From Planctomycetaceae bacterium (GTDB lineage Bacteria; Planctomycetota; Planctomycetia; Planctomycetales; Planctomycetaceae), in NCBI GenBank assembly GCA_020426325.1, contig JAGQQG010000010.1, forward strand, positions 1-64,000: DNA of 64,000 bases. The letters run 5' to 3'. Of this stretch, positions 1 through 64,000 are shown piece by piece (position 1 is the first letter of the stretch; the number at the start of each line of letters is the position of its first letter). A program made the position numbers and the translations under genes. The notes below the pieces were generated by a model, which searched no databases, was not told where the DNA came from, and saw only the letters and a program-made list of their open reading frames with translations.

Positions 1-304
1 GGGTATCGCTTCCTTGCCATGCCAGAGATGTAACGTGAACATCAAATCACCTCAACACCACTTTTCAAACGCGTTCTTAGGCAGCCAATTTGATCGGAAC
101 ACACATTTAGAGAACCCAACAGAACAAACTACGAAGGGTACAAGCGCAAAAGCGTTGATTACATCAGCTCACTGACGATTTGTCCTCGGATCTCATCAGC
201 GTGTTTCAGTCGACTAACAGCACACCAGGAGCGGATTCAAATCGATAATGCAGCGGTGACTCAGTCTGAGAATATTGAAAGTGTTGGTGATCGCCCGACC
301 AGAC
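1..304. other. Left-edge non-coding stretch
   Basis: No convincing coding sequence, tRNA or terminator hairpin was seen here. It lies downstream of the 3' end of the DUF1552 gene, so any gene to its left is outside the window. Confidence 0.5.
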
Positions 305-1675
305 TCACAGGCGATCCAGACGACGATCAGAGTCACCAAAACGCGGCAACTGCACTCCCATGCGATCCATCAGAGACAGATACAGGCTGCATGCACGGCG
401 ATCGTCGTCTTGCTGGTCGAGGTAATTGAGGACGCGGCCGGTTTCGAGCGAACCACCACCACGTCCGGCGATGACAAATGGCATTCGATCCGCCTGATGC
501 TTGTCACCATCGAACAGATTTGAGCAACCGATCAGCAGAGAGTTGTCCAGCAGAGTTTGGCCGCCTTCATCGATCTCGCTGAGTCGTTGCAGGAGGTATC
601 CGAACTGCTGGAAGTGGAACTGATTGGTCTTGAGGTACATCGCCTCCAATTCCTCGTCACGTCCGTTGTGCGTCAGGTCCAGGTGCAGGCTGCCCTGGAC
701 CCCCTCCAGAAATCCAAAGTTCATTTGCGAGAGATCGTTGTTGAGCATGCAAGTGGCGATCCGGGTCTTGTCCATCTGAAACGCCAGCACGATCATATCC
801 AACATCAGTCGCATGTGATTCGGAACATCTTGCGGCAGTTGTTCATCCGGTCGCGGCATGTTTGGACTGTTGAGCGTCGGTCGCCAGCCTTCCAGGCGTT
901 GTTCGCGAGTTGCTCGATCAATCCGGTTCTCAATATCGCGGATTGATTCCAGGTATTCATCCAGTTTTGTGCGATCACTTTGGGCAATCTGGTTTCGCAG
1001 CGATGTGGCATCTTCCAACACCTCGTCCAGGATCGTTCGGTCAAGTTGCCGCGATCCTCCTGTGCCGACGATTTGATCGAACGCGCGTGAGGGATAGATT
1101 TCCTTCGTGGCCGGACGAGTGTCGGATGTCCATGAAATGCATGAGCCATAGATCATGGAGAGGCCGTCTTCGAGCCGCAGTTCGGTCGGTTCGACTCCCA
1201 ACACCAGACTCGGGATCGCGGTTTCGCGACCGATTTGGTCGGCGAGCACCTGGTCCATGGTGCGGCCGACACGGATGTCATTCTGATCGAGGCTGACCCA
1301 GGCACCGGAGAGAAGGTTCGGCATGCGGCCGAGATGTGCACTGGGGTTATCGGCGGCCTGCTGATTGAACAGACCATCGAGGACAACCAATTCTTCACGA
1401 AACGGACGCAGAGGTTCGAGGACCGGACCAAACTCCATCTCCGAACCACTGCCTTTCGCCCACCAGTGAGCGGGTTCAACGCCGTTGGAGAAGTAAACAC
1501 AGCCAAAGCGGATCGGCGGAGAGGACGGTTGATTCGCGGCACTAATCAGTTTGCCCGACTCAGCACGAACCGGGAGTGATTCCAGCCAGGGCAACGCGAG
1601 CGTCATACCTGCCCCACACAGAAATCCACGGCGGGAGACAGGCGGTGTTCTGTCGGAGTTCTGATCGTGCTGCAT
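305..1675 (-). CDS. DUF1552 domain-containing exported protein
   Basis: 456 residues. The N-terminus carries a twin-arginine type signal ([10 protein letters not shown] near residues 14-23, then a hydrophobic stretch ending LPVRAE), so export by Tat is expected. The body matches the DUF1552 family of planctomycetes: [19 protein letters not shown] near the start, and [10 protein letters not shown]-like and FVIAGRGGG segments near the end. The family has no established reaction. It starts 43 bp after the stop of the DUF1592 gene, on the same strand. Such pairs recur in planctomycete genomes, so one transcript and a shared periplasmic role with the cytochrome partner are inferred. The family call is firm and the function unknown. 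Confidence 0.9.
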
Positions 1676-1718
1676 CAGTGTTGATGTCCTTGCTTCTACA
1701 GGCCGTCAGCTCGGTGCG

Positions 1719-4700
1719 TCAATCTCTGGTTCCACAATATCGGAATTGGCGACTGTTCACGATTCTTTCCACAAGTTTTGACATCCCGGCACCACTTTTC
1801 AGGTCGGCCATCATCTCTTCAATCAAAAAGGTATCTCCAATCATGACACTCCGCCCCAGCGCGTAACCGAGCAGTTTCGTGCACAGATTCTCATAGAACA
1901 GGTCCCGCTGGGATACGACGTACTCATTCAATGCCGCGAAATCATCAATTTCCGTTCCGTCCCGGAGGATTCCGGAGGTATCAATTTCTGTTCCGTTTCG
2001 ATACTCCCTTCGCAGGCGGCCGATAGGATCAAACTGTTCCAACGCAAATCCCAGCGGATCGATCCGTGAATGACAGTTGGCGCAAGACTCCTCACGTCGA
2101 TGGGCTTCGAGCCGCTCTCTCACAGAGAGACCGTCGCCGGGCTGGTCATCTGACGAGATCGAGCCCACATCCGGCGGTGGAGGCGGGACAGGTGTTCCCA
2201 GCACTCTGCGGAGGACCCAGTCCCCACGTTTCACAGGACTCGTCCGGAGCGGCGCGGATGTCAGAGTCAGAACGGCCCCCAGGCTCAAGACTCCGCCGCG
2301 ATCGAAATGGTTAGCGCGTTCGACTCGCTCAAAACGATCGGAGAGTGCAACGTCGATGTCCACTCCGTAATGCTCCGCCAAGTCTTGATTCAGAAACGAG
2401 TAATCGGCAGAGAGGATCTCCTGCACAGGTCGATCCTCGCGCACAATATGATCGAAGAACAGGATTGCTTCATCGTACATTGCCGACTTGAGGGTCTCTG
2501 TGAATTCGGGAAACCTCTGTGGATCGATCCCGCTATAGTTGTTAAAGCGGTAGAAGCCGAACCATTGACCGAAGAATTCCGTCGCGAATCGGCGTGACTT
2601 ATTGTCACTGAGCATTCGTCTAGTCTGGGCCACCAGCACGTCCGGATCTGTCAGCTCACCGGAAGCAGCAATGTTACGGAGTTCCGTGTCGGGAAGGGAT
2701 GACCACAGGAAATAGCTCAAGCGGCTTGCCAGTTCCCAATCCGAAAGAGGCACCTCATCATCCGATTCGCTTGAGCGTTCGGCTCGATAGAGAAAGTCCG
2801 GAGCCAACAGGATGCGGGTCAGCAGGACGCGGATTGCCGCATCGTGCTGAAGCTCAGAATCGGTCCGCAACTCATCGTAAAACGATCGCAGACGGACTTT
2901 CTCCTCATCCTTGAGCTGACGGCGCCAGGCACGGCTGGCAAACTCCAGCATGTCCTCGACGTGCCCCACCTCTGCACTCCGAAACGACTTCTGGATGACT
3001 TTGTATTCACGATGCAGGTTTTGCACGTATTCTCGCGGCTCCTGCGGGAGATTCTCAATCCATGCAGGATCGAGAGTGGCAACACGGCGACCGTTCAGGT
3101 CCAAGCCGAATTTGTCCGAGACGAATTGCAACCAGGCGTCGTGATACTCGAATGAGCCCAGCAGGTCAGACCACGCATGATCCAATTCTTCACGCGTCTT
3201 GTTGTCCAGGATGTTGTCCACCAGAAACTGGTCATCACGGTGATACTTGATCCGCACGTGAAAGTGATTCCGCTCCGGATTGTTGTATGAGCCATCGAAC
3301 GGTGGCGGGATCGGGTCTCGGTCAGAAGGTGCCGGTTCTCGGTGAGAAATCGGAGGGAGCAACTTCGCGAATTCGAGCACACCTGCTCTCCAGCGATCAA
3401 ACCCCGGTCTCTCCGAGTTGGCCAGTAAAGCCGAGAGCGACTTCCCCTGGTCCGTTTCTTCTCTCTGTGTGATCGAGCAACGAACGATCGAGTCTTCTCC
3501 GAATGTGTCATCGAGTTCGGCAGTCAGAGAGAGACGAGCGGATCGCGCACCTTCCGGGATTTGCAAGCGAAATGTCCGAGGTTCATTTGCCAGGGTGACA
3601 AAGTCGTCGGGGCCAATGGTTCCGCCGTGCGGATGTGTGCCGAATCCGAGTCGATCGAGATCCTCCTGCGAAAGAACTCGACGGAGCAACTCAGCTGGCT
3701 TGGCAGGTGCATCGGGTGTGTTGAACGAGAGCGTCGGCTTGTGCCAGATGACACCGGGGTTCGTGTTCTCGTCGCCATTCGCGGATTCGACCAACAACTG
3801 AATGTGAGCCGTTTGCGTCCCTTCGGGCCAGTTGATGTTCATATCGAACGCCTGCGTGGGTGACAGGGTGAATGTCTCGGTCCTGATGACGGGGGCATCC
3901 TCCTTGTTGTCGGAATTGATTCCGAGTCGGCTATGCCAGTCGTCGAGTTTCTGGAACAGTTCCTGACACTTCTTGCGGACGTTCTTCTGAAATTCGATGT
4001 CATCAGAAGCAGGAGCCGGTAATTCTTTCCAGGCGGAAATGATCTCCGATGTTGGAAACGACTGGACATCGCTGTTGAACACAGACCAGAGATACTCCGC
4101 AAATCGCTCCTCGACTCCTTCGGCAGCAGCCAATTCCGCGAGCGTCCTCTCTTCAAGCCCCAGTTGACCACGAAAGCGAAACCGCCACATCGCGTAGAAT
4201 GCTTGTGGGTATCGTTCAAGGCCATAGGCAATGGCTCCCTCACCCGCGGCTTGCCTGAAACCATGCCTGCGATAGATGTCCTGAATCCGATTGATCGCTG
4301 ATAGTTCGAGTCCGGTCTGCCCCGGATCTTGATAGAACCGAATCGGCCCCGTGCCGATGACGGCATGCTCGGCAATGTGGTTCGCTGTTTCGAGATAGAG
4401 TTCAAGCGTCGAATCCTGCACAAACTGTGCGACACCTGCGTTCGTGAACCCCTCACCTCCGACAGCATCGCTGACCGTTCCATTCGTGAGGCCAATGTTG
4501 AGACCGGTGAGGTCATGGATCGTATGGGCATACTCTGCACTGGTGAGTCGACGGATGATCGACGGTCCCGGGTCACCGGCATGCTTCTCGGCAACACTGC
4601 GCAGCTCGTGTCGAACGAACGATGTCAACTCTCGCCGCTGCGATGGACTGAGTTGCTCCGCCGAAGCAGGCGGCATTTCGCCAGTGTCCAACTGCTTCAT

Positions 4701-4934
4701 TACCTTCCGCCAATCGCGGAATTTAATAGCAAAGGAAGACTCCCTCAGCATCTCTTCCAGATCGACGCCGGCCTCTGCATGTTGCTCGCTATGGCAATCG
4801 AAACAATAGCCCTGGAGGAGAACGCCCGCCGATTCAGAGGGTGACTGCTGGGCAGAAACCGTCTGTGCAATCATTCCCCAGACGATCCACGTGACGACAC
4901 CACAAAGGGAACGTGAAGGAAGCAAATTGGACAT
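1719..4934 (-). CDS. DUF1592/DUF1588/DUF1585 cytochrome c-type protein
   Basis: About 1071 residues from the ATG at 4934, preferred over an ATG nine codons upstream because a GAGGG precedes it and a signal peptide follows directly (cleavage near VSAQQ). Seen in order: a haem-binding CFDCH about 45 residues in (PSCyt type); a DUF1587-like RRLTSAEYAHTIHDLTG; a long central insert; DUF1595-like and DUF1592-like segments (WELASRLSYFLWSSLPD); DUF1588 (RTSPVKRGDWVLRRVLG, then a second CANCH); and a C-terminal DUF1585 (KLLGYALGRS). This is the usual architecture of large planctomycete surface or periplasmic cytochrome-like proteins of unknown substrate. It is the first gene of a two-gene operon with the DUF1552 gene. 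Confidence 0.92.
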   Translation of the reverse strand: MSNLLPSRSLCGVVTWIVWGMIAQTVSAQQSPSESAGVLLQGYCFDCHSEQHAEAGVDLEEMLRESSFAIKFRDWRKVMKQLDTGEMPPASAEQLSPSQRRELTSFVRHELRSVAEKHAGDPGPSIIRRLTSAEYAHTIHDLTGLNIGLTNGTVSDAVGGEGFTNAGVAQFVQDSTLELYLETANHIAEHAVIGTGPIRFYQDPGQTGLELSAINRIQDIYRRHGFRQAAGEGAIAYGLERYPQAFYAMWRFRFRGQLGLEERTLAELAAAEGVEERFAEYLWSVFNSDVQSFPTSEIISAWKELPAPASDDIEFQKNVRKKCQELFQKLDDWHSRLGINSDNKEDAPVIRTETFTLSPTQAFDMNINWPEGTQTAHIQLLVESANGDENTNPGVIWHKPTLSFNTPDAPAKPAELLRRVLSQEDLDRLGFGTHPHGGTIGPDDFVTLANEPRTFRLQIPEGARSARLSLTAELDDTFGEDSIVRCSITQREETDQGKSLSALLANSERPGFDRWRAGVLEFAKLLPPISHREPAPSDRDPIPPPFDGSYNNPERNHFHVRIKYHRDDQFLVDNILDNKTREELDHAWSDLLGSFEYHDAWLQFVSDKFGLDLNGRRVATLDPAWIENLPQEPREYVQNLHREYKVIQKSFRSAEVGHVEDMLEFASRAWRRQLKDEEKVRLRSFYDELRTDSELQHDAAIRVLLTRILLAPDFLYRAERSSESDDEVPLSDWELASRLSYFLWSSLPDTELRNIAASGELTDPDVLVAQTRRMLSDNKSRRFATEFFGQWFGFYRFNNYSGIDPQRFPEFTETLKSAMYDEAILFFDHIVREDRPVQEILSADYSFLNQDLAEHYGVDIDVALSDRFERVERANHFDRGGVLSLGAVLTLTSAPLRTSPVKRGDWVLRRVLGTPVPPPPPDVGSISSDDQPGDGLSVRERLEAHRREESCANCHSRIDPLGFALEQFDPIGRLRREYRNGTEIDTSGILRDGTEIDDFAALNEYVVSQRDLFYENLCTKLLGYALGRSVMIGDTFLIEEMMADLKSGAGMSKLVERIVNSRQFRYCGTRD

Positions 4935-5877
4935 GTCTGACTGACCCTCGACCACAGGCATTCATTTCACATGAGTAGACGCTGCCATTCTCTGAGCTCT
5001 ACCCCAGATTGTGTGGTGTCATCGAGCCAGCAGTCCAGCCCACAGGGTGAACTCACTCAGCTGACCACTTGGTCCTACCGACTGACTTCAAAATACAGAG
5101 GTGGTGAATCTCGTTAGCCGCCGAATCTTCGGCGTTCGACATTTCCAAGCATTATCTCCAATTCGCACAAAGCCCAACAGCTGGACTGACAAATCTGCGA
5201 ATCAACAGAACCGAGGCCGCGTTTGCCTATCTCATTCTCTGTTGAGAACTTGCAAGCAACTACGTGCCATTCGACGATGTGACCGAAGCTGGTTTCAGCA
5301 TCGACGCTAATGTCGAAATGTCCTGTGTACCCAAGGGTTGACTGGAAGTGATCCCGCTTGGTTCGATTAGAGAGAGTGAGTGAGAACGAGTAGAGCTGCC
5401 GGAGCGCAAACTCTCGCGCCATCAGTTGGACGACGAATGCTGCCGGGAAGGGTCAGCCAATCGTTGCTATAGAGCTGGAATTGTTGGTCGGCAATTGTGG
5501 CAAGTGAGGTGCTTCAGGTGCTACTCATGTCGCAGCAAACGAAAAGAATAGACAACCGAAAATTCTTCGATAACGCATCATCGGCACCTGTGAACGATTC
5601 AGCCGGCCTTCGTTGAACTTCGATCGCTCTTCTTCAGTCGACTCCTGCAGCGTGAGAATTGAGATGAGGGTCAGTTAATTCGGTTGTCGATGTTATCACT
5701 GCGATCTATCAAGGACAGCACACGCCCCGTTGTTCTGAGGCCCGTTTACGTCCTGTGTTCCACGAATTCCTCAGGTGGCTTTTGAGGTGAACTGATAACG
5801 GTCAGCTGGCAAGTTCTGATGGGTTGTTTTCGGGAATGATGAGTGGGTGGAAGTCTGACTGCCCCGTCTTGATTCAA
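4935..5877. other. Long intergenic region
   Basis: About 940 bases between the DUF1592 gene, read leftward, and the WXXGXW gene, read rightward. Short open frames exist (for example 5114-5422 on the minus strand) but show no domain, signal peptide or good ribosome site. No tRNA-like T-loop was found. It should hold the promoter of the leftward operon, which I could not place. Confidence 0.4.
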
Positions 5878-5892
5878 CGGCATGATGTTTGC
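5878..5892 (+). promoter_or_regulatory. Candidate sigma-54 promoter before the WXXGXW gene
   Basis: CGGCAT-N5-TTGC, with GG and GC ten bases apart as sigma-54 requires. It departs from TGGCAC at two positions. It ends 60 bases before the ATG at 5953. Confidence 0.4.
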
Positions 5893-5952
5893 GTTACCTG
5901 ACGATACGACTCACTTTCGTATTCCCCCCCTGGATTCAGGAGACGATAGCAG

Positions 5953-8004
5953 ATGCCATGTTTCAAGACGTTTCATTGGCCGGGAGTGGTTTCCGGTTGC
6001 CTGGCAGTCACCTTGGCAGGTGGCCTGTCATCAAGTCGCGTATGTGCTCAGGACGATACTTCCCGTGATCAAGTTGAGACGCCCCTCAATGATCTCCCAC
6101 AAACGGATGAGAGAATCTCCGACGACATTGAAGTTGACGCCGTCGAGCCACTAGATCGCGGTCCGATTCACGAAGCTTTTGCCGAGCCGGTTGTGCTCGA
6201 TACAGAGGAAACCATCGTTGTTCCGAAAGAACCGCCGGAGACGATCGATGAGTTGCCGCCCGAGGTCAAATCGGATGGAACGAATGTCCTCTGGGTGCCG
6301 GGCTACTGGCATTGGCTCGACGATGAGGAAGACTTCGTCTGGGTGAGCGGACTCTGGCGGGATGCTCCTCCTCGACAACAGTGGATCCCCGGCTACTGGT
6401 CAGAAGTCGAAGGGGGATATCAATGGACGGCCGGTTTCTGGACTGCCGCCGACGAGTTATCGTACCTGCCTGAGCCTCCACAAAGTCTTGAGGCGGGCCC
6501 GACGTCGCCTGCGCCGGGAGAGACTTCGTTCTGGGTTCCTGGTTGCTGGGAATGGCAAACGACTGATTACTCATGGCGGCCGGGTTACTGGTCGGTGGGG
6601 CATGACAACTGGCTTTGGGTACCATCACGATGCGTCTACACGCCTCGTGGGTACGTCTTTCTGAATGGCTACTGGGACTATCCGTTCCAGCGACGTGGAT
6701 TACTGTTCGCTCCGGTGCGGTATCGACGTCCAATCTATCGACGGGCTGGGTACGTCTTCACACCACGACAGTGGATCAATGTCGACCTGCTAACGCGAGG
6801 CTTGTTTGTCTCGCCGCGATATCGTCACTACTACTTTGGCAATTACTACGGTGCCGGTTATGCGTCGCGAGGATTCTATCCCTGGTACGGATATCACAAC
6901 CGACGGTTCGGTTATGATCCGCTCTTCGCATACACGTCATGGCAACGCGGACAAAGTAACCGTGGGTGGATCAGAGATCTCCAGAACGATTATCGTCGAT
7001 TCGATGGTCCTGGAGGGCAAAATCGAGATCGAATTCCGGGGAATGATATAGTTGACCGCGATGGCCAAGGTCGGCCCAATGGCGATGATCGACCGAACGG
7101 CGAGCGTGTTGCCGGGCAAGAGGGTCCCCCAAACGGAAATGGTCGCGCCAGTCGTGATCAATCTGTGTTTGACCAGGATGGCGGTCCTCGGCAAGGAGAC
7201 CAGGATCGCGACGGTCGACCGCAGTTCGTGAGGCAGATGAACGAATTGGCAACTCGAAGTCGAGATCAACGCCCGGGCGGACCGAATTCTGACAACCGGG
7301 TCGCCGACACGCAGGTCTCGCAATTCCGCCGACTGAGTGAGAACGAACGTCAGCAGGTTCGCGAGCAAACGACGAACGAACTTTCCGATTTGCGTCGCCG
7401 CCGGGAACAGTCTGAATCGCAACTCAGATCAAATCTCGATGGGAGTAACGTGGGCTCGAACAGGAACACTCAGCCCCGTGAGAACCAGAACGGTGGCCCG
7501 AATGTGAGTGACGTTCAGCGAGAAACCTTGCGACCGGTTCAAGGAGCAAATGAGCGAGGTAACTCTGCACGCCAGTCTCTCGGACGTTTTGAGCTTCCAC
7601 AGCGCACTCCGCCACAACAGTCGAACCCGTCGGAGCAACCGCGGTTGAGAAGTTCGTCCAATAAAGCTCCTCAACAGGGACGGCAGTTGAACGCTCCGCA
7701 GCAGCGGCAGATTCCCGAGGGAGCAAACGGTTCCCGATCTCGCGGACAACTTCAAGTCCCTCAGCAGGGTCGACAAGTGAATGTCCCACCGCGCCCCCAG
7801 AGTCCCGCAGGGGCGAACCGCGCTCAGCCCCGTGGACAACTGCAAGCACCTCAACAAGGTGATAGGTCATTCGCTCCCAGCAACCGAGGTGGTGTTTCAC
7901 CAGCGTTCAACGGACGCGGCAGTGGCAATCGCGGAGGTGGTAGCGGGAACCGAGGAGGTGGTTCCGGCAATGGCGGTCGAGGAGGCGGAGGACGCAGTCG
8001 ATGA
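5953..8004 (+). CDS. WXXGXW-repeat exported protein with Gln/Gly-rich tail
   Basis: 683 residues. A Sec signal peptide spans residues 1 to about 34 (cleavage near VCAQD). Residues 110-240 hold repeated W-P/S-G-Y/L-W units (WVPGYWHW, WVSGLW, WIPGYW, WTAGFW, WVPGCWEW, WRPGYW), the WXXGXW repeat also annotated as BcpO-related. A Tyr/Arg-rich region follows at about 240-340. The rest is a low-complexity tail rich in Gln, Asn, Pro and Arg, with imperfect repeats such as LQVPQQGRQ and LQAPQQGDR, ending in GNRGGGSG repeats. A cell-surface or periplasmic structural role is inferred; the family has no known enzymatic activity. A strong terminator follows at 8076-8120. Confidence 0.85.
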   Translation: MPCFKTFHWPGVVSGCLAVTLAGGLSSSRVCAQDDTSRDQVETPLNDLPQTDERISDDIEVDAVEPLDRGPIHEAFAEPVVLDTEETIVVPKEPPETIDELPPEVKSDGTNVLWVPGYWHWLDDEEDFVWVSGLWRDAPPRQQWIPGYWSEVEGGYQWTAGFWTAADELSYLPEPPQSLEAGPTSPAPGETSFWVPGCWEWQTTDYSWRPGYWSVGHDNWLWVPSRCVYTPRGYVFLNGYWDYPFQRRGLLFAPVRYRRPIYRRAGYVFTPRQWINVDLLTRGLFVSPRYRHYYFGNYYGAGYASRGFYPWYGYHNRRFGYDPLFAYTSWQRGQSNRGWIRDLQNDYRRFDGPGGQNRDRIPGNDIVDRDGQGRPNGDDRPNGERVAGQEGPPNGNGRASRDQSVFDQDGGPRQGDQDRDGRPQFVRQMNELATRSRDQRPGGPNSDNRVADTQVSQFRRLSENERQQVREQTTNELSDLRRRREQSESQLRSNLDGSNVGSNRNTQPRENQNGGPNVSDVQRETLRPVQGANERGNSARQSLGRFELPQRTPPQQSNPSEQPRLRSSSNKAPQQGRQLNAPQQRQIPEGANGSRSRGQLQVPQQGRQVNVPPRPQSPAGANRAQPRGQLQAPQQGDRSFAPSNRGGVSPAFNGRGSGNRGGGSGNRGGGSGNGGRGGGGRSR

Positions 8005-8075
8005 CCGATTGAGGGTGTCGATTCTGAACCACCAAATCGTCAAAGGTGAGCACCTGAATTGACGAAAGCAGACGA

Positions 8076-8120
8076 GGCGCTGGGTTGTCCCGATGAGCAG
8101 GAAACCCAGCGCCTTTATTT
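8076..8120 (+). terminator. Rho-independent terminator
   Basis: GGCGCTGGGTT (8076-8086) pairs perfectly over 11 bp with AACCCAGCGCC (8103-8113), followed by TTTATTT. It ends the WXXGXW transcript, so the kinase gene at 8348 needs its own promoter. Confidence 0.85.
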
Positions 8121-8250
8121 GCTTCGGTCCGGAAGTTCCCTTGGTCAGGTAGCCCCCGTGGTGGTCGAAAACCGACCAGCTCATTTCAGTCTGAGGGGAA
8201 ATCGTCGTCAGATTCTGCCCGACAATCCCTCTAGTGCCTTTTCTCTGATT

Positions 8251-8265
8251 CGGCACACTCCTTGC
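8251..8265 (+). promoter_or_regulatory. Sigma-54 type promoter of the CheB/CheR hybrid kinase gene
   Basis: CGGCAC-N5-TTGC with exact GG-N10-GC spacing. One mismatch to TGGCAC. It lies 82 bases before the ATG at 8348 and beyond the terminator at 8076-8120, the position expected for the promoter of that gene. Confidence 0.65.
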
Positions 8266-8347
8266 GTCTGCAGGCGTTTTCCAGTGAACAACCGACCGCA
8301 ACTGGTCGGTTGAAACTTGACTACAGACGCACAATTCGGAGGGCACG

Positions 8348-11300
8348 ATGACCACTCAAAATGTCCATCAAAATCATGCTGTTCACACCTCAGCCAATGA
8401 CGACGAATCTGAGACCAAGAATGACCAGTTCGGCCGACAAATCGCGCCTGAGTACATCGTCGGGATCGGCGCATCGGCTGGCGGCTTGGAATCGTTGGAG
8501 CGGCTGTTTGGAAGTATGCCCGACAACACAGGAATGGCGTTTGTCGTCATCCAACATCTGTCTCCAGATTTCAAGAGCTTGATGGATGAGTTGTTGGCAC
8601 GACACACCGACTTACCAATCCATCGTGCCGAGGATGGGATGAGGGTCGCCGCGAACTCTGTCTACCTGATCCCTCCCAAGAAGGAAATGATGATCTCTGA
8701 TGGACGATTGTTGTTGACAGATAAGGATCCCAAACAATCGCTCACCATGCCGATCGACCGCTTCTTTCGGTCATTAGCTCAAGATTGTGGCAAGCAATCG
8801 ATCGGCATCATCCTCTCTGGCACAGGAAGCGACGGCTCACGAGGTGTGCAGGAGATCCATGCTGCCGGAGGCTTGGTGATCTGTGAATCGAAAGAGACTG
8901 CCACATTCGATGGCATGCCGAACGCAGCACTCGAAACGGGTGTTGTGGACCAAGTGATGTCGCCTGATTTGATTCCGTCTGTGTTAACGAAGCACCAGTT
9001 ACGAGTTTCACTCGGAGAGATGTCGAACGGCGTGCAGGACGTTCCTGCTGAGGCGATCGATCAAGTGTTCAAGTTGTTGAATGACGAATTCGGGATCGAC
9101 TTCTCGCATTACAAGCCGAACACGGTCAGCCGTCGCATCCAACGCCGGCTGTCGCTGGTGGGCGTTCACTCGTTGGAGGACTACCCGGAACGGTTGAAAT
9201 CGGATCAGGACGAACTGAATGCGCTCTATAAAGATCTGCTGATCGGCGTGACGCGATTCTTCCGTGATCGCGAGGCGTTCGAGAAACTCCAATCTGAGGT
9301 GATTCCTGACTTAGTCGAACGTGCTTCGACTGAAGAAGAACTGCGAATCTGGGTTGCCGGCTGTGCGACAGGTGAAGAGGCCTATTCAGTGGCAATTATG
9401 CTCCACGAAGGGCTGTCGAATGCTGGGAAGCCGATCAATGTGAAGATCTTCGCGACCGATGTTCACCGCGCTTCGCTGGATTACGCCGGCACCGGTATCT
9501 ACAGCGAGGAAGCATTAGCCGACGTCGAACCTGAGCTTCTGTCGCGATACTTCAACAAGCAGAAAGACGGCTATCACGTCATCCCTGATCTCCGTCAGAT
9601 GATCGTGTTCGCAACTCACAATGTGATGTGCGATGCACCATTTACCAAACTTGATCTGATCACCTGCCGCAACCTTCTCATCTACTTCCAGACGACCGCT
9701 CAGAAGAAAGCGTTGTCTCTGTTCCACTTCGGACTAAAGACAGGAGGATGGTTGTTCCTGGGGCCCAGTGAATCTCCCAACGAACTGCTCGACGAGCTCG
9801 ACGTTGTCGACATGCATTGGAAGCTCTACCGCAAGAGCCGTGACGTTCGACTTCCGAACGACATGGACTTGCCACTGGGGAAAACGCTTCGACCGATCCG
9901 TAGTCGGTACAGCACAGCTCCTGTCACAGCGACCGGACAGCCCGATCTGACATTAGTTGCCGCCTATGATGAGATGCTGGAGAAGTTCATGCCACCCGGC
10001 ATTCTGATTAACGACAAACGAGAACTGCTGCACACATTCGGCGGCGCCGAGAAATACTTGAAAGTCGCCTCCGGGCGGCCGTCGAGTGATGTCCTCAGTC
10101 TGTTCGATCGCGAACTGCGAAACGCGGTCACCGGCGCCGTCCAGCGAGCCCTGAGAGATAACTCCTCCGTGAGCTATACGGGGATCCGACGCCAAAACGG
10201 ACCAGCCGAGCAGAAACTTCGCGTCACGGTCGATCCGTTGGAGAACCGACGTTCTCAATCGACGCAGTTACTGATTCGGATCGATGAGATTGAACCTGCA
10301 TCGACGACGCCCCGAGAGAACGGAGAAAAGAGGGTCGACAAAGACATGCGGCAGATGACTGCTGATCGGATTGAGGATCTTGAGGATGAGCTTCGGTACT
10401 CCAAAGAGAATCTCCAGGCGACGATCGAAGAACTTGAAACCAGTAATGAGGAAATGCAGGCAACCAATGAAGAACTCGTTGCATCAAACGAAGAGTTGCA
10501 GAGCACCAACGAGGAACTTCAATCGGTCAACGAAGAGCTCTACACCGTCAACGCCGAATATCAGAAGAAAATCGCGGAGCTTTCGCAGTTGACAAGTGAT
10601 ATGGATAACCTCCTGGAAAGCACGGATGTTGGCACGATCTTTCTTGACCGAGAGTTGAATATTCGAAAGTTTACGCCGCAGATTGGGGCGAAGTTTCATT
10701 TGCTCCCACAGGATTTGGGTCGGCCCATCAGCAGCTTTTCACACAACCTGATGCACCCAGATCTGATGGATGACTTGGCGTCAGTCGTGCTCAGCGAGCA
10801 GCCATTCGAGAGAGAGGTTCAGGATAGTCAGGGGAAATGGTCGTATCTCCGAATCCTGCCCTATCTCACCAAGGGGAAACAGGTCGATGGAGTCGTGATG
10901 ACGGTCATCGACATCACTCAGGTCAAGCATGCGCAGGAACAACTTGCAATGGCCGTCCGTCGTCGTGATGAGTTTCTGGCGATGCTCTCGCATGAACTAC
11001 GAAATCCACTTGGTGCAATCCTGAATGCAACTCATGTCATCGATCGAGTCGATGTCAATAATGATGTTGTCCTTGACGCATTCAAGGTTGTTCGTCGTCA
11101 AGGGCGTCAGATGTCACGGCTGTTGGACGATCTGCTGGATGTCTCTCGTGTGACACACAACAAGATCGAGTTGCATATGAAGCCAGTCGACGTGAGTGCG
11201 ATTGTCGAGAATGCCATCGATGCTGTGAAACCAATGATCGATGCAGGTGGGTTAACGTTGACGACGGAAATCGCCGACCAGCAACTGATTGTGTTCGGCG

Positions 11301-12091
11301 ATGAATCGCGGCTTCAACAGGCACTCTCCAATTTGCTCGCGAACGCAGCCCGGTACACACCCGTTGAGGGAGAAGTCAAACTGATCGCCACATCCGAAAG
11401 CGAGGAGGTCATCCTCCGGGTGATCGACAATGGAATGGGAATCCCCGCCGAAGACTTGGACTCGATTTTCGAGTTGTTCGTTCAGTCCGATCGATCGCTG
11501 CATCGAGCCCAAAGCGGGATGGGCATCGGTCTGACATTGGTGCGCTCGATTGTTGAGATGCATGACGGCGAAGTGACGGTGACGAGCGAGGGGCTGGGAA
11601 GGGGCAGCTGCTTTGAAATTCGCATTCCTTCCTACAACCCCAAGTTTGACGAATCAGTGAAAGAGCCTCAAAGCCAGGAGGATACGTCGACACTCTTCAG
11701 TGGTGGCCGTGTGGTCCTCGTTGAGGATCAACAGGACGCTCGGTTGATGCTGCGACGGCTCCTCGAGTTGGAAGGTTACGAGGTGCATGTGGCTGACAAC
11801 GGAACGAAAGGGCTCACAGCGATCGAGCGCATTCGCCCCGAAGTGGCTCTCATCGACATCGGATTGCCTGGAATCGACGGATACGAACTAGCACGCCAGC
11901 TTCGTCAGAACCTCGGGAACAACCATACCTATCTGGTCGCACTCACGGGGTATGGTCAACAGGATGATGTCGAGGCTGCAATGAACGCCGGCTTCGATGA
12001 CCATCTCGTGAAACCACTTGACCTCGAAAAGCTGTCGAAAATTCTCAAGCTCCACAGCCGGAGGAGTACAGAAGTCAATGAGTCCGTCTAA
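8348..12091 (+). CDS. CheB-CheR-PAS-histidine kinase-receiver hybrid
   Basis: 1247 residues; GGAGG precedes the ATG. Domains in order: CheB methylesterase at about 35-215 with its triad S43 (GASAGG), H70 (VIQH) and D162 (SGTGSDG); CheR methyltransferase at about 225-490 ([21 protein letters not shown]); a PAS-like stretch; a long heptad coiled coil at about 671-742 made of repeated TNEELQS-type units; PAS at about 750-860; HisKA with phospho-acceptor H882 (MLSHELRNP); HATPase (DNGMGIP); and a C-terminal receiver with D1170. This architecture is known in non-chemotactic CheB/CheR fusion kinases. No receptor, CheA or CheW is nearby, so a stress or envelope signal is more likely than motility. 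A second CheB-like gene follows after 6 bp. Confidence 0.95.
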
Positions 12092-12097
12092 GGAGTC

Positions 12098-12793
12098 ATG
12101 CAAACTGAGGCGATGGATTTGGCAGCCTCAACACATTGCTTCGCGAAACTGCAACAGGATCTATTTCGTGAACGGGAAAGTGAGGCCCACGTGGCCACTG
12201 AATCAAAACGATTTCCGAACCTGCTCATCGTCTTAGGTGCCTCCGCTGGAGGTCTCAAGCCAATTCGCGAAATCATTGGATTGTTACCCCAGGAATTCCA
12301 GGGAGTGGTCATCGTAGCAACCCATCGTGACCCCAAGTTACCTTCAAACAACTTGGTCGAGATTCTTGATCGCGATGCTCGCATCGCCGTTCGTGAGCCG
12401 GTCGAGGGAGAGAAGTTGCAGTGCACGACACTTTACGTCGGAAAACCGGCGGAATCAGTTCTCATTGACGGTCGAAGTATTCACATCGACGAAGTCTCCA
12501 GTCATCTGGAACGACTACAAAGAATTGATGAACTGTTTATCTCGGCAGCAAAGCATGCCGGTGAAAACGCAGTCGGTGTGATCCTGTCCGGAACTCTCTT
12601 CGACGGCGTCGCCGGATTGCAGGCGATCCACGAAGCGGGTGGGAAGTGCATTGTGCAGAATCCCAGAGACGCATCGTATGATGACATGCCGTTGAACGCG
12701 ATCAAAGCCGTCGACATCGATTTCGTCGGCACAACCACGGAGATCGCGAGCCTGCTGGTCGAGCTTTCAGCGGGGCGAACCTGTCAGGAATAA
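12098..12793 (+). CDS. Stand-alone CheB-type methylesterase domain protein
   Basis: 231 residues, almost wholly a CheB catalytic domain (about 41-225) after a 40-residue N-terminal region; there is no receiver. The triad is kept: S49 (GASAGG), H76 (VATHRD) and D169 (TLFDG), although the usual GMGxDG around the aspartate is changed to GTLFDG. It begins 6 bases after the hybrid kinase stop, so it is co-transcribed with it. AGGAG lies only 2 bases before the first ATG, so the ATG at 12113 is an alternative start. It may work with, or compete with, the CheB domain of the hybrid kinase. Its substrate is unknown. Confidence 0.85.
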   Translation: MQTEAMDLAASTHCFAKLQQDLFRERESEAHVATESKRFPNLLIVLGASAGGLKPIREIIGLLPQEFQGVVIVATHRDPKLPSNNLVEILDRDARIAVREPVEGEKLQCTTLYVGKPAESVLIDGRSIHIDEVSSHLERLQRIDELFISAAKHAGENAVGVILSGTLFDGVAGLQAIHEAGGKCIVQNPRDASYDDMPLNAIKAVDIDFVGTTTEIASLLVELSAGRTCQE

Positions 12794-12834
12794 ACGAGAC
12801 TCGCAACGAGATGGTACAGTCGACGCGCCACGCC

Positions 12835-13590
12835 TCAAGCGACTGTCGTCTGAGCGCCATGCAGTCGATTGATGAGTTCGACCGGATCGAGTGGTTTCGG
12901 AAACCATTCATTCACGCCGTCGGGTCCAACCTCAATTCCCATTTCATCCGGCGACGTCGCGCTGACCGAGTAGATCGGCAACGAATGCAATGCCTGCTGA
13001 GCTCGAATCCAGCGGACCGTCTCCGGACCGTTACGATGAGGCATTCTCATATCCAGGAGGACATAGTCGGGGATCGATTCGAAATTGCTGAGGTGGTCAA
13101 TGGCTTCGTCGCCATCGCGGGCGGTGGAGACGTCGTACCCTTCCAGACGCAGCAGACCGGCAAGCAGTCGAAGTTCGTTGGGGTCATCTTCGACGAGGAG
13201 AATTCGATTCTCACGCTCAGTCGAGAGTTGTTCGCTTTCTACACTGTTCCGTTGAGAGTTCGCAGCTTCAACTTGTGACAGTGCGTGAATCGCTTGTACG
13301 AGCGTCTCCTGCCCCTCGTCGAGATTGCCGAGTTCAAAGTTTCGCTGAGCCAAGGTCAGGCCCAGCTTGATTTCATTCAACCGATTCTTCCACTCATGAG
13401 TGGTGAGGTCGTTCGGCTTGACGGGCAGGTTGTCAATCGTCGGAGCGACTTCGCCCCGAATGATGGAGATATCATCAGGAGCTTCGATGCCGATGCGGGC
13501 AGCACGCCCTTTGACCGACAACAGACGCACAACGACGCCAAGACTGGGGAACCGGAAATCTTGCTCCGGCTTGCGAGAGAGAACGAGCAT
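12835..13590 (-). CDS. CsrA-response regulator receiver fusion
   Basis: 251 residues. Residues 1-48 read as CsrA/RsmA: MLVLSRK at the start, VKGRAARIGIEAPDD in the middle, and IIRGEV at the RNA-binding end. The usual GE(S/T)I..G segment after the first strand is replaced by EQDFRF. A linker with helical character (about 60-125) leads to a receiver domain (about 127-248) with acidic pocket D135/D136, phospho-acceptor D180 (LLDMRMP), a serine in SVSATS and lysine in FPKPLDP. CsrA binds GGA motifs in mRNA leaders; the receiver suggests phosphorylation-controlled RNA binding or dimerisation. It faces the CheB gene tail to tail with a 41-bp gap. The fusion is seen; the mechanism is inference. Confidence 0.9.
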   Translation of the reverse strand: MLVLSRKPEQDFRFPSLGVVVRLLSVKGRAARIGIEAPDDISIIRGEVAPTIDNLPVKPNDLTTHEWKNRLNEIKLGLTLAQRNFELGNLDEGQETLVQAIHALSQVEAANSQRNSVESEQLSTERENRILLVEDDPNELRLLAGLLRLEGYDVSTARDGDEAIDHLSNFESIPDYVLLDMRMPHRNGPETVRWIRAQQALHSLPIYSVSATSPDEMGIEVGPDGVNEWFPKPLDPVELINRLHGAQTTVA

Positions 13591-14048
13591 GTCTGAGGAC
13601 TCCTGATCCTTGAGAACGGTTACTGTACCATCGCGTTCATCGCGACGATCTACGATCCATCACCCCTCAACAGGAAGGGCAACCGTGTCCCCAGTCGATG
13701 CCCGCAATCATGCGGCACGCTCAGGCAGATGTCCTCAGGCTCGAATAGCTCCGATTCAACATCGCTGGTAGCAGAATTGTCATCAACGCGATTCTGGAAA
13801 ACAAGGTGAAAGCGGTCGTTTTCTTACCGATTTCGGCCGAATCGTGCGTCGGGAATTGTCTTACAACTGTTCGCGTTTAACGTAACGTCTGGGTAAGTTG
13901 TCTTTCACGAGCCTTAAGCCACTTTCTCATTGGCTCGGGGCTCGATTAGCAGAATCTCTCTCTCGTCCGGTCGTCGAGACTGTTGCGATTGCTCGTTGCT
14001 GAACTCAACAAGCGGTTGGCAGTCTGAAGTCGGAGAACGTGCCTTCGA
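13591..14048. other. Intergenic region upstream of the CsrA-receiver gene
   Basis: 458 bases without a convincing gene. It holds a weak sigma-54-like string (13679-13693, minus) and otherwise nothing I can name. It also borders the 3' end of the DUF2254 remnant. Confidence 0.4.
13679..13693 (-). promoter_or_regulatory. Weak sigma-54-like string before csrA-receiver
   Basis: Minus strand reads TGGGGA-N5-TTGC with correct GG-N10-GC spacing, but only TGG of the -24 box is kept. It lies 89 bases before the ATG at 13590. Confidence 0.25.
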
Positions 14049-14876
14049 TCATCCGTTTGTCCATTCGGGTTCGCGTTGCCCTTGATCGTCACCCGATCCA
14101 TCCGAACTCACACGCTGGTCAGCATCGCGGAGGTGTGTGATGTCATACTCCGACAGTGGGATCATCTGGGCAGAAGTAAGAAGCTTGTCAGCGTGTTCGT
14201 TCAGGAGCGCGCGTCGATCTTCGTTTCTCGTGCAGCTGCGAACAGTTGCGATCGTTTGCATCATCTGAATGGCAGCGTTTCGATCGGTCGCGTAGTACGG
14301 TCGCAGTTGATCAATGATAGCGGAGCAGACATCGCGAAACGTGACGGACTTCGCAACGACTCGGAGGTTCTCGTCGCTGTCGTAACGGTACGGTTCAGGG
14401 TCCTGCCGGTGCGTCATCACGATCAATCCACTCCCCAGCCATCGCATGCAGATGATGGCCGTATATGGATCGTTCACGCCGGGAGAGAGTGCTCTCGCTG
14501 CCGACTCCACAAGTTGATCGACAATGAACAACAGATTCTGATGCGGAGTCCGGGCGACTCCGAGGGCGATGCAATCCTGCAACTGCTGAGACAGCTCGTC
14601 ATCCACCGACTCTCGCGGCTAGACCGAGAAACCGACCTGATCACGATGGATGAAGTCACCCGGACGAAAGTGCAGCTGAATCACCAGGTCATTCTCAGTG
14701 GCGATTTCGAGCAGTCCGCCATCATCAAGAGTCTGTGCATATCCGTCTCGATTCTCGCCGACAATCACGTTGGCAGCTTGGTCAGTAGCGGGCACATGTC
14801 TGGACGGCTGAGTAACATCATCCGGCGAAGCATAACCGATCATCTCCGAAAACAACTCTTCGATTGAGGAAGTCAA
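14049..14876 (-). pseudogene. DUF2254 membrane protein remnant (5' truncated, in-frame TAG)
   Basis: The frame from about 14876 to 14049 encodes only the C-terminal, soluble part of a DUF2254 protein. The N-terminal half with the expected membrane helices is missing. Recognisable parts are ENDLVIQLHFRPGDFIHRDQ, then ARTPHQN, then QLVESAARALSPGVNDPYTAI. Between the two conserved blocks the frame is interrupted by TAG at 14619-14621 and continues in the same frame as PRESVDDELSQQ. In DUF2254 proteins this spot often reads V-W-P, so a TGG to TAG change is plausible. A GTG at 14606 could restart translation of a 185-residue fragment. Its broken 5' edge abuts the broken 5' edge of mscL. Confidence 0.75.
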
Positions 14877-15197
14877 TTGACCGTGCCGGAGACGGGCTTC
14901 CAAACGCTCCAGGCGGCGCAGGAGGCAGGAGCCGTCACGCTCTACTACGGCCAGTTCTTCAACAGTTGTATCACGCTGCTGATTGTGGCGATTGCCATGT
15001 TCGCCATCATCAGAAGCGTCAACAAACTCGATCAGGAACTGGATGAGGCATTCGGGGAGGAACCGCCTCCCCCTGAGGAGCCGGCCGACAAGAAGTGTGA
15101 GTACTGTCGCTCGACCAGTCACTTCAAGGCCATCCGCTGTCCGCACTGTACGTCGGAATTGACTCCCCCCCAGAGACCGACCAGTCAAATGGAATAG
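14877..15197 (+). pseudogene. mscL: 3' fragment of mscL (mechanosensitive channel)
   Basis: The frame encodes about 106 residues matching the C-terminal half of MscL: LQAAQEAGAVTLYYGQFFN leading into TM2 (CITLLIVAIAMFAIIRSVNKL), a proline-glutamate linker (PPPPEEP), then CEYCRSTSHFKAIRCPHCTSEL, the two-CxxC tail seen in some MscL proteins. The first transmembrane helix and pore are missing and an in-frame stop lies just upstream (14865-14867), so no pore-forming channel can be made. Only a TTG could start it. It reads away from the DUF2254 remnant, as if a deletion removed both 5' ends. Confidence 0.75.
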
Positions 15198-15540
15198 TCG
15201 CGTTGCAAGCACAAACGGGCGACTGTCGTCGATTAATTCCCAGGCACTTGGCAGCAGCCGAGTCATGCTGTCCGTTTACCGACCAACCACACCTGACGCC
15301 AGCTTGCTCGGTTCGTGAAAAGATGGGCATTTCTCAGCGACAAATGGTGGATTCCAAGGCGATTTGAATCTCCAGAACGAACTGACACCGCCTCTGGCAC
15401 GGGGGTTGCTTATTTCCCTTCTGTCGAAAACGAGTTCGGCAGATCGAAAATAAGTGATCTGCCCCGTCGGCAGAAAACAATCACCTTCAGGATCGCATTC
15501 AGTGGAGAATTGCGGATCCGCAACCTAAGAGGAGTTTCCC
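15198..15540. other. Leader region of the DUF1328 gene
   Basis: About 340 bases between the mscL remnant and the DUF1328 gene. It contains a consensus sigma-54 promoter at 15395-15411 and an AGAGGAG ribosome site just before 15541. A 483-base open frame crossing it (15315-15797) has no family features and is treated as chance. Confidence 0.6.
15395..15411 (+). promoter_or_regulatory. Consensus sigma-54 promoter
   Basis: TGGCACG-N4-TTGCTT: every conserved base of the -24 and -12 boxes is present with exact spacing. It lies about 130 bases upstream of the DUF1328 start and is the best sigma-54 match in the window. Confidence 0.85.
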
Positions 15541-15705
15541 ATGTTGAGCTGGGCAATCACATTCCTGGTCATCGCACTTATCGCAGCAGTCCTCGGTTTC
15601 GGAGGTGTCGCTGGAGCGGCAGCGGGCTTCGCCAAAATTCTGTTTGCAGTCTTTCTTGTCCTGTTCATCGTGTCTCTGGTGATGGGGCGTCGACCCACTG
15701 TCTGA
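15541..15705 (+). CDS. DUF1328 small membrane protein
   Basis: 54 residues ([14 protein letters not shown] at the start, VMGRRPTV at the end). It is almost entirely two hydrophobic helices separated by a Gly/Ala turn ([15 protein letters not shown]), the hallmark of the DUF1328/YtjA family. AGAGGAG is well placed before the ATG. The family consists of tiny inner-membrane proteins often found beside stress genes; no reaction is known. A perfect sigma-54 promoter lies upstream and a terminator follows at 15737. Confidence 0.9.
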
Positions 15706-15736
15706 CGTCCGTCGAATGGCGGAGATCCGAAGGAAT

Positions 15737-15786
15737 ACCGGACACTGGCTTCACGCCTTGTGATGAAGTCAATGTCCGGTTTTTTT
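15737..15786 (+). terminator. Rho-independent terminator between DUF1328 and GlsB genes
   Basis: ACCGGACA (15737-15744) pairs with TGTCCGGT (15773-15780); the stem extends inward through CTTCA/TGAAG with one mismatch and a G-T pair. A run of seven T follows (15780-15786). It ends only 41 bases before the glsB-like ATG. Confidence 0.85.
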
Positions 15787-15827
15787 ATCGAAACTGAATA
15801 AATCTCGATCATACGAAGGAAGAGAAG

Positions 15828-16091
15828 ATGATTACTGCATTGATTGGTTGGATGGTTTTGGGGCTCATCGCGGGAGCGATCGGAAGGCTACTCGTTCCCG
15901 GACGTCAGCCGATCGGGTTGCTGATGACGATGCTCCTTGGCGTGGCCGGTTCGTACGTTGGTGGGTTCGTGGCCTATCTGTTCACTGGGGGTGACTGGCT
16001 GCAACCGTCAGGCTGGATACTCTCAAGCTTGGGAGCCGCGTTGTCACTTGCCCTCTACATCTCCTGGGCGAAGAAGGGGACGCATCTCTAA
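15828..16091 (+). CDS. GlsB/YeaQ/YmgE family stress-response membrane protein
   Basis: 87 residues with three hydrophobic segments: IGWMVLGLIAGAIGRLLVPG (transglycosylase-associated signature), LLMTMLLGVAGSYVGGFVAYLF, and WILSSLGAALSLALYISW. This is the full length of the family, which consists of small inner-membrane proteins induced by general or osmotic stress in other bacteria. GAAGGAAGAGAAG precedes the ATG. The terminator 41 bases upstream leaves little room for a separate promoter, so expression by read-through from the DUF1328 promoter is likely. Confidence 0.92.
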   Translation: MITALIGWMVLGLIAGAIGRLLVPGRQPIGLLMTMLLGVAGSYVGGFVAYLFTGGDWLQPSGWILSSLGAALSLALYISWAKKGTHL

Positions 16092-16248
16092 GTGGTCCAC
16101 ACGTCCGAGTAAGTCATCGCCTTACACCTGCGCACTTTTCTTAAATCATTCTCCGTTCCTCCAACAATTCAGTCTGCCGGGCGTGCCCGGTTGCTCCTGA
16201 ACCTGCTACGATCCTGCGACTGTCGTGGCAGGGTTGGAAGTGACGCCA

Positions 16249-17865
16249 ATGAACAAGAGAAGTGCACACAACTTGGGTGGATCGGGCGACAAATCCGACC
16301 GTCCAATGCCATCGGAAGATGACCTGCTGAGTAGCTTTGACTCAGTAACCGTGATCATCGATACCGCGTTACATCTCCAACGCGTTACTCCCAGCGCGAC
16401 AAAGCTCTTCGAACTCCCCGAAGGTAGACTCGGGCAACCGGTCGCTGAGGTGTCACTCAAGTTTGAGGATGAGCGTCTCGTCGAAGATTGCCAGTCAGTG
16501 CTGAGTGAACTGACGCCCATCGAACGACAGGTCTGCACTGATGACGATGTCTGGTACTTGAGGCGGGTCTTTCCATTCCGAACTCATGACAATCGCATCG
16601 ATGGCGTGGTGGTGTCGTTCACCGATATCACCGAACTGAGAATGTCGCTTCGGGATCGGCAGAAGACCATCGAGGAGTTGGAACATCAGATCGAAGAGCG
16701 GACCGGCGCGATTCAAATGCTGTTCGATGTCGCTTCGGCCGCCAACGAGGCGGACACCGTCAAGCAGGCAGTGATATACGTGCTTCAACGAGTCTGTGAC
16801 TATAACGGCTGGGTTTTTGGTTACATCCTTGTCCCAGATGCCGAGCACTCGGACGAATTAGTCGTCGCGGACATGCGTTACGAGCATGAGGAGGGTCGCT
16901 TTGCCAAGTTCTGGGAGGCAGCCGTCGGCAAGCGTGTCAAAAAGGGTTCTTCGCTCCCCGGCAAAGTCTATGAATTGGCCAAAGCCGGCTGGCTGGCGGA
17001 CGTCAATGACGACTGGCTCGAGCGTGAACTCGACATAGAAACGATGATCGACATCGGCACCGCCATCGCCTTTCCCGTCATGGTGGAAAAGCGGGTCGTC
17101 GCCGTGATGGAGTTCTTCAGCGACGAGATCCTTGAGCCGCAGGACGATCTCATTGAGGCCATGCAGTCGGTGGGCACTCAACTGGGTCGAATCATCGAGC
17201 GCAAGAACCTCGAAAAGCAAGCCGCCCTGGCAACACTGCGTGAGCAAAGGCGAATCGGACGCGAGTTGCACGATACGGCTCTCCAACAGTTGGCTGGCTC
17301 CAGTCTGTTGATGGAATCGTTGATGCAGGATCTGTCCGAAGCAGACTCACCCCTGCTTTCAGACGCCATGCGAATCAACGAGTCGTTGCACGTCATGCAG
17401 GAACAGCTGCGAGTCATCAGCAGAGGATTAATGCCCGTCGAAGTTGAAGCGGGAGGGCTGTCGAGAGCGTTGGAGTTGCTTGCAGACCGCACTTCACAAC
17501 GACACGAAATCGATGTGAAGTTCGTGGATAAATCGGATTTCACGATCAGCGAAAGTGTGACAGCGACCAACCTTTATCACATCGCGCAGGAGTCTGTCCA
17601 CAACGCGATTAAGCACTCGGGAGCCACTGAGATTCTGATCTCGATCGAACGACGAAATGAAGAACTGGTGCTCAGCGTCAAGGACAACGGCACCGGCATG
17701 AACATTGACCAGACAGAAATGGACGGAATGGGACGTCGCATCATGCGATATCGAGCGGGGGTTGTTGGTGCCGCTCTCGAGTTCACTTCCCCCGCCGAGG
17801 GCGGCACATGCGTCTCTTGTGTGTTGCCGATCTCTGAGATCCCCGATGATGGGGACCTCGCCTGA
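16249..17865 (+). CDS. PAS-GAF sensor histidine kinase of the NarX/HisKA_3 class
   Basis: About 538 residues from the ATG at 16249, chosen over the GTG at 16225 because GGAAG sits 8 bases before it. There is no membrane segment, so the protein is cytoplasmic. Domains: PAS at about 25-130 ending in VVSFTDITEL; a short coiled coil; GAF at about 155-310; HisKA_3 with phospho-acceptor H341 (RRIGRELHDTALQQL); and HATPase with IAQESVHNAIKHSGA (N box) and DNGTGM. Kinases of this class partner with NarL-type regulators. Two such regulator genes follow at once: one convergent, 14 bp away, and one downstream on the same strand. Confidence 0.93.
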   Translation: MNKRSAHNLGGSGDKSDRPMPSEDDLLSSFDSVTVIIDTALHLQRVTPSATKLFELPEGRLGQPVAEVSLKFEDERLVEDCQSVLSELTPIERQVCTDDDVWYLRRVFPFRTHDNRIDGVVVSFTDITELRMSLRDRQKTIEELEHQIEERTGAIQMLFDVASAANEADTVKQAVIYVLQRVCDYNGWVFGYILVPDAEHSDELVVADMRYEHEEGRFAKFWEAAVGKRVKKGSSLPGKVYELAKAGWLADVNDDWLERELDIETMIDIGTAIAFPVMVEKRVVAVMEFFSDEILEPQDDLIEAMQSVGTQLGRIIERKNLEKQAALATLREQRRIGRELHDTALQQLAGSSLLMESLMQDLSEADSPLLSDAMRINESLHVMQEQLRVISRGLMPVEVEAGGLSRALELLADRTSQRHEIDVKFVDKSDFTISESVTATNLYHIAQESVHNAIKHSGATEILISIERRNEELVLSVKDNGTGMNIDQTEMDGMGRRIMRYRAGVVGAALEFTSPAEGGTCVSCVLPISEIPDDGDLA

Positions 17866-17879
17866 GACCGGGAACGCGA

Positions 17880-18569
17880 TCAGCGATTTTCCAACACCCA
17901 CTGGACGGCGTGCCTCAACAATTGTGTCCCGCCGGCGATCCCGAGTTTCGTTTTGAGATTCTCACGGTACGACTCGATCGTCTTGGGGCTAAGCTTGAGT
18001 TGGGCCGCAATGTCCCTGACTGTCTTCCCTTCGCCGAGCAACTCAAAGACCTGTAACTCACGGTCCGAGAGTGACTCGATGGCGGACATCTCCGGTCGGC
18101 CTTCATGACCAACCATTCGGTTGAGCAGCCGGTCGTTCATGGCCTCACTGAGGAACAACTTACCCTTCAGGACATGCCGAATCGCGTTGATCAAGTGTCG
18201 AGTTGAGTCAGCCTTGTTGACGTACCCAAGCGCCCCAGCGCGGAGGGCTCGCTCTGCGTACAACTGCTCATCGTGCATGGAGATCACGAGCGTGGTGATC
18301 CGGGGGAACCGGGATTTCACCTGCTTACAGAGTTCGAGACCACTTCCCCCCTTCAGCGAAAGATCGATAATCGCCAGGTCGGGCTCCGCACGTTCGCAGA
18401 GTCTGAGGGCATCCATTGTGTCCGCAGCGACCGCGCACACCTCCAAGTCGGCATGTCGTGAGATCATTTGTTCGTACCCCTCGCGAACAATCGGATGGTC
18501 ATCAACAATCAGTATCTGAGCCGGTTTCGTCCCGGTTCGAGAATTTGGTTGGGTGAGTGTGACCGACAT
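17880..18569 (-). CDS. NarL/FixJ-family response regulator
   Basis: 229 residues. Receiver domain at about 18-135 with acidic pocket D23/D24 and phospho-acceptor D69 (IIDLSLKGGSG); LuxR-type helix-turn-helix at about 165-215 (LSDRELQVFELLGEGKTVRDIAAQLKLSPKTIE, in parts). It is a DNA-binding transcription factor. It is convergent with the NarX-like kinase gene (14-bp gap) and divergent from a close paralogue at 18821, sharing 251 bases of upstream DNA. The kinase probably phosphorylates it; this is inferred from adjacency and class. Confidence 0.93.
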   Translation of the reverse strand: MSVTLTQPNSRTGTKPAQILIVDDHPIVREGYEQMISRHADLEVCAVAADTMDALRLCERAEPDLAIIDLSLKGGSGLELCKQVKSRFPRITTLVISMHDEQLYAERALRAGALGYVNKADSTRHLINAIRHVLKGKLFLSEAMNDRLLNRMVGHEGRPEMSAIESLSDRELQVFELLGEGKTVRDIAAQLKLSPKTIESYRENLKTKLGIAGGTQLLRHAVQWVLENR

Positions 18570-18820
18570 GGTTCCAGCCTTTCATCGGCAGACAGAATTA
18601 AGATGAGCACGATATGACCCAATTGTCACGCTACCCGTTCGTCGAGACAATGTCATCCAGAAACTCCTTGCACTCGTGTCAGACTATCCCTGACAAGCCA
18701 CTCAGGGCGATGCCCGGGGGGTCAGGTGCGCAAAGTCCCACGCGAATGGTTTCCGGCTTTACGTAGAATGTTATCATCCATCCGCCCGGCCTCCTCCACT
18801 TGTCGATAACGTTTCCACCC

Positions 18821-19483
18821 ATGACAACCGCAGAAAAAACCCGCGTATTCCTCGTTGAGGATCATCCTTTCGTCAGGGACGGACTGCGGTCGCGAATCGA
18901 TCGTCAGGAAGATATGGAGGTCTGTGGCGAGGCTGAGGACGTGCCCAGTGCGATCACCGCAATCGGTGATCAATCGCCCGACGTGGCGATCGTTGATCTC
19001 TCTCTCAAATCGGGAAACGGACTCGACTTGATCACCCGGTTGAGCGAGAAGAAATCCAACGTCAGAGTGATCGTCGCGTCCATGCACGATGAAAACATCT
19101 ATGCAGAACGCGTCGTGAAGGCGGGTGCCATGGGATATGTCCATAAGCAAGAGGCATCGACAAGAATCGTGGAAGCCATCAGGCAGGTTGTTCGCGGAAA
19201 ATTGTATCTCAGCGATGAGATGAACGACCGCCTGATGCGTCGTGCCATTCGGGAAGAAGAGCAGACCGGCGACAGTGTCGACCAGTTGACGAATCGCGAA
19301 TTGCAAGTCTTCGAGAGAATCGGTGCCGGTCAAACGGTCAATGAGATCGCGACTGCTCTCTCACTCAGTCCCAAAACCATCGAGACCTACCGAGATCGAA
19401 TCCGTAAAAAGTTGAACCTCGACTCGTCAACACGTTTGATGCACTACGCTGTCAAATGGGTCGCGGAGTACATGCAAAGGTAG
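18821..19483 (+). CDS. NarL/FixJ-family response regulator (paralogue)
   Basis: 220 residues from the ATG at 18821; a TTG 21 bases earlier is less likely. No clear ribosome site is visible. Receiver with D59 (IVDLSLKSGNG) and C-terminal LuxR helix-turn-helix (LTNRELQVFERIGAGQTVNEIATAL and SPKTIETYRDRIRKKL). It resembles the regulator at 17880-18569 throughout (for example ISMHDEQLYAERALRAGALGYV against ASMHDENIYAERVVKAGAMGYV), which points to a local duplication. It may answer to the same kinase and read different promoters. Confidence 0.92.
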   Translation: MTTAEKTRVFLVEDHPFVRDGLRSRIDRQEDMEVCGEAEDVPSAITAIGDQSPDVAIVDLSLKSGNGLDLITRLSEKKSNVRVIVASMHDENIYAERVVKAGAMGYVHKQEASTRIVEAIRQVVRGKLYLSDEMNDRLMRRAIREEEQTGDSVDQLTNRELQVFERIGAGQTVNEIATALSLSPKTIETYRDRIRKKLNLDSSTRLMHYAVKWVAEYMQR

Positions 19484-19509
19484 CCGATCGTTGGTCGAGG
19501 TCGGTGAGC

Positions 19510-19695
19510 TTACCACGGCTTTAACTTCCAGCCGATCACAAAGCCGACTCCAAAGCACCACAACGCGGCGACGTCGGGCTTCTCCCGTGCGTAGTCTTTC
19601 ATGTACTGAACAAGGTCCTTGGAAGGTTGCAGGTCTTCTCCGCTCGAAACGGCTGAACTCTTTCGCTCCTGAATTGTGGAAGTTCCTGAACTCAT
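19510..19695 (-). CDS. Small single-pass protein, last gene of the CsbD-led operon
   Basis: 61 residues: a polar N-terminal part (to about residue 40) and a short C-terminal hydrophobic anchor ending ALWCFGVGFVIGWKLKPW. This layout matches the C-terminal glycine-zipper anchors of DUF883-like proteins encoded just upstream, so it probably sits in the inner membrane facing the cytoplasm. No named family was recognised. The gap to the preceding holin-like gene is 43 bp and the pair is on one strand. Convergent with the response regulator gene at 18821-19483. Confidence 0.65.
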   Translation of the reverse strand: MSSGTSTIQERKSSAVSSGEDLQPSKDLVQYMKDYAREKPDVAALWCFGVGFVIGWKLKPW

Positions 19696-19738
19696 GATGT
19701 TCTCCTGTTGATAAGGTTTGATTGGGAAGTGCCGAGGG

Positions 19739-20206
19739 TTAGAGGCGTTGTCGATAGAGTTCGCTGCGGGTATTCTGCTGCGTCAAGGCTGCCTTGACCC
19801 AGCGCAGATTCTCGGCCAGCTCGCTTTGCGAACGCTTCATCGTGGCGAAGCAACTCATCAGCGTTCGGAATCCCCACCAGGCGGAGAGTCCTGAGACCGC
19901 CAGAGCCACTATACTGACCATGAGGAATGTCGCGCCAATCGAGAAGCCGGCCAAGTTATGGAGTGACCACCCGATTCCAAGAAGGATGACAGGCATCGTC
20001 CCCAACGCTAGCAAGACGGCAGCGAAGATGACGAATCCAGGGAGCATCCCCCTCGAAAGTCCCTCACGCAGGTCGACGCCGATCAACTGAAGCTGTAACT
20101 CACCGAGGGTAATTAAATCGTGTGTGAGTCCAGCGAGATTCGAGCCGACTTGCGATGCAGGTGACTCACTCGGTTTTCGACCGTTCATCGTCGTTTGATG
20201 AGACAT
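19739..20206 (-). CDS. Phage holin family (DUF1469-like) membrane protein
   Basis: 155 residues from the ATG at 20206; longer reading upstream overlaps the previous gene and is not needed. An N-terminal amphipathic helix (SNLAGLTHDLITLGELQLQLIGVDLREGL, read in parts) leads to two strong transmembrane helices (FVIFAAVLLALGTMPVILLG and ATFLMVSIVALAVSGLSAWW) and a charged C-terminal helix. This is the putative actinobacterial-type holin/DUF1469 fold commonly found next to DUF883 and DUF3618 genes, not a phage lysis gene. It overlaps the preceding gene by 22 bp. Confidence 0.8.
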   Translation of the reverse strand: MSHQTTMNGRKPSESPASQVGSNLAGLTHDLITLGELQLQLIGVDLREGLSRGMLPGFVIFAAVLLALGTMPVILLGIGWSLHNLAGFSIGATFLMVSIVALAVSGLSAWWGFRTLMSCFATMKRSQSELAENLRWVKAALTQQNTRSELYRQRL

Positions 20207-20391
20207 CCAGCCACCATTCCCATTGCCATCGCAGCACTGACGCACAGGATCGGATGCTTGCCGATCCAACGCCCGGCCACGTTGATCATCTGTTGCGGGT
20301 CGTACTCGGCAGGAGCAGAGCTCCGCTGTCGTTCGGCCCTGTCTCGGGATTGGAAATCCCAACGTTGTTGTTTGGTGATTTGATCGATCAC
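20185..20391 (-). CDS. Small DUF883-like membrane-anchored protein
   Basis: 68 residues starting at GTG. The polar N-terminus (rich in Arg, Gln and Asp) precedes VAGRWIGKHPILCVSAAMAMGMVAGCLIKRR, a C-terminal glycine-containing anchor with a KHP-type entry typical of DUF883/ElaB-like proteins. The GTG overlaps the stop of the previous gene as GTGA (20388-20391), a translational-coupling arrangement. Confidence 0.7.
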   Translation of the reverse strand: MIDQITKQQRWDFQSRDRAERQRSSAPAEYDPQQMINVAGRWIGKHPILCVSAAMAMGMVAGCLIKRR

Positions 20392-20852
20392 GCGACATGT
20401 ACTCCTTCGGGAGAAGGCTGAGCGGCATGGTCGCCAACGATCTTCCCGATTTGTTGTCCAACGTATGCGAGTCCTGCTCGCAGTAGCATGTTTCCCGTGA
20501 GATTCGCGACCGACATCAACAGGCCTCGCTTCTCCTCACCACGAGGCGTGTGCTTTACCACCAGGCGGTTGTTTTTCGCCAACCGTTCCAGCGTGTCTGC
20601 ATCGGGACTTGTGATCTCCAGCCGACGAGGGACCGCGAAGTACCCAAGTGCGGCCGCAACTCCGAGACTGCCCCAGGGAAAAGCCCGCACGTAGTGTCGC
20701 CAATCAACAAGCTGCTGAGCGTTCGAGACCAATCCGTCAACTTCACCTCCGAGATTGGCACGGATGATATCCATCTGTCGACGGATCTCATCAGGAGTTC
20801 TCGAGTCAGCTGTCATGGTTGACCGTACAGAAGTGGTGTTGGTCAGGTTCAC
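20388..20852 (-). CDS. DUF3618-like protein
   Basis: 154 residues. The segment RTPDEIRRQMDIIRANLGGEVDGL (about 18-41) matches the DUF3618 signature of a charged helix that starts many short membrane-associated proteins. Then come a weakly hydrophobic stretch (FPWGSLGVAAALGYFAVPRR), a basic region, and a second hydrophobic helix (about 110-140). It starts at GTG, overlapping the stop of the gene before as GTGA (20849-20852). Function unknown; association with the inner membrane is inferred. Confidence 0.7.
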   Translation of the reverse strand: MNLTNTTSVRSTMTADSRTPDEIRRQMDIIRANLGGEVDGLVSNAQQLVDWRHYVRAFPWGSLGVAAALGYFAVPRRLEITSPDADTLERLAKNNRLVVKHTPRGEEKRGLLMSVANLTGNMLLRAGLAYVGQQIGKIVGDHAAQPSPEGVHVA

Positions 20853-21142
20853 GAGATCTGCATCCCGTCAGGTAGGTAATCGTTGACGGAGTTCAGCATT
20901 CGACGACCAAGGGATTTCGCCAGATGCTGGCTTCTCATGTCGTGTGAGTCAGTCAGCATGCTGCCGATCGCGGTTCCGATCGTGAAACCAACCCCAAAGA
21001 CGACCAGCGTCGCCGCGACGGGATTCTTTTGAAATGTATCAACGACCGCCTGCTGACACTGTTCCATTTGTCCTTGCCAGTCCGACGCACCGTCTACGCC
21101 GGTCCGGCCATTGTGGATTCGATTAATCTGGTGAGTCGACAT
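20849..21142 (-). CDS. Small membrane-anchored protein of the CsbD-led operon
   Basis: 97 residues. A polar N-terminal half with QMEQCQQAVVDTFQKNP leads into one glycine-zipper helix (VAATLVVFGVGFTIGTAIGSML), then a short amphipathic C-terminus. It resembles the anchor of the CsbD/DUF883 protein encoded just upstream (GVGFTIGTAIG against GAGIITGVVVG). No known reaction. Spacing to the upstream gene is 48 bp; the downstream gene overlaps by 4 bp. Confidence 0.65.
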   Translation of the reverse strand: MSTHQINRIHNGRTGVDGASDWQGQMEQCQQAVVDTFQKNPVAATLVVFGVGFTIGTAIGSMLTDSHDMRSQHLAKSLGRRMLNSVNDYLPDGMQIS

Positions 21143-21190
21143 GGCGAACTCCTTGAGTAAGTGTTGACCTTAATACCGCGCTAATGCAGA

Positions 21191-21610
21191 TCATCGTGAC
21201 TTCAACACGAGACCGACGACGACACCTGTGATGATGCCGGCACCGAAGGCGACCGCGACGGACTCAACAGGTTTGCGTTGCACCATGCTTTCGGCTTGCT
21301 CGTATCCAGCGCGGACCGTATCAGAGACATGATCGAACTGTTCCCGGTACGTGTCGCCAGCTTGGTCAGCGTATGCTCGTGCGGTGTCCTGGAAGTGCTG
21401 AAGAATTGTGCCGCCGTCTTCGATCGTCTGCTCAAGGAAGTCCTCGATTGCTCGGCGAGACTCGCCTGTCTTCTGCTGAATCACGCCCACAAGTTGGTCC
21501 GCACTACCGCGAGCTTTGTAGAGATCGTCATCCGTTAACTCACCCCACCGCTCCTGAACCTGACCCTTGACTTGATTCCACTGTCCTTCAATTTCCTGCC
21601 GAGTAATCAT
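21191..21610 (-). CDS. CsbD-like/DUF883 fusion stress protein
   Basis: 139 residues from the ATG at 21610, which has AAGGAG 8 bases upstream; an earlier in-frame start adds 18 unlikely residues. Residues 1-60 match CsbD: IEGQWNQVKGQVQERWGELTDDDL and ADQLVGVIQQKTGES. Residues 60-139 match the DUF883 pattern, a long amphipathic helix then KPVESVAVAFGAGIITGVVVG. CsbD proteins are general-stress proteins in other bacteria. This gene leads a tight operon of six small membrane-associated proteins running to 19510. A sigma-54-like string lies 66 bases upstream. Confidence 0.85.
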   Translation of the reverse strand: MITRQEIEGQWNQVKGQVQERWGELTDDDLYKARGSADQLVGVIQQKTGESRRAIEDFLEQTIEDGGTILQHFQDTARAYADQAGDTYREQFDHVSDTVRAGYEQAESMVQRKPVESVAVAFGAGIITGVVVGLVLKSR

Positions 21611-21675
21611 GTCTGACTCCTTGTAAGTTGTTGTCTGTCTGAATGGATGAGTTCCACATTCCACTTCTCTTCATT

Positions 21676-21690
21676 GCAAATGCGAGACCA
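21676..21690 (-). promoter_or_regulatory. Possible sigma-54 promoter of the CsbD-led operon
   Basis: Minus strand reads TGGTCT-N5-TTGC with correct spacing. The -12 box is perfect; the -24 box keeps TGG only. It lies 66 bases before the ATG at 21610. Confidence 0.4.
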
Positions 21691-21854
21691 ACCATGCGAC
21701 AGAAACAGTGATACCTATAACCAACTGTAATCACGCCAGTTATGGAACATAAAAAACAGGACGATTTCTCGACTGTTGCATTGAGAAGCCATCTTGTGGT
21801 CATCCAGCGTTCCTGATGGTCGCTGAACCGACACTTACGCAGGAGGAGAACTCG

Positions 21855-22226
21855 TCAAGCTGTCTGACCGAGACGCCGACGAAGCCAGTCAAATGCAAGC
21901 AGCGAGGGGTGATCGATATATTTCCGCGGATTCGAGATCACATCACGGAGATACATTTTTGAGACCTTCCAAGTCGGGTCGGTATCCGCCGGCGAATCAT
22001 GTGAGACGAGCACGAATGACACCCCTTTGAGCCGAATCGTGAAATGATCTACTGGATTGGCCGGATCGTTGTCATAAATCGCCACCCCGAAATCTTCATT
22101 GGCAAGTTCCTGAGAACATGCAGTGAGCATGGGATTCAAAGCGATGGATTCGGAATTCGCTTCCATCGCAGCGTTGGTGACGTTCATCGCCTGGATAAAC
22201 AAATCATACGTCGAATCCGTTGCCAT
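21855..22226 (-). CDS. Uncharacterised 123-residue protein
   Basis: No signal peptide, membrane segment or known domain was recognised. The protein is acidic in its first two-thirds (MATDSTYDLFIQAMNVTNAAM, then YDNDPANPVDHFTIRLKGVSFVLVSH) and more basic at the end (DWLRRRLGQTA), with the alternating hydrophobic pattern of a small alpha/beta fold. GAGAG precedes the ATG. It stands alone between the CsbD-led operon and the receiver-HATPase gene. A near-consensus sigma-54 promoter lies about 107 bases upstream, with a 15-bp palindrome further upstream, so it looks like a regulated gene and not a chance frame. Confidence 0.7.
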   Translation of the reverse strand: MATDSTYDLFIQAMNVTNAAMEANSESIALNPMLTACSQELANEDFGVAIYDNDPANPVDHFTIRLKGVSFVLVSHDSPADTDPTWKVSKMYLRDVISNPRKYIDHPSLLAFDWLRRRLGQTA

Positions 22227-22332
22227 GATCTCTCAGACTCAGCCCACCGTACGAGGAAACAACCAAGGTCACTCAGGTGACTCGTCTTCCTCATTGTGGT
22301 GATGAGTTCAACCTAAGCCTTTTGACTTCCAT

Positions 22333-22347
22333 GCAAGATGCGTGCCG
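22333..22347 (-). promoter_or_regulatory. Sigma-54 promoter of the 123-residue orphan gene
   Basis: Minus strand reads CGGCACG-N4-TTGCAT: one mismatch in the -24 box, a perfect -12 box, correct spacing. It lies 107 bases before the ATG at 22226. Confidence 0.7.
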
Positions 22348-22409
22348 TAGGGAAATCTATGAGCTGATGCATAAGATCACTCTCGGCACCTTTTCGATCG
22401 AACGATGGG

Positions 22410-22424
22410 CCGTCACGGTGACGG
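22410..22424. promoter_or_regulatory. 15-bp palindrome, candidate activator site
   Basis: CCGTCACGGTGACGG is a perfect inverted repeat around one central base. It lies about 63-77 bases upstream of the sigma-54 -24 box at 22333-22347, a usual distance for an enhancer-binding activator. Confidence 0.4.
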
Positions 22425-22447
22425 ATGACCGACCAGGAGAGTCTGAA

Positions 22448-23344
22448 TCACGACTCTGCCCTTCGTTTCGTCAGACGGATCTCGTTGCCGGTCTCGTTGA
22501 ATTCCACCGCATCCATAAAGGCGCGAATCAGAAAGAGCCCTCGTCCATGCGAACGGTCAAGATTCTCGATGGCGGTTGGATCATCCACGCTGGCTGGATC
22601 GAACCCGCTCCCTTCATCGAGAATGGAAAATCGACAGAAACCCGGCTCGAACTCGCCTCGGACGAACAGTTTTCGCTCACAAAATGGAGAGGATTTGCGT
22701 CGTTGCTCCATGAGTCGGTAGAAGTCAGCCGTATTCGTGTCTTTGAGGCTTGATGGGACTTCGAGATTACCGTGCACAATACTGTTGGTCATCGCCTCCT
22801 CCAAAGCGACGGAAATCTGCATGCGATTTCGCGAGGTCACCACGCTGAACTCCTCAGCGGTATCAACGAGGTGGCCGATCAAAACTGACATCATGGACAG
22901 ATCGTTCTCTTCAATCCGATACGACGTCTCGGTCGCGACGAGGCTGTCGATCAGCTTGGGGTGCCGCCTCCGACAGCCAGAGAGACCGAGGATTCGTTCG
23001 ACTGTGACGATCAGGTCCTTCGCAACGTACGACTGCGGAACGTAGCTCGCTGCCCCCATCACCAGGGCTTTGACGCGTGCCTCATCGTCCATCTCGTCAG
23101 ACGTGAGCAAGATCACGGGCACCCGAAATTGATCGTCCCGGATCCATTCGAACAGATCTTTAGCGGGCGATCCAGCAGCGCCTATATCAATGATCACGAC
23201 TTCAATGGTGTTTTCCTGGAAGGCCCTGCGACCGACCTCCCCACTGGATGTCTCAATCAGTTTCCAGTCCTTGTGGGTCTGAAAACTCTGCTGGATCTCC
23301 TGACTGCGTTCCGGGTCGACATCGACAAGCAGGATGTTTGCCAT
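22448..23344 (-). CDS. Receiver-HATPase protein (RsbW/anti-sigma kinase-like output)
   Basis: 298 residues. Receiver at about 1-120 with phospho-acceptor D53 (VIIDIGAAG). The C-terminal half (about 145-295) is a HATPase_c_2 domain of the serine kinase/anti-sigma type: N box ALEEAMTNSIVHGN, then ILDEGSGFDP and HGRGLFLIRAFMDAV. There is no HisKA dimerisation domain and no phospho-acceptor histidine, so it is not a classical sensor kinase. Proteins of this class either sequester a sigma factor or phosphorylate an antagonist; neither partner is visible nearby. It lies 82 bp downstream of the hybrid kinase gene on the same strand, which suggests that kinase feeds its receiver. Confidence 0.88.
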   Translation of the reverse strand: MANILLVDVDPERSQEIQQSFQTHKDWKLIETSSGEVGRRAFQENTIEVVIIDIGAAGSPAKDLFEWIRDDQFRVPVILLTSDEMDDEARVKALVMGAASYVPQSYVAKDLIVTVERILGLSGCRRRHPKLIDSLVATETSYRIEENDLSMMSVLIGHLVDTAEEFSVVTSRNRMQISVALEEAMTNSIVHGNLEVPSSLKDTNTADFYRLMEQRRKSSPFCERKLFVRGEFEPGFCRFSILDEGSGFDPASVDDPTAIENLDRSHGRGLFLIRAFMDAVEFNETGNEIRLTKRRAES

Positions 23345-23426
23345 TTCAGACTTGCCTATCTACGAGAGCACCTGGACAAAACAGGAAGTGATCAATGGTC
23401 GTGGATGACGAAAATCAGTCGTTGAC

Positions 23427-26400
23427 TTACAATTCGGCCTTCAACTCAACAGAAAGGTTCTGCACGGATGTCTTCAACGCGGCGAGGATCCCAGCAGCCT
23501 GATCGAGTTTGCCCGAACGGGCGATGTCTTCGAGTTGTTTGGCAACTGCCACACAGGCCTCGGCATCAAAGTTGGCTGCCAGTCCCTTGAGGCTGTGTGC
23601 TGCTCGCTCGGCCTCGGGAGCATTGTGGTTTTCGATTGCAGAATCTGCTGCCTCCAGCAATTGCGGGGCGTCCTCAAGGAAATACCGAATGAGGTCCTTG
23701 AGTAATTCCCGATTGCCATCCAGGCGGGCCAGTGCCGCCTCTCGATTCATCAGCTTTTGCTTTGAGCGCGGTGTTGGCTTGGATGAGGAGTCGAATCCAG
23801 TTCTCACTTTCTTCCGATGAGACGATTCGATCAGCTTCAGTAGCCCCCGTGCATCGATCGGTTTGGCGATGTAAGCATCCATTCCCGCATTGAAGCATTT
23901 CTGTCGGTCCTCCCGCCGGGCATGTGCCGTCATGGCGATAATCGGAATGTTCGCTTTGTTTGTGGACGCAAGCTGACGAATCGCTTCGGTGGCTTGGAGT
24001 CCGTCCATCGTCGGCATCTGAACGTCCATCAGGATCAGGTCGTAATCTTGCTGTTGATGGAGGTCCATTGCCTCCCGTCCGTTATCTGCGATATCGACCT
24101 GATGTCCTCTTTTTGTCAGGATGGCTTTGACAACCTTCTGGTTGGCAGGCGTGTCCTCGGCGAGCAGGATGCGGAGTGCCCGCGGAGTTGTCTCAATCCG
24201 TTCAGCAATTTCGCGGACATTGGACACGCCCTTGAGGACAGAGACGACTGCATCGAGCATATCGGATTGAGAAACAGGCTTCTCCAAAAAACCGTCAACG
24301 GCGATGTTCTCACATCGTTCACGAAAGGTTTGACGATCCGCTGACGACAACATCAGCACGGCAGCAGTTTCACCGATGCCTTCTTCCTGCAATTTTTCGA
24401 TCAACGTGAAACCGTCCATTTCAGGCATCAGTGCATCGACGATGACCAACTCATAACGGTCGCCTTTGGCTTTCGTTTCTCGAATTTTTTCCAGTGCCTG
24501 TTTCGCACTCGCAAGCACAGTCGGACGCATGTTCCATGCGGCTAACGTCTCCTGAAGAATCGTGCGATTTGATTCATTGTCATCGACGACCAGGACCGGC
24601 AAGTCGGTGAGGTCAGGAACAATAGCCGTTGATGGTGGCGGGACCTGCAAGATTGGCAGGGCGATCTCAAACGAGAACAGACTCCCCTGTCCCACCTGAC
24701 TTTCCAGAGACAACTCGCCACCCATTTTTTGGATCAACTCCTGACAGATGGCCAGCCCCAACCCGGTGCCGCTGTACCGACGCGTCGTCGTGGCATCCAA
24801 TTGCGTGAAGGGTTGAAAAACTCTTTCACGATCCTCCGCTGCAATTCCGATTCCCGTATCACGCACAGAGAATCTCATCCGGACCTGATCTTCGGTCTTG
24901 CTTTCGGAATCTACCGTCAGGGCAACTTCGCCTTGCTCCGTAAATTTGACGGCGTTGCTGACGAGATTAGTCAGAATTTGCCGCAACCGTTGCCCGTCAC
25001 CGGAGACCCGGTCCGGGATGTGCTGTCCGACTCGCCCGACGAGTTCGAGGCCCTTCTCATGAGCCCGCAGTGACATCGTTTTCATCGTGCCGTCGACGAT
25101 GTCTCGAATCGAGAACGGTTCCTCTTCCAACTCGAATCGTCCAGCCTCCATGCGTGAGAAATCGAGCAGATCACTCAACAGATGCAGAAGCGTGTCGGCA
25201 GAATCGCGGGCAGTCTGGAGGTAGTCTTCGATGCCGGGCTCCAGTTGCTCGCCCAAAGCAAGATCGAGCATCCCGATAATGGCGTTCATCGGAGTGCGGA
25301 GTTCATGGCTGATGTTTGCCAGAAACTCACTCTTCATCCGATTGGCAGTCTCCGCCTGACGCGTTGCCTGCTCAAGTTCCCGCTCCCGTCGCTGTCTCTC
25401 AGAGATGTCTCGTTCAATGGTCGATGCCCCGACGACGCGACCGTGAGAGTCTTTTAAGGGAGAGACAGTCAGCGAGATGGGGATGATTCGACCGTCTCTG
25501 CAGCGACGCTTCGTGTCAAACATCACAAGTCGACGACCCGTTCTGATGGCATCTTGAATCTCCGGTTCGGGCGCCGTCATCCCTTCCGGGAAGATCATTG
25601 AGATATTCCGGCCGACCGCTTCCTCCTCTGCGTAGCCGTAGACATGCTCGGCACCCGCGTTCCACGTGAGGATCATACCGTCGACATCTTTGCTGATGAT
25701 GGCGTCATAAGATGAATCCACGATGGCAGCGAGACGGAGACGTTCCTTTTCCCACTTACGTTTCTCCATCGTCCGAGCCAATTGTGAACTCAAGCTGCCG
25801 ACATGCATCAACAGTTGCGGATCGGGGGCAATCTCTCCATGCGTGAAGAACTCCAGAACGCTGACGGTCTCCCCGTCGGCGATGACTGGAAAGCCGAACA
25901 CGCCGTACAGTCCGAGTTTCGCAAGGTCATCCTGGGTGAATCGCGGGTCTTCGCCGATGTCTGCACTCCAGATCGTCTCTCCCTCTGCCCAGATCCGGCC
26001 GGGAAATCCCTCCAACTCGCTGAACGATTGTAATCGGGAAGCTTCACGAATTGCCGAGTGGTCATCGGCATTTTGGAAGTGCCAGACATCCGCTGAGATC
26101 AACTGTTTTCGACTCTGGTCTCGCACCAATGCATGTCCCACAGGCCAACCGGCGACCGTGCACATGATTTCCACACAATCCTTCAGGGCCTCTTCAAAGT
26201 CTTCAGCGTTCGCCCATCGTGTCGTTGCCTGTTGAAACAGTCGAGACTCAATGACACGTTGTCGGCTGCTTGTAGAGTGGCTCTGACGTTGCTCGATGGG
26301 ACGAACAACACCGCAGAACAACATCTGCTCGCCGATGCGAGTCGGGGTCACAGTCAATTCAACGGGAAAAAGCTCGCCATTGCGATGGAGAGCAGTCAGT

Positions 26401-26669
26401 TCCACACATCGATTGACGATACGCCCTTCGCCAGTCTGCTGATATCTCGCCAGTCCATTCCAATGGGCATGTCGTTGCTCCTCCGGAATAATGAGGTTGC
26501 CGAGCAGTTGACCAACAGCTTCCTGTTTCGTCCAGCCAAATAAGCGTCGCGCTTGAGGGGACCAATCTGCGACGCGCCCCTGCTGATCAGCGATAATGAA
26601 GGCATCACCAGAAATCCCCAAAGTCTCCGAGCTTGAGGTCCCGTCGTCGGGATGCATTTGCGCAGCCAT
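23427..26669 (-). CDS. Hybrid sensor histidine kinase with PAS, GAF, two receivers and Hpt
   Basis: About 1080 residues from the ATG at 26669, preceded by GGGGAG; a TTG 36 bases earlier is the alternative. No membrane segment. Domains in order: PAS (SGDAFIIADQQGRV, then ARRLFGWTKQEA), GAF (about 150-300), second PAS (DSSYDAIISKDVDG, then GYAEEEAVGRNISMIFPEG), HisKA (FLANISHELRTPMNAIIGM), HATPase (DTGIGIAAEDRERVFQPF), receiver 1 (VDALMPEMDG), receiver 2 (LMDVQMPTMDG), and C-terminal Hpt (AAHSLKGLAANF). Such proteins run a multi-step phosphorelay and pass phosphate to a separate receiver. The receiver-HATPase gene lies next downstream and is a likely target. Confidence 0.95.
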   Translation of the reverse strand: MAAQMHPDDGTSSSETLGISGDAFIIADQQGRVADWSPQARRLFGWTKQEAVGQLLGNLIIPEEQRHAHWNGLARYQQTGEGRIVNRCVELTALHRNGELFPVELTVTPTRIGEQMLFCGVVRPIEQRQSHSTSSRQRVIESRLFQQATTRWANAEDFEEALKDCVEIMCTVAGWPVGHALVRDQSRKQLISADVWHFQNADDHSAIREASRLQSFSELEGFPGRIWAEGETIWSADIGEDPRFTQDDLAKLGLYGVFGFPVIADGETVSVLEFFTHGEIAPDPQLLMHVGSLSSQLARTMEKRKWEKERLRLAAIVDSSYDAIISKDVDGMILTWNAGAEHVYGYAEEEAVGRNISMIFPEGMTAPEPEIQDAIRTGRRLVMFDTKRRCRDGRIIPISLTVSPLKDSHGRVVGASTIERDISERQRRERELEQATRQAETANRMKSEFLANISHELRTPMNAIIGMLDLALGEQLEPGIEDYLQTARDSADTLLHLLSDLLDFSRMEAGRFELEEEPFSIRDIVDGTMKTMSLRAHEKGLELVGRVGQHIPDRVSGDGQRLRQILTNLVSNAVKFTEQGEVALTVDSESKTEDQVRMRFSVRDTGIGIAAEDRERVFQPFTQLDATTTRRYSGTGLGLAICQELIQKMGGELSLESQVGQGSLFSFEIALPILQVPPPSTAIVPDLTDLPVLVVDDNESNRTILQETLAAWNMRPTVLASAKQALEKIRETKAKGDRYELVIVDALMPEMDGFTLIEKLQEEGIGETAAVLMLSSADRQTFRERCENIAVDGFLEKPVSQSDMLDAVVSVLKGVSNVREIAERIETTPRALRILLAEDTPANQKVVKAILTKRGHQVDIADNGREAMDLHQQQDYDLILMDVQMPTMDGLQATEAIRQLASTNKANIPIIAMTAHARREDRQKCFNAGMDAYIAKPIDARGLLKLIESSHRKKVRTGFDSSSKPTPRSKQKLMNREAALARLDGNRELLKDLIRYFLEDAPQLLEAADSAIENHNAPEAERAAHSLKGLAANFDAEACVAVAKQLEDIARSGKLDQAAGILAALKTSVQNLSVELKAEL

Positions 26670-26962
26670 CAATGACTCACTCCCCTCGACGTCAAGTATA
26701 GCCAACCGTATTGGTCCTTGTGGTCGCAGGGAGAATATCGCATTTCAGGTCGATTGTCCGGATACCAGAAGTCAGAAATCTCAGGCCTAAAAAATCACAG
26801 AATGCGCTCGGGAGGACATTGAGGCTTCAGGCGGGCCGTGCTTTTGCCATCAACAATCCATCCCGAACGCAACTCACTCTAGTTCGCATGACTCACTTGA
26901 ATCCGAATCAGTCTGTGTGATTCGTCCATAGTCGGAAACCACGAACAGGTGCTCACCCTTTG

Positions 26963-27172
26963 TTACTCCGTGGACCCCGCTTCGATCTCTACGGAGTCAA
27001 TCCCGTCCTCGCCGTTCGTCTTATTGACCTCGATGTCGACGCCGGGCGCTTCGATGTCCAGCACCCTCTCCTCGCGCGCCTGTTCGCAGCTGAAAAGGCC
27101 GCAGAGAGAAAGTGTTATCATAGCCACAACAGCCAATTGTCGACCGATTGAAATAAAAGTGCACCTGGTCAT
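26963..27172 (-). CDS. Small putative lipoprotein
   Basis: 69 residues from the ATG at 27172, chosen because a signal peptide follows directly and the sigma-54 promoter lies just upstream; a longer reading to 27319 would run through that promoter. The N-terminus is hydrophobic and ends in LFSC (lipobox cysteine C29). The mature part is acidic: VLDIEAPGVDIEVNKTNGEDG and a Glu-rich end. It is expected on the periplasmic side of a membrane. No named family; the EAPGVDIEV core is the part to search with. Confidence 0.7.
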   Translation of the reverse strand: MTRCTFISIGRQLAVVAMITLSLCGLFSCEQAREERVLDIEAPGVDIEVNKTNGEDGIDSVEIEAGSTE

Positions 27173-27219
27173 TGGAGATCCTGAAAGCAAAGAAGCATCA
27201 GTTATCTTTCCGTCCCCGA

Positions 27220-27234
27220 GCAGCCACCGTGCCA
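27220..27234 (-). promoter_or_regulatory. Sigma-54 promoter of the small lipoprotein gene
   Basis: Minus strand reads TGGCACG-N4-CTGC: perfect -24 box, one mismatch in the -12 box, exact spacing. It lies 48 bases before the ATG at 27172. Confidence 0.7.
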
Positions 27235-27392
27235 AAGCTCCAAAAAGATTCGTCAGAATCTGAACTGGGTTTCCCGACATCCTGGCAGCGGATACCAGAC
27301 CTTCGAGAGGTTGAACCATTCCGATGGTAGATGAGCTTCCAGTCAGTTTGGTCGCTCAGAGTTCAATCTCGGGCGGAGAGCACATTCCTAAA

Positions 27393-28874
27393 TTAGCGGT
27401 GATTGTCCGGCTCGATTTCGACATTCGTATCCAACGAGATGCCAAAAGCAGCAATGCGATCGCGAATCTTACCTCGTGTAATCCCCAGGATCACAGCTGC
27501 CTTTGACTGGTTGCCCGCGGTCTCCTGCAATACGCGTGTGATCAGATACCGCTCCATAAATTCCAGGGTCTTGGCATAAAGATCTGTGTCCCCAGAACTC
27601 AAAGCGGGTTCGACAACTTCCGCCAGATTTTCCCCCGATCGATTTCGCTGGCGATGCTCATCTGGTTCAGGACGCGACCGTTTTGCTTCACCACGAATCT
27701 CCGGCGGGAGGAAATCCGGAACAATCACTGGCCCGGTCGTATTCAGGACCGCTTGTCGAATCACAGCACGGAGTTCCCGAACATTGCCCGGCCAGGCGTG
27801 AAGCAGCAGCATCTCGAGTGTTTCCGGCGCCAGCCCTTCAATCTGTGGTTTCTTCAGGTCACGAACGGCTCCCGCCAAAAAGTGCTGTGCCAAGAGCCGC
27901 AGATCGTCACCGCGTTCGCGGAGAGGCGGCAGGTCAATCGTCACTCCATTCAAACGGTAGATCAAATCGGCACGAAACGTCCCTTCCTTAACCATCGACT
28001 CCAATGGTTGATTCGTTGCTGAAATGATCCTGACGTTTGTCTCGATCGTTTCGTTCCCACCAACACGTTCGAATCGTTGCTCCTGAAGCAGCCTCAGAAC
28101 CTTCGCCTGAACGACAGGGGCCATGTCCCCAACCTCATCGAGGAAGATCGTCCCGTCGTTGCACTGCTCGAACTTTCCGATCCGTCTCTGCTCCGCTCCG
28201 GTGAAGGCTCCTTTCTCATGGCCAAACAATTCACTCTCTAAAAGCGAGTCTGGCAGGGCCGCACAATTGACCTCCATGAAGCACTGTTCTTCCCGCTGGC
28301 TGTGCTGGTAGATTGCGCGAGCAACAAGCTCCTTTCCGGTTCCGCTCTCTCCACGAATAAGCACAGGCACATCCTGTCGTGCGACCCGACCGATCGCCTT
28401 AAAGACTTCCAACATGGCCGGACTGCGTCCAATGAAGGCAAGTTGATCGCCATTTTCGCGCGTCAGTGGCTCAGAACCCAACGCAACCGGAACACTCATC
28501 AGCTGTCGAGTCTTGATGGCTCTTGCAGTGACAGTTCGGAGGTGTGCCAGGTCAAGCGGCTTCGGGATGTAGTCAAATCCTCCCAGTTGAATCGCATCAA
28601 TGGCTGTCTCACTGTCAGCAGTTGCTGTGATGAACACGACCGGCAACTTCACATCGATCTCGCGAATCGAAGAAAACAGCTCCAGGCCATTTGTTTCCTG
28701 AAGCATAATGTCCAGCAGCACAACAGCCGGTCGCTGGTCCTGGATCGCAGCAAGCCCTTCAGAGGCCGTTTCGTAGGTGGCGACTTCATACCCTTCTTCG
28801 CCGAGTGCCCGTTCGACGAGCATCAGAACAGAACGGTCGTCGTCAATGGCAATGACAATCGGTGCTTTGGACAT
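27393..28874 (-). CDS. NtrC-type sigma-54-dependent response regulator
   Basis: 493 residues from the ATG at 28874; a TTG 39 bases upstream is rejected. Receiver with D55 (LLDIMLQETNG); AAA+ domain with Walker A GESGTGKE (about 175-182), the sigma-54-contacting GAFTGA loop (222-227) and Walker B TIFLDEVGDM; C-terminal Fis-type helix-turn-helix (ETAGNQSKAAVILGITRGKI). It is an enhancer-binding activator that remodels sigma-54 RNA polymerase. It is read in the same direction as the lipoprotein gene, which has its own sigma-54 promoter. The other sigma-54-like promoters of the island are natural candidate targets. Its own promoter was not found. Confidence 0.95.
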   Translation of the reverse strand: MSKAPIVIAIDDDRSVLMLVERALGEEGYEVATYETASEGLAAIQDQRPAVVLLDIMLQETNGLELFSSIREIDVKLPVVFITATADSETAIDAIQLGGFDYIPKPLDLAHLRTVTARAIKTRQLMSVPVALGSEPLTRENGDQLAFIGRSPAMLEVFKAIGRVARQDVPVLIRGESGTGKELVARAIYQHSQREEQCFMEVNCAALPDSLLESELFGHEKGAFTGAEQRRIGKFEQCNDGTIFLDEVGDMAPVVQAKVLRLLQEQRFERVGGNETIETNVRIISATNQPLESMVKEGTFRADLIYRLNGVTIDLPPLRERGDDLRLLAQHFLAGAVRDLKKPQIEGLAPETLEMLLLHAWPGNVRELRAVIRQAVLNTTGPVIVPDFLPPEIRGEAKRSRPEPDEHRQRNRSGENLAEVVEPALSSGDTDLYAKTLEFMERYLITRVLQETAGNQSKAAVILGITRGKIRDRIAAFGISLDTNVEIEPDNHR

Positions 28875-29525
28875 GTCGTGAATCGATCGATCGTTGTTGG
28901 AGGCTAAGCTCAATCACATCTCATTTCCCCAAGAATAGCTTCGATCGACGAACACCACTACGCGCAGAATCTCAGTATTTTTGGCCACACTCGTGTAAGG
29001 TTTATCCTGACAGGTCGGGCAGATGTTCCGGCCCAATTCAGCCCCATTTGCCAAACCTGTTGATCGCCACCATCTGTTGCCAAGAGCCACGCAATGGTGG
29101 GGATACATGCGACATAGCGTTCGTCACGATCCCGTGATGCTTTGGAGAGATGGAAGTAATCACTCACCGAAGAGGCGGAGTGGGTGGCTACCAGAAGGTC
29201 ACTTCAGTTTACCATTAACATTAAACGGACTCCCAATCTGAGGGAGCAGATACCGGATCGACTGTGAACTGGTAACGAAGTCCGAGTATGAATAACCCGC
29301 CAAAGCTCCCACTCAATTGCTGGCAGATGATGCCGGTCAGGGCCAACAATGCTCCGACCGACTGCTGATTCTCCTGTTTTTCAGAGACAGATGAAGTCAT
29401 CCTGGAATCCGGTCAAGCAGTTCGAGTCCGATGCCATCATCATTCCATATCGATGTGTCCGGTGCGACTGAAAGATGCTCGGCTCGACATTGGGAATCAT
29501 GAACGTGACAATCGCGGCAAGCCCC
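28875..29525. other. Region between the sigma-54 activator and the insertion element
   Basis: About 650 bases with one possible tiny gene (29221-29400, minus) and otherwise no convincing features. Open frames on both strands lack family signals. The right end is the left terminus of the ISAs1-type element. Confidence 0.4.
29221..29400 (-). CDS. Possible 59-residue membrane protein
   Basis: An ATG-started frame of 59 codons: a polar start (MTSSVSEKQENQQ), one hydrophobic stretch (VGALLALTGIICQQLSGSFGGLFILGL, read in parts), and a polar end (SAPSDWESV). The layout suits a single-pass membrane peptide, but the only AGGA lies too close to the ATG. It could equally be a chance frame. Confidence 0.3.
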   Translation of the reverse strand: MTSSVSEKQENQQSVGALLALTGIICQQLSGSFGGLFILGLRYQFTVDPVSAPSDWESV

Positions 29526-30806
29526 CACGGCAATCGCACGTTGAGTTTGTGTTTGGTCTCAGGATTGCATCTTCGGTGTGGAAGTCAACTGGCTGTGGTG
29601 GCCAGTGTTGGTTTTTCGCACGGAGGAGAGCAGCATGGTGGGACCGGCGAGAAATGTACAACGGCATTTTGTAAACGTGACAGACCCGCGAGTTGATCGG
29701 GGGCACAATCACGATCTGCTGGAGATGGTGTTTATGGCGTTGACCGCGACCATTTGCGGAGCGGACGGCTGGGTCGATGTCGAGCGGTTCGCCAAGTCGA
29801 AGTGGGAATGGTTCCGGCAGTACATCGAGTTACCGCACGGGGTGCCCTCGCATGACACGTTCGGTCGTGTGTTTGCGAGGCTCGACACGGGCGAGTTCCT
29901 CACCGCCATGCATCAGTGGGTTGATCAGTTCGCTGGATCGCTACGGGACCGGGGGATTGCGATTGACGGAAAGACGCTGAAAGGCTCGTTTGATCGGGCT
30001 GCTGACCAGTCGCCGCTGCACACGATCACCGCCTTCGCCACCGACACGCGACTGGTGTTGCGGCAACTGTCGGTGGATGAGAAGTCGAATGAGATCCCGG
30101 CCGTGCCCGTGCTGCTGAAGCTGCTCGAACTGGAAGGAGCCATCGTCACGCTGGACGCCATGCACACGCAGGTCGAGACGGCCAGGGCGATCGTCAAATC
30201 GCAGGCGGACTACGTGATGACCGTCAAGCAGAACCAGCCGCAACTGCATCAGCGACTGTCCGAATTGTTCGAGCAGTACGCACAGCAAGACTACCAGGTG
30301 CAGGGGCTCCGCAAGCAGATCGGCCAGCAGCAGCGCTCACACGGCCGCATCGAACAGCGGTCCTGTTACGTCATTGATGTGCCGAAGGGCGACAAGGTGC
30401 TTTCGCGCTGGCCGTCGCTGCGATCAATCGGCCTGCTCTACCGGCACAGCACGTCCACTGACAAGCAGGGCGAAACGAAAGAGTCGCACGATGTGGCGTT
30501 CTTCATCATCAGCCTGCCACCCCGCGTTCGAAGGCTGAACCAACCGCTGAGAGATCACTGGTCGATCGAAAACAGCGAGCACTACGTTCTGGATGTCGTT
30601 TTGACAGAGGACGCCAGCCGCATCCGGACCGGCTCGGCCCCGGAGGTAGCCGCCGCGTTCCGCCGACTTTCTCTCAACATTCTTCAGCAGGACAGGTCCC
30701 TCAAAGAGAACATCCGCGGCAAACGCCTCCGAGCCGGCTGGGACGAAGCCGCCCTCGACGGCATCGACACCGCATTTCAAGCCGCCTGAACATGCGATTG
30801 CCGTGC
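29526..30806 (+). mobile_element. ISAs1-family insertion sequence
   Basis: About 1.28 kb bounded by imperfect inverted repeats of about 20 bp: CACGGCAATCGCACGTTGAG at 29526-29545, and on the opposite strand at the right end CACGGCAATCGCATGTTCAG, down to 30786. It contains one complete transposase gene. No target duplication was found in the ten bases on either side. The right end abuts a broken integrase gene. Confidence 0.8.
29635..30789 (+). CDS. ISAs1-family DDE transposase
   Basis: 384 residues from the ATG at 29635, with GGAGGAG just upstream. It is full length. An N-terminal DDE_Tnp_1-associated region (HFVNVTDPRVDRGHNHDLLEM, read in parts) is followed by the catalytic core: D111 in AIDGKTLKGS, D174 in VTLDAMHTQ, and a glutamate in DHWSIENSEH. 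The stop codon lies inside the right terminal repeat. The frame is intact, so the element may still be able to move. Confidence 0.93.
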   Translation: MVGPARNVQRHFVNVTDPRVDRGHNHDLLEMVFMALTATICGADGWVDVERFAKSKWEWFRQYIELPHGVPSHDTFGRVFARLDTGEFLTAMHQWVDQFAGSLRDRGIAIDGKTLKGSFDRAADQSPLHTITAFATDTRLVLRQLSVDEKSNEIPAVPVLLKLLELEGAIVTLDAMHTQVETARAIVKSQADYVMTVKQNQPQLHQRLSELFEQYAQQDYQVQGLRKQIGQQQRSHGRIEQRSCYVIDVPKGDKVLSRWPSLRSIGLLYRHSTSTDKQGETKESHDVAFFIISLPPRVRRLNQPLRDHWSIENSEHYVLDVVLTEDASRIRTGSAPEVAAAFRRLSLNILQQDRSLKENIRGKRLRAGWDEAALDGIDTAFQAA

Positions 30807-31694
30807 ATAGCTGGCCGCATGAACTATCTGGGGAAGAATGGATCAGCGGCCAGCAAAGATGCCTACGATCACGTGATTCTGCAGTGGCGGCGAGACAGGG
30901 ACGTCACCGGCAAACACTCTCTCACGGTCTCTCAACTGTGACTGACCTTCATTGAACATGCAGAATGCTATTATCGAAAACCTGATGGCACCCCCACCGG
31001 TGAAACGCAGAATTTTCGCGACGCCTTGAGCCCGCTCTCTCAGTTGTATCGAGCTCTCGTTGCTGCCGAATTTGGACCTCTCAAGTTGAAACAGGTTCTC
31101 GAACGGATGATCGCCGAAGGAATTGTCAGGAGTTCTGTGAACAAACGCATTGCTCGTGTGAAGCAGGTTTTCAAGTGGGGTGTCGAGAATGAACACGTGC
31201 CACCTCACCTGCAAACCTGCTTGTCGACTGTCCGAGGTCTGAAGGCGGGCCGATCAAAATCTCTGGAATCGAATCCGGTCACGCCAGTCCCTCAGAGGGA
31301 TCTAGAAGAGACGATCAAGCATCTGACGACTACGCTCGCTGACCTTTTTCGAGTCCAATTGCTAACGGGGATGCGTCCAAGCGAGGAGCGTCTCATGCTG
31401 ATTGGCGACTTGGACACAAGCCGAGACGTTTGGTTGTATTGTCCAGATCAGCACAAGACCCGAGATCACGGTAAACGTCGAATGATCTGGATCGGCCCTC
31501 AGGCTCAGGCAATCATCCAGAAGCACCTCTCAAACGATCGCAGACGATATGTGTTTCCGTCGTGCCGTCGGCGCCAGAATCAACCATACACGCTCAATGG
31601 CTACCTGAGCAGCATACGAAAGGCTTGCATCAGAGCAGGAGTACCTGTTTGGACACCCGGTCAATTGAGACACAACGCTGCATTCAAGATCCGC
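30804..31694 (+). pseudogene. Tyrosine integrase remnant (planctomycete type)
   Basis: One reading frame runs from the right edge of the insertion element. The start of the protein is missing: the first recognisable part is MNYLGKNGSAASKDAYDHVI. TGA at 30939-30941 interrupts it (SLTVSQL, stop, LTFIEHAECYYRKPDG). It then continues through the core-binding region (FKWGVENEHVPP), the catalytic arginine (LTGMRPSE), HKT, and box II (WTPGQLRHNAAFKIR). Homology ends at 31694, before the second histidine and the catalytic tyrosine. Three lesions therefore make it inactive: 5' loss at the insertion element, a nonsense codon and 3' loss. Confidence 0.8.
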
Positions 31695-31846
31695 TCGCAT
31701 TACCGATCATCAAGACGTATGCTGCATGGCTCGGCCTGCGCAGCCACGACAAACTGCGGATTGTCCTGTTCGTGCTTGGAACACTTTTCGCGCTGATCAT
31801 GGCGACCGGCGTGATCACCTCGACATTCCTCATGGGATTCGACTGA
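31694..31846 (+). pseudogene. 3' fragment of an unidentified membrane protein gene
   Basis: In a different frame from the integrase, coding character begins where the integrase stops: IIKTYAAWLGLRSHDKLRIV, then a transmembrane helix (VLFVLGTLFALIMATGVIT) and a short end (STFLMGFD, stop). It has no start of its own. It looks like the last 50 residues of a membrane protein joined to the integrase by a deletion or recombination. Confidence 0.45.
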
Positions 31847-31923
31847 ACTTTCGATGACCCCGCAAGCGCGTACAAGGGAGCTATCAGTCAATTGGCTCAA
31901 CATGCAGACTCTCCAAGCCGCTA

Positions 31924-31946
31924 GCACCGGTTGTCACAACTGGTGC
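31924..31946. repeat. Inverted repeat, copy 1
   Basis: 23-bp near-perfect palindrome, arms GCACCGGTTGT and ACAACTGGTGC around one C. A related copy lies 85 bases downstream. Confidence 0.6.
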
Positions 31947-32030
31947 CACGTCAGCGGACAGAAGTATCTGTGAAAACGACCTGCCACCTCGAATTGTGGA
32001 TTCCTCGAAATGCTTTTCGTTGCTTCGCGA

Positions 32031-32051
32031 CACGGGTTGGGACAACCGGTG
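32031..32051. repeat. Inverted repeat, copy 2
   Basis: Arms CACGGGTTG and CAACCGGTG around GGA; related to the palindrome at 31924-31946. Possible operator pair or recombination site. Confidence 0.5.
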
Positions 32052-32238
32052 CTACCCGCTGGCATGTTCTCACGCTGACAGGCGGAAGAACATGCGCTGC
32101 TCCACCTGTGCAGATGGCGACCCGGCATTCGACGTGACGCCATGCAACCCATCCGCTGCCTTGCCACAACCGTGACACGCCTACGACAGCAACGGAAGTG
32201 CAGTGCAAGTGATCTCTTGTCCGTCCCGGCTACACACT

Positions 32239-34755
32239 TTATTCGCTTGCCTTGTTGTTCCGCATGGCCGATTCAAGTTTCTTGATATCGTCCGGCGACA
32301 ATTGAGGACGGTCGACGTTGATCGTCAGTTTGTTGAGCGTGGCCATTAATGGGAACGGTGGTTGGTAATCCGCGTCATTCACCCCAGTGAGTGTATCTGA
32401 GCCGATATCGAAGCTCTCGTCCCACTGCAGGATCATGGGAATCGTTTGCTTTATCTTCTTGGTGTCGACCACCTTTCCATCCACTTTGAGCGTACCGGTC
32501 CCCGGGCGGCCCAGTCCGCTCATGTTGTTGAATGCCAATGTGCCGACGCCGAGACCTTCATAGTCGAAGTCAAACTCGATTGTATGTTTGCCCGGTGCGA
32601 GTGCGTCTTTCCCTTCCCATTTGATCCGCTCCAGATCGAGCAGGTTCCAGAGGAAGACCGGCTTCCCCTTCAACAGGTAGAAGCCGTAGCCCGTGAAGCG
32701 GCCACCCGACGTCAGGATCATGCCCTCGCCTCCCCCTTCCGGGACGGTGATGTCAGCTGTGATCTTGTAAGAACTATTGAGCAGAAACGGCGAATCCCCC
32801 TGCGGGAGGCCAACCATCGGATGAGTGTAGACGAACTCGGTGCGTCCCGCGGTGATGTTCGGACGCGGTGCGACAATGCGGGCAGCCACCGATGCATCGA
32901 GCGGCAACACCTGATACTTCTTTGCCTCTTCCAAAAACATCTCACGCATTTCCTTTACTTTGTCAGGATGCTGCATGGCGATGTCATCGGACTGGTTCCA
33001 GCTCGTGCTCAGGTCGTAGAGTTGGAAGACCTGATTGTTCAGCGGGTCCGGGTTTGCTGGGCCGAAGGCTTCCCACGGCGCGCGGTTGACTTTGGTGCTG
33101 AGCAGCCAGCCATCGTGATACAGAGCCCACTGGCCCATCATCTCAAAGTACTGGGTTGTGTGCTTCGTTGGTGCAGTCGCATTCTCTGCATCGAATGTGT
33201 ATGCGAAGCTGGTCCCTTCGATGGGTTTTTGCGGGATGCCGTCCACTTCTTCAGGGGCCGGGATCCCGGTGACTTCGAGGATCGTCGGGACCACGTCAAT
33301 GACATGCATAAACTGCTCACGAAGTCCGCCCTTATCCTTAATGCGTGTCGGCCACGAAACCACCATGTTCTGGTTCACGCCGCCGAGCCGCGACGCATTC
33401 TGCTTGAACCAGTCGAACGGGGTGTCGAATGCCCATGACCAGCCTGCCGACATGTGGTTGTAGGTCTCCTCGGTGCCCCAGACGTCATACCATTTCATCT
33501 GTTCCTCGACGGGCATCATGTTGACGCCGTTGAAGAACGCAACTTCATTAGGGGTCCCCAGCGGGCCGCCTTCGGCACTCGTACCGTTGTCACCGTTGAT
33601 ATAAATAATCAGCGTATTGTCGAGCCTCCCCAAGTCTTCGAATGCCTGAACCACGCGACCGATCTCATGATCATTGTAGGCAACGTAGGCGGCGAAGATC
33701 TCCACCTGCTTGATGAACAGCTTCTGTTCCTGAGCAGACAGCTGATCCCAGGGCTTAATGTGTTCATCGGGCCAGGACGTCAGCTCCAGATCCTTGGGAA
33801 TCACACCGAGCCGCTTTTGGTTGGCGAAGATGGTTTCTCGCAACTTGTTGTAGCCGTCATCGAAGAGGTGCATGTCGTGGATCTTCTTGACCCACTCCTT
33901 GGTCGGATGATGTGGTGCATGCGAACAGCCAGGTGCGTATTTGATGAAGAGGGGCTTGCTGGGGTCGGTCTGGTGCATCCGCATCGTCCAGTCGATAGCG
34001 TCGTCCGCCATCCCGGTGATCAGGTTCCAGTCCGGTTTGCCTTCGAAGGGGTAGATCTGCGTTGTGTTACGGAACAGGTTCGGTTGCCACTGGTTCGCGT
34101 CTCCCCCCACGAAGCCGTAGAAGTACTCAAAGCCCATACCGGTCGGCCACTGGTCGAAGGGTCCGACCTGGCTCGCGGCAAACGCGGGCGTATTATGGTC
34201 CTTGCCGAACCACGAGGTCGCGTAGCCGTTGTCGAGCAGTATGCGGCCGATCGTCGCTTTGTCCTCAGCAATGATACTGTTGTAACCCGGGAAGCCTGTG
34301 GACTGCTCGGAGATCACACCGAAGCCGGCAGAGTGATGGTTACGACCCGTGATCAATGCGGCACGCGTTGGAGAGCAGAGCGCTGTGGAGCAGATGCGGT
34401 TGTAGCGCAGGCCTTCATTGGCAAGTCGGTCCATGGTCGGCGTCGGGATGACGCCCCCGAAGGTGCTCGGGACACCGAAGCCTGCATCATCCGTCATGAT
34501 CAGCAAGATGTTGGGAGCATCCTTGGGAGGAACGATTCGCGGTGCCCACCAGGGCTTCGAACTGAGGGCATCGTTCTTGATCACACCGCCGAATTGGGGA
34601 TCCGGTGCGGGAAGTTGTTTTCCATCAATGGATGTGGTGGCGCTCGGCGAACCAGGAGTTCCCTTGACTGTTTGGGCGATTGCGGTAACCGGTGAGGCCA
34701 TCAAGACGGTGGCAACTACTCCGTGCAGAATGATGAACCAGCAGGTTGCTTTCAT
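32239..34755 (-). CDS. Arylsulfatase (formylglycine sulfatase family)
   Basis: 838 residues. A Sec signal peptide spans about 1-27, so it is exported. The alkaline-phosphatase-like core starts at NILLIMTDDAGFG, whose paired aspartates bind calcium. The nucleophile motif CSPTRAALITGR begins at C127, which is matured to formylglycine by a separate enzyme. Later come HHSAGFG, WFGKDHNTP and NGDNGTSAEGGP, typical of large arylsulfatases. About 200 C-terminal residues form a beta-rich domain often seen in this subfamily. AAAGGA precedes the ATG. It hydrolyses sulfate esters; planctomycetes hold many such enzymes for sulfated polysaccharides. The exact substrate is not visible. Confidence 0.93.
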   Translation of the reverse strand: MKATCWFIILHGVVATVLMASPVTAIAQTVKGTPGSPSATTSIDGKQLPAPDPQFGGVIKNDALSSKPWWAPRIVPPKDAPNILLIMTDDAGFGVPSTFGGVIPTPTMDRLANEGLRYNRICSTALCSPTRAALITGRNHHSAGFGVISEQSTGFPGYNSIIAEDKATIGRILLDNGYATSWFGKDHNTPAFAASQVGPFDQWPTGMGFEYFYGFVGGDANQWQPNLFRNTTQIYPFEGKPDWNLITGMADDAIDWTMRMHQTDPSKPLFIKYAPGCSHAPHHPTKEWVKKIHDMHLFDDGYNKLRETIFANQKRLGVIPKDLELTSWPDEHIKPWDQLSAQEQKLFIKQVEIFAAYVAYNDHEIGRVVQAFEDLGRLDNTLIIYINGDNGTSAEGGPLGTPNEVAFFNGVNMMPVEEQMKWYDVWGTEETYNHMSAGWSWAFDTPFDWFKQNASRLGGVNQNMVVSWPTRIKDKGGLREQFMHVIDVVPTILEVTGIPAPEEVDGIPQKPIEGTSFAYTFDAENATAPTKHTTQYFEMMGQWALYHDGWLLSTKVNRAPWEAFGPANPDPLNNQVFQLYDLSTSWNQSDDIAMQHPDKVKEMREMFLEEAKKYQVLPLDASVAARIVAPRPNITAGRTEFVYTHPMVGLPQGDSPFLLNSSYKITADITVPEGGGEGMILTSGGRFTGYGFYLLKGKPVFLWNLLDLERIKWEGKDALAPGKHTIEFDFDYEGLGVGTLAFNNMSGLGRPGTGTLKVDGKVVDTKKIKQTIPMILQWDESFDIGSDTLTGVNDADYQPPFPLMATLNKLTINVDRPQLSPDDIKKLESAMRNNKASE

Positions 34756-34937
34756 GGAATCGTCCTTTGGGATTGTCTGTGAGATTGTACTCAGGCAGAT
34801 TGGCAGATCTCGTCGAGTTTAGATTCAGGCGTGCTGTGTTCCGACCGCGAATCTTGATTATGCATCGTCAATGGAACTGAACCATTCAACGATGTCTTCG
34901 GAGGAAGCCAACCCTCAACGCCTCGCCATTCACGTGG

Positions 34938-35693
34938 TCACCCAGCAGAGGCCTTTTGAGGAGACTTCAGGATGCCCACACCAAGTGCGCCGTCCGTGTA
35001 CCATTCATCTCCCCCGCCATTGCGGCCCTTCTTCTCTGAGTGAAAGTTCTCAATTCGATAGAAGTCCGACAAGTCACCGGTTTGCTTGAGGTTCTTGAAA
35101 AGATGATCCCGTTCCGCATCGACGTCTGCCGAGATGTGATGTGTAATCTGCCCCGTTGTGTGACTGAGTCCAACTCGCTCGTCATAGGAAGCAGAGCCGA
35201 TCCAGATATGCCGACCTTCGTTTGTCAGTTTGGGAGTCTTCCAGAAACGGACATGATTTCGCTGGCGGGGGTTATCACCGACCGGTTGCTCAAAGGCCAG
35301 ATCTTCTTTGCGACCGAATAAAAACAGATTGCTGACCGGAGCCTCATCATCGGGACGTTTGAAGACGGTATCCTCAGCAATCTCCAGATCACTTTTGATT
35401 CCCAAGGCTTTGGCCGGATACCAGTCAGCAGCCTTCATGATGTCTTGGATTTCCGCTTCGGTTCCAATCAGTGCAACATTCAGTGGATCGCCGGGATGAT
35501 CGTCCCCTGTTCTGGTGATCCGAGGATTGTCGTCGAAGCTGGGGCGTTCGTGAGCATACGATTCCCAAGCGAAGGGAATCACCAAGTAGGCCATCACGAT
35601 GTAGGCGACCAGCAGAAGGGCCACCACGTGTAGCCAACCACGTCGCCGGGATGGCAAACGCGCATCTTCTTCGGCCAAGTCAACCTGACTCAT
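34938..35693 (-). CDS. LssY C-terminal domain membrane protein
   Basis: 251 residues from the ATG at 35693, which follows GGTGAGAG. One N-terminal transmembrane helix (LHVVALLLVAYIVMAYLVIP) anchors a soluble domain that matches the LssY C-terminal family: DPLNVALIGTEAEIQDIMKAADWYPA, then VSNLFLFGRKEDLAFEQPVG and RNHVRFWKTP. The protein probably faces the periplasm. In other bacteria this domain is fused to PAP2 phosphatases; here it stands alone. Function unknown. A secreted coiled-coil protein is encoded 50 bp upstream on the same strand. Confidence 0.8.
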   Translation of the reverse strand: MSQVDLAEEDARLPSRRRGWLHVVALLLVAYIVMAYLVIPFAWESYAHERPSFDDNPRITRTGDDHPGDPLNVALIGTEAEIQDIMKAADWYPAKALGIKSDLEIAEDTVFKRPDDEAPVSNLFLFGRKEDLAFEQPVGDNPRQRNHVRFWKTPKLTNEGRHIWIGSASYDERVGLSHTTGQITHHISADVDAERDHLFKNLKQTGDLSDFYRIENFHSEKKGRNGGGDEWYTDGALGVGILKSPQKASAG

Positions 35694-35742
35694 GGCTCTC
35701 ACCAATCGATCAATGCAGGGGACACCATTGCAGGCGAAGGGC

Positions 35743-36537
35743 CTACTTCGCGGGCTTCACCTTGAAACCAGCTTCATATTCAACACTGGAGATAAAGTGT
35801 TTTGCAGTCACGAAGTCATTGACAGGGAGTCCGCTGCGCACCTCGGCGTTCACGATCTTCTGCATTTCCTGGCATGCGTTTTGGATTTGATCGTAACCAC
35901 TGGAATCTTTCCCGCTGTCTTCGGGAGTTCGAGCATCCCAGAGCTGATCGATCGATTCACGAAGTTGGCTGTATTGAGAACCACGGAGGCAGAAGGGCCA
36001 ATGCAGATTCCCCGATCCCACATCCATTTGCTCAGCGGTCAAACGATGAGCCGCACTCATCTGTTCTAAGGTCTTTTGATAGAGGGCCACTTGCGCTTTG
36101 ATTTTGGCCTTGGTTGCATCGTCATATTCCTGTGTGGCCTGAGCTTTTTTGGCGGACGTTTCCAGCGCGGTGTCTTGAGCCAGTTGGAGATTTTGCAGGT
36201 ACTGTGTTGTCGCCTGCTGATGGGCCTCTTGCGCCTGAGCATTCGACAGATTCATCTGTCCCACGCCCTGTGCCAACTGACCGGCTCCGGCCAAAGCCTG
36301 ACCTGCTGATCCCGCTGCCGTCGTTGCTCCACCATAGCCATAACCGCCGTACGCCCCATAGCCGAGCCCGTAGGCCCCCGCGGCCGGGACATACCCATGA
36401 TCCGGATGGTAGGTATGGCGATAATTATCGAGTCCACCTGCATAAACTTGCGCCGAACATTGGCTCATTCCGAAAGCTGCATGAAAGAGTAGGATGGTTG
36501 CCAGGTAACAGGCGGAGCGATCGAGTTGCGTTCTCAT
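35743..36537 (-). CDS. Secreted Gly/Tyr-rich then coiled-coil protein
   Basis: 264 residues from the ATG at 36537. The signal peptide spans about 1-30 (MRTQLDRSACYLATILLFHA; cleavage near CSAQVY). Next comes a Gly/Tyr/Ala-rich segment (AYGLGYGAYGGYGYGG), then a long alanine/glutamine coiled-coil helix (about 75-170) and a C-terminal globular part (DARTPEDSGKD to VKPAK). No named family recognised; the layout resembles other planctomycete secreted proteins with glycine-rich linkers. It lies upstream of the LssY-C gene and may share its transcript. Confidence 0.7.
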   Translation of the reverse strand: MRTQLDRSACYLATILLFHAAFGMSQCSAQVYAGGLDNYRHTYHPDHGYVPAAGAYGLGYGAYGGYGYGGATTAAGSAGQALAGAGQLAQGVGQMNLSNAQAQEAHQQATTQYLQNLQLAQDTALETSAKKAQATQEYDDATKAKIKAQVALYQKTLEQMSAAHRLTAEQMDVGSGNLHWPFCLRGSQYSQLRESIDQLWDARTPEDSGKDSSGYDQIQNACQEMQKIVNAEVRSGLPVNDFVTAKHFISSVEYEAGFKVKPAK

Positions 36538-36949
36538 GGTCAGGGCTTTCTGTGGTGGTCCGGATGAACGAGTGGGGCTGATGACCCTCAAGCACACTGG
36601 TTCGGTGTGCACATTCGAGTATCCCAGCCGCGAGGCAGGCAAACAAGGATCAAGTTGAGAAGATTCGACGAACTCCGTTTCGACGATCCTCTGGAAGCAT
36701 CACACTCCTTGTTCCGACACCTGATGATTATTTGCGACAAGAACAATCCAATTCAGATCGTCTGAAGTTTCATGAATGTTTCTGTGTGTAAGGCAACAGA
36801 GTTCGAGAGGATGCCGGTCGGCACCGCCGATTCGACTGTGTTGCCAAGACGACAGACGCTCAATGTTGTAGACTCAAGTCTACTGAAGATACTCCGATCG
36901 GATGGTTCGCCATTTCATGTTTCGCCTTACGTTCATCAGGAGAGTCGGC
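36538..36949. other. Intergenic divergent promoter region
   Basis: About 410 bases between the secreted coiled-coil gene (leftward) and the FG-GAP gene (rightward). No clear -35/-10 pair, sigma-54 site or operator was found. Confidence 0.35.
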
Positions 36950-38101
36950 ATGCTCCGAGAGTTGACTGCAATGACTGTTTTGTTGATCTCATCAACCATC
37001 GCTACGGCAGACCACCCGCTGCCGTTCACCGTCAAGCTGCTCACCGTTGATGCCAACGAGGGGTGTGACATTGCGGACGTGGACAATGATGGCAAGCTGG
37101 ATGTTATTGCGGGGCGGAACTGGTTTCGGAATGGGGAGTGGGTCGCGCGGCCAGTGCGGCAGATCAATGACTGGAACGGATACGTCGAATCGAATGGCGA
37201 CTTTGCGTATGACGTGAACGGTGACGGGTGGGTTGATGTGATTGCAGGGATGTTCATTCCGACGAAGGTGCACTGGTATCAGAATCCGGGTGCGGAGGGC
37301 CTCAAGCTCGGACAGATGTGGCAGGAGCATGAACTGGTGGATACCGGACTGTCACAGAACGAGGCGAGCTTTCTGCGTGACTTTGACGGCGATGGCAAGC
37401 CGGAATGGATCAGCGACTCGTGGAACAAGGACAACCCGCTCTATGTTTGGACTCTCAAGACGGGTGATGAAGCCGAGTTAGTGCGGCATCTTATCGGGGA
37501 GAAGGGCAACGGACACGGCATGGGCTTTGGCGACATCAACAACGATGGACGCGAGGACATCCTCGTCGGCAATGGTTGGCACGAGCGACCGGAAGGCAAC
37601 CCGTTCGAGGAGCCGTGGATATTTCATGCTGACTGGGAACTGCATGCGAGCTGTCCGGTGCATGTGCGGGACGTCGATGGCGACGGAGTGAACGACCTCG
37701 TCTGGGGCAAGGGGCATGATTACGGCTTGATGCTCTGGCGGGGTCGCGGGTCAGCTGAGGATGGCAAGCTGCAGTTCGAGGAGCAGCTCATTGATGACTC
37801 CTTCTCACAGCCGCACGCGGTCGAGTTCGCTGACCTGAATGGCGATGGCCAGGACGAGTTGATCACCGGCAAACGCGTGCGTGCCCACAACGGCGGCGAC
37901 CCCGGTGGGGCGGAACCGCCGATTGTCTGTTACTACACATGGAATGCCGATCAAGACAGGTACGATCGGCACGTCATCGAAGATGGACACGTCGGCATCG
38001 GCCTGCAGATTCGCACGGCTGACATCGACGGCGATGGAGACACGGACATCGTCGTGGCGGGCAAGGACGGAACTCAGGTTCTGTTCAACGGATTGAAGTA
38101 A
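36950..38101 (+). CDS. Secreted FG-GAP/VCBS beta-propeller protein
   Basis: 383 residues from the ATG at 36950, which has AGGAG eight bases upstream; an in-frame ATG 48 bases earlier lacks one. The signal peptide is MLRELTAMTVLLISSTIA, cleaved near ATADH. Seven calcium-binding D-x-D/N-x-D-G loops are visible: DVDNDGKLDV, DVNGDGWVDV, DFDGDGKPEW, DINNDGREDI, DVDGDGVNDL, DLNGDGQDEL and DIDGDGDTDI. Together they predict a seven-bladed propeller. Such exported proteins often bind polysaccharide or other proteins at the surface. An inverted-repeat pair follows at 38106-38236. Confidence 0.9.
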   Translation: MLRELTAMTVLLISSTIATADHPLPFTVKLLTVDANEGCDIADVDNDGKLDVIAGRNWFRNGEWVARPVRQINDWNGYVESNGDFAYDVNGDGWVDVIAGMFIPTKVHWYQNPGAEGLKLGQMWQEHELVDTGLSQNEASFLRDFDGDGKPEWISDSWNKDNPLYVWTLKTGDEAELVRHLIGEKGNGHGMGFGDINNDGREDILVGNGWHERPEGNPFEEPWIFHADWELHASCPVHVRDVDGDGVNDLVWGKGHDYGLMLWRGRGSAEDGKLQFEEQLIDDSFSQPHAVEFADLNGDGQDELITGKRVRAHNGGDPGGAEPPIVCYYTWNADQDRYDRHVIEDGHVGIGLQIRTADIDGDGDTDIVVAGKDGTQVLFNGLK

Positions 38102-38105
38102 GTCC

Positions 38106-38236
38106 GGCGAGCGGGGGACGTGAGTCCCCTGTCGGTTGGGCGTACCTCTGTGAACTCATCGATATGGGGTGAGTGTTGGTCTCCGGAATCTCAATGAGCA
38201 ACCAGTGAAACAAGGGACTGACGTCCCCCGCTCGCC
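38106..38236. repeat. Inverted-repeat pair (GGCGAGCGGGGGAC family)
   Basis: GGCGAGCGGGGGACGTGAGTCCC at 38106-38128 is mirrored on the other strand at 38214-38236 (GACGTCCCCCGCTCGCC), differing by one base. About 85 bases lie between the arms. It separates the FG-GAP and apbE genes and is likely a dispersed genomic repeat or a large hairpin in the transcript. Confidence 0.75.
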
Positions 38237-38242
38237 AATCTT

Positions 38243-39349
38243 ATGACCTCGCCTTCTTCCAACCGGCGTGAATTTCTGACCGGACGTGCTGTGCGGCAGC
38301 AGGTTGAGGCGGCGGGGGATGTGCTCGCCGATGCGATCGTGGAAGCAGGTGAGCATCGACCCGAGCCGGTCGGTCACGACACGATCCGCCTCGAAACGCA
38401 TGCGATGGGCTGCCCATGGTCCGTCGTCATGAATCCGGGGCAGCCGCGGCAGGTGATGACGGCCAGCGAAGCACTCGACATTGTCCATCAACTCGAAGAC
38501 CAGATGACGGTCTACCGGGACGACAGTGAATTGCAGCGAATCAACTTCGCAGCACATGAGTCGCCACAGTCGGTCGAAGCTGAATTGTACAAACTGCTCA
38601 AGCAATGCATGGCCATCAGCGCGGCGACCGAGGGGGCATTTGACCCCACCTCAGGTCCTCTCATTCGGCTGTGGAAGGCCTGTCGTAACGAGGCCCGCGT
38701 ACCGACGGATGAGGAAGTGTGCGACACGATGAAACGCGTCGGCATGGGACGTGTTATGTTTGATGACGCGACTGAGAGTGTGTCATTTCCTTCCGAGGGA
38801 TACGGATTCGATCTGGGGGCGATCGGCAAGGGGTACGCCATCGACCGGGCAGCGCAGCATCTACGTCGGGAGGGGATCGATGATTTCCTGATTCACGGGG
38901 GATTCAGCAGTTTACGAGCCGTGGGTGATCATCATGGTCAGGGAGGCTGGCCGGTCGGGATCAAGAATCCATTGTTCACCGAAAAGCGATACGCGACCGT
39001 GCTGCTGGCCGATCAGGCCATGTCGACAAGCGGCTCAAACATTCAGTACTTCCGTCACGAGGGAAGACGGTATGGCCATATTCTCGATCCACGAACCGGC
39101 TGGCCGGCGGAAGGACTGCTTTCCGTGACGGTCCTCGCCCCCACGGCTGCGGAAGCGGATGCCCTCTCGACCGCTTTCTATGTCATGGGACTCGAAAAGG
39201 CTGCCGAGTATTGCCATAATCGACCAGAGATCGGTGCGATCCTCGTTCCGATACCACAAGGCGGGGCCAAGCTCGCCCCAGTGGTGTTGAACATACCACG
39301 AGATCGCCTGTTCTTCGTCGATCCGCCGGTTACGACCGATCAGGTCTGA
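38243..39349 (+). CDS. apbE: FAD:protein FMN transferase (ApbE family)
   Basis: 368 residues. NRREFLTGR at the start resembles a Tat motif but lacks a following hydrophobic stretch, so export is uncertain. The ApbE core is clear: HAMGCPWSVV, LEDQMTVYRDDSELQRIN, GAFDPTSGPLIRLW, FDLGAIGKGYAIDRA (flavin-binding), HGGFSS and STSGSNIQYF, then YGHILDPRTGWPA (metal and substrate site). ApbE attaches FMN to a threonine of target proteins such as Nqr/Rnf subunits. No such target is nearby. It is followed 42 bp later by the DoxX gene. Confidence 0.92.
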   Translation: MTSPSSNRREFLTGRAVRQQVEAAGDVLADAIVEAGEHRPEPVGHDTIRLETHAMGCPWSVVMNPGQPRQVMTASEALDIVHQLEDQMTVYRDDSELQRINFAAHESPQSVEAELYKLLKQCMAISAATEGAFDPTSGPLIRLWKACRNEARVPTDEEVCDTMKRVGMGRVMFDDATESVSFPSEGYGFDLGAIGKGYAIDRAAQHLRREGIDDFLIHGGFSSLRAVGDHHGQGGWPVGIKNPLFTEKRYATVLLADQAMSTSGSNIQYFRHEGRRYGHILDPRTGWPAEGLLSVTVLAPTAAEADALSTAFYVMGLEKAAEYCHNRPEIGAILVPIPQGGAKLAPVVLNIPRDRLFFVDPPVTTDQV

Positions 39350-39391
39350 CCCCTCCCACTCCAACCTCGTCTGCCTCCCAAGGATTTGTCT

Positions 39392-40681
39392 GTGAGAGAC
39401 CTGCGTCACGTTTCGATTGTTGCCGTCCTGCTGCTCGTGCTGCTGCGGATCTCCATTGGCTGGCAGTTTCTTTACGAAGGCCTCTGGAAGTATCAGACGC
39501 TGAGTACGCCCAAGCCATGGACGGCTGAGGGATATCTCAGAAATGCTCAAGGGCCTTTCCGGGATCACTTTCGAGGGATGACGGGCGACCCCGATGACCT
39601 CAACTGGTTGGATTATGATCGGATGAGCGAGCGATGGGACCGCTGGCGCGATCAGTTCGCATTCCACTATGGACTCAACGAGGATCAATTGAAACGGGTC
39701 AATGGTCTGCTGGACGGTCCGTCACGGCATGCCGAGAAGCTCGACGCCCTACCGGCCAGCGTGCCCCTCAATGATCCTCAAACCAGTATTGATAAACAGC
39801 TGGCCAACATTGTCTCTTACGATGCAGAGAAGCAACTGCTCCTCGCTGATGCCAGTACGCCTCTGCTACCGTCCGAAGTGGACGAACTGCTTGCATACGT
39901 GCCGACGAAACGGGACAGCTCCGGGGAGCTTGAAGGAGGCACTGAGGAAGAACAGGCCTATTTTGTCGCTGTCGAAAAGCTGGCACAACGCTCGCAAAAA
40001 CTGAGTGCCCGTCAAAAGTTGAAGGCCCTGCTGCTGGGTGACCCGGAACGACTCGGAGCGACAGGCATTCAACGGGAGAATACAGATATCTATGTGCCTG
40101 AAATGGGGACGATCGTTGACGACGACGATTCAACAGTTCTCCTCAAGTACGGCGAAGTCCAGCGTTACAAGGACATGCTGGCTGAGTATGAAGCACAACT
40201 CGCCGAGGCGACCACCGATTATCAGCGTGACCACCTGGCGAGAGTCTGGGGCGTGATTCAACAGAAGCGGGCACAACTCGTGCAACCGGTCATTGCCCTT
40301 GAGAAGGAACTGCAATCCGATGCCACAGAACTGTTGACTCCGGACCAGCTCGCAGCCGGTGACCTGAACTGGGACAACGCCCCGATCCATCGGATCAATC
40401 AGATGACGATCTGGTCGCTGCTGATCCTCGGCGGGCTGCTGATCGTCGGGCTGTTCACCCCGCTCGCTGCGATTGCCGGTGCAGGCATGCTGATGATGTT
40501 CTATCTCGCAATGCCTCCCTTCCCCGGAGTTCCGGAAACTCCCGGACCTGAACACTCGCTGATCGTGAACAAGAATCTCATCGAAGCGGTCGCATTGCTT
40601 GCGATCGCCTTCATCCCGACCGGTCGCTGGTTCGGCCTCGATGGTCTCTACTCGCGAATCTTCGGCGGCGACTACGATTGA
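39392..40681 (+). CDS. DoxX-family membrane protein with large soluble insert
   Basis: 429 residues from the GTG at 39392, seven bases after AAGGA; a TTG 6 bases earlier is too close. The first helix (VSIVAVLLLVLLRISIGWQFLYEGLWK, in parts) and the last helices (MTIWSLLILGGLLIVGLFTPLAA, then GAGMLMMFYLAMPPF and LIEAVALLAIAFIP) match DoxX. Between them about 310 hydrophilic residues with coiled-coil character are inserted, giving three times the usual family length. DoxX proteins are small inner-membrane proteins linked to quinone or redox functions. The insert probably lies on one side as a domain of its own. Confidence 0.8.
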   Translation: MRDLRHVSIVAVLLLVLLRISIGWQFLYEGLWKYQTLSTPKPWTAEGYLRNAQGPFRDHFRGMTGDPDDLNWLDYDRMSERWDRWRDQFAFHYGLNEDQLKRVNGLLDGPSRHAEKLDALPASVPLNDPQTSIDKQLANIVSYDAEKQLLLADASTPLLPSEVDELLAYVPTKRDSSGELEGGTEEEQAYFVAVEKLAQRSQKLSARQKLKALLLGDPERLGATGIQRENTDIYVPEMGTIVDDDDSTVLLKYGEVQRYKDMLAEYEAQLAEATTDYQRDHLARVWGVIQQKRAQLVQPVIALEKELQSDATELLTPDQLAAGDLNWDNAPIHRINQMTIWSLLILGGLLIVGLFTPLAAIAGAGMLMMFYLAMPPFPGVPETPGPEHSLIVNKNLIEAVALLAIAFIPTGRWFGLDGLYSRIFGGDYD

Positions 40682-40782
40682 CACAAAAGCAAGGCCTCGA
40701 CCGAGTGCTCTCCGGCGCTATAGTGGAAATATCGGGATCGTTCTTTTCCCCTGTTTTCCCCACTATTCTTATGGAGATCACT

Positions 40783-41409
40783 ATGTCTCGAATCTTCCTC
40801 TGGGGTCTCGTGACCCTGATGACAACTGCATCCGTGGCTTTCGCCGAGAGCGTTCAGCTCAGCAATGGCGACGTGCTTCAAGGCCAAGTCGTTTCTCTCG
40901 ATGATCAGCGGCTCGTTCTCAAAAGCGATGTTCTGGGCGAACTGACGATCAAGCGATCAGAGGTCGAAAGCATTCACCTGGGAAACAGTCACACCCCGTT
41001 TCAAACTCCCCAAACTGGAACGGAAAGCAAGCCGCTAATCGATCAGCAGGAAGGCAACACCAATCTGCCCCCCGTTTCTGATCTTGCTTTGCTCTCGCTG
41101 AAGCTGGACGACACTTCGTCGCTACTGAATCAACTCCCGAAACTCATGCCCCTTCTCGAGAATCCGGACGTGCAGAAGCACTTTCAGAGAAACCTTGAAG
41201 GCATCCTCTCCGGTGAATTGGATCTTCAAGACATCCAAAAGCAGGCACAGGACGCTCGCGATCTGATGCGTGGCTACGAGAAAGAGCTCGGCCCGAATGC
41301 CGAGGTCGTCGAGGGTTACCTGGACATTCTGGACAGTTTCATCAACCAGGCGGGACGTCCAGGGCAGACTCTACCAGAAGTCGAATCTGGATCTGATCAG
41401 GTGCAGTAG
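40783..41409 (+). CDS. Exported protein with LSm-like N-terminal motif
   Basis: 208 residues from the ATG at 40783, with GGAG eight bases upstream. The signal peptide spans about 1-20 (cleavage near AFAESV). Residues 21-65 read SVQLSNGDVLQGQVVSLDDQ, then RLVLKSDVLGELTIKRSEV. This is a five-stranded small-barrel pattern seen in many planctomycete exported proteins with an NGD-x-L-x-G motif. The rest is helical and charged (LNQLPKLMPLLENPDVQKHF, then ILSGELDLQDIQKQA). Function unknown. Confidence 0.75.
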   Translation: MSRIFLWGLVTLMTTASVAFAESVQLSNGDVLQGQVVSLDDQRLVLKSDVLGELTIKRSEVESIHLGNSHTPFQTPQTGTESKPLIDQQEGNTNLPPVSDLALLSLKLDDTSSLLNQLPKLMPLLENPDVQKHFQRNLEGILSGELDLQDIQKQAQDARDLMRGYEKELGPNAEVVEGYLDILDSFINQAGRPGQTLPEVESGSDQVQ

Positions 41410-41507
41410 CCTCCGACCTCGCTTTGTTTTCTGAAAAGCTGCTGATGGAAAGTCGCGTGGCGTACACGTGACGGACTTGTCAACGCCTGCGACAATCATC
41501 ACCATCC

Positions 41508-41537
41508 ACAGCCCTCGGAGTTTTGCCCGGGGGCTGT
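41508..41537 (+). other. Stem-loop in the ychF-like leader
   Basis: ACAGCCCTCGG pairs with CCGGGGGCTGT around a short loop containing TTTT. No T-run follows, so it is not a standard terminator. It lies 48 bases before the ATG at 41586. Confidence 0.4.
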
Positions 41538-41585
41538 CGGTCTTCCCGAGCAGACAGATTCAGAAAAATCGAGGCGGAATTCATC

Positions 41586-42617
41586 ATGCGGATCGGCATC
41601 GTAGGTTACCAGGGAACCGGTAAAAGCACGGTCTTCGAATTGTTAACCGGGGTGAAGCCGGACATCGCGAAGGCCCATCAGGGACAGGTGGGCATTGCCA
41701 TCGTGCCGGATGAACGGTTCGACAAACTGGTTGAGCTTTACCACCCGAAGAAAGAAACGCCGGCCCGCATCGAACTCTTCGACACACCGGGCCTCAGCCG
41801 CGATGACCAAAGCAGCAACGCTCAACGTCTGGGGGTGATCCGCGAGTCGGCTGCCCTCGTACAGGTTGTGGGGGCATTTTCCGGTCGAGATCCTGTCTCC
41901 GAGGTCGATGCGTTTGTGACGGATCTTGTCCTCGCCGATCTTCAGGTCGTGTCCAACCGGATTGAACGGCTGAAGAAGGACATCACCAAACCACTCCCCA
42001 ATCGTGACGAACTGAAGGCCGAGTTGGAGAGTCTGCAACCTCTGGAAGCTCGATTGTCTGAAGGCGAAACACTTCACGACATGGAGTTCACTGAGGTCCA
42101 GAAGAAAGCGACGCGGTCCTTCTCGCTGCTCTCTCGCAAGCCGCACCTGGTGCTGTTAAACACGGCTGATGCAGATGTAGACACGAAGGTCGTCTCAACG
42201 CTCGAAGCCAAGGGAATGGCCGTGATTGCCGGCCCCCTCGGCCTCGAACTTGAAGTCGCACAACTCGCGGAGGATGAACGAGAGCTGTTCGCAGAAGAGA
42301 TGGGACTCGGTGAACCCTCACGCGAACGGGTGCTTCGTGCCATCTTTGAACTCACCGACATGATCACCTTCTACACATGTGACGAGAAGGAAGTGCACGC
42401 GTGGCTGCTCAAGAAGGGTTCGGACGCGGTCGAAGCAGCCGGCAGCATTCACTCAGACCTGGCACGCGGATTCATTCGCGCGGAGGTGCAGCAAGTCGCT
42501 GATCTACTGCGCCTCGGCTCAGAACGTGAGGTCAAAGCGGCCGGCCTGCATCGCACGGAAGGAAAGGACTACATCGTTCAGGACGGGGATGAACTCGTGA
42601 TCCGCTTCAACGTGTGA
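41586..42617 (+). CDS. YchF/OLA1-type GTP-binding protein
   Basis: 343 residues from the ATG at 41586; an upstream in-frame start adds 21 unlikely residues. P-loop GYQGTGKST near residues 7-15, switch-II DTPG, and a C-terminal DUF933/TGS-type domain (TDMITFYTCDEKEVHAWLLKKG, then HSDLARGFIRAEV). The family (Obg-HflX superfamily, often ATP-preferring) binds ribosomes and acts in stress response. The first half is more divergent from standard YchF than the C-terminus, and the usual NKxD motif is not obvious (LLNTADAD in its place). It may be a paralogue. Convergent with lnt, 3 bp apart. Confidence 0.85.
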   Translation: MRIGIVGYQGTGKSTVFELLTGVKPDIAKAHQGQVGIAIVPDERFDKLVELYHPKKETPARIELFDTPGLSRDDQSSNAQRLGVIRESAALVQVVGAFSGRDPVSEVDAFVTDLVLADLQVVSNRIERLKKDITKPLPNRDELKAELESLQPLEARLSEGETLHDMEFTEVQKKATRSFSLLSRKPHLVLLNTADADVDTKVVSTLEAKGMAVIAGPLGLELEVAQLAEDERELFAEEMGLGEPSRERVLRAIFELTDMITFYTCDEKEVHAWLLKKGSDAVEAAGSIHSDLARGFIRAEVQQVADLLRLGSEREVKAAGLHRTEGKDYIVQDGDELVIRFNV

Positions 42618-42620
42618 CGG

Positions 42621-44462
42621 CTATGCGGCGACGACGAGTGGCTTGGGCTTCAACGTCAAACCGGCCACTACAAGGGCCAGACAGCAGGCTGCACACACGG
42701 CCGCAAACCAGTCTCCCCAGAGGACATACAGGCTTCCTCGAGGATCGAGCGGGACAGCACCCACCATCGCGCAGTTGAGTTGCTTATAGAATCTGCCCGT
42801 CTCAGGGTCACGCATGGACGTTCGCGGGTTGCCTTCCGTCAGTCCGTCGAAATCGATGAATGCCTCGGGCTCCACGACGAGTCCGTCGCCGTCGATGATC
42901 GCAGAGATCCCCGTGTTGACCGCTCGCACCATCGGCGTCCGCGTTTCGATCGTGCGGAAGCGTGCGGTGATGAGATGCTGATCCAACTCACTCGATCCGT
43001 GGAACCAGCCGTCGTTGGTGAGGTTGACCAGGACGTCTGCGGGAGCCCCATTGCGACCGGAAACCTCGACGACTTGCCGGACGAGGTGGGGCACCGTGTC
43101 CTCGAAGCAGATGAGCGGTGCGTATCGCCATTCGCCATCGTCGAAGAACTTCATCGACTCGCCTGCCTGGATCCCGAAGTCGTCCCCGAACGGGGTCAAG
43201 CTCTGGAGCCAGGGAAGCGACTCACGCAACGGGATGTACTCGCCAAAGGGCACGCGATGCACTTTGTCGTATCGTGAAGTGATCCCGTTTTCCGGGACGA
43301 TGAAGGCTGCCGAGTTGTAATGCGAAAGCGAGCCCGGCTGCGCCTCGATCGCATCCAGTCCGATGATGGCCGCTGCATTCGCCTCTTCAGCAAGATCGCC
43401 AAGGACTTCCACCACCTGCCGGTCGTGCCAGCTGGCCAGGGGAATCTCAGGATGGACCTGCTTCAACTGTTCGTCCGTCATGCCAGCAGCATGTTGAAAC
43501 AGCCGATAGCGGAACATGGTCTCCGGCCAGACGACAAGATCGGGCTGATGCTTGACAGCCTGCCCCGTGAGGTAGCGGTGCATTTTGAAGATCTCTCCCC
43601 ACTGATCGGGATCATGCTTGAGAGATGTCGTGTAGTTCCCCTGAATCAGGGCAACTCGTGGTCCCGTCGTGAACTCGGCCTGCCCCCGCCTGACAAAGCC
43701 ATACGTGAGTGTTGCGATCAGCAGAGAAAGACAGACGACGACCTGCTTCCGCTGCTGCAGAAACGTGACGCTGTAGCGCTGAGGCGTGCGTTTGTCGTCA
43801 GTCGACAGGAGATGGAGCTTTGCCAGCCAATGCGAGGGCACGAGGCCTGCGATGACTGCGGATGTCAGCATCAACAGAAAGCTCACACCATACGTCCCGA
43901 ACAGATCCGCAATCTGAATCAACTCGGCCCAATGATGCTGAGTGTGACCGAGGAAGTACCAGGGAAAGCCGGTCATCAGATGAGCGCGGAGAAACTCCAG
44001 CCCGGTCCACACGACGGGGGCAGAAAGCATCAGTGGCACATGCAACCGATGCACCGCAACCCGCGTCAATCCGACGAATACAGGAAGGGAGATCCCCAGA
44101 TAGGCAGCGAGCGCAATCCACGCCGGGACCATCGCCGGATCCCCCAGACGCATCCACTGCAGAGTCGCAACCCAGCCGAGAAAGCTGGTGACCGTGAGGG
44201 CGGTGTACATCCAGCGAGTCTTACGTTCGATACGGACCAGCAGCAGGACCGGCACCAGACTGATCCAGCCGAGTGGTCCCCAGTCCAAGGGTGTGAATGA
44301 GGCCCAGCAAAGCAAGGCCGTGAGGAGTGACAGACCCCATGCTCCGCGACTTCCGGCCGGGGCGGACCGCCCTGCCCCAATGATGTCCTGCACCGACCGC
44401 TCCGGTCGAATGGACGAAGTCGACAGACGAGCCACCTTGGTTTCCATCAGCGTTGTTGTCAT
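42621..44462 (-). CDS. lnt: Apolipoprotein N-acyltransferase
   Basis: 613 residues. About seven hydrophobic segments fill the first 255 residues and one more sits at the C-terminus. Between them lies a nitrilase-fold domain with the expected Glu (VVWPETMFRYR), Lys (TSRYDKVHRVPFGEYIP) and Cys (LICFEDTVPHLV), plus VNLTNDGWFHGS. Lnt adds the third acyl chain to the N-terminal cysteine of lipoproteins in the inner membrane. It is longer than the E. coli enzyme, mainly through an N-terminal extension of about 40 polar residues. It lies 37 bp downstream of moeA on the same strand, so the two are probably co-transcribed. Confidence 0.93.
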   Translation of the reverse strand: MTTTLMETKVARLSTSSIRPERSVQDIIGAGRSAPAGSRGAWGLSLLTALLCWASFTPLDWGPLGWISLVPVLLLVRIERKTRWMYTALTVTSFLGWVATLQWMRLGDPAMVPAWIALAAYLGISLPVFVGLTRVAVHRLHVPLMLSAPVVWTGLEFLRAHLMTGFPWYFLGHTQHHWAELIQIADLFGTYGVSFLLMLTSAVIAGLVPSHWLAKLHLLSTDDKRTPQRYSVTFLQQRKQVVVCLSLLIATLTYGFVRRGQAEFTTGPRVALIQGNYTTSLKHDPDQWGEIFKMHRYLTGQAVKHQPDLVVWPETMFRYRLFQHAAGMTDEQLKQVHPEIPLASWHDRQVVEVLGDLAEEANAAAIIGLDAIEAQPGSLSHYNSAAFIVPENGITSRYDKVHRVPFGEYIPLRESLPWLQSLTPFGDDFGIQAGESMKFFDDGEWRYAPLICFEDTVPHLVRQVVEVSGRNGAPADVLVNLTNDGWFHGSSELDQHLITARFRTIETRTPMVRAVNTGISAIIDGDGLVVEPEAFIDFDGLTEGNPRTSMRDPETGRFYKQLNCAMVGAVPLDPRGSLYVLWGDWFAAVCAACCLALVVAGLTLKPKPLVVAA

Positions 44463-44499
44463 CAGCGTTCCATCCTTGGAACCAACCGGTCGAGGACTC

Positions 44500-45720
44500 T
44501 CACCACGGGATCACATCTACCTGTTCTCCCGCAGCGAATTTCCGGTCGCCTGCAGGAAACAGAATCATCGCATTCGCATTCGCCGTTGCCCGCAAGTCAA
44601 ACGATCCCTGCCAGTTCGCTGGCCGAACACACGCACAGGTATCCGTCCATTGGAGATTGGCCGGGAGGTAAGTTGGCCGGTCTCCTCGTGTCGTGTGTGC
44701 CGACTCCAGCCGGGCTTTGACTGGCTGCGGATCGGCTGGGGTGATTCCCATCAACTTCCGCAGGGCAGTCCTGACGAATAACTCGAAGCAAACCATACTG
44801 CTGACTGGATTTCCGGGCAACCCGAATATCCAGCGAGGTCGACCGTCAGGGGATCGTTCAGCGTCCAGTCGACCATACCAGACCGGCTTGCCTGGCTTCA
44901 TGTTGACCTTATGAAAGACCTGCCGGACGCCCGCAGCCACTAACTCCGAGGGAACCAGATCGAGCTTACCTGCTGAGACTCCCCCGGAAAGACAGAGGAT
45001 GTCGCATTCTAACCCCTGTGCAATCAGTGCCTTGAGATGTTCTCGCTCGTCTCGGGCGATCCCGAGTGGCCGCGTATCAGCTCCTGCCTGGGCAACTTGG
45101 GCGACCAGCATCGTCTGGTTCGAGTTGCGAATCTGCCCCGGTCCCGGCGACACATCTACGGGTACCAACTCGTCGCCGGTCGCGAGGATGCCAACCGTCG
45201 GTCGCGGCAAGACAGAGACTCGTGCCTGGCCTAATTCGGCCAGGAGCCCCATTGACGCAGCCGACAGCTGGGTGCCTGCAACGAGGACTGTTTCCCCCTT
45301 CGCCATGGAGGTCCCTTGTTGAACGATGCAGGCTCCCGGCTCAGACGACGACTGCACCGTGACGCAGTTCGCTCCCTCCTGAAAATCACACTGCTCGATC
45401 GGTACGACCGTATCTGCCCCCTCCGGCATCGGCGCGCCGGTCATGATGCGGCTCGCCTGCCCCGGCACCACCACTCGCTCCGGCACGCTGCCAGCTGTCA
45501 CCTCCTCGATGACTTGCAACGTTGCCGGGACGTGCAAAGTGTCTTCTGCCCGCACCGCAAAGCCATCCATCTGCGACTTATCAAACGGCGGAGAATCGAC
45601 GTCGCTCGCAACGTCGACCGCCAACACAAGACCACGCGCCTCAGCCAGCGACACCTCAACCATCGGTCGTGGTTCGACTTCTTGCAGAATCGCAGCGATG
45701 GCTTGGTCAACAGAAAGCAT
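44500..45720 (-). CDS. moeA: Molybdopterin molybdenumtransferase
   Basis: 406 residues, normal length for MoeA. Seen: FDKSQMDGFAVRAED (domain I), GQASRIMTGAPMPEGAD, GILATGDELVPVDVSPGPGQIRNSN, CLSGGVSAGKLDLV (MoCF_biosynth; the usual GDYD is GKLD here), and FGLPGNPVSSMVCFELFV, then the C-terminal domain IV. It inserts molybdenum into adenylated molybdopterin. The K in place of the common D next to the metal region is a modest oddity. No other moa/moe genes lie nearby. It is upstream of lnt and downstream of the glutamine amidotransferase gene. Confidence 0.93.
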   Translation of the reverse strand: MLSVDQAIAAILQEVEPRPMVEVSLAEARGLVLAVDVASDVDSPPFDKSQMDGFAVRAEDTLHVPATLQVIEEVTAGSVPERVVVPGQASRIMTGAPMPEGADTVVPIEQCDFQEGANCVTVQSSSEPGACIVQQGTSMAKGETVLVAGTQLSAASMGLLAELGQARVSVLPRPTVGILATGDELVPVDVSPGPGQIRNSNQTMLVAQVAQAGADTRPLGIARDEREHLKALIAQGLECDILCLSGGVSAGKLDLVPSELVAAGVRQVFHKVNMKPGKPVWYGRLDAERSPDGRPRWIFGLPGNPVSSMVCFELFVRTALRKLMGITPADPQPVKARLESAHTTRGDRPTYLPANLQWTDTCACVRPANWQGSFDLRATANANAMILFPAGDRKFAAGEQVDVIPW

Positions 45721-45747
45721 TGAGTGGACTTTCGTACGTCATGTGTC

Positions 45748-45855
45748 TCACCACGGAGGCACTGAGACACGGAGGTTTTCGGTTGGAAAGCATACCTCAT
45801 CCACTCGTGCCCCAACCACGGTCCACCACTCCGTGCCTCCGCGTCTCCGTGGTGA
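45748..45855. repeat. Inverted-repeat pair (CACCACGGAGGCAC family)
   Basis: TCACCACGGAGGCACTGAGACACGGAGG (in parts) at 45748-45775 is mirrored by CTCCGTGCCTCCGCGTC and TCCGTGGTGA at 45829-45854. The arms are imperfect. It lies between the trpG/pabA stop and the moeA start. The short period CACGGAG unit is a common intergenic repeat in many bacteria. Confidence 0.7.
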
Positions 45856-45856
45856 A

Positions 45857-46459
45857 CTACACTGTGCCAACTGCGGACGGCAGGCGTAGGAAGTTCTTCA
45901 GCAACGTCACGCCTGCGTTGCAGAGGAAGCTTTCCGGGTGGAACTGGACGCCGTGGATGGGGTAGTCGCGGTGGCGGACGGCCATGAGTTCGGGTTCGCG
46001 GCCTGCGTCCCGGACCCAGGCACAGGGGATCAACTCTTCGGGCAGGGTGCCTTCCGGCACGACCAGACTGTGATAGCGGGTCGCTTCGAAAGGATTGGGG
46101 AGTCCGGCGAACACACCTTTGCCGTCATGTTCGATCATGGACGTCTTGCCGTGCATCAGCCGATCTGCTCGGACCACTTTGGCTCCATAGACCTCTGAAA
46201 TGCACTGATGCCCAAGACAGACCCCAAGCACGGGAATCTGCGGACCGAAGTGGTCGATGATCTCCTTTGACAGCCCCGCCTCAGCCGGCGTACACGGGCC
46301 TGGCGAGATAATGATCCGCTCTGGTTGCATGGCCTCGATTTGTTCAATCGTGACCTGATCATTCCGCCCCACTTCGATGGCTAGAGAGGAATCAATCTCC
46401 CCCAACCGCTGCACCAGGTTGTAGGTGAACGAGTCGTAGTTATCGAGAACGAAGATCAC
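45857..46459 (-). CDS. Glutamine amidotransferase of anthranilate/aminodeoxychorismate synthase
   Basis: 200 residues from the GTG at 46459, which gives the family start MIFVLDNYDSFTYNLVQ; AAGGAG lies ten bases upstream. Class I amidotransferase triad: C81 in LGVCLGHQ, and the histidine and glutamate in GVQFHPES. ISPGPCTPAEAG and RYHSLVV are also typical. It releases ammonia from glutamine for TrpE (tryptophan) or PabB (folate). The partner gene is not in the window, so TrpG and PabA cannot be told apart, and it may serve both. It is upstream of moeA. Confidence 0.92.
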   Translation of the reverse strand: MIFVLDNYDSFTYNLVQRLGEIDSSLAIEVGRNDQVTIEQIEAMQPERIIISPGPCTPAEAGLSKEIIDHFGPQIPVLGVCLGHQCISEVYGAKVVRADRLMHGKTSMIEHDGKGVFAGLPNPFEATRYHSLVVPEGTLPEELIPCAWVRDAGREPELMAVRHRDYPIHGVQFHPESFLCNAGVTLLKNFLRLPSAVGTV

Positions 46460-46628
46460 TGTCACGTAACTCCTTACAGCATTCAAACTTCACCCGAACA
46501 GGACATCCTACGCTGGACATCGACAATCGTCAAAACAGGGGCTTCGATGCCCTTGTGGCAGACAGCGGACCATTTTACACTATCCGATTCCAGACAATTC
46601 CATCCCAAGCGATGTTCGACACAAACTC

Positions 46629-46895
46629 ATGAAAGACGGCATTCATCCCGATTATCATCCGGTGGTCTTTATCGACCGCGGGGCTGACTTCAAATTTCTC
46701 ACCCGTTCCACGTTGACCTCGAAAGAGACCATCAAGTGGGAGGACGGGAACGAATACCCGTTGATCCCGATCGACATCAGCTCTGCCTCACACCCGTTTT
46801 ACACCGGCAAGATGAAATACGTCGATACCGCTGGACGCGTCGAGAAGTTCCAGAAGAAGTACAACTGGGGCAAAAAAGACGGTGGCGAAGGCTAG
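46629..46895 (+). CDS. rpmE2: 50S ribosomal protein L31, type B
   Basis: 88 residues: [18 protein letters not shown], then [27 protein letters not shown]. It lacks the CxxC zinc pairs of the zinc-binding form, so it is the zinc-independent type B (YkgM-like). In bacteria with both types, this one replaces the zinc form when zinc is scarce. Here it sits first in the rpmE-prfA-orf-prmC-murA order. Confidence 0.95.
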
Positions 46896-46908
46896 CGCAG
46901 CTTGAGGC

Positions 46909-46962
46909 GTAGGGTGGGCTCTGCCCATCATCACTCCTTTTGGTGGGCGCAGCCCACCCTAC
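46909..46962. repeat. Inverted repeat between rpmE2 and prfA (GTAGGGTGGGC family)
   Basis: GTAGGGTGGGCTCTGCCCA pairs with TGGGCGCAGCCCACCCTAC around a 16-base loop. It is a long hairpin without a T-run. It lies 14 bases after the rpmE2 stop and 20 before the prfA ATG. Likely a dispersed repeat; it could also slow or partly end transcription between the two genes. Confidence 0.8.
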
Positions 46963-46981
46963 CCCCTCTGGCGCAAGTGTC

Positions 46982-48061
46982 ATGTTTCCCAGCTTGGAAA
47001 CGAAGTATCGGCGATTCCTCGAATTGGAGCAGCAACTTCAGGATCCTGAAGTCCTCGCGAACACCGACAAGCTCCTCGAAGTGAATCGTGAATACGGCGG
47101 CCTCAAGAAAGTGGCGGACTCGGTCCGTCGCTTTCATAAGCTCGAAGAGGAAATCGCCACTGCTCGTGAGATGCTTGAGGACGAAGCAGACGAGGAAACG
47201 CGAGAATACGCTCAAGGCGAACTGGACGAATTGCAGTCCAGATTTGATGTCTTGAAAGAGGAACTGGAAGACCTCGCGACCGCTGGCGACTCGATCACGC
47301 GTGGCGGAATGATCATGGAAATCCGGGCGGGGACCGGAGGAGACGAAGCGGCCATCTTCGCAGGCAATCTGTTCGAGATGTACTCCCGCTGGATCGAGGC
47401 CCGTGGCTGGAAGATGGAAGTCATCGATGCTTCTCCCTCCGAAATGGGAGGTTTCAAGGAAATTACCTTCTCCGTGACGGGCGAAGGCGCTTACCACGAG
47501 TTGCAGTTTGAAAGCGGCGGGCACCGGGTCCAGCGTGTGCCGGAAACGGAGTCGCAGGGGCGCATTCATACCTCCGCAGCGACGGTAGCCGTGATGCCCG
47601 AGGCAACAGCTGTCGAAGTCGACATCAAGCCGGATGACCTGCAGGTCGATACCATGCGGGCCGGCGGGCCAGGTGGGCAGAAGGTCAATAAGACAGAGTC
47701 AGCCGTTCGGATTACGCATCTTCCGAGCGGAATTGTCGTCAAGTGTCAGGACGAAAAGAGCCAGCACAAAAATCGGGACAAAGCGATGCGGGTTCTCCGC
47801 AGCCGATTGCTGGAACACAAACAGCAGGAAGCCCATCGACAGAGAGCGGAGACACGTCGCACGCTCATCGGCTCGGGGGACCGGAGCGAACGGATTCGGA
47901 CATACAACTTCCCCCAGGGCCGGGTCACCGATCACCGCATCGGACTCACCTTGTACAAGCTCGATCAGGTCATGCAGGGCAATCTGGAGGAGTTGATTCA
48001 GGCAATGCTCGAATTTGATCGACAGGAACGGTTGCAAGCAAATGACGTTCGCTCCAACTGA
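46982..48061 (+). CDS. prfA: Peptide chain release factor 1
   Basis: 359 residues from the ATG at 46982; an in-frame start 42 bases earlier falls in the inverted repeat. GGQ at 231-233 ([12 protein letters not shown]) is the peptidyl-release motif and the target of PrmC, encoded two genes downstream. The stop-codon reading motif is P-E-T within [15 protein letters not shown], so UAA and UAG are read. No programmed frameshift is seen. No clear ribosome site lies before the ATG. Confidence 0.96.
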
Positions 48062-48124
48062 GGCTAAGATTCATGGTCAGATTCAACAGCTGAGACAGGA
48101 CATCCCACTACCATTGAATGAGCC

Positions 48125-48502
48125 ATGAGTGATCCCCGACCACCCAAGCGTGATCCTTACGAGTCTCCCTGGGCTGACCTCAAGTACCCGGATGAGGAAG
48201 AGATCGCCAAGTTGCCGGACTACGTGCATCCGGCGACACGGTTCTCATTGGGGGTGATCTGCCTCGTTGCCGGCGGGATTGCATCTGTCACGGGTCTGAC
48301 ACGGATTCTGGGTGGAGAAGTTGAAGCCTTGCCAGGGGCGCCTCCGATCGATCCCTCGAGCCTGCCAGCTGCCTGGGTGGGATTGGTGAGCGGCTTGTGC
48401 TGGTTGATGGCGGGCGTATCGATCTCAGCAGGCCGTGTGACGGCGACAGGTATCTGGTTTCTGTTAGGGATTGTCACAGGGGTCATTGTGACTATCCTGT
48501 GA
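48125..48502 (+). CDS. Small two- or three-helix membrane protein
   Basis: 125 residues. A polar, acidic N-terminal 40 residues (DPYESPWADLKYPDEEEIAK) are followed by three hydrophobic segments: FSLGVICLVAGGIASVTGL, AAWVGLVSGLCWLMAGVSISA and TGIWFLLGIVTGVIVTIL. No named family recognised. It sits between prfA and prmC, 63 and 55 bp from them, and is probably co-transcribed. Function unknown. Confidence 0.75.
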   Translation: MSDPRPPKRDPYESPWADLKYPDEEEIAKLPDYVHPATRFSLGVICLVAGGIASVTGLTRILGGEVEALPGAPPIDPSSLPAAWVGLVSGLCWLMAGVSISAGRVTATGIWFLLGIVTGVIVTIL

Positions 48503-48557
48503 TATGAACCTCCGTCGGAACGGATGTCCGCACGCTGCTTGACGCTTGGAGCCCTCG

Positions 48558-49448
48558 TTGTCCGCGAACGCCACCAACCCTGCTGACACATGGACGATTC
48601 GCCGCGTCCTGGAATGGACCACGGGCTACTTGTCAGAACATGGCAGCGAGTCACCCCGGCTTGAGGCGGAGATTTTGCTCGCTTACGCAAAACAGTGTCC
48701 TCGTATTCAGCTTTACACTCACTTCGATGATGAACTGAGTGACGAGGTCCGTGGCCGGATGCGAGCCTTGGTCAAGCGACGCGCGGACTTGGAACCGGTC
48801 GCCTATCTCGTCGGCCATCGAGAGTTTTTCAGTCTCGACTTCGAAGTCAATCGCGATGTCCTCATCCCGCGACCGGAAACGGAACTGCTGGTGATGGAAG
48901 CGCTGGAGGCACTCAAAGCAGCAGAGGTCTCCGGTAGAGTGCTCGACATCGGAACCGGATCCGGATGTATTGCGATCGCGATTGCCCATCGTGCCCCGAC
49001 AGCAGCGGTCACAGCCGTCGACATCAGTGAGTCCGCTCTTGTGGTCGCCCGGCGAAACGCGGAGCGTCACAATGTGGCCGATCGTGTGTCGTTCCTCCAG
49101 GGAGACCTGTTCGCGCCTTTAGGCGCAGGTGAGGAGTTTGATGTGATCGTCAGCAATCCGCCGTATGTCTCCACGGATGACCAAACCGGACTCGAACAGG
49201 ATGTCGTGCGACACGAACCACACGGAGCACTCTTCGCGGGTCGAGATGGCCTGGATGTCATTCGCCGCATCATCGACACCGCCCCTCAACACCTGCGAGC
49301 GGGAGGGTCACTGTTTCTCGAATTCAGCCCGGAGCAAGCGGACTCGATCGTCGCATTGCTTCATGCGTCAGGACAATTCGAGGGAATAAACATCCTGCGT
49401 GACACATCGCATCAACAGCGAGCCGTCCGAGCGAAACGAGTCGACTAA
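48558..49448 (+). CDS. prmC: Release factor glutamine methyltransferase
   Basis: 296 residues from the TTG at 48558, which has GGAG six bases upstream; another TTG 12 bases earlier is less well placed. The N-terminal helical domain (about 15-85) is followed by a class I methyltransferase fold: [15 protein letters not shown] (SAM loop) and the substrate-binding VSNPPYVS. It methylates the glutamine of the GGQ motif in release factors, whose gene prfA lies upstream in the same cluster. Confidence 0.94.
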
Positions 49449-49465
49449 CCCCGGAGAGACCACGG

Positions 49466-50932
49466 ATGGATATGTTCATCATTCGCGGCGGTCGGAAGCT
49501 GTCCGGTGAAGTGACGGTCAGTGGAGCCAAGAACGCGGCCCTCCCCATCATGGCAGCAACGCTAGCGGTTGATGGTCCCTGTCGGCTTCGGAACGTGCCG
49601 GATCTGGTGGACGTCCGCACGTTATCGAACCTGCTGAGCGAACTCGGTACGAGCGTCACACGCCAGATCAATGGTGATCTCGTTCTCACAACCGACAACG
49701 ACACCTCCTATGTCGCGGAGTATGAACAGGTCCGCCGCATGCGTGCAAGCATTTGCGTGCTTGGTCCGCTCCTCGGGCGACGCAAACGAGCGTGCGTCTC
49801 GCTCCCCGGCGGCTGCAACATCGGCCATCGTCCCATCGACCTGCACCTCAAGGGACTGGCTGCCTTGGGGGCGGACATTCGCGTCGAGCGAGGATATGTC
49901 GTCGCAGAGGCGGATCGACTCCAGGGGGCGAATATCTATCTGGGGGGCCCGTTCGGGAGCACTGTCACTGGTACGTGCAATGTGATGTCCGCAGCGGTGT
50001 TCGCAGAAGGAACAACGACCATCGAAGCGGCTGCCTGCGAACCCGAAGTGGTCGATCTGGGAAATTTCCTGAACGCGACGGGGGCTCAGATCTCGGGATT
50101 GGGGACGCCCTTTCTGCGCATCGTGGGCGTTGACCGCTTGACCGGCAGCGAGCACACAGTCATTCCGGATCGGATTGAGGCGGCCACTCTCGCGATGGCG
50201 GCAGCCATCACGGGCGGGGAAATCACACTCAACGCCGTGCGGGTCGATCACATGACGGCGATCGTCGAGAAACTCCGCGAGATCGGTGTCACCATTGATG
50301 TCCACGGATGCCAAATGCGAATTCGCAGTGAGCAGCTACTTCGCTCGACCGATTGCATCGCCCTTCCCTATCCGGGCATTCCGACGGATGTGCAGGCTCA
50401 GTTGACCGCCCTGCTCTCGACCATTGCGGGCGTCAGCATCGTCACAGACAAGGTCTTTCCCGACCGCTTCATGCATGTCTCCGAACTCCTGCGAATGGGA
50501 GCACACATCCGCCGCGAAGGGAACAACTCGATCATCAGCGGCTCACCGAAGCTCAGCGGTGCGAACGTCATGGCATCCGACCTGCGAGCGAGTGCAGCGC
50601 TCATTCTCGCTGCTCTCGCAGCCGACGGCGATTCGGTCGTCCGCCGCATCTATCACCTGGATCGTGGATATGAACGGCTTGAGGAGAAACTTCGCCAGCT
50701 TGGTGCAGACGTCAGACGTGTGAAAGACGAACCATCCAATGTGCCACGGTCGTTGTTGCCAGAACAGGAAACAACAGGACCCTGCCTCCGTCCGCCACAC
50801 TTTGCGAAAACGAACTCAGTCACACGCGCGTTGAGCGATGGTCCTTCGACTGAGTCGCGTGCTGTCGTCCGGGCTTGCGACGATGCTGCAGGGCAAACAG
50901 AAACCACTCCCAGGAAAACCTCATCCTCTTGA
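49466..50932 (+). CDS. murA: UDP-N-acetylglucosamine 1-carboxyvinyltransferase with C-terminal extension
   Basis: 488 residues against about 420 usual. The enzyme core is complete: K22 (SGAKNAALP), C117 in the loop [15 protein letters not shown] (fosfomycin target), and the normal end [23 protein letters not shown]. It performs the first committed step of peptidoglycan synthesis. From about residue 423 a 66-residue Ser/Thr/Arg-rich tail follows that has no family match. Its last 37 codons lie antisense to the glycosyltransferase gene (overlap 50820-50932). It follows prmC by 17 bp. Confidence 0.93.
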
Positions 50933-51683
50933 GCAGGCCCAACCGTTTCGGAGCGTGACGACTGACTGTGCGCGTGGTCGGCACCTCTGCCATCGGTTCG
51001 CCACGTGCCGCAAACTTGGCAGTCAGTTCGAGAGCCACGGTGCAGCCGTGACGACTCTCGATTCCAACCTCGTTCACGATGCCTGCGTCGTAGAGTCGAA
51101 AGCTGTTCGTCGCATCGCTGACGGGAATCGCAGCCAATTTGCGAAGTGTCCAGGACGCCCAGCGGCTCAGCCAGCGACGCAGCAAAGGGGCTCCCAACTG
51201 AGCCCCTCCGGGCGAGTACCGGGATGCGGCCACCAGATGATTTCCGTCCGTGTAAAGCCGACGCATCTCAGAGAGGTTGTGCAGATCATCCGCGCCATCG
51301 GCAGCCACGACGACGACGGGTCCGGTTCGCGCCTTCGTGAAGCCGGTTCGCAATGCATGCGCCAGCCCGACTCGTTCATTCCGAACGAGTTCCAGCCACG
51401 GACGTGATTTGGCAAACTCCCGGGCGAGACTCGCTGTTGTGTCACGGTCCGCATCGTAGACCAGCAACAGCCGAAACGGCGGGGCAACATACCGTTCGAC
51501 GTCTCTGATCAACTGAGGGAACGATTCCGCCTCGTTGAACACAGGCACGATCAACGTCAAGGTATTGGGCAGAACGAAAGTCGCCGACCGCGGAGGTGTC
51601 GTCGCGAGCGTCGATCCATCCAGTGCAAGCTCTGTCTCGGACTCAATTAAAGAGCCGCCGGAATCTTCGGCTCGGGGATCCAT
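50820..51683 (-). CDS. Family 2 glycosyltransferase
   Basis: 287 residues. GT-A fold motifs: [16 protein letters not shown], then DDxxD-like [22 protein letters not shown], and the DGADDL metal site, with [11 protein letters not shown] later. It resembles dolichol-phosphate-mannose-synthase-like enzymes and transfers a sugar to a lipid or polymer. No membrane helix. Its 3' end overlaps the murA tail by 113 bp, convergent. The C-terminal 15 residues ([15 protein letters not shown]) look like an added basic tail. Partner and sugar are unknown. Confidence 0.9.
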
Positions 51684-51890
51684 GGGAGTTTCTCAACGAA
51701 AGAGGGGACTATCCTTAATTCTCATCTCGTGAGATTGGTTTGCCAACCCTGAGGACAAGAATTCCACCCGGCACTCGCATGACCGCGAGTACAGCACTGG
51801 CGTCCTTTCGTTCAACTCGGATAATGAATGGCTGCTCGGACATGCACGTAAACTCTCCAGGGCTCATTGTTTTCGGATGAGCCACGTCTC

Positions 51891-53657
51891 ATGACAGATT
51901 CCGTCGAGAACGATTCAGTTGATCCGGTCGAGGTCGAACCAACTCAGGATTCGGACGCACTCATCGCCGACCTGTTGCAACAGCTCCTCGAACAGGCTCG
52001 CTCGGGAAAGGAAGTGGACATCCGTGCGACCTGTCGCATCTATCCGGAACTGGAATTGGAAATTCGCGAGCTGTGGGCAACGGTGATGGTCGCCGAGGAC
52101 CTGGCGAGTTCACCCGAAAACTTTGCCAGCTCTGCCTTAGCATCCGCTCCTCGTGACCGTGGACCAACTCTCGGATCACTGACACAACCTCGCACGGTCG
52201 GAGATTTCGAGTTGCTCGCAGAGCTGGGGCGAGGCGGAATGGGAATCGTCTATCGGGCCCATCAGCTAAGCCTCAACCGCCCCGTCGCCATCAAAATGAT
52301 CCTTCGTGGCGAACTCGCAAGCCCGGCCGATCTGGCCCGTTTTCGCGCAGAGGCAGAGGCTGTCGCCCGACTGGAGCATCCGCACATCGTCCGCGTGTAT
52401 GACGTCGGTGAACTGGATGGACAACCCTACTTCAGCATGCAGTACGTCGAGGGAGTCACACTTGCACAAAAACTGATGAATGGTCCGTTGACCCCGCGGG
52501 ATGCGGCGAACATCCTTGCGCCGATCTGTCGTGCCATTGCTCATGCTCATCGACAGGGCGTGCTCCACCGCGATCTCAAACCCTCAAACGTGCTCATCGA
52601 CCAGGAAGGACGCCCCTACGTCACCGACTTCGGCCTCGCGAAACGCGTGACACCCGCGGAGCCTTCAGCATCAATCGCCCCGAAAGGATCATCAAACCGC
52701 GAGCAAAATGTCCCCGCATCAATCTCCGGACTTACCCAGAGCGGAGCCATACTCGGCACGCCGGGCTATATGGCTCCCGAACAGGCGGTCGGCTTCCGGG
52801 GTGAGGTCAGGCCCACGACTGACGTCTACAGTCTGGGAGCGATTCTGTATGCCATGCTCACGGGCCGCGCCCCCTTTCAGTCTGCCTCTCCCGTCGACAC
52901 TGTGCTGATGGTTCTCGAGCAGGACCCGCCTCCGCCCAGGATCATTAACCCCAAGGCCGATGTCGATCTGGAAATGATTGCTCTCAAGGCACTGCAGAAG
53001 CCAGCCGACTTACGATACGAATCGGCGGACGCGATGGCAGACGATCTGGAGGCATTCCTGGCGGGTGAGCCGGTCTCCGCCCGCTCATCGCACTTCTCTC
53101 AGATCCTCAGTCGTGCATTTCGTCCGACGCATCATGTCAACATCATGCAGAACTGGGGACTGCTGTGGATGTGGCACGCCCTTGTCCTGCTGGTGCTTTG
53201 TGTCGTGACCAACCTCATCCAGTGGCAAGGCGTGACGTCACGCATCCCGTATCTGCTTCTCTGGACCGTCGGCCTGGGGACCTGGGCAGTGATCTTCTGG
53301 AATCTGCGCAGACGTTCTGGACCGGTCACATTTGTGGAACGCCAGATTGCACACGTCTGGGCCGCAAGCATGGCCTGCTCAACCCTGCTGTTCGGAGTAG
53401 AGGCCCTACTTGGCCTCGCGCCACTCAGCCTTTCCCCCGTGCTCGCTCTCCTCGCGGGAGCCGTGTTTGTCGCCAAAGCGGGAATTCTCTCGGGAGAATT
53501 CTACATTCCCGCTGTGGTTCTGTTCGCGACGTGTGTCCCGATGGCCTTGTTCCCGACCTTCGGACTCACGATCTTCGGTATCGCCAGCGCCCTGGCCTTC
53601 GCAATTCCCGGTGCAAAGTTTTACTGGCAACGCCAGCAACAAGTTCAAGAGAGTTGA
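51891..53657 (+). CDS. Membrane-bound Ser/Thr protein kinase (PknB-like)
   Basis: 588 residues from the ATG at 51891. After about 100 acidic residues the kinase domain (105-375) shows a P-loop GRGGMGIV (113-120), K135 (VAIK), catalytic HRDLKPSN with D228, DFG (246-248) and GTPGYMAPEQA. The C-terminal third (about 425-580) has several hydrophobic segments, so the kinase is tethered to the membrane with a multi-pass tail in place of the usual single helix plus PASTA repeats. No phosphatase gene is adjacent. Such kinases are plentiful in planctomycetes. The target is unknown. Confidence 0.93.
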   Translation: MTDSVENDSVDPVEVEPTQDSDALIADLLQQLLEQARSGKEVDIRATCRIYPELELEIRELWATVMVAEDLASSPENFASSALASAPRDRGPTLGSLTQPRTVGDFELLAELGRGGMGIVYRAHQLSLNRPVAIKMILRGELASPADLARFRAEAEAVARLEHPHIVRVYDVGELDGQPYFSMQYVEGVTLAQKLMNGPLTPRDAANILAPICRAIAHAHRQGVLHRDLKPSNVLIDQEGRPYVTDFGLAKRVTPAEPSASIAPKGSSNREQNVPASISGLTQSGAILGTPGYMAPEQAVGFRGEVRPTTDVYSLGAILYAMLTGRAPFQSASPVDTVLMVLEQDPPPPRIINPKADVDLEMIALKALQKPADLRYESADAMADDLEAFLAGEPVSARSSHFSQILSRAFRPTHHVNIMQNWGLLWMWHALVLLVLCVVTNLIQWQGVTSRIPYLLLWTVGLGTWAVIFWNLRRRSGPVTFVERQIAHVWAASMACSTLLFGVEALLGLAPLSLSPVLALLAGAVFVAKAGILSGEFYIPAVVLFATCVPMALFPTFGLTIFGIASALAFAIPGAKFYWQRQQQVQES

Positions 53658-53686
53658 GCCACCTTAGGAGGACAGGTCACGGAATC

Positions 53687-54934
53687 TCAGATCGTAAAGT
53701 CTCCGGTGCGAACGGGAAGCTCGCGTTCATTGGTGAGTATCAATGCGGTCCGCAACAGAATGCGGGTGCCAATGGCGATGGCCCGCTCATCGATATCAAA
53801 ATCGGGAGCATGTAAAAACGGCGCTGAGAAACCGGGCGGAGCAACCCCCAAACGGAGCAACGCTCCTGGCACGCGTGTCAGATAACCGGAGAAGTCCTCC
53901 CCCCCCATGCTGGGCTGCGTGATTAACTTGATCCCCTCGTCCCCGAGCACACTACGAGACGCCAGCTCCAACGCAGCCGTCACACGCGGATCGTTATCGA
54001 CGGCGTCGATCGGCGTCAGGAATCGCAGATGCATCATTGTCCGGCTCAGTTCTTTCACCCCATGGACGATTTCCTCGATGCGAGTCTTGAGCGTCTCGCG
54101 CGTCTCGGTGCTGAGTGTTCGTAACGATCCTCGGATCTCCACACGATCCGGAATGACGTTGGGCAAGGTGCCACCAGCGATCTTGCCCACGGAAAAGACC
54201 GACGCACTCCGCGAATCGACTGATCGTGGCAGAAACTCGTACAGCGAGGAAACGAGCTTGGCAGCTGCTGCGATCGGGTCAAGGGTGTGATGTGGTCGTG
54301 CGGAGTGTCCTCCTTTTCCTTCGATTATGATTTCGATCTCGTCACAGTTGGCCGTCAGCGTGCCATAGCGGATGCCGACCGTCCCAAGAGCCCGTTCCGG
54401 GTCGACATGAATGCCCAGGATCGAATCGACCCCGTCAACGGCTCCCTGTTCGACAAGCCAACGTGCCCCGTCAGACGTTTCTTCCGCCGGTTGGAACAGG
54501 AACCGCAGTCGGGCTCCCGGCGCATCAAGATCGTGGTTCAAGGACATCGCTGCAAACAATGCGGCCCCCAATACGATGGTTGCATGGACATCGTGACCAC
54601 ACGCATGGCACAGTCCCGCATGCTGAGATGCATAAGACGTCGTCTTGGTGTCCTGAATTCTCAGCGCATCGAGGTCAGCCCGGATTGCAATCAATGGGGC
54701 ATCCTCTTCCGGTTCACCCAGAGTGGCGTCGGCGATGACTCCCAATCCGTCACGACACAGTTTCGACGTCAACCCGGCATCATTGAGCTGTTCGACGAGA
54801 TACTTCGATGTCTCCCGCTCCTCTTTGCTGGGCTCCGGATGCGCGTGCAGATGCCGCCGAATCTCAATCAGCCTCGCCTCTAATCCGGCTACCTGTTGGT
54901 CAATCACCGGCTCCCATTGTTTCAGCACACCCAC
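53687..54934 (-). CDS. M20-family amidohydrolase (peptidase M20D type)
   Basis: 415 residues from the GTG at 54934, with AGGAG a few bases upstream. Metal-site motifs: IEIRRHLHAHPEPSKEE, HACGHDVHATIVLGAA, and QPAEETSDGARWLVEQGA; the dimerisation domain includes GKGGHSARPHHTLDPI. The C-terminal GGEDFSGYL is also typical. The family hydrolyses N-acyl amino acids such as hippurate, IAA conjugates or N-acetyl-diaminopimelate; the substrate cannot be told from the sequence. No signal peptide, so cytoplasmic. Confidence 0.9.
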   Translation of the reverse strand: MGVLKQWEPVIDQQVAGLEARLIEIRRHLHAHPEPSKEERETSKYLVEQLNDAGLTSKLCRDGLGVIADATLGEPEEDAPLIAIRADLDALRIQDTKTTSYASQHAGLCHACGHDVHATIVLGAALFAAMSLNHDLDAPGARLRFLFQPAEETSDGARWLVEQGAVDGVDSILGIHVDPERALGTVGIRYGTLTANCDEIEIIIEGKGGHSARPHHTLDPIAAAAKLVSSLYEFLPRSVDSRSASVFSVGKIAGGTLPNVIPDRVEIRGSLRTLSTETRETLKTRIEEIVHGVKELSRTMMHLRFLTPIDAVDNDPRVTAALELASRSVLGDEGIKLITQPSMGGEDFSGYLTRVPGALLRLGVAPPGFSAPFLHAPDFDIDERAIAIGTRILLRTALILTNERELPVRTGDFTI

Positions 54935-55174
54935 TGACTCTCCTGTTCATTTCTCAAGGCTTGCACTGTCTCATTTGATCTAGTCTGTCTCATCCCCACT
55001 CTATCGCGCCAATGATGACGAGCACAGACCGAAGCGACCGTTGACAGTCTGCCAACGACCACGGTGCTGTCGTTCAGCCAAAAGTTTATGGCCGATCCGT
55101 TGAGCCTTGAGCAGGGATTCGGCAACTCCATACGAAGCTTCATGACGTCAAACGCCGTCCTCTTAGGAAATGAC

Positions 55175-57238
55175 TCACACCTTCGGTCCCCGGGGATCAA
55201 GTTGAACCAGCCCTTTCGATTCCAGCACCCTGTAGCAATCCGGCAGATCCAGTTGATTCAACACATTTGGGGTCAGCGATGACAAGGGCCAATCGTACTC
55301 GTCCGCATGTGCGACGTCGTGATAGGACGTGAGCGCGTTTTTCAGTGTGACATTCGAGACACCGTCGTGCAGCACGGCTGCGTAAGTCGCCGGGATGGTT
55401 CCCCAGCCTTTGGCCATCAGATGCACCTCGGCATGTCCCAGACTGCCGAGCCAGTTGAGGACGCACAGGAGGTCGCGAGTCCTCTGAGCCGGATACGGAT
55501 CATCGAGCATGATTCCGTGAGCCGCATAGAAAAAGTCGCTTCCGTAGGGCGAGAGGTACGAGTCCGGATTCGTCGTGTCGGGCTGCGACTCACCCATTCC
55601 CCGAAGATCGACCGTGTAAACGGGTAGATCCCTCGCTGCTTCGATCGCTTCTCGCAGCATCGGCTCCTCACGCAACTCAGCGTCGCTCGAACGGTGAGAG
55701 ACGTAGAGCAGCGCCTGCTTACTGCCCGATGTGGGGCGTGAGTAGTGCCGCTCGTCGTACAGTCGATAGACGACCGCCTGAATACCGGGCTCCGTCTCAA
55801 CCAGATACGGCACGATATACTTCCGGGGAGCCTGTCGATCCGAACGGGCTCGCAGGATACGCACACGCGGAGACATCGATACTTCTTTGAGTTGCAGTAG
55901 CTCACGAAGGCGACGGGGGAGTTCCTCAGTTGCAACGTCGCCTCTCTGTTGCTTCAGCCGGTCAGCCTGTTCGCGTGTGAAGTCCATCACGGTCCTGGAA
56001 CCTTCGGCGCTCACCTGTCCGGTGGGAGTACACCACAAGGTTTTGTCTTCTTCGATGATCAGTTCGGGTTCGTCAGCAGCAGCATTCGTGCCAGTCGCCC
56101 GATGAAACCACCCGTACATCGCCTCGCGGTTTTCCTGCGTATACCCGTGATACGTTGGACCAACGAACAAGGCAATATTCTCTTCGGCTCCAAGCAACCC
56201 ATACAGACGTTTGAGACGTTCGAACGCTGCCTCGCTGCCACGCACGTCGAAGTAGTCCTTCTCCTTTGCCAGAATGATCACCGGCTTGGGTGCCATCGCG
56301 GCCAGGAAGTCTTCGTGCTCAAGCCCGAGAGCGAGAGCCTTTGGTGGACACTGCTCGGTGTCTGCGGGGAGTTCGTTCTCGAGATTGCGACGAAACTCGG
56401 TGACGAAACAAGACGGAGCCCCCATCGTCCAGCGCGGCTCGACACCACACAACCAGGTCGTCATTGTGCCGCCTCCGGAGTTCCCCGTGACGCCGACCCG
56501 CTGCGGGTCCACCTCATCCCGAGTAAGCAGATAGTCCAGCGCCCTGATGCCGTCCCAGGCACGCCACGCTCCGAGGAATTCACCGACGAGGTACTGTTGA
56601 TTGCCTGCCATGAGATGTTCAGCAACACCCGGTCCGACGTGTGACTTGCCGTGCTCGTCCGGGTACTGAAATCGCTCTCCCTGCCCGATCGGGTCATAGA
56701 TGAGGACCACATACCCTTGGCGTGCGAGGCCCTGCGCGAACGACTGATAGTCGGCTGCCGCTTTACCGTTGTGGGAATGACCACACGTGCCGACAACGCC
56801 CGGGCGTGGACCATCCTGACTCGTTGGTATGTAGAGATTGGCCGTCACCAGAAACCCCGGACGACTCTCGAAAATCACGTTCTCGATTCGGTACGTATCA
56901 CGTTCGACGACACTCGTGATTCGCGCATTGAGCGGGGTCCGCTCCGGCTCCGGTCCGAAACTCTCACGAATCCTCCCACGCACGGATTGCACATACGCCT
57001 CAGCATCGGCTTTCGTGCTGAGTGCATTCAACCTCGCAATCCGCTGTTCAGAAATCTCGCGGATGCGGTCAACGTAATACTCCTGCATCATCCGCGGAAA
57101 ACGATTCAATGCCGAAATCTTCGGTTCAGCATCAGCCCAAGTGTGCGCGGACCACAACTGCTGGGCAATGACCATCCCCAGCGACTGACTGCCCACAGCT
57201 TGCAACACTCGTCGACGTGATACTCGGGAGGATGGCAT
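55175..57238 (-). CDS. Tat-exported alpha/beta hydrolase (acetylxylan esterase-like)
   Basis: 687 residues from the ATG at 57238. SRRRVLQAVGSQSLGMVIA is a Tat signal. The catalytic part spans about 100-420: a strand-turn VVLIYDPIGQGERFQ, and the nucleophile elbow GVTGNSGGGTMT. A second alpha/beta-like region with VYTVDLRGMGESQPD lies near 560-640, so the protein may be two hydrolase folds. Family resemblance is to acetyl xylan esterase and dienelactone hydrolase-type enzymes of planctomycetes. The periplasmic substrate is unknown. Confidence 0.85.
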   Translation of the reverse strand: MPSSRVSRRRVLQAVGSQSLGMVIAQQLWSAHTWADAEPKISALNRFPRMMQEYYVDRIREISEQRIARLNALSTKADAEAYVQSVRGRIRESFGPEPERTPLNARITSVVERDTYRIENVIFESRPGFLVTANLYIPTSQDGPRPGVVGTCGHSHNGKAAADYQSFAQGLARQGYVVLIYDPIGQGERFQYPDEHGKSHVGPGVAEHLMAGNQQYLVGEFLGAWRAWDGIRALDYLLTRDEVDPQRVGVTGNSGGGTMTTWLCGVEPRWTMGAPSCFVTEFRRNLENELPADTEQCPPKALALGLEHEDFLAAMAPKPVIILAKEKDYFDVRGSEAAFERLKRLYGLLGAEENIALFVGPTYHGYTQENREAMYGWFHRATGTNAAADEPELIIEEDKTLWCTPTGQVSAEGSRTVMDFTREQADRLKQQRGDVATEELPRRLRELLQLKEVSMSPRVRILRARSDRQAPRKYIVPYLVETEPGIQAVVYRLYDERHYSRPTSGSKQALLYVSHRSSDAELREEPMLREAIEAARDLPVYTVDLRGMGESQPDTTNPDSYLSPYGSDFFYAAHGIMLDDPYPAQRTRDLLCVLNWLGSLGHAEVHLMAKGWGTIPATYAAVLHDGVSNVTLKNALTSYHDVAHADEYDWPLSSLTPNVLNQLDLPDCYRVLESKGLVQLDPRGPKV

Positions 57239-57339
57239 GTTGACTCCATATGGTGATGATTGGGTGATTTTCGATCCTATTCGCTGTACATTCCTGGTCA
57301 ACTGACCGAAAGACAGCGAGACAGCGAGAGGAAAAACGA

Positions 57340-58200
57340 ATGGATGATTCTTCACACGTGATTGATGTCACGACAGAGACGTTTGAGCAGGACGTCATCG
57401 AGCGGTCGGCAGAGGTGCCGGTCGTTGTCGACTTCTGGGCTGAGTGGTGTGGTCCCTGTCGGCAACTGGCTCCCTTGCTGGAAAACCTGGCCGAAGAACA
57501 GGCAGGCAGGTTCGTGCTGGCAAAGGTGAATATCGAAGCCGAGCAGCAGCTGGCAGCCGCGTTTCGCGTGCAGAGCATTCCACACGTCATCGCCCTGCGG
57601 GACAAGCAACTGGTCGACCAGTTCATGGGACTGCTCCCCGAGGCTCAATTGCGCACTTGGCTCGAACGTATACTCCCATCTCCGGCTGATGAACTGGTCA
57701 GGGCCGCTGAAAAGCTTGAAGCGACTGACCCATCAACAGCCGAAGCGAAGCTGCGAGAAGCCTTGAAGCTGTCGCCCGATTTGCCGTTTGCCAAGATTGC
57801 ACTCGCACGCATGCTGCATGATCGCGGAGAGTCCGGAGAGGCCAAAGAGTTGATCGAAGCACTCGCTAAGCGTGGCTTTCTTGAACCGGAAGCGGCACGC
57901 CTCAAGTCCCTTCTGGAAGTAGAGTCTGTCGCTGAAGCCAGTGGCGGGATCGAGGAAGCTCAGAAGGCTGTCGAAGAACATCCGGATGACCTGTCCCTTC
58001 GGATCCCGCTCGCAGATGCACTCGCTGCTGGCGGCCAGTATCAGGCTGCCCTCGAAGTCTGCCTGAATGTCATACATCTCGACAAGACCGGAGTCGGCGT
58101 ACAGGCAAAGGAAACGATGCTCAACATCTTGAACCTGCTGGACGCAGAATCCGATCTGGTCAGTGTCTATCGGCGTAAGCTCGCAACGGCTCTTTACTGA
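57340..58200 (+). CDS. Thioredoxin-TPR protein (CnoX/YbbN-like)
   Basis: 286 residues. Thioredoxin domain at 1-115 with WAEWCGPCRQ (C37, C40) and the cis-proline region QSIPHVI. TPR-like helices fill 125-286 (AEAKLREALKLSPDLPFAKIALARML and later repeats). CnoX proteins are holdases that pass clients to GroEL and guard thiols under hypochlorous stress; many have lost the second cysteine, but both are present here. A well-placed GAGAGGAAAA precedes the ATG. No groEL gene is near. Confidence 0.9.
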   Translation: MDDSSHVIDVTTETFEQDVIERSAEVPVVVDFWAEWCGPCRQLAPLLENLAEEQAGRFVLAKVNIEAEQQLAAAFRVQSIPHVIALRDKQLVDQFMGLLPEAQLRTWLERILPSPADELVRAAEKLEATDPSTAEAKLREALKLSPDLPFAKIALARMLHDRGESGEAKELIEALAKRGFLEPEAARLKSLLEVESVAEASGGIEEAQKAVEEHPDDLSLRIPLADALAAGGQYQAALEVCLNVIHLDKTGVGVQAKETMLNILNLLDAESDLVSVYRRKLATALY

Positions 58201-58208
58201 TGGCCAAA

Positions 58209-58238
58209 CAAAAAACCCGGCTTCCAGAAAGAAGCCGG
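58209..58238 (-). terminator. Rho-independent terminator of the Gly/Tyr-rich protein gene
   Basis: On the minus strand GCCCGGCTTC, loop TTTCTG, GAAGCCGGG and then a T-run. The nine-bp stem sits 30 bases after the stop of the gene at 58268-58564. It also falls just after the stop of the thioredoxin-TPR gene on the plus strand, but that side has no T-run. Confidence 0.85.
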
Positions 58239-58267
58239 GCCTGTTGCTTCGGAGGAAGCGGGCGTTC

Positions 58268-58564
58268 TCAGCGGTAGTAACCGAAGCTGAATCCCGGGCT
58301 GCTGTAGTAGATACCAGGACGTCCGTATCCATAACCACCGTAGCCATAGCCACCGTATCCGCCATATCCGCCGCGGTAGTAGTTACCATAGCCACCACCG
58401 TAGCCACCATAGTACGAACGTGAGTACGACGGGTATCCACCACCGTATCCGTAACCGCCGTAGTATCCACCTCCGTGCCTGCAGCCGCCTGCCTCAGCAG
58501 AGTCTGCCATTCCCGCCATTGCGAAGGCTGCTGCCATCGTGCAGATTGTCAAGAACGTCTTCAT
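58268..58564 (-). CDS. Small exported Gly/Tyr-rich protein
   Basis: 98 residues from the ATG at 58564. A signal peptide (MKTFLTICTMAAAFAMAGMA, cleaved near SAEAGG) precedes a mature protein of repeated GGYGGYGYG units with a basic, tyrosine-rich end (GRPGIYYSSPGFSFGYYR). It resembles glycine-rich secreted or surface proteins of other planctomycetes. Function unknown. A terminator follows 30 bp downstream. Confidence 0.75.
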   Translation of the reverse strand: MKTFLTICTMAAAFAMAGMADSAEAGGCRHGGGYYGGYGYGGGYPSYSRSYYGGYGGGYGNYYRGGYGGYGGYGYGGYGYGRPGIYYSSPGFSFGYYR

Positions 58565-59251
58565 TGTGTGTTCCTCAGTCAAAATGGGGTTGAACGAGAA
58601 GAGAGTCTGGCACGGCAGTTGTGCGGTTTGTGGTAGCGTGGACAGCCCGGCCCGAATCCATGAGGCGCGCTTCGTATTGACGTCCGATCCACATTTGCTT
58701 GTTCGCCATATTTCGCAGGGGGGAACTGCCGAGCTTTGCGGGACTGGAATGCCTTTCAGCGATTCCTCGTTTCAGGGATCGTCTCGCCCGATTGATCCCG
58801 ATCCGCGACAGGCAGAATCTGCAGGAACTGTGCCGAAGTATCCGGCCCAGCAAGCGATTCTTCACACAAATCCATACTTCAAAATGAGTTGTGTACAACC
58901 AGCTCATCCAGCGCATCTGCTGGAGAGACTTAGACACTTGTCGCAAGATTGCGAATGGTGCCGTCCTTCTGATGACACCGCGCACGGAAAGCGGTCAGCC
59001 GTGGTCAGTCATAAAACAGATTGACCTGCCAGGCTTCACTGATCGACAACGTCGACAGTGTCCAGATCTGCACAGAATTTCCTGCAAGATGCAATCTTTT
59101 TCCGAATTCGGTCGAATGCCAAAATCGCTCCTGAGTCTTTCTCAATTCACGAACTCACAGCTCGAATCAGTCAGTGAGGATCGGTACGGCCAAGTGAAAG
59201 TCAGAACTTCGCCCATGTAGTCGTGACTTCACCCACTTAGTCGTGCCCGCG
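58565..59251. other. Intergenic stretch with a short tandem repeat at its right end
   Basis: About 690 bases without a gene I can support; short open frames on both strands lack family signals. A 20-bp tandem duplication lies at 59206-59245. Confidence 0.4.
59206..59245. repeat. Two tandem 20-bp repeats
   Basis: ACTTCGCCCATGTAGTCGTG and ACTTCACCCACTTAGTCGTG stand side by side, 17 of 20 bases alike. They lie just beyond the 3' end of the membrane protein gene read leftward from 60274. Confidence 0.75.
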
Positions 59252-60274
59252 TCAGTCGTTGAGGCTGTGTTTACCGAAGACGATTTCGAGTTTCTGATTC
59301 TCCTTAAGAAGCTTCGACTTCACGTGGATCGTGTCTTTGACCAACGCCTCAGCTCCTGGAACACGGATGATGATCTGCACAACACCATCGATGATTGGGA
59401 GTTGTCGTCCGAGTTTGGCCCGGACCATCCGTCCCTGTTCGTCTTGAAAGTAGGCCTGCAGGGGAAGCACCTGAACGTACCCATCAGTGCCGATGACTTT
59501 GCCTGAGAGGTCAGCAATGTTGTACGAGTTACGGTTGGCGGGCATCCTGACCTGAATCACGATGTGATAATCCTGGCCTGGACGAGGGCTGTCACCGGCA
59601 GTCGTTTTCTCTCCAGGAATCTCTGCGATCGGGATGGTCCAAGCGGTGAAACTGCCAGCTTTTACGGCATTTTTCGGTTCAAGTAACCGAAATCCTCCGC
59701 TGCCGATCCCACTCGATCCGCCGTCTCCTTGGGTGTCGGAAGCGGTCACATCTTTCAGGAACTTGGTTTCGAGCGTGCTGAGGTCCGCAGCTTCAATCAC
59801 CTCCGTCAATTGTGGGACGACCACTTCCTCGCTCCCCGCGGGCTTTTCAAGGTGGACGTCATCCATCGCGTCGAAGGGTTGCAACTCCTCGGTCTCGCTC
59901 TGGACGACGGTGGTGATACTCATCGCCTCCTTGATCTGCGGGAAGAACCACAGGGCCATCAACAGGAGTATCAGGCCATGCAGGAGGAGCGAGAGTCCGT
60001 ATCCGGCGGCTGCCGCCGTTTTGAACCAGTTGTTCAGGCGTTCTTTTGTTGAAAACGCCTGTTCTTCCTCAGACGCATCTGAGTCGGAAATCACGAGCCT
60101 CGATTGTCTGTCGCGAGTGTCGGGAGGCTTCGATTCGGCAGAGTTTGACTCCTGCCGCATCCAGGATGGTCGTGGAGCAACTGTCTCCGTCGGATTCCCA
60201 TTCCCCAGGAATCCTTCCGGCGCAGTTTCATCCGGGAGCAGTGAGGAGACTGGGATCTTGGTACTGTCGGCCAT
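59252..60274 (-). CDS. Single-pass membrane protein with periplasmic beta domain
   Basis: 340 residues. The first 90 residues are polar and acidic. One transmembrane helix follows (YGLSLLLHGLILLLMALWFFP). The rest is an extracytoplasmic domain with Gly-rich linker GDGGSSGIGSGG and a beta-rich C-terminus (HIVIQVRMP, then YFQDEQGRMVRAKLG and VVQIIIRVPGAEALVKDTIHVKSKLLKENQKLEIVFGKHSL in parts). This layout occurs repeatedly in planctomycetes. Name and function unknown; it could be a scaffold or a TonB-like protein, but no TonB motif is seen. Confidence 0.75.
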   Translation of the reverse strand: MADSTKIPVSSLLPDETAPEGFLGNGNPTETVAPRPSWMRQESNSAESKPPDTRDRQSRLVISDSDASEEEQAFSTKERLNNWFKTAAAAGYGLSLLLHGLILLLMALWFFPQIKEAMSITTVVQSETEELQPFDAMDDVHLEKPAGSEEVVVPQLTEVIEAADLSTLETKFLKDVTASDTQGDGGSSGIGSGGFRLLEPKNAVKAGSFTAWTIPIAEIPGEKTTAGDSPRPGQDYHIVIQVRMPANRNSYNIADLSGKVIGTDGYVQVLPLQAYFQDEQGRMVRAKLGRQLPIIDGVVQIIIRVPGAEALVKDTIHVKSKLLKENQKLEIVFGKHSLND

Positions 60275-60526
60275 AAAACTCGGCCTTAGACGTGACTTGT
60301 GCTGCCGGAGACACCTTCACAACGTATCCCTGCCAGAGTGTCAGATCGTGTCGGCGCGCGGCGGCATTCAATCGGCTGATACCCTATCATACGGAGAGGG
60401 AACGAGCCAATCTTCAGGTTCTCCCGCAGAAACTCGCGATTTGGAGCGAGAAAGACGATTGGACATGCCTCAATTGGGCTGCAAATGTGCAGTTTGAGGC
60501 TCAATGGGTTTTGGAAAGATCAGACC

Positions 60527-61402
60527 GTGCTTGCGAAGCGGATTATCCCCTGTTTGGACGTGCATGCAGGGCGTGTAGTCAAGGGTGTCAACTTTCTCAA
60601 CTTGCGTGATGCGGGGGACCCCGTTGATATCGCTGCCCGATACGAGCAGGAGGGGGCGGACGAACTGGTGTTTCTGGACATCACGGCCAGTCACGAACAG
60701 CGGGACATCATGCTGGACGTCGTCCAGCGGACGAGCGAAGTCTGCTTCATGCCGCTCACCGTGGGAGGGGGCATTCGCACGTTGGAGGACATTCGTGAGC
60801 TGCTGAAAGCCGGTTGTGACAAAGTCTCGATCAACAGTGCCGCCGTGAAGGACCCGGACTTCATCCGCGAAGCCGCACTGCGATTCGGCAGCCAGTGCAT
60901 CGTGGTGAACATCGATCCACGGCGAGTTGCGAGTGGAGAGCCATCAAAGTTTCCCGAACACCTTCGCGTGGTTCCGCGAGCCCTTCCAGAAAAAGAATCC
61001 TTCGCCAAGGGACTTTCAATTCTGGACTCTCAACCCTCTACGTGCTTCTGGGACGTGCACATCAACGGGGGACGAGTCCCAACAGGATTAGACGCTGTCG
61101 CCTGGGCACTGGAGGTCGAACGGCTGGGAGCTGGCGAGATCGTGCTGACTTCGATGGATGCGGACGGTACGAAGGACGGTTTTGACCTCGAAATCACAAA
61201 AGCGGTCGCAGAAGTAGTAGAGATTCCTGTTGTCGCCAGCGGGGGGGCCGGTTCACCTCAACACCTTTGCGAAGCCGTCACCGAGGGACAAGCGAGTGCC
61301 GCTCTCGCTGCAAGTATTTTTCACTACGGGGAATACACCATTGCAGAGGCCAAACGTTACATGGCCGAACAGGGTGTCCCGGTACGCATGACGTCGACGT
61401 AG
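60527..61402 (+). CDS. hisF: Imidazole glycerol phosphate synthase, cyclase subunit, with insert
   Basis: 291 residues from the GTG at 60527 (GGAAAG upstream), against about 255 usual. The TIM-barrel cyclase is clear: D11 ([18 protein letters not shown]) and D130 (VVNIDPRRV) are the catalytic pair; GGGIRTLED and [18 protein letters not shown] are also typical. After D130 about 35 extra residues ([16 protein letters not shown] to STCFW) precede the next strand ([15 protein letters not shown]). It makes IGP and AICAR with HisH in histidine synthesis. No other his genes are visible in the window. Confidence 0.92.
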
Positions 61403-61765
61403 GATCGCGATCTCATCAGCCAAAATTCTCTGTGCTGAAGATTTCTCAACAAGAGTTACCAATCTGTTTGGATTGCTGCTGCTCGCGCGAAGCTCTGCAA
61501 ATCATCGCGACAGTTTTGGTTCTCTGATCGCTGGAATGCGTTGAACTTTGCGGGTCACGTGATTTCAGACGGTTATTCCAGAATGGCAGTTCTGGTCGAC
61601 CGATCGTTCGGCATGCCTTCTATCGACCATGCCGAGAGCACCTATCGATCATCTCGTGTGGGTTAATCCGCCGATAGTTGAGATGACCTTTGGAACGGAT
61701 TTGCAGCCCGCAAAGCAGATCCGTTACCCCGCCTGATGCGACAACACATTGACCCAGCGGCGGTT
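61403..61765. other. Intergenic stretch before the TolC-like gene
   Basis: About 360 bases. No terminator with a T-run, no tRNA and no sigma-54 string with correct spacing was found. It should hold the promoter of the following gene. Confidence 0.4.
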
Positions 61766-64000
61766 ATGACTCGAAACACACTCTCAAAGCTGTTCTGCCC
61801 AGTCCTGCGCGTGATTCGCGAGATCGCGCGGCCTAACACGTTCAGTCGATCGGTGCTTGCTGCCGCCGTCCTGACCAGTGGCTGCGTGACTCGCGATGAC
61901 CCGCTGGATTATCCGCATGATGAACCGGTGCAATTCTACCGCGATCATGCCGAGCAGATTGACTATCCCGACGTCTATACGGAAACGCCGGAGGAGATCG
62001 CTCTCTCTGACGAACCGCATACTGTTCTCAGCCGGGAACGGTCCGAGCCGTGGGATATGGCGCTCGGCGAGGCCGTCTCGATCGCGCTGCACAACAGCCG
62101 TGTGATCCGAAGTGCGGGCCAGTTCCTGAATCCGGGGAACGTGCTGCTGAACAATGGGACCGTCGTCGACTCTGCCTATGACCCGGCGATTCAAGAGACA
62201 GGAGTCCTGTTCGGAGGACGAGGCGTCGAGGCCGCTTTGGCATCATTCGATACGAACTTCACGACCAGCATGACCTGGGGCCGCAATGAACAGGTGCAGA
62301 ACAACCAGTTCTTCGGTGGTGGACTCAATCCCGGAGCGACTCTTGTTAACGAGACAGCCGCGTTCCAGGCGAATCTCAGCAAACAATTCGGTTATGGCGG
62401 TCAGCTTCAAGTGGGACACCAGGTCAACTATCTCTGGTCGAACTCACCCGGCCAGCTGTTTCCCTCGACATACACCGGCAACATCAACGCACAGTATCGG
62501 CAACCACTGTTAGCCGGTGCGGGGACTGAATACACCCGCATTGCCGGTCCGATCGGCCAAAGCTTTGGCGGCATCAGCGGTGTGACGCAGGGTGTCGTGA
62601 TCGCGCGGATCAACAACGACATCACAATCGCAGAGTTTCAAGCAGCTGTCCGCAACCTCGTCAAAGATGTCGAGGACACTTACTGGGATCTCTACCTGAC
62701 CTATCGTCTGTTCGATACTGCGATCACCGCTCGTAGTGCAGCACTGGCGACGTGGCGGTTTGCCAAAATCCGCGTCGATCTTGGTGGCGACATTGATGTT
62801 GCAGCCGAGTCACAGGCCCGTGACCAATACTGGGCAGCACAAGCCGCAGTCAACAATTCTCGCAACGGAATCTTCGCAGCGGAGACGCGGTTGAGACGAC
62901 TGCTCGGACTGCCCATCAATGAGGGGAAAGTCATCCGACCGCTCGATGAACCGGTCACGGTCGAGTATTTGCCGGACTGGCATCTCAGTTTGTCAGAGGC
63001 ACTCACCCAACGCGTTGAACTCCGCAAACAGAAGTGGAACATCAAGAGTCTCGAACTCCAGTTGATCGCTGCTCGCAGTCTCACGAGACCACGGCTTGAC
63101 TTCGTGGGTGGTTACTCGGTCAACGGTTTTGGAGACGATCTCTTGCGGTACAGTGACCGCGACAGTGCGGGTACAGCTCAGGGCCTGAACAGCTTCTACG
63201 AGACCATCACACAAGGAAACCAGACTGGATGGGGACTCGGACTCGAATTGTCGATGCCGATCGGATTCCGTCAGGCCCACGCCCAGGTCCGGAATATCGA
63301 ACTCCGACTTGCAAAGGCTCAGGAAGTCCTCTACGTCCAGGAGATGGAAGTCGGGCACGAAATGGCTGCTGCCTTCCAGGAACTCACGCGTTCCTACGCT
63401 GCGGCCCAGTCACAGTTCAGCCGTCGCGATGCGGCCATCGACAACGTGAGAACCGTCCAGCTTCAGCAGGAAGGGGAAATCATCACGATTGACGAAGTGT
63501 TGCGAGCTCAAGAGCGACGCGCACAAGCGGAGGCCGCGTTCTTCTCGACCATCGTCGAATACAACAAGGCCCTGACGAACCTGCAATTCCGTAAAGGAAC
63601 TCTCCTTGCTGAAGCCAATGTGCACCTGCTTGAAGACGACTGGGATCCGGATGCCTACGTGGATGCCTATCGTCGTGCTCAGTGCAGGACAGGAGCCATC
63701 GAAGCTTCTCACAAGCACACGGAACCGCCCGCCTTCGCCATGGATGCTCCCATCGGTCGTGTCGAGTTCGCTCATCCACCTATGGAGTCCTATCCCGCTG
63801 GCTTTGAGGAGGCGATGCCCTTCGATCCGACGATCGAAGATCAGGAACCGATGTCACCGGAAAGTGAAGACCTGCCGATTGAAGAGCTGAATCCGTTTGA
63901 ATCTGTCCCGGAAGCACCTTCCGCAGACGCTCCACCGGCCGATGTGTTGGGTCGGTCATCGGCTCTCTCTCCCATCTGGGATCTGAACCCGAACGGACAA
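61766..64000 (+). CDS. TolC-family outer-membrane lipoprotein (right end cut off)
   Basis: At least 745 residues; the frame is open at the window edge. The N-terminus has a signal with lipobox LTSGC (C40), so it is a lipoprotein. Two OEP-type repeats follow: DMALGEAVSIALHNS near residue 95, and SLSEALTQRVELRKQKWN near 410, each with long helices (for example AEFQAAVRNLVKDVEDTYWDLYLTYRLF in parts) and beta strands, as in TolC/OprM channels. The C-terminal 120 residues are acidic and proline-rich (MSPESEDLPIEELNPFESVP), unlike typical TolC. It likely forms the exit duct of an efflux or secretion system whose pump genes lie beyond the window. Confidence 0.9.
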   Translation, partial: MTRNTLSKLFCPVLRVIREIARPNTFSRSVLAAAVLTSGCVTRDDPLDYPHDEPVQFYRDHAEQIDYPDVYTETPEEIALSDEPHTVLSRERSEPWDMALGEAVSIALHNSRVIRSAGQFLNPGNVLLNNGTVVDSAYDPAIQETGVLFGGRGVEAALASFDTNFTTSMTWGRNEQVQNNQFFGGGLNPGATLVNETAAFQANLSKQFGYGGQLQVGHQVNYLWSNSPGQLFPSTYTGNINAQYRQPLLAGAGTEYTRIAGPIGQSFGGISGVTQGVVIARINNDITIAEFQAAVRNLVKDVEDTYWDLYLTYRLFDTAITARSAALATWRFAKIRVDLGGDIDVAAESQARDQYWAAQAAVNNSRNGIFAAETRLRRLLGLPINEGKVIRPLDEPVTVEYLPDWHLSLSEALTQRVELRKQKWNIKSLELQLIAARSLTRPRLDFVGGYSVNGFGDDLLRYSDRDSAGTAQGLNSFYETITQGNQTGWGLGLELSMPIGFRQAHAQVRNIELRLAKAQEVLYVQEMEVGHEMAAAFQELTRSYAAAQSQFSRRDAAIDNVRTVQLQQEGEIITIDEVLRAQERRAQAEAAFFSTIVEYNKALTNLQFRKGTLLAEANVHLLEDDWDPDAYVDAYRRAQCRTGAIEASHKHTEPPAFAMDAPIGRVEFAHPPMESYPAGFEEAMPFDPTIEDQEPMSPESEDLPIEELNPFESVPEAPSADAPPADVLGRSSALSPIWDLNPNGQ

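Follow-up and report, generated by a model that had tools for sequence, protein, structure and literature searches.

Genes and Domains at the Locus

The window, i.e., the whole stretch of 64,000 nucleotides of planctomycete DNA analyzed here (Planctomycetaceae bacterium, contig JAGQQG010000010.1), contains a gene encoding a 251-aa protein in which a CsrA domain, a helical hairpin similar to the DHp domain of histidine kinases and a response regulator receiver (REC) follow one another in a single chain (Table 1). The gene is read from the minus strand (13590-12835), which the sequence-only reading had left unstated. Convergent with it are the genes of a hybrid kinase and a separate CheB methylesterase, the gap between the latter and the fusion gene being 41 bp, and a candidate stem-loop ends five bases before the fusion start codon. 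The window also holds a separate classical two-component cluster at 16225-19483, formed by a PAS-GAF-HisKA_3 kinase and two nearby LuxR-type response regulators, and an ORF at 14049-14606 (minus strand), which matches only the last third of DUF2254 and may belong to a membrane protein gene that is truncated or frameshifted.

Table 1. Features of the CsrA-REC fusion locus (positions in the window).
Feature	Position	Strand	Basis
CheB-CheR-PAS-HisKA-HATPase-REC hybrid kinase, 1247 aa, proposed phosphoryl donor	8348..12091	+	Pfam
CheB methylesterase as a separate 231-aa protein, encoded between the hybrid kinase and the fusion	12098..12793	+	PF01339, 137.9 bits
CsrA - DHp-like hairpin - REC fusion gene, 251 aa	12835..13590	-	ORF and Pfam matches; ~100 distinct relatives of the same order
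Receiver domain, residues 130-243	12862..13203	-	PF00072, 75.8 bits; Foldseek matches to receiver structures
D180, receiver phosphoacceptor	13051..13053	-	kept in 99/102
DHp-like helical hairpin, residues 61-121	13228..13410	-	AF2 helices; hhalign to HisKA, 96.3%
N69 (H-box H+4 position)	13384..13386	-	kept in 88/102
H65, candidate phospho-accepting histidine	13396..13398	-	92/102; aligned with HisKA phosphoacceptor His
CsrA domain, residues 1-52	13435..13590	-	PF02599, 46.3 bits; sequence match to CsrA/RsmE structures
R45, equivalent of CsrA R44 (RNA contact)	13456..13458	-	kept in 102/102
Leader stem-loop AGGA-UCAGGAG-UCCU, GGA in loop, candidate CsrA site	13596..13610	-	family-wide enrichment of ANGGA and flanking stems

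In the Pfam search, both terminal domains of the window fusion scored well above their cut-offs (PF02599 46.3 bits against 27; PF00072 75.8 bits against 30.2). Together with ~100 relatives of the same architecture, these matches bear out the claim of the sequence-only reading that CsrA is fused here to a complete receiver with D180. The same reading took residues 49-126 for a linker; in fact, they contain a conserved helical hairpin with a histidine, H65. REC follows directly after the hairpin, with no HATPase match in the window fusion by Pfam or in the AF2 model. Pfam returned no ANTAR match for this protein either, and the NCBIfam search gave only generic REC matches below the cut-offs.

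Distribution of the Fusions

When 59 relatives were searched with the first 113 residues, the matches were ~250-aa proteins with the same order of CsrA, middle segment and receiver. The global scan was seeded from a 5-member subset, the 17-member alignment having no sufficiently conserved stretch. Among the matches listed from GTDB-representative contigs, full-length fusions were found only in Planctomycetota records or in an unclassified bacterial bin, with Rhodopirellula rubra, R. maiorica and Bythopirellula polymerisocia among the hosts. A class-wide profile search of 398 genomes produced ~110 strong matches that cover CsrA as well as the segment after it, while in a phylum-wide sample the fusion was present in 15 of 392 genomes, all belonging to the class of the window, Planctomycetia. 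Conservation was assessed on 102 distinct fusion sequences.

The CsrA and Receiver Domains

In a phmmer alignment, the first 54 residues of the window fusion match RsmE/CsrA structures, a single residue being inserted near position 17. Compared with free CsrA, the fusions have an additional residue and the motif FP at positions 14-15, P15 being retained in 100 of the 102 sequences. The early segment EQDFRF, previously pointed out as altered, does differ from free CsrA; yet, this is a trait of the whole family and not particular to the window gene. The CsrA part is otherwise well conserved (R6 and R45 in 102/102, E47 in 98/102, L4 in 94/102), and the window fusion has both L4 and R45, which correspond to RNA-contact residues. 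CsrA-type proteins recognize ANGGAN presented in a hexaloop, L4 and R44 of Escherichia coli CsrA being critical (PMC7652899).

The genome from which the window derives (6.85 Mb in 424 contigs) yielded 11 CsrA-domain matches, mostly short free ORFs. One of its contigs (C405, 1156-1422) has two weak CsrA matches in a single 94-aa frame, possibly a decayed copy. Outside the planctomycetes, a 118-aa ORF of a Melainabacteria member (locus L093, 4198-4545) encodes a tandem pair of CsrA domains, the first of which is degenerate.

The receiver of the window fusion has the complete set of active-site residues, i.e., the acid pair E134/D135, the phosphoacceptor D180, S210 and K232, and Foldseek of the full window model returned receiver structures. 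Among the fusions, D180 is retained in 99, and D135 and K232 each in 98, of the 102 sequences.

CsrA-Type Sites in the Leaders

We found that the leaders of the fusion genes are rich in the motif recognized by CsrA. ANGGA occurs 1.18 times per 50 nt in fusion leaders versus 0.22 in shuffled sequences and 0.19 in other genes. The GGA near the start is an ANGGA in 92 of 97 fusion leaders versus 41 of 141 elsewhere, a comparison in which the starts of control genes are less certain and to which ribosome-binding sites contribute. Watson-Crick stems of at least 3 pairs flank the GGA in 56% of the leaders, as compared with 18% for shuffled flanks and 13% for other genes. Of 71 non-redundant leaders, 13 contain the exact ANGGAN hexaloop closed by at least 3 pairs, whereas 1.9 would be expected and 1000 shuffles gave at most 7. 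When folded in full, the leader of the window gene proved no more stable than its shuffled versions (z 0.41); thus, the claim regarding leaders relies on the statistics of the family. The enrichment of ANGGA, often within small hairpin loops, suggests that the fusion is autoregulated. Stand-alone csrA genes exhibit the same leader trait, so that both autoregulation and regulation by CsrA paralogues are possible.

A Middle Hairpin Related by Profile to DHp Domains

In the first 17 fusions, H65 and N69 are the sole invariant residues between CsrA and REC, and in the larger set they are retained in 92 and 88 of 102 sequences, respectively, while the other hairpin positions vary widely. AF2, run with a 20-sequence alignment, predicts helices at residues 61-86 and 90-121 (pLDDT mostly >90 over residues 71-100), and the isolated hairpin segment is predicted to adopt the same fold from its sequence alone; how the domains are placed relative to one another in the model is uncertain (pTM 0.54). 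When the profile of 63 non-redundant hairpins was compared by hhalign with the HisKA domains of the neighboring kinases, the match reached 96.3% probability and placed H65 on the phospho-histidine, as against 0.5% for a coiled-coil control and at most 2.9% for 20 column shuffles. In Pfam, HisKA was the top family, matched by 21 of 60 hairpins (best 4.5e-6), followed by SPOB_a with 4 of 60, and the hairpin of the window fusion on its own gave no Pfam match. TPR models also match some hairpins, and single-sequence matches alone would not decide the issue.

A PDB profile search superimposed the H-box of CpxA on that of the fusions, although with a weak match (E 0.61), and Foldseek of the hairpin alone returned generic helical proteins; like the Foldseek run with the full model, it speaks neither for nor against a DHp fold. 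Apart from the fusions themselves, a scan of the window genome with the hairpin profile recovered DHp domains belonging to true kinases, including a ~260-aa kinase on another contig (C219) whose HEIRNPL is aligned on the hairpin H-box. Pfam detected no HPt domain (PF01627) in the fusion, which is also absent from the five HPt matches of the genome. Taken as a profile relationship, the evidence indicates that residues 61-121 are a helical hairpin related to the DHp domain of histidine kinases. An acidic residue directly after the histidine (H+1) is the usual autokinase base. Unlike autokinases, only about half of the fusions have an acid there, which fits phosphotransfer without an ATPase domain.

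Kinase Neighborhood

To describe the neighborhood of the fusions at 96 loci, ORF calls were labeled by HMMs grown from the hybrid kinase of the window. The co-occurrence with CheB/CheR hybrids that the sequence-only reading had proposed as a check was indeed observed: CheB is located within ~5 kb in 49 of the 96 loci, nearly always as part of a CheB-CheR-PAS-HisKA-HATPase-REC protein of 1200-1500 aa adjoining the fusion. The remaining loci include those with a shorter HisKA-HATPase-REC kinase of ~530 aa. By chance, CheB would be expected in ~0.8% of such stretches (88 CheB matches in 20 genomes). At the loci of stand-alone planctomycete CsrA, CheB was found in 0 of 15 cases and HATPase kinases in two. 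The postulated link to neighboring CheB/CheR hybrid kinases is therefore well supported by a conserved gene neighborhood.

As for the 92 fusions with H65, a kinase lies within 5 kb in 73 cases and within 600 bp in 64. In 69 of the 73 cases, the kinase closest to the fusion ends in REC (49 of 53 after removal of near-duplicates), whereas in the genome of the window a same-frame C-terminal receiver accompanies 8 of 30 HATPase matches. The exceptions are four fusions nearest to a kinase lacking a C-terminal REC and the 19 of 92 with no kinase within 5 kb. The kinase gene lies upstream on the same strand in 23 cases, convergent in 22, downstream on the same strand in 13 and divergent in nine; thus, the linkage is not only operonic. 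The chain of the window hybrid kinase contains no HPt domain, and the five HPt matches of the genome all lie away from it.

A split version of the system was observed at one locus (L247), where a separate CsrA ORF (111 aa) and a hairpin protein (140 aa) without receiver are encoded on the minus strand less than 1 kb apart, at 3136-3555 and 4413-4745. A PAS-HisKA-HATPase-REC kinase and a LuxR-type regulator are encoded close to the pair.

Fusions Without H65

H65 is absent in 10 of the 102 fusions. In four of them the receiver is either damaged (L058 and L060) or missing (L059 and L228), and no kinase is present nearby. The two damaged members (L058, 6001-6819; L060, 608-1456) are of Mariniblastus type and have lost the receiver acid pocket and the lysine together with H65. 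Five other fusions (L190, L218, L224, L225 and L226) keep all receiver residues, and the kinase closest to each of them is of CheB-CheR-PAS-HisKA-HATPase architecture and has no REC; in the same five loci, an H65-positive fusion adjoins a REC-bearing kinase (checked by Pfam for L225 and L190). The tenth, L206, is an exception in that its nearest kinase bears a REC.

The five loci have an operon-like organization, in which a pair of CsrA-REC fusions brackets two or three CheB-CheR proteins. One of these proteins is a kinase lacking REC and another bears a REC; usually there is also a third, devoid of any kinase part (~850-880 aa). Such loci constitute a natural experiment on when the phosphotransfer step is needed.

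We had first assumed several independent losses of H65, which the tree rejected. It requires two losses among full-length members, L059 and L228 being too short for inclusion, and the total is about three if L059 is counted as kin of L058 and L060, one loss accounting for the whole group next to REC-less kinases. The association of H65 with REC-bearing kinases gives a Fisher p of 0.0045 in the non-redundant set, a value not corrected for phylogeny, and since it relies on few events, the correlation is suggestive and does not constitute proof.

Proposed Phosphorelay and Alternative Explanations

Hybrid kinases normally need a histidine phosphotransferase. This may be an HPt domain or, as with Spo0B and ChpT, a pseudo-kinase of DHp type, and the role of the latter between hybrid kinases and regulators is established (PMC9981736). 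The hybrid kinase of the window has neither its own nor an adjoining HPt. The hairpin of the fusion is the obvious candidate for this function. The mechanism we favor, with a probability of roughly 0.6, is a four-step phosphorelay that gates RNA binding by CsrA. The CheB-CheR-PAS-HK-REC kinase would autophosphorylate on its HisKA histidine and pass the phosphoryl group to its own C-terminal receiver, from which it would move to H65 and then to D180 of the fusion. Phosphorylation of D180 would alter, i.e., raise or lower, the binding of GGA hairpins at ribosome-binding sites by both CsrA domains of a presumed dimer, and the targets would probably include the leader of the fusion itself, possibly among other mRNAs. 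The proposal of the sequence-only reading that RNA binding is gated by phosphorylation is thus well supported as far as the conserved gene neighborhood goes; the gating step itself we infer, and given the hairpin, its likely mechanism is a phosphorelay rather than simple two-component phosphorylation.

In a broader version, to which we give an even chance, the fusion would be the single-chain end-station of the relay, uniting a minimal DHp-type phosphotransferase, a terminal receiver and a CsrA effector, through which CheB-CheR hybrids would directly control translation of mRNAs with GGA hairpins. In the operons with duplicated pairs, one branch would then have the relay histidine and be paired with a receiver-bearing kinase, and the other would lack this histidine and be paired with a kinase that has no receiver.

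The neighboring kinase might instead phosphorylate D180 directly, as in a plain two-component system, the hairpin being a kinase-derived dimerization spacer in which the histidine is kept for structural reasons. A DHp-like hairpin would suit a dimeric protein such as CsrA, a receiver linked to a kinase needs no relay, and the H65-less fusions with intact receivers next to REC-less kinases suggest that D180 can work without H65. Such a spacer, however, would have no need of an almost invariant histidine and asparagine in an otherwise variable hairpin, and the kinases beside H65-positive fusions nearly always end in REC, which normally calls for a phosphotransferase. We consider this explanation unlikely.

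Another option, which we regard as improbable, is that H65 and N69 are not part of a forward relay but act on D180 or the kinase receiver as an intrinsic phosphatase or phosphate sink. An H-box histidine followed by an asparagine at H+4 recalls the motif by which HisKA/HisKA_2 domains dephosphorylate their partners, and both residues are conserved. Yet, the association of H65 with REC-bearing kinases is predicted by the relay and less directly by a phosphatase, and N69 is replaced in a few H65-positive members (e.g., L044, L049 and L054).

It seems very improbable that the CsrA part has lost RNA binding and serves only as a dimerization or protein-docking unit, for instance in the manner of FliW-bound CsrA. 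The family-wide alteration of the early beta hairpin, with the FP motif and the extra residue, would agree with such a change, but L4, R6, R45 and E47 are kept in nearly all or all fusions, and CsrA-type sites in the leaders are far above controls, although free CsrA paralogues could act there. Finally, an assembly artefact, a frameshift between the two halves (a possibility raised by the sequence-only reading) or a functionless one-off fusion is refuted by ~100 distinct planctomycete proteins that share the same order and length and have conserved active-site residues.

The phosphorelay reading, through the co-occurrence of the relay histidine with hybrid kinases, gives clear mutational predictions for H65, D180 and R45.

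Comparison With Known Systems

In the open-access literature we found no description of a CsrA-receiver protein; it may be described elsewhere, and the CsrA-REC combination may already stand in domain databases. E. coli CsrA does appear among orphan response regulators in one review table, but the entry concerns free CsrA, which has no receiver.

The fusions share with the CsrA/RsmA family (PF02599) an above-cut-off domain match, L4, the R44 equivalent and leader sites like those of autoregulated csrA genes, while differing in the attached signaling domains and in the extra residue and FP motif of the early hairpin. Free CsrA, by contrast a small protein, is under the control of sRNA sponges or FliW, and signaling usually reaches it only by these routes. 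In the GacS/BarA - GacA/UvrY - RsmY/CsrB - CsrA cascade, a hybrid kinase is likewise linked to CsrA activity, but through transcription of sponge sRNAs, whereas in the fusions the link appears covalent and direct. The fusion probably lets a neighboring sensor kinase control translation directly, which, if true, would constitute a direct path from sensor kinase to translation.

Like the pseudo-kinase phosphotransferases Spo0B, ChpT and PhyT, the fusions have a DHp-type hairpin with a conserved histidine, no active ATPase and an association with hybrid kinases (PMC9981736). However, their hairpin spans only ~60 residues, lacks a degenerate ATPase domain and is joined in one chain to the final receiver and effector. 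Since no degenerate ATPase-like domain follows the DHp part, we liken the fusion to Spo0B and ChpT in its presumed way of working and do not classify it as a member of that group.

ANTAR response regulators (AmiR/EutV/NasT type) also combine a receiver with an RNA-binding output. In contrast to their C-terminal ANTAR domain, the output of the fusions is an N-terminal CsrA, expected to act on ribosome-binding sites and not by antitermination. Response regulators with RNA-binding output, CsrA and pseudo-kinase phosphotransferases are each known; judging by the literature searched, what is apparently new is that a single chain unites all three and has conserved hybrid-kinase partners. If the proposed function holds, such a protein would represent a second type of RNA-binding response regulator besides ANTAR.
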